A DNA stretch of 21,346 nt. Origin: a virus. Within the stretch, counting starts at the first letter, position 1; every line of letters begins with the position of its first letter. Below, one piece after another: positions 1-21,346 of this stretch. The translations under genes were made by a program, and so were the position numbers. The notes beneath the pieces are model-generated. The model searched no databases, was not told where the DNA came from, and saw nothing but the letters and a program-made list of their open reading frames with translations. The stretch is taken from IMG/VR virus record IMGVR_UViG_3300028175_000032, positions 1 through 21,346 of that record; one strand, 5' to 3'.

Positions 1-772
1 TTGGTGTTAAGACATTTCCATCGTTTCCAACTGGCCCAAATACTTGATGAAATTCACTTGATAATCTATCATACGGTGATTGTGAAAATAATTCTTGAAC
101 ATTGGAATCTTCTTTTGCTGTTCGTTTAGTTGCTAAATCGGGTTTAGATGTTGTAGTTACTTCTTGTTTTACATTAACACCTTTCGCACCACCTTTTAAT
201 TTTTCACCTGATGCATTTTCTATGGTATCTTTAATAAATGCTGTAGCCTTGGTTTGTCCTAAAAGTTTTCTTGCTTCAAAATTGATGTTTCTTATATAAA
301 CTTTTTTACCACTTGAACTGACTTCCAAACCATATTTTTCTACCATCTTTTGTGCTAATTCTTTTGATGGATTTTTATGTAATTCTGAAAAATCATCTTT
401 GAAATCATTGAATAATTTTTTATCCTCATCACTCATATAATTTAAACCAACTGAAACTGATGTTTGTTCTCCATCAAATATATTTTTAACTTCATTTGGA
501 ACTTCTTGTTTAGGTTCTTCTTTTTCAGGAGGTGTTCCTTTTGATCCCCACGGCAATCCCACTCTACCTAAAGCTCTATTCTTTGCATTATCTGAATATT
601 TCTTTTCACCTTCTCTCAAATTACCAATAAATGCATTAGTGGCATTCTCTTTCCAACCGAACTTTATTAGTGATTCTCTTAATAAAGCAAGATGACGTGG
701 ATTGGTCATATCTGGTGCACCACCTTTACACTTACGTGCAAAATCGTCTAATATTTTATCCCAATTTTTCAT
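1..772 (-). CDS. Unrecognised phage protein, N-terminal 257 residues (cut by window edge)
   Basis: The frame is open from an ATG at 772 to the window edge, so the protein has at least 257 residues and its C-terminus is outside. The start overlaps the polymerase stop as ATGA, which suggests translational coupling. I do not recognise a catalytic family. The first 60 or so residues look like a small helical module (KNWDKILDDF..., then LALLRESLIKFGW and NAFIGNLREG). A low-complexity, Pro/Glu/Lys-rich linker follows (about residues 75-95), then a second mixed alpha/beta region and a Lys/Thr-rich stretch. There is no signal peptide or membrane segment. A short N-terminal module on a linker fits a multi-domain phage protein whose activity lies in the missing part. 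The frame is well supported; the function is unknown. Confidence 0.8.
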   Translation of the reverse strand, partial: MKNWDKILDDFARKCKGGAPDMTNPRHLALLRESLIKFGWKENATNAFIGNLREGEKKYSDNAKNRALGRVGLPWGSKGTPPEKEEPKQEVPNEVKNIFDGEQTSVSVGLNYMSDEDKKLFNDFKDDFSELHKNPSKELAQKMVEKYGLEVSSSGKKVYIRNINFEARKLLGQTKATAFIKDTIENASGEKLKGGAKGVNVKQEVTTTSKPDLATKRTAKEDSNVQELFSQSPYDRLSSEFHQVFGPVGNDGNVLTP

Positions 773-2040
773 AATTTCTCTGTGATATCTTCCATTTCAT
801 GGTAGTTTGTCCCCTTACTTGTTTTAGTGGGAAATAACCCGTTACTCTCGATAATCTTTTTTATTTTATTCAAAAAGTCTACTCCATCGTCTAAGTTAAA
901 GTCAAACAAAAATGAATCATAACTGTACAAAATCAACTTACTTTTGTATGATTCTAAAAAAGGAATAAGATTACTCAACATTTTCATATTGTTTTCTGTT
1001 TCCATCAACTGAATAAGATAGTTAAATAGTTTATTCCTGCTCATTTCAGATAAATTTTTTCTATATATCTTCTTACTATAAATATTAGAAGTTATAAAAT
1101 CTCCTTGTTTATACTCACTCCAAATTTTATTAATATAATCATGAACTGCACCAAAAAATGGATTTATTTGAACTACTTCTATCGGAATATGGCCATAGAG
1201 ATACTGGAAAGACCGATTTTTAGATTCTTGATAATCACATCCGTAAAATTCTCCCATATGTTCGTGAACTGAACCATCAGGAAATTTATAATTTACCACT
1301 TCTCCTATCAATCGTAAATGATATGCGTCATAATCAAACTCAACCAACATTCCATTTTCAAACCTACTTACAAATGGTTTTCTACTACCATCTGACTTAT
1401 TTAATGCTGCAAAATTGATTCCGCCGAATCTATTACTTGGTCTACCAGTTGATGTATATAAATTATATTCACTATAAACTATCTCTTTATCACATCTTAA
1501 TCCTGAAGATTCTAAATAAGTTAAATTATCAATTATATCATCATTATATTCTTTATAAACTGGTAAATCAATATGTTTCTGAAATTCATTGGATAATTTC
1601 CTACATAATTCTAAATGTTTTAATATAGGAACTATACAATTCACACCTTGTAATTTATAATATTTTCTATTAAAATAATCGTGGGAATTTGTGGATATAT
1701 CTTCAATGTATAATGGTTTATTGTGTTCCATATAATATTGAAGATTTATATCTATTACATTTTTCCAACTAACAATATGATTAAATTGTTTCCTGTCATA
1801 CACATACTTTTTGTGATCTGAATTTAACTTATCAAGATATGATATATCAAGGTTCAACGCCTCACTATGTCGAAATGGTAACAAATATTCATCACCATCC
1901 AATATTTTTACATATAATAAGCACAAAGAATTCTCAAGTGGATGTTTATTCACATCACATAAAATTGGAATTAAAATACAATCAGATTTATTGTATTTTT
2001 CTATAAAACCATCAAACTCTTTTTTTGTCTCTAATATCAT
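769..2040 (-). CDS. Compact, divergent family-A DNA polymerase
   Basis: Predicted template-directed DNA polymerase of the Pol I (family A) fold, 423 residues, compared with about 600 for a Klenow-type enzyme. The pre-palm signature T-G-R is at 198-200. Motif A is DYDAYHLR with the catalytic Asp at D236. A VHEHMGEFYG segment matches the usual H-x3-A-x3-FG region. Motif B keeps K274, F278, Y282 and G283. An N340-x3-Q344 pair matches the N/Q of Pol I. Motif C is YSYDSFLFD with D375. Oddities: the motif A Glu (steric gate, E710 in E. coli Pol I) is His241, the motif B Arg is Tyr270, and motif C has Ser376 instead of Glu. Only about 14 residues lie between the E177...D184 segment and TGR, where a thumb domain is expected. 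The N-terminal 150 residues vaguely resemble a 3'-5' exonuclease fold without its acidic residues (inference). The start overlaps the glycosyltransferase by 29 bases. Very Asn/Tyr/Lys-rich. It may or may not be the phage replicase. Confidence 0.82.
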   Translation of the reverse strand: MILETKKEFDGFIEKYNKSDCILIPILCDVNKHPLENSLCLLYVKILDGDEYLLPFRHSEALNLDISYLDKLNSDHKKYVYDRKQFNHIVSWKNVIDINLQYYMEHNKPLYIEDISTNSHDYFNRKYYKLQGVNCIVPILKHLELCRKLSNEFQKHIDLPVYKEYNDDIIDNLTYLESSGLRCDKEIVYSEYNLYTSTGRPSNRFGGINFAALNKSDGSRKPFVSRFENGMLVEFDYDAYHLRLIGEVVNYKFPDGSVHEHMGEFYGCDYQESKNRSFQYLYGHIPIEVVQINPFFGAVHDYINKIWSEYKQGDFITSNIYSKKIYRKNLSEMSRNKLFNYLIQLMETENNMKMLSNLIPFLESYKSKLILYSYDSFLFDFNLDDGVDFLNKIKKIIESNGLFPTKTSKGTNYHEMEDITEKL

Positions 2041-2968
2041 CTATAATCTTATCTATCGCACTAAAAACCATTGGTGGGTCTATTTCTTTTGAGCACTCAA
2101 ACTCTCTTTCAGTTCCTTTATAGTCTGGACACACATTCCAATCTCCTTTAAGATTTAATGTTTCATCCCTATGCCAACAACCATTACAAACTTCACTATT
2201 ATGAACGTGGATACATTTATGTTGAAACTCAAACCAAGGTTCAGTCATACCATGTATCATAATAACCCATTTATTTACTGCCCATGCTAACCAAGATAAT
2301 CCACTACCCAAACCAATAAAAAACTCACAATGAATTAATTCACTAATTCGTTCATCTAAAGATTTACCTTGACTTTTTATTACACCTTTCGGAAGTTTAT
2401 TCGTATAACCATCTTTACTCTGGTCTTCATTTAAATCAATATCTAAAACCTTATATCCCTTATGATTTAAATATCTTACAACATAATCCCAACCTTTAGG
2501 ATAATTCCAATACTTTAATTGTGGACCATTTGAATGTACTCCAATACAAACATATTTTTCTTTCATTGGTCTACCATAGTTCTTAAAATGTAAGTTAGGT
2601 TTCTTTTCTTTAAATGATAATCCTAAAGTATCTGTTGCTGATTGTTGTAATGGAATATATTGTCTACCATCCCAACTACATCCTATCTTATAACTAATGA
2701 TTCCATCTGCACTCATTGGTAATTTAAAACACAATCCATCTTTATCAAAGTGTTGGATATATTTTTCCTCTAATAAAAATTCTATATCAGGATAATTTGG
2801 TTTCAACAATGGAATCATTTCTTGTCGTGGTAGAAAAACCTTAACATTACATTTATTTTCTACTCTAAATTGTTCCACATATGGAAACCAAGCTAAAGTA
2901 TCTCCGAGTCCCTTAGATTGAAATATGATATAAACACTTTTACCCCGAATTGGATGGAATGTTTTCAT
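2012..2968 (-). CDS. GT9-like glycosyltransferase of the autotransporter heptosyltransferase (Aah/TibC) type
   Basis: Predicted glycosyltransferase of GT-B fold. The N-terminal segment KGLGDTLAWFPYVE (19-32) has the G-x-GD motif of GT9/heptosyltransferases. The later segment ELIHCEFFIGLGSGLSWLAWA is the usual sugar-nucleotide pocket with its Gly/Ser loop. The strongest sign is a C-terminal cysteine finger, C261-x2-C264-x15-C280-x11-C292, with CNGCW, WNVCP and REFEC contexts. This is the hallmark of bacterial autotransporter heptosyltransferases (TibC, Aah), which bind iron there and glycosylate Ser residues on surface proteins. Length (318) is somewhat short for that family. It overlaps the RimK-like gene by 29 bases upstream and the polymerase by 29 bases downstream. 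The sugar donor and target cannot be read from sequence: a phage tail protein, a host surface protein or a host glycan are all possible. No signal peptide; probably cytoplasmic. Confidence 0.83.
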   Translation of the reverse strand: MKTFHPIRGKSVYIIFQSKGLGDTLAWFPYVEQFRVENKCNVKVFLPRQEMIPLLKPNYPDIEFLLEEKYIQHFDKDGLCFKLPMSADGIISYKIGCSWDGRQYIPLQQSATDTLGLSFKEKKPNLHFKNYGRPMKEKYVCIGVHSNGPQLKYWNYPKGWDYVVRYLNHKGYKVLDIDLNEDQSKDGYTNKLPKGVIKSQGKSLDERISELIHCEFFIGLGSGLSWLAWAVNKWVIMIHGMTEPWFEFQHKCIHVHNSEVCNGCWHRDETLNLKGDWNVCPDYKGTEREFECSKEIDPPMVFSAIDKIIDDIRDKKRV

Positions 2969-3857
2969 TATAACCTATCTTATGTTTTACATATGTAACT
3001 ATTTGTTCTGCAACATTTGTTTTGGTAAATTTATCCATTCCTTCAAAACCAGGAGATGAGTTGACCTCACATATACTATAACCATCACCATCAAATAACA
3101 AATCAACTCCTGCTATATCCAAATTAAGTAGTCTTGCAGATTCACCACCTAACCATTCTATATCAGCATCAATTTGATATGGAATACCTTCACCACCTCT
3201 TGTGATATTTGCTCTGAAATCATCATCTATTGATTGTCTCATCATACAACCAACTACTTTACTATTGACTACCAATACCCTTAAATCTTTACCATAACTA
3301 TCTTTAATAAACTCTTGAACAATAATATTATAACTTGGTTTAGTTATCTCTGCCATCTTTAATAGTTGTTTTAATTGTGTTCTGTTTTCACATAAGAATA
3401 CACCTGCTCCAAATGAACCACTTAGTGTTTTTATAATTGCTGGATATCCAATATTTTTTTCTACAAAATCTATATCAATGGGATATTTAACTAATAATGT
3501 TTTTGGTACTGGTAAACTTGATTGTCCTAAAACTTGTTGTGTATATAACTTATCCTTAACATTATCTATAGCATCACTACCATTAATAAGTATCACTCCC
3601 AACCTCTCTAAATGACGAATAATAGCTTTGATAAAATATGTTGTTCCACTACCTGTTCGTGGTATGACAAAATCTGGTAATGGTCTTGATTTACCACCAA
3701 TCAAAATACTTTTCCTATCATCTCTATCTACAAAAATATCTACATCTTGTGGATTTACCACGCGAACTTTAAGTCCTTGTTTCTCAAATTCTTCTACAAG
3801 TTTTTGAGTTTCATAAGATTCTTCTATTTTATTTTTATATAATATCCAACCGTTCAT
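2940..3857 (-). CDS. RimK-like ATP-grasp ligase
   Basis: ATP-grasp ligase of the RimK/LysX/GshB-like group, 305 residues. RimK adds glutamates to the C-terminus of ribosomal protein S6; related enzymes ligate amino acids onto carrier proteins or small peptides. Numbered from the chosen start: PAIIKTLSGSFGAGV (139-153) is the ATP-binding Lys and glycine-rich loop; VQEFI (180-184) is the hinge; DLRVLVV (191-197) and the R/N/GG segment FRANITRGGEG (214-224) are typical of RimK; D252 and the metal-binding E264/N266 lie in GVDLL...EVNSSPGFEG. I chose ATG at 3857, not 3878. It forms an ATGA overlap with the thyX stop, and GGAAG lies about 11 bases upstream. The longer start adds seven residues (MGRSILE) and a longer overlap. 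The substrate is unknown. Confidence 0.88.
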   Translation of the reverse strand: MNGWILYKNKIEESYETQKLVEEFEKQGLKVRVVNPQDVDIFVDRDDRKSILIGGKSRPLPDFVIPRTGSGTTYFIKAIIRHLERLGVILINGSDAIDNVKDKLYTQQVLGQSSLPVPKTLLVKYPIDIDFVEKNIGYPAIIKTLSGSFGAGVFLCENRTQLKQLLKMAEITKPSYNIIVQEFIKDSYGKDLRVLVVNSKVVGCMMRQSIDDDFRANITRGGEGIPYQIDADIEWLGGESARLLNLDIAGVDLLFDGDGYSICEVNSSPGFEGMDKFTKTNVAEQIVTYVKHKIGYNENIPSNSG

Positions 3858-4546
3858 TTCCAATATACTTCTTCCCATAATTTAGTGGTTTCTGGATAGA
3901 CTTCTAACATTATTTTCTTTAATGTTCTTGCGTAGTCTTGTATCTCTACTTGAGCTGTTGGTTCATCTCGTAGTTCAATGAAGTTCATAATAGACTGAAA
4001 TGATGCAGTCCACCATACTTTTGTATATTGACTTAATGGTAAAATGACTCTTGCTTGTTCTTTAGCAACACCTCTACGTAACAAACCATCATAGAATATT
4101 TTGGCGTGTTCTATTGAATCATTCCAAGTTCTCAAACATTCTTCTTGTAGTTCAACCTCACCTTCAGATGCTTGTTTATTGTCATCTGATTGAGCTCTAA
4201 ATACTTCGGGGACATAATATTCTTCCACTTCCACATAACGACCACTAATCTCGTTCCACGCATGGTCTTTGGTAGGATGACTTGATGTAGTTTCAATTCC
4301 AACAACGTGTTTATACCATTGTCGCATAACGAACTCTGGTGCCTTGATAATCATCATCACGTGTTGGTGTCTGAATGGACTGAAATGTTTATGTTTGATT
4401 AAGAACTTGGATAGTTTCCTATCTTTCTCTGTAAATTCATCACTACGACCACCGAATGATACTCTGGCAGCATTAACTGGGGTTAGGTCATCACCGAGAG
4501 AATCTACAACCTCAATATAACCTTTGTCTAATACATCGATTTTCAT
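3854..4546 (-). CDS. thyX: Flavin-dependent thymidylate synthase, variant signature
   Basis: ThyX makes dTMP from dUMP using FAD, NADPH and methylene-tetrahydrofolate, supplying thymidine for phage DNA. At 230 residues it has the family's usual size. Family features seen: NAARVSF near 25-31, HFSPFRH (54-60), RQW (75-77), NEISGRY (98-104), and the C-terminal ARVILPLSQYTKVWW...RDEPTAQVEIQDYA block. The canonical RHR-x7-S signature is altered: RHR is replaced by K79-H80-V81, and about a dozen extra residues separate it from NEISGRY. I believe similar 'QWYKH' variants occur in other marine phages and cyanobacteria, but I could not check. The start is preceded by AAAGG 7 bases upstream. First gene of the enzyme cluster, after an 86-base gap; RimK-like starts within its stop codon. 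Confidence 0.92.
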   Translation of the reverse strand: MKIDVLDKGYIEVVDSLGDDLTPVNAARVSFGGRSDEFTEKDRKLSKFLIKHKHFSPFRHQHVMMIIKAPEFVMRQWYKHVVGIETTSSHPTKDHAWNEISGRYVEVEEYYVPEVFRAQSDDNKQASEGEVELQEECLRTWNDSIEHAKIFYDGLLRRGVAKEQARVILPLSQYTKVWWTASFQSIMNFIELRDEPTAQVEIQDYARTLKKIMLEVYPETTKLWEEVYWK

Positions 4547-4558
4547 TACTATAACCTT

Positions 4559-4566
4559 TATTTATA
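4559..4566 (-). promoter_or_regulatory. TATAAATA box before thyX (late-promoter-like)
   Basis: The coding strand reads TATAAATA, identical to the T4 late promoter box, in the 86-base gap between the 199-residue gene and thyX. It sits only 12 bases before the ATG and next to the AAAGG ribosome site. A transcript starting at the usual distance would therefore lack much of its leader. In AT-rich DNA this match may be chance. No clear terminator was seen in the same gap. Confidence 0.28.
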
Positions 4567-4632
4567 TATATCAAATTAAATCTTCAAAATGTAATTAATA
4601 TCCTGTTGTCGTTAATTTACTACCTTTCCCTT

Positions 4633-5232
4633 TTAAATCTTTTTTACGTTTTTTCTCCTTACTAACGATTTAAGTTTTCTATCTCCTAATTCTTGTTCTG
4701 TTAGTTGTTCTTCATAAAATTCAAGTGGCTTCAAGAAATTTCTCATTCCTTGCATTTCAATTTCTTTTTCTTTAAGTGTCTGTCGATTTACCTTTAAAAT
4801 ATGTTCCCTTTTACCTTTTAATTGCCAAGTTAAAGAAATTGAATCATAAAAAGTCATATCGGCACTATAATTGTCCTTTGATATTTCAAATATTCCACCA
4901 TCAAACTTAAATTTTGCAAAATATCTCATAACAGTCGGTTGTTCTTTCATTTTTTTAGTTAAAAATAACCTAAATGGTTTTAAATATTTTTCTCTCTCTA
5001 AATTATCTTTACTATTCACATATTGGTCATATATAGGAAAATTATCTATTCTTCTCAATTCGTTTCCTCTATTATCCGCATAAGTAACTGTCTTATCTGT
5101 CCAATAATATACTATATATCTTTTTCCTTTTTTCAAAGGATAATATTTTCCTGCACTATATTCATCTAAATAAGTAAATTCTCTTTCTCTGCTTATTTGA
5201 AGTGGTCCTATAGCTACTCTTTCTATTTCCAT
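4633..5232 (-). CDS. Unrecognised protein next to the baseplate hub
   Basis: 199 residues, no recognised family. The start is well fixed: AGGAGGTTAACG lies directly before the ATG, and this SD overlaps the stop of the hub gene, so the two are probably translationally coupled and co-regulated. The N-terminal half is rich in alternating Tyr/Ile/Val and looks beta-rich (for example KRYIVYYW near 37-44). The C-terminal third is charged and helical (LKEKEIEMQGM..., then LTEQELGDRK) and ends in a very basic tail (KSLVRRKNVKKI). No membrane segment or signal peptide. As the last gene of the tail/baseplate run, a minor baseplate or assembly role is possible, but that rests only on position. Confidence 0.72.
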   Translation of the reverse strand: MEIERVAIGPLQISREREFTYLDEYSAGKYYPLKKGKRYIVYYWTDKTVTYADNRGNELRRIDNFPIYDQYVNSKDNLEREKYLKPFRLFLTKKMKEQPTVMRYFAKFKFDGGIFEISKDNYSADMTFYDSISLTWQLKGKREHILKVNRQTLKEKEIEMQGMRNFLKPLEFYEEQLTEQELGDRKLKSLVRRKNVKKI

Positions 5233-5235
5233 TCG

Positions 5236-8200
5236 TTAACCTCCTAAATTCCAAGACCATGTAGATCCACCCCCTGCTACCGTACTACGATATATATCCT
5301 GGTTTCCGCCCCATTTTCGGTTTTGAATTGCAACATCCAAAGATGTACCATCCGATGCGTCCGAGAACGCCGCATTTAGAGCCGCTCGGCCTTGAGTGCT
5401 CATTGAACCTACTGCGGTGAAAATTGGTGATACTATATCTGCATCCGCGTAGACGTCAGTAATTAATTCTGTATGGAGAATCTTGACCATTTCCGGTATT
5501 TTCGCTAATTCTGCTTCATAAGCTTTTTTGTTTGCTGCTATAACCTCTGCTATAACCTCTGCTCTTCTCCGTTCTGCAGCTTCTTGAATTTTTATCCGTT
5601 CTTCCTCGGTAGCCGCATTTGCTAAATCTATTTTTGTTTGTCGGGCGGTCGCTTCCTCTTGAGCTTGTATCTCCTTTTGTTTTGCCACTAAAGCCACACT
5701 CTCTTCCTTATTTCGCTTAAGATCCGCCCGCATTTCTTTGACGGATCGTGGCATTGCCGTTGGTTTAGCTCTGATTTGTCCTTTGACTGTAGTAGTCCAA
5801 CCACTACTGTCAACTGAATGGTCTACTCCAATCATTTGAAAAAGTGTTTCCTCCCTATATCTTGTTCCTAAATAAGAACTATGAAAAGAATTTCCTGGAA
5901 ACATTCCCCCCGTTCCATCTATTTCCATTTCAAAATCTACTGGAACAAGTGGACTTATGTTTGCAAGAACACCTTCTGAATCGCCCCTAAGTAACTTAGT
6001 TAATTCAGCACTAAACAATGGTTTTAAGTGTATATGTCCAGAATTATTGTCCCTATTTACTTTTATAGATTCCATATATTTTTTTTCAACTTTTAGATTT
6101 TCTTCTTGTACACCAGAGTTAAATTTTTTATACTTATTAACTGCTTCACTATATGTTCCATCTTCATCTTCTCCATTTGTACCCCACTTAATAGTACTTA
6201 AACTGACAACTTCATACCACTTCAATCCTTTGTTTAAAAATTCTTTTCTGTTGATGGCGGCCATTAAACGAAAATTGTTTGCTGCAAGATATATGTTTTC
6301 AAGTTTTTTCTTATCTATATCCTTTTCCGTTCCATCGTGATGAACCTTGGCCATATGGTTCATATATTCTTTTTGTGTCTCATTAACATTATTAATAATA
6401 GAAGGTCTTATTTGAGTTCCATCACCCGCGGGTTGACTTCCTTCCTCGTCAAACTTAATTGTTCCTACAAATAATGGTTTATTTAAATTTGCATCCTTTC
6501 TACCAAAGCTACGATTCATTTTAGATGGATAATCAATATTTCCAGTCATCATATCCTTTCTTCGTTTAAGTTTCTTTTCTTCTTCAGTGGGCACTGGGTC
6601 ATCCTTTAGATCTTCACTAATTATTCCCCATGCATTACCCACTAATTCATCATAATCTTTTGTACTCTTATCTTCGTCAGCCATCTTTCTTACACCATAC
6701 ATTGCCGCTACTTGCATTCTATCAGGAAGTTTAGCATTTATAGTATTTGTTTTAACTATTGAACCAGCTTCCATAACTGGAAATTCAAATATTCCTGCAC
6801 CAACCCCTTCTTCCCCTGCCAATATTTTCTTTTTATTTTCTAATATATCGTTTACTTTGTACCGAGTATACCCTTCTTCCCGTAATAACATTCTCTTATT
6901 AACATCATCATAATCTATCTTAAATTTAAATACATCCCCATATGATCTAGCGAAATCATCCCAGATAGAAGTTACTACCGAAGTTAAATCATTTACTTTT
7001 TTTGACATTCTACTTAAATATCCAACATTAAAAAATATATTTCTGATTTCCATATAATCCGTTCCTACTGGAGGCGAATATATTTTTTTCAATGTCGTAT
7101 CATTACCATCAACAATTGGTCTCCAACGAAACTTAGGATTACCAAATATTATATCATCTCGATTAGGTATTAACCACTTTGAAGTATTAAGTGTCATTAA
7201 ATAAGGACTGTTAGCAAACCTGGTTGATTTTAATATTGGATTCTGTTTATCAGAATTGAATGCAGTGCTTTCATTCCAAGCCCCATCTTTAGTGGGATCC
7301 CACCAGTCAGGTTGTTCCGGTTCTGCCATATAATACTCTAACTTTCCATTTATATCCGTAGAATGCTCTATACTTCTAAATTCACTTATTACCTTCTGTC
7401 CTATTTCTTCTGTACCCTCTGCATTTGAATTAACTTGACCAAAAAATCTACTTAAAACATTATCTTCAAACCAACCCCAAGACACAAAGTGATAATCTCC
7501 AAGAACATTAACATTGTGTAAATATAACTTCCCACCGATTCCAAAACGATCTAAACTAAGTATGGGGAGTGAAGCTCTCTTATTTTTCCATTCTCCTCTT
7601 GTATGGGCGTTATCTCCTTTTATATCTTTACACCTCTCCATACTAATATGAAATATTTGAGAACCAAGGTCACTCATATACTCTCTATATGTAAGATATG
7701 GAGCTATTTTTTCCGTTTCTTTCCATAATGCACCTTCATCTTCAAATTCGTCAGATGCAGTATATAATGGCAATGATGCAAAATTCTTATATTTATCTTC
7801 TGCTTTCCCTTTTGTTTGTAATAAAGTAACTCCTGGTGCTATAATATTAGTAGTACAATCAAACCCACCCTGCTCATTTACTGACCACTCAAAATTTTGA
7901 ATTAAACCCAACATTGCATCATAATGACCTTTTTGATCTAAAATATGTTTTGGTAACTCTTGACTTAAATTATTAACTTTATCTGGCGAGAACACCAAGT
8001 TTCCGTCTGAATCGGTATCATAGAGATCATATATTCCTGATTCGATGCCTTTCATTGACCATCCCCATTCAAGTAAAACAGTTCTTCGCGGTGCTAAAAA
8101 ATGTGGTGTTAATCTTTCTAATTCTTCCCATGTCCAACAGGTCCAATTAATTTGTCCACCACGGGTTGCACCTAATTTCATACCACCACCTTTATATTCT

Positions 8201-8652
8201 ACTGATATATCTTTTACTCCTGGCATTGGTCTGTATGGCATATTATATTTTTTATCTTGTTGATAATACTTTGCCCCTCGTCCAATATCAAAATCATATT
8301 CTGTGCCTGCAACAAATTCATCAGGAGATGTAAAATCACCAGCCATTTCACCAAATGAATTTAACTCTCCACCCATTAAAATTAATGGTTGATTCGTTCC
8401 TATTGGTGTAAATGATGTAACCCGCAACCAAGGTGATCTAGCAAACATATAATTTGGAACTCCTGGCATACCCGTAGCATCTAATGTTTCTGTCATTGTA
8501 AGAGGTTGATTAAAACTATCCAACCCACCAGTATTCCATTTCCCAGTATCGAGGTTTTTATACACGTATCCAGCTTCACCTTTTTTCATCATGGCAATTT
8601 TTTGATTAAGAGTATCTTGAACATCGATATTTATTGGTGCCAGTGTTATCAT
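5236..8652 (-). CDS. Large baseplate hub protein (gp27/gpD-like) with coiled-coil C-terminus
   Basis: 1138 residues. Likely the baseplate hub, the ring that joins tail tube and spike. The N-terminal part has the look of phage hub proteins (GGQINWTCWTWEEL... and RRTVLLEWGWS near 165-200; later NFEWSVNEQGGFDCTT). Near 905-965 a stretch with GTGGMFPGNSFHSSYLG, TLFQMIGVDHSVD and GWTTTVKGQIR matches the closing beta-barrel of gp27/P2 gpD-type hubs. After this comes a long Ala/Glu/Arg-rich coiled coil (about 967-1055) and a Gly/Ser/Trp tail ending STWSWNLGG. The coding DNA for the C-terminal 170 residues is clearly richer in GC than the rest. T4 gp27 is about 390 residues, so this protein carries large additions. 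It starts 1 base after the LysM stop. Hub assignment is moderate; structural role is firm from position. Confidence 0.72.
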   Translation of the reverse strand: MITLAPINIDVQDTLNQKIAMMKKGEAGYVYKNLDTGKWNTGGLDSFNQPLTMTETLDATGMPGVPNYMFARSPWLRVTSFTPIGTNQPLILMGGELNSFGEMAGDFTSPDEFVAGTEYDFDIGRGAKYYQQDKKYNMPYRPMPGVKDISVEYKGGGMKLGATRGGQINWTCWTWEELERLTPHFLAPRRTVLLEWGWSMKGIESGIYDLYDTDSDGNLVFSPDKVNNLSQELPKHILDQKGHYDAMLGLIQNFEWSVNEQGGFDCTTNIIAPGVTLLQTKGKAEDKYKNFASLPLYTASDEFEDEGALWKETEKIAPYLTYREYMSDLGSQIFHISMERCKDIKGDNAHTRGEWKNKRASLPILSLDRFGIGGKLYLHNVNVLGDYHFVSWGWFEDNVLSRFFGQVNSNAEGTEEIGQKVISEFRSIEHSTDINGKLEYYMAEPEQPDWWDPTKDGAWNESTAFNSDKQNPILKSTRFANSPYLMTLNTSKWLIPNRDDIIFGNPKFRWRPIVDGNDTTLKKIYSPPVGTDYMEIRNIFFNVGYLSRMSKKVNDLTSVVTSIWDDFARSYGDVFKFKIDYDDVNKRMLLREEGYTRYKVNDILENKKKILAGEEGVGAGIFEFPVMEAGSIVKTNTINAKLPDRMQVAAMYGVRKMADEDKSTKDYDELVGNAWGIISEDLKDDPVPTEEEKKLKRRKDMMTGNIDYPSKMNRSFGRKDANLNKPLFVGTIKFDEEGSQPAGDGTQIRPSIINNVNETQKEYMNHMAKVHHDGTEKDIDKKKLENIYLAANNFRLMAAINRKEFLNKGLKWYEVVSLSTIKWGTNGEDEDGTYSEAVNKYKKFNSGVQEENLKVEKKYMESIKVNRDNNSGHIHLKPLFSAELTKLLRGDSEGVLANISPLVPVDFEMEIDGTGGMFPGNSFHSSYLGTRYREETLFQMIGVDHSVDSSGWTTTVKGQIRAKPTAMPRSVKEMRADLKRNKEESVALVAKQKEIQAQEEATARQTKIDLANAATEEERIKIQEAAERRRAEVIAEVIAANKKAYEAELAKIPEMVKILHTELITDVYADADIVSPIFTAVGSMSTQGRAALNAAFSDASDGTSLDVAIQNRKWGGNQDIYRSTVAGGGSTWSWNLGG
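5536..5563 (-). repeat. 12-base tandem repeat in the hub coiled coil
   Basis: Two exact head-to-tail copies of a 12-base unit (5536-5547 and 5548-5559; plus-strand unit tgctataacctc) plus the start of a third. They encode the repeated AEVIAEVIA in the C-terminal coiled coil of the hub. In-frame units of this kind change coiled-coil length without breaking the frame. Confidence 0.85.
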
Positions 8653-8653
8653 G

Positions 8654-8953
8654 TTACCAGCTCATATTTTTTAATCTGTTGAGAATAAAATCTATATTAG
8701 TTGGTATTCTAATTTGATTATCAGTAGACAACCCTATTTCTGCTGTATCTAAATTATTTGCCTTTGCAATAATCCACCATAAAGATACATCACCATAATA
8801 CTTTTGAGCAAGAGTATCAAGTCTATCCCCAAAAATAGGATATATAAAAACATCACTATCTTGTATAGGTATTTTAGGATATATGGTTGGTTTAAAAACT
8901 CGTTTCCCTCTTTTATCCGTTTTAATTGAAGTGTTTTTGTATCTACTTGGCAT
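8654..8953 (-). CDS. LysM-domain baseplate protein
   Basis: 99 residues. A LysM-like fold spans about residues 35-86: VFIYPIFGDRLDTLAQKYYGD, then SLWWIIAKANNL and a closing IRIPTNIDFIL. Small or fused LysM proteins are common in contractile tails (T4 gp53, Bacillus XkdP, contractile injection system baseplates), where the domain packs between tube and wedge and need not bind peptidoglycan. The first 25 residues are basic. The start ATG at 8953 has AGGAG about 8 bases upstream, and that SD sits in the stop region of the preceding initiator gene. Order initiator-LysM-hub mirrors XkdP-XkdQ-type modules. The fold call is good; the exact baseplate position is inferred. Confidence 0.85.
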   Translation of the reverse strand: MPSRYKNTSIKTDKRGKRVFKPTIYPKIPIQDSDVFIYPIFGDRLDTLAQKYYGDVSLWWIIAKANNLDTAEIGLSTDNQIRIPTNIDFILNRLKNMSW

Positions 8954-8963
8954 TATTTAACTC

Positions 8964-11900
8964 CTATGCTCCATTTGATGAAACAGGATCTATTTTATCA
9001 AATAAATTATTTATATTTCCTAAATCAGTATTTGATCTATCTTCAAGCAAGATGGATCTATCTGGTCGTGCATTTTGTTTTCCATTTGTCTTTTTAAATG
9101 TTCCTGCACTAACTGATGTCCAACCTTGATCACTCAACCATCCTAATTCATAATGTTTTCCTAATGTTGATGGTAAATACTTTCCTACATAAGTGAATTC
9201 ACATGCACAAGTAATATATTTAGGAAATTGTAACCCGTTATCGATTTCCCATGTTGAGTTATCATCAACGTCCACACTTAAACTACTTAAAAATCCAGGA
9301 GTATCAACAAACATATCACCCATTGTTAAATTTATAAATGGTGCTATCATTCTATTTTGTGCAGTATATGATGGATAACATAATCCAACAAGATAATTCA
9401 TTTTTTCAAGTAATACTGGAAACTCTTGTTTTGTATTTGGATAAATATTAAATGTAAAACTAATTGACCTTGAAGTTCCCGTATAAACATGAACATCATC
9501 TGGACGACCTATATATCTTGTGGATTCCCATTCTGGACTAATACTATCTGATATACCACTTAAAATTGCTCTAAATACAATAAATTTATCATTTACAATA
9601 TCTTTAAATTTAAATTTTATAAAATCCGAATCAGCATCACTATAATCCTTTCCATACGGAATCATATTAACATTGTCTGTTGCAGATGTTTTATATTTAG
9701 GATCCTGTTCCCCATTCAGAACTTTAATATGACCTAATCCCGTCTTGGTATCATTTATAGGAACTAAAGCACCTTTTTTTCCAGGTTCTCCGAGTGTATT
9801 ATGAATTTTTTTAAGTTGGGCAACACGAGACTTGAAACTTTCTTCCACTTTTTCCCATGTTTGTTTATCTTCTTTTTCTCTAACAAATTTGACCAGATTT
9901 CTTTTAACCATGGCCCCTTCAAGTTTACTTATACCATCAGATGCAACCGTGACCATTTTCTTCATTTTCGACTTGAATGCTTCTGAAATACTTGGATCTT
10001 CTTCCTCCTTTTTTGGAGGTGCTGATGTAGTGTCTGTTGGTTTGGCCTCTGTGAAATACTCATTGTGACCAAGTAAAGAATATGGTGTAGTAGTATATTG
10101 ACCTGGACCCTCCGCCTTGACCCAGATATTACTTTCTCCGAACGGACCACCTTGACTTTTTACATCATGAGATGGTGTAACTGGTGGCATTCCTGTTGCG
10201 GTACCAGAAAGTAATCCACCTATTGCTCCTGCTATACCACTGGCAATTCCACCTAAAAATCCAGTACCTACAGATGCTACAACTTCTGGAATAATAAATT
10301 CATTTGTCAATCTTGTTAATCTACTCTTATAATCATCTTCAGTAGCACCTAATTTTATTTCTCCATAATCAGCACCTTCACCATACCGAATACCAAATCC
10401 ATATTTTGCCATTTCCCCATCTATAAGAGGTTTATACTTTTCATAACTTTCACCGTCACTTAAAAGTCCGTGTGAATGTCTATCGGCATGAAGAAATGGT
10501 GCTATTGAATTAATTATACTTGATTTATCCCAAGTACGAGTTTCTGGTCTTGGATTTAATCCTTGTAAATATGCTTGATTACCAGCCCATTTTTTTCCAA
10601 TAGGAGATTTTAACCAATTTTCAATTCTTGTAACATCATCAAGTGTTCGTTGTTCCACAAGTGAACCATAATCTAATGGTGTACCTACTGTTCTCGGATG
10701 TGGTGTATTAGAACTTGGATTTGAATCACCATATCTTTGACCTATATCTTTTCTTATGTATGGTTGATGTGTATCTGGTAATTCTTCTGTCCAACTCCAG
10801 TTACCTAATCCTAACGCAGCACCCATTGCAAGAGCTCCACCTACTGCCAACCCAACTGGATTACCAGTCAGCATAAGTCCCTGTCCTATCATCATCATTG
10901 CAGCACTGTTATTACCTTCAGCGTGGTCAGGAGTTTTCATTGCTGGGCTTATCGGAAGAAGTCTAAAATTATTTAAACCTACTCCTTTATATGGCCAGTC
11001 TGGGTTATTAAAATTATATGATAAAAATCTTGCCGCTAAAGTAGTTGACTCAAAATTATCATTTAAATAATATGTAGTCTCTCCACTTCCTCCAGTAAAT
11101 GAATCAGATGGTATGTATTTTGCTCCCCAGGAATTTCCAAATTGTGTATCAATATTATATGCGTATAAATTATTTGGATAGTCCGCGGGAATATTAAATG
11201 TTCTTTGTGATTCACCTCCCGTTTCTAATAATATAGATTCAAAATCAGAAGGAATTGTATATTCTCCATCTGCATTTTGATAAATTGATTGATGTGGTGT
11301 TCCTAATGGATCTGATACATCTAAATTAGCAAATTGTAAAGCTCCGCCACCAATTGCAGATGCCTCCGTAACATCACTTGGAATGTGAATTGAACCACCT
11401 TTCCAACCACCATTAAATGGATCCGTCTCCAAAAGTAAATTTGAAAAAGTAACATTATCTATTTGACTATATACCTTATAATTTTTATCTCCAGATGTCG
11501 TATCTGCTTGTGTTCCTGATATAAGTCCTAATTGATGAAAAATACTATTAGGGTGTTCAGTACCTGCAATATCACCTTCAAAATGATGAATAGAATCTGT
11601 AAACTCTGGAATTGTATAATGATTAAATACATTTCTTGTTTTATCATAGGATATTGGAATAGTTATATCAGGTGTTCCCCAAGTAGTAAAATCTGGTGTA
11701 GTTAAACCAACTGGTGCCAAACCAAATGTTGCTGATAAATTATCTGATGCGGGTGGTGAATACAGACTTGATAAATTTTCTACATCTACAGGTGTAGTCA
11801 TAAAATCATAAACAGGAATATTATCAACCCCTATTGCCAATGGAGTATCTTGTGAACCTATATGAATTGAACCACCTTTCCATGCCTCATCTTCTCCAAA

Positions 11901-12995
11901 TAAATTATCACCGTATGGTATATTTACAAAATTAGTAGTACTCTGTTGATAATGATCTTGATAATGGTCGTATAATCTACCACGAAGTTCAGTATAATCA
12001 AATGTACCTGCAACTCCTGTATTTACACCGAGTCCAATTACGGATGGTGTAATGGGGATAACTTCTCCCTGTGATCCTATATACAATCCACTATAATTTG
12101 CCAACGGTACGGTTAAAAAATTACTCCCATGTGCATATTGATGTTGTGGTGTATCATCAAATGGTCTTGAATCACTCTGTGGTCCTGTCGCAGTTATTTG
12201 TGGAATATTATATGGTATTGTATCTGGAAAATCATATGTACCAAGGAATGGAAAATTTGGTGAATCAAATTGATATCTACTCAATATAGCACTTCCACGA
12301 CTAAATGACTTAAATGTAGGTATAGATGGTTCTGTAATATTTGAAATATACATATCACCACGATTAAATCCTGATATATGGAATTGTGTCCCATAACTTT
12401 GATGAATTTGATCCGTATTAGTATATTGTGAACTTATAATTCCACCTACAGTATTAAATTGACTACCAAGTAATTCATCATATCGTTTAGTATTAATCGT
12501 AAATTCTGGTGAGACTCCAACTGAATATATTGTATGTCTTAATGTATTTAAACTTAATACGGGTGGAGTACCTGGTGCTAAAAATGAATCGGTCATGTCA
12601 AAAGAAAACCCAAGTGGTAAAGTTCCCGTTCCCCAAGAACCTTTAACTCCACTAAAAAAATCAACTGGTCCTGTTTGTACTCCATTATCAAATGGTGTAT
12701 AAGGCCACCCAACTCTATCTGTCATCAAAGCGATTGCATCTACATTAGGTCGTGGAAAAGTTTTATTCCCACTAATAATAATATTACCAACTGTATAAGT
12801 TTGTGGTGTATCAATTGGATATTTACCAAAACCAACACCATTATCAAATTTACTATGTTCTTCTTGATGTGGTGGTTGACCAAGTGGCTCAGTTCCACCA
12901 TAACGACCACTTATTTGACTGTGATTAAGTCCAGCATCCTCGTGGTTTGTCCAAATAAAATTTTCTAAATTTTCTGTTAATTTTAATATACTCAT
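8964..12995 (-). CDS. Giant tail-tube initiator / baseplate protein with beta-rich N-terminal extension
   Basis: About 1343 residues from ATG at 12995, one base after the tape-measure stop. A GTG at 13016 would add seven residues and a 20-base overlap; neither start has a strong SD. The C-terminal 220 residues resemble tube-initiator proteins (gp48/gp54, XkdP-like), with ISPEWESTRYIGRPDDVHVY, RSISFTFNIYPNTKQEF, MNYLVGLCYPSY, MIAPFINLTMGDMF and FPKYITCACEFTYVGK. These cap the baseplate and seed tube growth. The first 690 or so residues are Asn/Tyr/Pro/Gly-rich with little helix and contain a repeated WKGGSIHI (about 372 and 531). Two Gly/Ala-rich hydrophobic stretches occur at about 695-735 and 905-935. 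Known initiators are far smaller, so the N-terminal two thirds is an unexplained addition. The position between tape measure and LysM supports a baseplate-centre role. Confidence 0.68.
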   Translation of the reverse strand: MSILKLTENLENFIWTNHEDAGLNHSQISGRYGGTEPLGQPPHQEEHSKFDNGVGFGKYPIDTPQTYTVGNIIISGNKTFPRPNVDAIALMTDRVGWPYTPFDNGVQTGPVDFFSGVKGSWGTGTLPLGFSFDMTDSFLAPGTPPVLSLNTLRHTIYSVGVSPEFTINTKRYDELLGSQFNTVGGIISSQYTNTDQIHQSYGTQFHISGFNRGDMYISNITEPSIPTFKSFSRGSAILSRYQFDSPNFPFLGTYDFPDTIPYNIPQITATGPQSDSRPFDDTPQHQYAHGSNFLTVPLANYSGLYIGSQGEVIPITPSVIGLGVNTGVAGTFDYTELRGRLYDHYQDHYQQSTTNFVNIPYGDNLFGEDEAWKGGSIHIGSQDTPLAIGVDNIPVYDFMTTPVDVENLSSLYSPPASDNLSATFGLAPVGLTTPDFTTWGTPDITIPISYDKTRNVFNHYTIPEFTDSIHHFEGDIAGTEHPNSIFHQLGLISGTQADTTSGDKNYKVYSQIDNVTFSNLLLETDPFNGGWKGGSIHIPSDVTEASAIGGGALQFANLDVSDPLGTPHQSIYQNADGEYTIPSDFESILLETGGESQRTFNIPADYPNNLYAYNIDTQFGNSWGAKYIPSDSFTGGSGETTYYLNDNFESTTLAARFLSYNFNNPDWPYKGVGLNNFRLLPISPAMKTPDHAEGNNSAAMMMIGQGLMLTGNPVGLAVGGALAMGAALGLGNWSWTEELPDTHQPYIRKDIGQRYGDSNPSSNTPHPRTVGTPLDYGSLVEQRTLDDVTRIENWLKSPIGKKWAGNQAYLQGLNPRPETRTWDKSSIINSIAPFLHADRHSHGLLSDGESYEKYKPLIDGEMAKYGFGIRYGEGADYGEIKLGATEDDYKSRLTRLTNEFIIPEVVASVGTGFLGGIASGIAGAIGGLLSGTATGMPPVTPSHDVKSQGGPFGESNIWVKAEGPGQYTTTPYSLLGHNEYFTEAKPTDTTSAPPKKEEEDPSISEAFKSKMKKMVTVASDGISKLEGAMVKRNLVKFVREKEDKQTWEKVEESFKSRVAQLKKIHNTLGEPGKKGALVPINDTKTGLGHIKVLNGEQDPKYKTSATDNVNMIPYGKDYSDADSDFIKFKFKDIVNDKFIVFRAILSGISDSISPEWESTRYIGRPDDVHVYTGTSRSISFTFNIYPNTKQEFPVLLEKMNYLVGLCYPSYTAQNRMIAPFINLTMGDMFVDTPGFLSSLSVDVDDNSTWEIDNGLQFPKYITCACEFTYVGKYLPSTLGKHYELGWLSDQGWTSVSAGTFKKTNGKQNARPDRSILLEDRSNTDLGNINNLFDKIDPVSSNGA
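11382..11405 (-). repeat. WKGGSIHI repeat, downstream copy
   Basis: Encodes WKGGSIHI in the beta-rich half of the initiator protein, 159 residues after the matching copy at 11859-11882. Flanking residues also resemble each other (GG/EA before, P/G-S-D/Q after), which suggests a repeated domain and not just a repeated peptide. Confidence 0.75.
11859..11882 (-). repeat. WKGGSIHI repeat, upstream copy
   Basis: Encodes the first WKGGSIHI in the initiator protein; the partner copy is at 11382-11405. The DNA of the two copies is nearly identical, so duplication is recent or the codons are constrained. Confidence 0.75.
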
Positions 12996-12996
12996 T

Positions 12997-15723
12997 TTAT
13001 CTATTTGCGAACGCACCTTCTATTGATGATATTGTTTTTTTAACATTTGTTTGTGTTGAATCAAACGTTGGTTGTTTCTCTAACAATGTAATTACTTTAT
13101 CTAATTTATCTGAAGTTCTCTTATCTGTAACAGTTACTTCTCGTCTAATTTTGTCTGCATCACTAACTAATTGTATTTTAGTAACTCCACCCTTGAACCA
13201 TGAACCTACCTCATTATCTATAGATAAATCTGAAAATGCTTCCATTGAATCTGTTAATAATCTCATTGCCTGTGCCGTTGTCGTCAATCCAGGTCCTAAA
13301 GCGGCAAATCTTTGAAATTTCTTAACTGGTTCACCACCAAAAAAGTTTCCAATAGAAGATAGAATTCCACCTACTGCACTACCAGCACCAAATCCGGCTA
13401 ATGCTGCGCCAATGGCCACTATTCCAGCTGCCGCTGATACTAATCCACCTTCTCTTCCTATTTGAGCAAATTTCTCAAAAGTAGTATAAATTGAAGTAAA
13501 AACTCCAGTAATTAATCCACTGATAGCCTCAATTATTCCTATGACTAAATCTTTATATATTGTGAACGCATCTATAAGAACTCCACCAACTACTGATGCT
13601 AAATTAACAACATGAGGAGCAAGTTGAACTATCAGACCTATGAGTTCTCGTAAAACATCCAAAACAAAACCACCAACTACTTCAAAAAATATTCTAAATC
13701 CTTTTTCTCCATATTCTATTGCCTTTGACAATGCATATATTCCAAGAGCAAATCCAGCCATAGCCAAAACCAATATACCAATACCTACTGCAATGACTGG
13801 GGCTCCTGTTCCCAGTGCAGTTAATCCCGCAGCTAAACTAACAAGTGCACCACCGGCTGCAGCACCACCCGCTCCCATAAGAGCGAAAAGAGGTGGGATT
13901 ATTACAATTGCTGCGTAAATTAATCCTATTGTAACTAACCATCCTTTCCATTTTTCCCAAATTGCTGCGATAGATTTCTTCCAATCCTCCCAATCTTCTT
14001 TAAGATTCGCAACTATTCCTTCACCTTTCGATAATTCTGAAATCCATCCTATAAACTTCATACCAATATCTTCTACAAATTGGAAAACTGGTCTTAAATA
14101 TCCTGCGAATTTTGCTATTGCCTTTTCAGTCATTTCAAATGTACCAGTCATCGAACCAGAAACTCCTAATATATCCAAAAGTTTTTGACCGAGTGGAGTA
14201 ATAAACTCTTGATATAATGTCTGAAAAACACCAACAATCGACTGCCATATTTTTTGTATATTATTAGTAACTTGTTCATTTTTCTTCTTTTTTGCTAAAT
14301 CTTCAGCACTCATAGTCATAAGTTTTTCTTCTGCGGCTACCATTTTACTTAAATCTGTAAGAGTTAGTCCGGCGGCTTCTGCTAATGCTTCTCGTTGAAC
14401 TAGATTCATCGCCAAAAAATCAGCTTCTGAACCAACTTGTCTCATAATCTCTTTTTGCATTCCTTCTAAATCACCAGCAAATGCTAATTCTCTAGCCCGT
14501 TCCATATTAACACTTCGTCCTAATAATACACTAGCTTCCATTTCAGCATTTATTGATGATTCAAAATCTAATAATTTATCTGCGGCCCCACTAATAGTAG
14601 TCATACTCATACCTAATTTCTTTGCAAATGCGGCTGCTTTTATAATATTTTTTCCACCTTCTTTCATATGTCCTGCAAAAAAGTCCGTATCACTTGCAAC
14701 TTCTTCCATAATTTTACCAACTGGAACACCTGACTTCTGCATTTTTTTCATTTCCTTACCCATATCTTGTAATAAAACATCTTTGGTTGAACTTGATGTT
14801 GATTCCATCATTTGAGCAAGTTGTGCTGCAGATGTAGTTGATACACCATACATTCTTTCTAAATCATTTGCAGCTGTAATAGAATTTTTGGTTTCTTCAT
14901 TTATAACTCCCCATTCTTCTACAAGTGTGGATGCCCTAGCCTGTACATCTTCTAAATTTTCACCGTACATAAATCCACCAGCGGCTGCTTCTCTTGTGGC
15001 CAATTCTAAATCCATTGCAAATCCTGCACCAACGCCAAGTTCTTTTTGCATTGCTACTGCACCTTTAACAATTCCCATCAAATGTTTACCTACTGCCATA
15101 ACTCCAACCGCAAGTAATCCTATTACTGATTTAATAGGATTTGCCTTAACAACACTCCAAGCATCACCTATTTTTTCCTTAATACTATCCCATCCTCTTT
15201 CAAACATATTAAGTTTATCTGTTAGTTCGGTTGCCAAATCACCCCTTTCAACATAAGCATCATTCGTATCTTCTATAGTATCTAACATATTTAATGACGA
15301 ATTTACTTGGTCTGATAACAACGCATGTAATTGTGGTTGAATACCTTTAAGTTTATTTATTTCGGTATTTAACATTTGTTGCAAATCAACTCTTTGTTGT
15401 TGGACTTCCTGAGATTTCAGTTCACCACTTAATGCCTTCTGAAACATACCCATTTGATTCGATTGTAATCCTGCGAGATTTTGTCGAGTTTTTCCTTCTG
15501 ATGCAGCATTCATCGCCCATTGTTTAGATAAATCTGAATATACCCCACCCTTATTTATAATATTTTGCTGATGTTTACCGAAACCTCGTAGTTCTTTAAG
15601 AGTATCACGAAGTCCATCAAGTGTCTTTGCTTGTTGCGCAGTTAATTCTCCCTCTAACTTTCGCAGTTCCTTTAAAGCTGCTATTCTTTCTTTAGTTAAT
15701 TTAATTGCGTCTTTATCTGCCAT
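12997..15723 (-). CDS. Tail tape measure protein
   Basis: 908 residues. Tape measures set tail length, fill the tube lumen and leave first at infection. Evidence: the N-terminal 170 residues are highly helical and Lys/Gln/Leu-rich (ERIAALKELRKLEGELTAQQ...). Hydrophobic segments appear at about 195-225 (KSVIGLLAVGVMAVGKHLMG), 590-690 (LVTIGLIYAAIVIIPPLFALMG and an Ala/Gly-rich run), 680-740 and 765-800. The middle holds long amphipathic helices (MEEVASDTDFFAGHMKEGG...). The C-terminus returns to helix. This mix of coiled coil and membrane-like segments, and the slot between tube/assembly genes and the tube initiator, is typical. It is longer than T4 gp29 (about 590), implying a longer tail if the usual proportion holds. 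The start at 15723 has only a weak SD (GGAT), 12 bases after the small upstream gene. Confidence 0.9.
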   Translation of the reverse strand: MADKDAIKLTKERIAALKELRKLEGELTAQQAKTLDGLRDTLKELRGFGKHQQNIINKGGVYSDLSKQWAMNAASEGKTRQNLAGLQSNQMGMFQKALSGELKSQEVQQQRVDLQQMLNTEINKLKGIQPQLHALLSDQVNSSLNMLDTIEDTNDAYVERGDLATELTDKLNMFERGWDSIKEKIGDAWSVVKANPIKSVIGLLAVGVMAVGKHLMGIVKGAVAMQKELGVGAGFAMDLELATREAAAGGFMYGENLEDVQARASTLVEEWGVINEETKNSITAANDLERMYGVSTTSAAQLAQMMESTSSSTKDVLLQDMGKEMKKMQKSGVPVGKIMEEVASDTDFFAGHMKEGGKNIIKAAAFAKKLGMSMTTISGAADKLLDFESSINAEMEASVLLGRSVNMERARELAFAGDLEGMQKEIMRQVGSEADFLAMNLVQREALAEAAGLTLTDLSKMVAAEEKLMTMSAEDLAKKKKNEQVTNNIQKIWQSIVGVFQTLYQEFITPLGQKLLDILGVSGSMTGTFEMTEKAIAKFAGYLRPVFQFVEDIGMKFIGWISELSKGEGIVANLKEDWEDWKKSIAAIWEKWKGWLVTIGLIYAAIVIIPPLFALMGAGGAAAGGALVSLAAGLTALGTGAPVIAVGIGILVLAMAGFALGIYALSKAIEYGEKGFRIFFEVVGGFVLDVLRELIGLIVQLAPHVVNLASVVGGVLIDAFTIYKDLVIGIIEAISGLITGVFTSIYTTFEKFAQIGREGGLVSAAAGIVAIGAALAGFGAGSAVGGILSSIGNFFGGEPVKKFQRFAALGPGLTTTAQAMRLLTDSMEAFSDLSIDNEVGSWFKGGVTKIQLVSDADKIRREVTVTDKRTSDKLDKVITLLEKQPTFDSTQTNVKKTISSIEGAFANR

Positions 15724-15735
15724 GACTTATCCAAT

Positions 15736-15981
15736 TTATCCGATGGAGAAAAATTTTTCGAGTGGTGTTCCTTTATATCGTTTAGTTATTTGCTTTGATA
15801 TTTTATTAGTATCTTTTCCTAATTTTTCCAAATCCTTTTCAATAGCATCAAACTTCTTTTTTAATTCTGGATCCTTATCTACCATTGACTTAACTGCTTT
15901 CGGAACTCTTTTCCCACTTGCAATCTTAGCCATCAATTTAGAAAGAATAGATTCACGCAATTCATTTTGTGATTTTTTCAT
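15736..15981 (-). CDS. Small charged helical protein before the tape measure
   Basis: 81 residues, Lys/Glu-rich and predicted mostly helical (KFDAIEKDLEKLGKDTNKISKQITKRYKG in its second half), with no membrane segment. The start is supported by GGAG about 7 bases upstream (GGAGTATTTTTATG). It lies between the assembly-protein extension and the tape measure, 12 bases before the latter, a slot often used by tail chaperones or small virion proteins. I do not recognise a family. The gene is convincing from spacing, SD and codon use. Confidence 0.75.
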   Translation of the reverse strand: MKKSQNELRESILSKLMAKIASGKRVPKAVKSMVDKDPELKKKFDAIEKDLEKLGKDTNKISKQITKRYKGTPLEKFFSIG

Positions 15982-16057
15982 AAAAATACTCCAATATAAT
16001 TATTGTTTTGATGCTGAATAAAACCTTGGATTGGTTCAATAATAAATATAAGATTAT

Positions 16058-16285
16058 TTATTTTTTGACCGATGGGGGACGAGAAATTCCTTTGGAAGAT
16101 TTCCCGGAAGCTTTATCGTAAGCTTCTTTTTCTTCTTGATATGATTTTTCTAATTGTTTTAAATAGAACCTACGAAAAAATGTAGGCATAGTATAGACTT
16201 CGGAATGAGTAAACCCACCCTTTCCGTGAAAACAGAGCTGAAATATTTCGGTGTGTATTAGAGGTCTATCTTTTGGCTGAAGGCC
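16058..16285 (-). CDS. Frameshift-encoded C-terminal extension of the gp26-like protein
   Basis: 75 codons in the +1 frame relative to the upstream gene, open from a TGA at 16301-16303 to a TAA at 16058. It has no start codon until an ATG at 16189 that lacks an SD. Its product (GLQPKDRPLIHTEIFQLCFHG..., then GKGGFTHSEVYTMPTFFRRF, then a charged helix and basic tail) is clearly protein-like, and the reading begins exactly at the U7 run of the upstream gene. Slipping +1 there would join 253 residues of the gp26-like protein to these 75 (about 328 in total). Tail genes between tube and tape measure in many phages use such a frameshift (lambda G/GT, P2 E/E'). A one-base homopolymer error could mimic this. 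I infer a chaperone or assembly role from position only. Confidence 0.7.
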   Translation of the reverse strand, partial: GLQPKDRPLIHTEIFQLCFHGKGGFTHSEVYTMPTFFRRFYLKQLEKSYQEEKEAYDKASGKSSKGISRPPSVKK

Positions 16286-17045
16286 AAAAAAACTGGACGG
16301 TCATTGGGACCGTCACCTCCTGATCGAAATCACATAACTCACAAGTAAATAGATAATTCATATCTACATCTGGAGTGATTTCTAATAAATGATTTCTAAA
16401 TGCTAAAGAATCTCGTGATAAAAATTCATTGTCTACAAAACTATTAACATAAGCAGTATCAGATTTACCATCAACAGATACTATTGCTCTTTTTAATCGT
16501 GTTGTTATTTCAGGATCTACATTACTTCCACCTGAAATCTTTTTTAAAGCTTTAAGTTCTGCATCAATTTCACGTTCATCGCTTTGAGTGAGTAATTTGT
16601 AAGTAATCTTTCGTTTAGACGTAGGAAGTTCAAAATCGAATTCATTTTTTCCACCTTTAAGATGTGAATGATCAATAGATTTTTCTCCTAACTTTGTCAA
16701 ATCAACATTATCAGTATTTCTTTCACCACAGGCAGGACAATTAAGTTCAAACTGATAATCCTTTCCATATCCTAATACTCTTGATGCTACCATTAATGCA
16801 TTTTTATCACCAATAAGAATATCATCTAAATTAATAGATTCATCTACTACTAATGATTCTAACAGTTTATCAATTACTATTCCTTTCCGAATCAGATTTT
16901 GTGATGTTAAAATATCTTCCTCTTTTGCTGTCATATACTTTACCTCAATTTCTCCTTTTGATATGGAAGATTCTTTTGGATAAAGTACTCCTTTAGAAGG
17001 CAAGTTTACCATCTCTGTTGGAAATTGGCGTTTTTCTTCTGCCAT
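16266..17045 (-). CDS. T4 gp26-like baseplate/assembly protein with zinc ribbon
   Basis: 259 residues in the zero frame. Resembles the T4 gp26 (T4 baseplate, PF12322) family: an N-terminal LPSKGVLYP motif (15-23), MTAKEEDIL (38-46), KGIVIDKLLESLVVD, then GDKNALMVASRVLGYGKDY (79-97). Two cysteine pairs, C103-x2-C106 and C235-x2-C238, should form one split zinc ribbon. T4 gp26 is about 210 residues. It probably acts in baseplate hub assembly. The start has AAAGGAG well placed before the ATG. Its last codons form the candidate frameshift site: the normal stop gives ...FFWPSAKR, the shifted product carries 75 extra residues. Lying between the tube and tape measure genes, it occupies the position of the frameshifted tail-assembly chaperones of other phages. 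Confidence 0.8.
   Translation of the reverse strand: MAEEKRQFPTEMVNLPSKGVLYPKESSISKGEIEVKYMTAKEEDILTSQNLIRKGIVIDKLLESLVVDESINLDDILIGDKNALMVASRVLGYGKDYQFELNCPACGERNTDNVDLTKLGEKSIDHSHLKGGKNEFDFELPTSKRKITYKLLTQSDEREIDAELKALKKISGGSNVDPEITTRLKRAIVSVDGKSDTAYVNSFVDNEFLSRDSLAFRNHLLEITPDVDMNYLFTCELCDFDQEVTVPMTVQFFWPSAKR
16286..16321 (-). promoter_or_regulatory. Candidate recoding signal: SD-like sequence, hairpin and U7
   Basis: On the coding strand, in order: AGGAGGTGA (16321-16313), a perfect anti-SD match; a perfect 7-bp stem GACGGTC/GACCGTC (16314-16308 and 16302-16296) with a 5-base loop; a CAG spacer; and seven T (16292-16286). In the zero frame the run reads TTT TTT TGG, so a +1 slip gives TTT TTT then GGC. 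A second hairpin, TTTTGGC/GCCAAAA (16289-16271), starts inside the T run. The short stretch is strikingly GC-rich for this gene. It could drive +1 ribosomal frameshifting or transcriptional slippage, or act as an internal terminator. Confidence 0.6.
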
Positions 17046-17095
17046 GTTTTATCTCCTTTGTATTCTATATTGAATTATACAATATAACCAATTAT

Positions 17096-17131
17096 TTAAA
17101 ACTTTACTGGGTATCAGTTAAGATACCCAGT
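17096..17131 (-). terminator. Hairpin terminator after the holin-like gene
   Basis: Perfect 10-bp stem (ACTGGGTATC/GATACCCAGT, 17106-17131) with a 6-base loop, directly after the stop of the 70-residue gene. The coding strand then reads AAAGTTTT, a weak U-tract. It is plausible as a partial terminator or mRNA 3'-end stabiliser. A TATAAT-like box lies between it and the next gene, so gp26-like transcription may restart here. Confidence 0.6.
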
Positions 17132-17139
17132 CAAAATTA

Positions 17140-17352
17140 TTATTTAGGTGATGCAAATTTCTCCGCTGCTGTTACACCCAATCCAACTACTGTAATGTAC
17201 ATAAAACATTCTAATATTTTATCCTTTACCTCAAATGCAGAAAAGGTGTCAGCACCCCAACAACAAATCAACATAAAGAAAGCAGCAAAACCAACAGTTC
17301 TCTTTGATGATATTTTAGCATCACTTGATAGCATTTCTGTTAAAAAACTCAT
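17140..17352 (-). CDS. Small two-helix membrane protein, holin candidate
   Basis: 70 residues with two hydrophobic segments (about 19-36 and 47-63), separated by a short acidic loop and followed by a charged tail (AAEKFASPK). The N-terminal SSDAKISSKR leads into the first helix, a layout I associate with small phage holins. Holins open the inner membrane so that lysis can proceed. No endolysin is visible in the window, and the gene sits inside the tail block, 9 bases after the tail tube gene, so a virion or membrane role other than lysis remains possible. The start is supported by AAGGAG about 5 bases before ATG. A hairpin follows the stop. Confidence 0.75.
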   Translation of the reverse strand: MSFLTEMLSSDAKISSKRTVGFAAFFMLICCWGADTFSAFEVKDKILECFMYITVVGLGVTAAEKFASPK

Positions 17353-17361
17353 ATTTTCTCC

Positions 17362-17853
17362 TTAGAATTGTAGGATAGCGTAATCGTATCTTAGTGTCAA
17401 AGTTACATCAACTGGATCAGTTGCGTTTGACCAATCTAAATCACCAAATGTTGCGTTGGTAATCCATGTACCTTTTAATGTCCATTCCTCAACTTTATCA
17501 CCTACTGGACCTAACACATTAATTGTTACATCTTTCTTATAAAAATCCGAATATCCATCACGACCTGTTACTGATTCATGACCTAACCTTACCCATTCCA
17601 TTACTGCTTGTGCTCCACTTGGAACAACGGGGTCATATAGAGTTATTTCTAATTCTTCCCAAGAACCCTTACCTTTAACATATCGTTTAACATTGATATG
17701 GTCAAGTTCAATAGTTTCAAAAGCTATTGTAGGTCTATTAGCTGTTTTAATAAGATAAGCTGGTATTCCCTCAATATACATGATGTACCGATTTTTCGTT
17801 TTCGGTTCAAACGGTGTGAACATTATTTCAGAAGGATCTAATAGTTCTGGCAT
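17362..17853 (-). CDS. Tail tube protein (gp19-like)
   Basis: 163 residues, the length of T4 gp19 (163). The tube polymerises inside the sheath and forms the DNA channel. Typical features are the N-terminal FTPFEPKTKNRYIMYIEGIPAYLIKTANRP segment, ELDHINVKRYVKGKGSWEELEITLYDP in the middle, VMEWVRLGHESVTGRDGYSDFYKKD (about 84-108) and the C-terminal LKGTWITNATFGDLDWSNATDPVDVTLTLRYDYAILQ, all characteristic of T4-type tubes. Start: TTGGAGATTAAAGATG. It follows the sheath gene after a terminator and a 178-base gap, so it probably has its own promoter, allowing tube and sheath to be tuned separately. Confidence is high. Confidence 0.95.
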   Translation of the reverse strand: MPELLDPSEIMFTPFEPKTKNRYIMYIEGIPAYLIKTANRPTIAFETIELDHINVKRYVKGKGSWEELEITLYDPVVPSGAQAVMEWVRLGHESVTGRDGYSDFYKKDVTINVLGPVGDKVEEWTLKGTWITNATFGDLDWSNATDPVDVTLTLRYDYAILQF

Positions 17854-17884
17854 CTTTAATCTCCAATAAGTTTAATTCTTCAAC

Positions 17885-17894
17885 TATAAATATC
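17885..17894 (-). promoter_or_regulatory. GATATTTATA element before the tail tube gene
   Basis: The coding strand reads GATATTTATA about 31 bases before the tube ATG (the plus strand reads TATAAATATC). The 12-base plus-strand string TATAAATATCAA recurs exactly upstream of the gene at 20921-21226. It may be a phage promoter element or a protein-binding site. Confidence 0.4.
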
Positions 17895-17960
17895 AAAATT
17901 ATAAAAAATCGTTATATTCATTTTTCATAGTTTTATAGAAGTTTTACTATATACTTCATA

Positions 17961-17972
17961 TATAAATATATC
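17961..17972 (-). promoter_or_regulatory. ATATTTATA element after the sheath terminator
   Basis: The coding strand reads GATATATTTATA, just downstream of the sheath terminator and about 110 bases before the tube ATG. It is a variant of the element found in the other gaps. The 178-base gap 17854-18031 holds this site, the terminator and the second copy at 17885-17894, and no gene. Confidence 0.33.
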
Positions 17973-17979
17973 GGGCAAC

Positions 17980-18007
17980 AAAAAACCCCTCAAAAAGAGG
18001 GGCTTTT
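17980..18007 (-). terminator. Strong rho-independent terminator after the tail sheath
   Basis: The coding strand has a 6-bp GC stem (CCCCTC/GAGGGG, 17986-18002) with a 5-base T loop, followed at once by six T. The opposite flank reads GCTTTT on the plus strand, so it may also work in the other direction. It lies about 24 bases after the sheath stop and separates the sheath from the tube transcript. Confidence 0.88.
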
Positions 18008-18031
18008 GTTTATTTAATCTATTGATTAAAC

Positions 18032-20806
18032 TTATTCAGGAAATGTAGCTCCTGTTGGTAATACTACGAAGTCCAATACAATAAATTCAGCTGTCCGTGT
18101 TGGTTGGATAAATATCTGACCAACAAGTTGATTTCTATCAACAACATCTGGAGTATTATTTGTATCATCCATTACTACTCTAAATGCGGATAAACCACTA
18201 TTTGATTGTACTGACTCTAAGAATGGATTCACAATGTTAAGGAATCTATTTCTCGTAGCTGCAGTATTTTGTTCAAATACTAAGTACCTACTTGATGAAG
18301 CGATAAACTTCTTCAATCTAATCAACAATCTTCGTACATTCACTCTATCAAGTGCTGAAGGACGACCTTGTAAGGTCTTTTGTCCCCAAACTACTACACC
18401 TTGACCTGGGAATGAAGCGATTGGATTAACTCTTGCTTCATAGAGTTCATCTCTTTCAGCGTGAGTCAATCTTGTCTGTGCTTCCGTTACTCCCTGTGAT
18501 TGTAATCCACCACGATTCAAACCTGCTGGTGCGAACCATTCGTGTGCTACACTATCGGTGTAAGAAATAACACCAGGTAACACAACTGAAGGCGGAACCC
18601 ATACTGGTAAGGAAGTATTCCTATCAACAATCTTTACCCAAGGGTAATAGGTTGCTGCGTAGTTAGTATCGAGTGTATTAATAGTCGAAGTTGCACTTGC
18701 TATTGATCCACCATGAATACCACAATCTATAATATAGAATGCATCACCACGAGCTTCACACTTAGATATTGCGTGATTAGTTACAGCTGAGTGTAGTCCA
18801 TGAATAAGACCAGGTGTTACTAACATATTGATATCAAACTCATCAGGATTACTGATTGCGTTAATTGCTTTCTTATATGCAGTTGTACCTGCTGTAGAAG
18901 AAGTTGAACAATCAAATCCTTGTGTGTTTGTACCTACAATATTTGCTGCTGTAAATTTAGGAACTGCAGGATTAGCACCATCGAATCCACTTTGAAATGG
19001 AACAACGAACTTTCTCTGTCTAACATGAGATAATGCAAGTGTTACTTTTTCTGTTGCGTCTGAAAAAGTATCACCAAGTGTAGATGCGTCCGCATGTCCT
19101 AACATATCTTCCAAACTCATAGACATATTAGCACCATCACCAAAACTATTGGCTGGAGCTAAAAATTGTTGTAGATCTTCCCTAGCACCTATATTAGCGT
19201 TATCATAATCCAAACCATAATATACTGTATCTGCTTCGAAAGTATCATTTGAATTTAACTGATTCCGTTTAAATGATGCTGATGGAATTGTTGAATCATC
19301 ACTACCGAATGGATTACTAATTGCTGCATGTCCCATAGGAACAACACTTTTTGGTCTTTCACCATCGGCTATTGCTGAATAGTCAGATAAGAAAATATGT
19401 TTAGACATATTTGGCCAATCACCATTATAAGTAAGTTTACCATCCGAGGCTATTGTTACATACCTATCACCAATCCGTCTTGCAAAGTAATTAGGACTTA
19501 ATGGATCAAAATTCAAATTATCAAATTGTTCCAAAACATTATTTTGGGTTAATAAATTATCATCATATCCAGTCTGTGCTACTTGTAATGAAAATGAACC
19601 ATAATCACTACCTGCAATTGTACCAGCTTTCTTAACACTCAATACTCTAATCTTATACTTTCTATTCACATCAGAACCATGAGAACGACTCTTAACTTTA
19701 AATAAGTTATATCGATTTCCACTTACCAACTGTGATTGTATATAAGGTGTAGATGCATTTTGATATGTTATTGCTAAACTCGTACTTCCGTCTACCACAC
19801 TCACAGAATCACCCGAACTGTATCCCGAGCTATTCTGATGTGATTTAAAGTTCTTATACAAATATGCTGGTTGAGTATTTCCACCTGCGTTAGTTTGAAC
19901 TTGTGCATCACTACTAAATACATCTTCAATATATTGAGGACTTGAACTTCCAGTATCAAATGAAAATGAATATGTAGCGTATGTGGTTGCTATTCCTTTA
20001 GCTCCCCAATTACTACCACTCAACTGAAGTGTTGCATCTGCCCAAGTACCACTAATTGTACTACCTTCTAAATCTGCAGTTCCATTTGAACCACCACGAG
20101 ATGGTGCTAATACTGCAAGTACTTTACCACCCGCTTGATTTGTACCACCTTGTAAAGTTGTCTGTGTACTACCAGATTGGAATTTAATACTATTTCCACC
20201 AGTTCCAGTAGCTGATGCTGATACTACTAAGGTTGCAGGATCTAAATACGAAGTAGATACTGGAATACCACTAACTGCGTTAATTTCAGTTGATAAGTTA
20301 ACTGTTAAAGTACTACCCGTTACTGCAAGAGAACCACTACCAACAAAGTAATATGTGTTTCCTCCTGCAACATCTTCTGGTACTGGTGCATCAGATGCTA
20401 CAAATGTATATATAGTTCCATCTGAACCAGTTACAGCGAACTTATTACCATCACTCATATTAGTGATTGAAACGGATGCACTTCCATATGTTGCTGCTGA
20501 AGATGCTCCTGTTGTAATTGCAAGAGTATCAACTGAATATCCTGCAGTATTAAGTACCCTAACTATCGTAACAGTTCCAGGACTACCTAAATATTTTTCT
20601 ACCGTGTACGGTGTATAATAACGTTTGTCCGTAGACCCAAACATTTCTTCAAACTCTTGGAAATTCCTAACTACCGTTGGAACAAATGCAGGACCTTTAA
20701 TAGTTGGTCCAATTATACATGCTCCAATTTCTGCAATTCCTTGAGGAAGAAAGGATAAATCTCGTTCTCTCGTAAACACACCCGGCGATACGATTCTTTC
20801 TGCCAT
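18032..20806 (-). CDS. Tail sheath protein (gp18-like)
   Basis: 924 residues. The contractile sheath drives the tube through the cell envelope. The N-terminus (ERIVSPGVFTRERDLSFLPQ, IGPTIKGPAFVPTVVRNFQEFEEMFG) and C-terminus (PGQGVVVWGQKTLQ about 785-800; RRLLIRLKKFIASSSRYLVFEQN; then TAEFIVLDFVVLPTG at the end) are classical for gp18. Between about residues 85 and 225 sits a Gly/Ser/Thr-rich beta insertion (IYTFVASDAP..., SLAVTGSTLTVNLSTEI, GTGGNSIKFQSG), and more beta-rich sequence runs to about 420. T4 gp18 is 659 residues, so the extra 265 probably form surface domains. Start: AGGAGAAATAAAATG. A terminator follows the stop; two copies of the TATAAATAT motif lie in the upstream gap. Confidence 0.96.
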   Translation of the reverse strand: MAERIVSPGVFTRERDLSFLPQGIAEIGACIIGPTIKGPAFVPTVVRNFQEFEEMFGSTDKRYYTPYTVEKYLGSPGTVTIVRVLNTAGYSVDTLAITTGASSAATYGSASVSITNMSDGNKFAVTGSDGTIYTFVASDAPVPEDVAGGNTYYFVGSGSLAVTGSTLTVNLSTEINAVSGIPVSTSYLDPATLVVSASATGTGGNSIKFQSGSTQTTLQGGTNQAGGKVLAVLAPSRGGSNGTADLEGSTISGTWADATLQLSGSNWGAKGIATTYATYSFSFDTGSSSPQYIEDVFSSDAQVQTNAGGNTQPAYLYKNFKSHQNSSGYSSGDSVSVVDGSTSLAITYQNASTPYIQSQLVSGNRYNLFKVKSRSHGSDVNRKYKIRVLSVKKAGTIAGSDYGSFSLQVAQTGYDDNLLTQNNVLEQFDNLNFDPLSPNYFARRIGDRYVTIASDGKLTYNGDWPNMSKHIFLSDYSAIADGERPKSVVPMGHAAISNPFGSDDSTIPSASFKRNQLNSNDTFEADTVYYGLDYDNANIGAREDLQQFLAPANSFGDGANMSMSLEDMLGHADASTLGDTFSDATEKVTLALSHVRQRKFVVPFQSGFDGANPAVPKFTAANIVGTNTQGFDCSTSSTAGTTAYKKAINAISNPDEFDINMLVTPGLIHGLHSAVTNHAISKCEARGDAFYIIDCGIHGGSIASATSTINTLDTNYAATYYPWVKIVDRNTSLPVWVPPSVVLPGVISYTDSVAHEWFAPAGLNRGGLQSQGVTEAQTRLTHAERDELYEARVNPIASFPGQGVVVWGQKTLQGRPSALDRVNVRRLLIRLKKFIASSSRYLVFEQNTAATRNRFLNIVNPFLESVQSNSGLSAFRVVMDDTNNTPDVVDRNQLVGQIFIQPTRTAEFIVLDFVVLPTGATFPE

Positions 20807-20858
20807 TTTATTTCTCCTATTATTATAATTTAAATAACTAAATTAGTCGTTTTTAGAC

Positions 20859-20880
20859 TATAAATATTTACTATAAATAT
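20859..20880 (-). promoter_or_regulatory. Tandem ATATTTATAG elements before the tail sheath gene
   Basis: Two copies of TATAAATAT on the plus strand (20859-20867 and 20872-20880), each preceded by CTA or ACT, spaced 13 bases. The coding strand therefore reads ATATTTATAG twice, about 55-75 bases before the sheath ATG. The 114-base gap 20807-20920 holds only this and the sheath SD. Confidence 0.42.
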
Positions 20881-20920
20881 AGCCTAACTTTCTCAAACGA
20901 TATACTTGGGGGAGTTTATT

Positions 20921-21226
20921 TTAAATAGTTTCTGAAGTTTCTACGGGGGCTGGTGCAGGAGTAAATACTCCTGTTGCTGGATCTAAATTTCCAGGACCAT
21001 ACTTTTCATTCAACGATTGAACTAACTTTCGTTCAGTATCTTGAACTTCACCATATTCAACTTCCAACTTGGCTTTTGCACTATCAAGTGAATCCAATTG
21101 TTGTGTTACTAACAACCTTTGAACCTCTAATTGTCCAAATTGAAGTTGTTTCTGTTGATATGATGTTTGTAGGTCTTGTAAAGATTTCAATTCTTCTTCT
21201 GAGAATTTTGTCTCTTGATCGGCCAT
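20921..21226 (-). CDS. Small coiled-coil protein upstream of the sheath
   Basis: 101 residues. The first 75 or so are helical with regular Leu/Val spacing and many Gln/Glu (SLQDLQTSYQQKQLQFGQLE, then LDSLDSAKAKLEVEYGEV), a good coiled coil. The last 25 form a Pro-rich, acidic tail (NEKYGPGNLDPATGVFTPAP). The layout recalls a prefoldin-like or scaffold-like helper, but I do not recognise a family. The start is firm (AAGGAG about 8 bases before ATG). Its place just before the sheath suggests a virion or assembly role; that is inference. Confidence 0.78.
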   Translation of the reverse strand: MADQETKFSEEELKSLQDLQTSYQQKQLQFGQLEVQRLLVTQQLDSLDSAKAKLEVEYGEVQDTERKLVQSLNEKYGPGNLDPATGVFTPAPAPVETSETI

Positions 21227-21263
21227 AACTGTTTCTCCTTATTATTATTGTGTATAACTATAT

Positions 21264-21275
21264 TATAAATATCAA
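21264..21275 (-). promoter_or_regulatory. GATATTTATA element before the coiled-coil gene
   Basis: The plus strand reads TATAAATATCAA, identical over 12 bases to the copy at 17885-17896. It lies about 38 bases before the ATG of the 101-residue gene in a 59-base gap. Confidence 0.4.
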
Positions 21276-21285
21276 GTAAATATCT

Positions 21286-21346
21286 CTAACTCACTTTTTT
21301 CTTTAGATCATTTACTTCCTGTCTTAATTCTTTTACTGATTCTATT
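21286..21346 (-). CDS. C-terminal tail of a coiled-coil-ended protein (cut by window edge)
   Basis: Only the last 19 codons and the TAG stop are visible. They read as a clean amphipathic helix, ending SVKELRQEVNDLKKKVS. This resembles the C-terminal helix of phage tail fibres that carry an S74 (endosialidase-type) intramolecular chaperone, which often end in a VKEL...EV..LK helix. With so few residues this is a suggestion. The frame was chosen because it is open to the edge and has a coiled-coil pattern. Confidence 0.55.
   Translation of the reverse strand, partial: IESVKELRQEVNDLKKKVS

Follow-up and report, generated by a model that had tools for sequence, protein, structure and literature searches.

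Reading frames and tail-module genes at the locus

The window, that is, the whole stretch of DNA analyzed, comprises positions 1-21,346 of the IMG/VR record IMGVR_UViG_3300028175_000032 (21,346 nt), and all features of the locus lie on its minus strand (Table 1). The 3' end of the gp26-like gene reads ...ATG ACC GTC CAG TTT TTT TGG CCT TCA GCC AAA AGA TAG on that strand. A first-pass annotation had described a 259-residue gene that ends at a U7 run; the length was correct, but the run is not the end, since it precedes the TAG (16268-16266) by six codons. Beyond the run, the +1 frame has 75 open codons, the number given in that annotation, beginning with GGC at 16285, and it lacks a start of its own: no ATG, GTG or TTG was found between the upstream stop (16303-16301) and the mid-domain ATG of YTMP. 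Joining 253 residues of the gp26-like protein to these 75 gives a predicted +1 product of 328 aa, as proposed, with the T-like domain as the predicted C-terminal part of a TAC-NC fusion (TAC, tail-assembly chaperone). TTT TTT T stands in phase only once among the window's 6560 codons. For the window's other 14 genes, alternative frames at the gene end were open for 0-34 codons with one exception, which hit the 150-codon limit of the scan and is probably the overlapping next gene.

Table 1. Coordinates of features in the window
Feature	Positions	Strand	Details
gp26-like gene (TAC-N, lambda gpG analogue)	16266-17045	-	259 aa; C-terminus ...VQFFWPSAKR, then stop
T-like domain, +1 frame	16061-16285	-	75 aa, GLQPKDRPLIHTEIFQL...YTMPTFFRRFY...; stop TAA 16060-16058
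Slip site U7	16292-16286	-	Frame 0 codons UUU UUU UGG; P-site UUU predicted to slip +1 to UUU
5' hairpin GACGGTC-CCAAT-GACCGTC	16296-16314	-	3 nt (CAG) upstream of U7; arms GACGGTC 16314-16308 and GACCGTC 16302-16296; loop 5 nt
SD-like AGGAGG	16316-16321	-	23 nt upstream of slip site; about 4 nt with the hairpin left out
String AGGAGGTGA	16321-16313	-	Contains the SD-like region
81-aa ORF between T domain and probable tape measure gene	15736-15981	-	Weak similarity in four relatives
Probable tape measure gene, a downstream 908-aa ORF	12997-15723	-	Synteny with tape-measure genes annotated in immuto, LIS04 and SP-15
70-aa ORF just upstream of gp26-like gene	17140-17352	-	Probable membrane (holin-like) protein; same place in 15 relatives
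Tail tube gp19-like, upstream neighbor	17362-17853	-	PF06841 1.7e-7; phrog_4542 1.1e-26
Heptosyltransferase-like GT9, RimK-like ATP-grasp and ThyX genes together	2012-4546	-	Downstream of the tail module

The 259-aa protein matched PF12322 (T4_baseplate, the T4 gp26 family) from residue 29 to 254 and up to the profile end (E = 1.8e-8, 34.8 bits vs. a gathering cut-off of 24.5), and phrog_150 'baseplate hub' (6.8e-12). Its AlphaFold model (pLDDT 90) resembles T4-like baseplate hub models in BFVD, including that of SP-15 (TM 0.85); the T domain was modeled as three helices (pLDDT 86). Foldseek against the PDB returned the HK97 gp13 TAC (2ob9) as a weak match (E 3.3 and 4.6; top probability shown 0.23), and a PDB sequence search with the G profile found no relative. 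The gene order tube - G/T - tape measure is that of lambda-type TAC genes, with the tube identified by profile and the tape measure by synteny; Pfam and PHROG searches gave no profile match for the 908-aa ORF itself.

The 70-aa protein shares 71-94% amino acid identity (mostly 84-94%) with its counterparts in the 15 relatives. At the nucleotide level its identity (77-91%) exceeded that of the gp26-like gene (64-73%) in 15/15 and that of the tube gene in 14/15.

Conservation of the junction in the window's clade

An IMG/VR scan with the 259-aa protein returned at least 600 stretches, all relatives, and the best 80 (47-66% identity) were used. Adding the window and the two cultured viruses Flavobacterium phage immuto and Microcystis phage Mel-JY01 gives a clade set of 83 loci. 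Conservation of the out-of-frame junction in homologous genomes had been named as a check, and 82/83 loci were found to have a homologous C-terminal domain in +1 that begins at this position. The lone exception (L076) has its T domain in -1, and its site, A_AAU_UUC, is a canonical heptamer for such a shift.

The 3' end of the L076 gp26-like gene (about 2520-2550) represents a natural direction switch at the same protein position.

Codon use at the site was narrow. TTT serves as the first Phe codon in 82/83 clade loci, against a background share of 0.74 among Phe codons; the second codon of the site was TTT in 71, CTT in 10, TTA in 1 and TTC in 1 (n = 83), and the Pro codon is CCT in 78/83 (background 0.37). 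A zero-frame stop falls within 5 codons of the FFWP motif in all clade loci.

Homopolymer runs are error-prone, and the junction might on that account be a sequencing or assembly error or mark a recently broken gene. The same frame relation recurs in independently assembled loci (82/83, cultured phages included) and at sites that have no homopolymer; because it is conserved, this reading is already refuted, and its probability is practically negligible. Both outcomes that the first-pass annotation had named as contrary to a frameshift are thereby disposed of: a miscounted run of six T's is out because the cultured Flavobacterium and Microcystis phages have the same junction, and the downstream frame is retained among the homologues of the clade.

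Alternatively, the T domain could be a gene in its own right, whose translation begins by coupled re-initiation or at a non-canonical start. Such separate T genes occur in a few relatives (L087, with TAATG; L112; L117; Vibrio BX-1), truncated T ORFs are annotated in several phages, and the annotations of the cultured clade members split or truncate the domain. From the upstream stop to domain codon 14, however, 48/83 clade loci have no ATG, GTG or TTG and 68/83 have no ATG, so that a canonical start for a separate T is not possible in most of the clade. The domain homology also starts at the slip site, and the near-invariance of that site would be left without a reason. We consider a separate gene highly improbable.

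Slip site and probable direction of the shift

Tabulated junctions with the domain in +1 numbered 119, plus 12 in MAG contigs, and codon-anticodon re-pairing was checked at each of the 119 sites. Re-pairing in +1 at the first or second codon, with no middle-base mismatch, was found at 119/119. A -2 shift of the Mu type, i.e., two bases back with one extra Phe, reaches the same frame; U7 sites are compatible with it, Mu provides the precedent (PMC5009743), and covarying 3' hairpins, typical of backward shifts, occur in one subset of relatives. At 31/119 homologous sites (TTC TTT TGG, 14; CTR TTT C, 16; TTC TTT CGT, 1), however, -2 is barred by a middle-base mismatch where +1 re-pairs well, so -2 is not the general mechanism, and a 5' hairpin abutting the site would be expected to hamper backward movement. 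A -2 shift is accordingly given a low probability; of the earlier proposal, '+1 or an equivalent -2', the first part is favored and the second is impossible at those 31 sites.

The same frame would also be restored by transcriptional slippage on T7, if a share of transcripts carried six U's (or nine). Runs of T7 can slip, and the title of Vladimirov et al. was counted in favor of this route; PMC10885494 takes it to mean distinct genes for a short and a long form. The longest T run is only 3-4 at 42/119 +1 sites, so slippage on a long run is not the general mechanism either, and a selected RNA hairpin and SD-like motif would be hard to account for; we hold transcriptional slippage to be very unlikely. 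The expectation that the U run would be conserved was borne out for the slip site, which is near-invariant in the clade, but not for a long T run across all homologues.

The window's own U7 is compatible with +1, -2 and transcriptional slippage alike, and the +1 assignment in the window therefore rests on homology. Judged by sequence, +1 slippage of the P-site codon is the sole mechanism that would fit every tabulated junction, homologous sites such as TTC TTT TGG and CTG TTT CAG included.

Two simpler descriptions of the site were dropped. The U run itself (transcriptional slippage) is not the conserved feature, as sites with 3-4 T's keep the same frame relation. Nor can one fixed codon of the FF pair always be the one that slips: slippage must fall on the second codon in TTC TTT TGG and CTR TTT C, and on the first in TTT TTA TGG and TTT CTA TTC.

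A T domain in -1 always goes with a canonical heptamer (L076, Atu_ph07, PA5oct and 80 cyanophage-type loci), and an X_XXY_YYZ heptamer with a -1 T domain was found neither in the window nor in the clade apart from L076. The A-site codon is UGG in the window (UAC, CAG or CGN elsewhere) and not a stop that would account for a ribosomal pause, which counts against +1 slippage as the best explanation.

Upstream hairpin, SD-like motif and 3' hairpins

The SD-like string and the 7-bp hairpin that had been noted just upstream of U7 were both located in the sequence, and their supposed relevance was upheld in that each, as a class, is under selection by comparison with synonymous-codon shuffles. Across 50 dereplicated loci, the 33 nt upstream of the site folded at -6.41 kcal/mol vs. 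-3.61 ± 0.26 kcal/mol in the shuffles, of which 0/300 were as stable as the real segment. The overlapping segment from -48 to -15 was also more stable (0/100 shuffles), and segments ending at or before -30 had no significant excess stability relative to synonymous-codon shuffles. For 16 distinct loci of the window's register, stem covariation was 0.398 vs. 0.141 shuffled (0/500), with 94.6% of cells paired, and sliding of the arms abolished the signal. The 5' hairpin is selected beyond protein coding, and it covaries. Of 50 representatives, 56% had SD-like motifs (tetramers) at -36 to -18, compared with 26% ± 5% when codons were shuffled synonymously, and the distance of these motifs from the site, with the hairpin uncounted, was mostly 4-8 nt across loci. 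Rfam gave no match, and no tRNA genes were found.

A strong 3' hairpin takes the place of the 5' one in 17 loci, and 3' hairpins covary on their own in two sets of relatives. The energies of 5' and 3' hairpins were anticorrelated (Spearman -0.49), SD-like motifs accompany the 5' hairpin in 87% of its loci and the 3' hairpin in 12%, and the two classes switched several times on the protein tree. Phylogenetically independent pairs (5' vs. 3' hairpin and SD) pointed in the expected direction, with a median p of 0.125-0.375 from only 4-5 informative pairs. An exchange of 5' for 3' stimulator modules is suggestive only.

The SD spacing reported for +1 shifts is 3 nt, and for -1 shifts 9-14 nt (PMC5009743). 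The linear spacing of 23 nt in the window fits neither, which also counts against the best explanation. One account would be a composite +1 stimulator in which the SD stands behind a hairpin that abuts the site, and anti-SD pairing together with refolding drives the ribosome forward; in relatives the 5' module would have been exchanged for a 3' hairpin, and within the family the direction would have flipped between +1 and -1. The chances of this composite account are, in our judgment, evenly balanced.

Relatives outside the clade

The +1 arrangement was also found in Streptococcus phage GXN1, Listeria phage LIS04, Bacillus phage SP-15, Streptomyces phages LuckySocke and BRock, Rhodothermus phage RM378 and the uncultured huge phage LR756508, as well as in 16 LR756508-type and 15 BRock-type contigs and in 12/12 junction-bearing MAG contigs. 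Scans with the SP-15 and RM378 proteins returned only themselves. The -1 arrangement lies over U_UUU_UUC in Agrobacterium phage Atu_ph07 and Pseudomonas phage PA5oct, and over U_UUU_UUC or U_UUU_UUU in cyanophage S-BM1, Vibrio phage VmeM-32 and Stenotrophomonas phage BUCT608. Cyanophage-type contigs have the T domain in -1 over an invariant U_UUU_UUC in 80/80. T4 has a separate short gp26 and a longer gp51, both of which match PF12322.

The cyanophage-type gp26 genes are those of L122-L201 and L095:3154-3369, and the tiny 'gp51' annotated in S-BM1 is a fragment of the cyanophage-type T domain. Positions 1-6260 of L229, a WOR-3 MAG assembled as one chromosome, also carry a cluster of sheath, tube, G/T (+1) and tape-measure-like genes; it may be a prophage, a tail-like particle or an assembly artefact.

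Profiles of the window-clade T domain aligned by hhalign with those of the LR756508 group, the SP-15 group, jumbo phages and cyanophages at probabilities of 98.9, 94.4, 83.2 and 68.4, respectively; the BRock-type T had no direct hhalign match to the window-clade T. The cyanophage T reached the C terminus of T4 gp51 at a probability of only 47. Direct hhalign of the window-clade profiles with the single T4 gp26 or gp51 sequences found nothing, and the link to T4 gp26/gp51 runs through PF12322 and, weakly, through T-domain intermediates. Homology of the T domain to T4 gp51 would be indirect and weak.

A frameshift had been ascribed to 'this T4-like system'. The predicted shift stands, but it is no peculiarity of one phage, as the arrangement spans a very large group; likewise, the PF12322 family uses +1 in the window's clade, and other members use -1 or separate genes. 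Sequence comparison suggests that this switch is present in hundreds of related viruses and usually missed by annotation.

Proposed mechanism and significance

The conserved out-of-frame junction, the slip site and the selected RNA structure argue strongly for the programmed shift in tail-chaperone position that the first-pass annotation had put forward. A programmed +1 frameshift very probably yields short and long tail-assembly chaperones from one gp26-family gene, with the upstream SD and hairpin as stimulators. As we infer them, slippage, its efficiency and the action of the stimulators would be as follows. Most ribosomes would stay in frame through UUU UUU UGG and terminate six codons past U7, releasing the 259-aa short form. 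A minority would slip +1, the peptidyl-tRNA Phe on UUU re-pairing on UUU or UUC (in some relatives, Leu on CUU is possibly the slipping peptidyl-tRNA), and would enter the 75-codon frame to complete the 328-aa fusion of short form and T. The upstream AGGAGG and hairpin would stimulate this step: as the hairpin refolds at the trailing edge of the ribosome, it and the anti-SD pairing would likely pull the mRNA backward and so favor forward slippage. On the model of lambda gpG/gpGT, coating of the tape measure protein would fall to the short form and recruitment of the tail tube to the T domain. We infer this chaperone function from the gene position, the two-product logic and the membership of T4 gp26/gp51 in the family.

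The production of two chaperones in T4-like phages has previously been described as other than frameshifting. Many gp26-family relatives would carry a conserved recoding site, which is +1 in a large share of them and -1 in those of cyanophage type, with two genes in T4. Routine annotations as 'baseplate hub' or 'hypothetical protein' would be corrected in hundreds of viral contigs. The same FF position with different codons would also provide a natural series for testing how the direction of a shift is set.

Comparison with known systems

Many phages use a frameshift to make two tail-assembly chaperones between the tube and tape-measure genes, mostly by -1, with Mu using -2. The tail-assembly-chaperone frameshift of long-tailed phages was reportedly treated by Xu, Hendrix and Duda in 2004, and PMC5009743 reviews it. 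As in lambda gpG/gpGT, the window has one gene near the tube and tape measure, a slip site near its 3' end, an out-of-frame T and a predicted short and long product; a conserved C-terminal domain that only a shift close to the 3' end of the gene would make accessible was found throughout the clade (82/83 in +1, 1/83 in -1). Lambda shifts -1, whereas the shift proposed here is +1, on UUU/CUU, and has an SD and a hairpin on its 5' side, and the N domain of the window is PF12322 and not gpG. To our knowledge, a 5' stimulator of SD and hairpin has rarely been documented for bacterial +1 shifts.

The TACs of T4-like phages are said to be the subject of a 2022 study by Vladimirov, Gautam and Davidson. 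T4 gp26/gp51 belong to the same Pfam family, and T4 too supplies a short and a long fused form, but from two separate genes, where the window has one gene with an out-of-frame T domain. In some T4-like phages the TAC is reportedly encoded twice, by a short gene and by a longer, fused one (PMC10885494, citing Vladimirov 2022).

The +1 slippage of RF2 (prfB) at CUU_U or UUU_U and the 5' stem-loop motor model of gene 60 are reviewed in PMC5009743. The window resembles RF2 in a P-site codon that would slip to UUU (UUU_U in the window, CUU_U in 10 relatives) and in its upstream SD-like motif. It differs in having UGG and no stop in the A site, and an SD 23 nt rather than 3 nt upstream with a hairpin between, and it is not autoregulatory as far as known. 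The -2 shift of phage Mu likewise leads into +1 within a tail chaperone gene, but 31/119 sites homologous to the window's bar -2. In T4 gene 60 bypassing, a hairpin just 5' of the P-site codon is proposed to drive forward movement; the window shift would be one base with no 50-nt gap, and the motor model would apply to its hairpin by analogy only.

Frameshifting TAC genes are already well known. The TAC of Pseudomonas phage Adele (PMC12846349) is similar in its conserved T-run site and a downstream frame open across the family, and differs in its -1 direction. A +1 claim exists for one mycobacteriophage, Maravista (cluster F1), as an annotation statement only (PMC11256854); it shares +1 in a TAC gene with the window but is a phage of another kind. 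Within the literature searched, a +1 site in the gp26 family, the conserved 5' SD and hairpin, and a change of direction within one family appear to be new.
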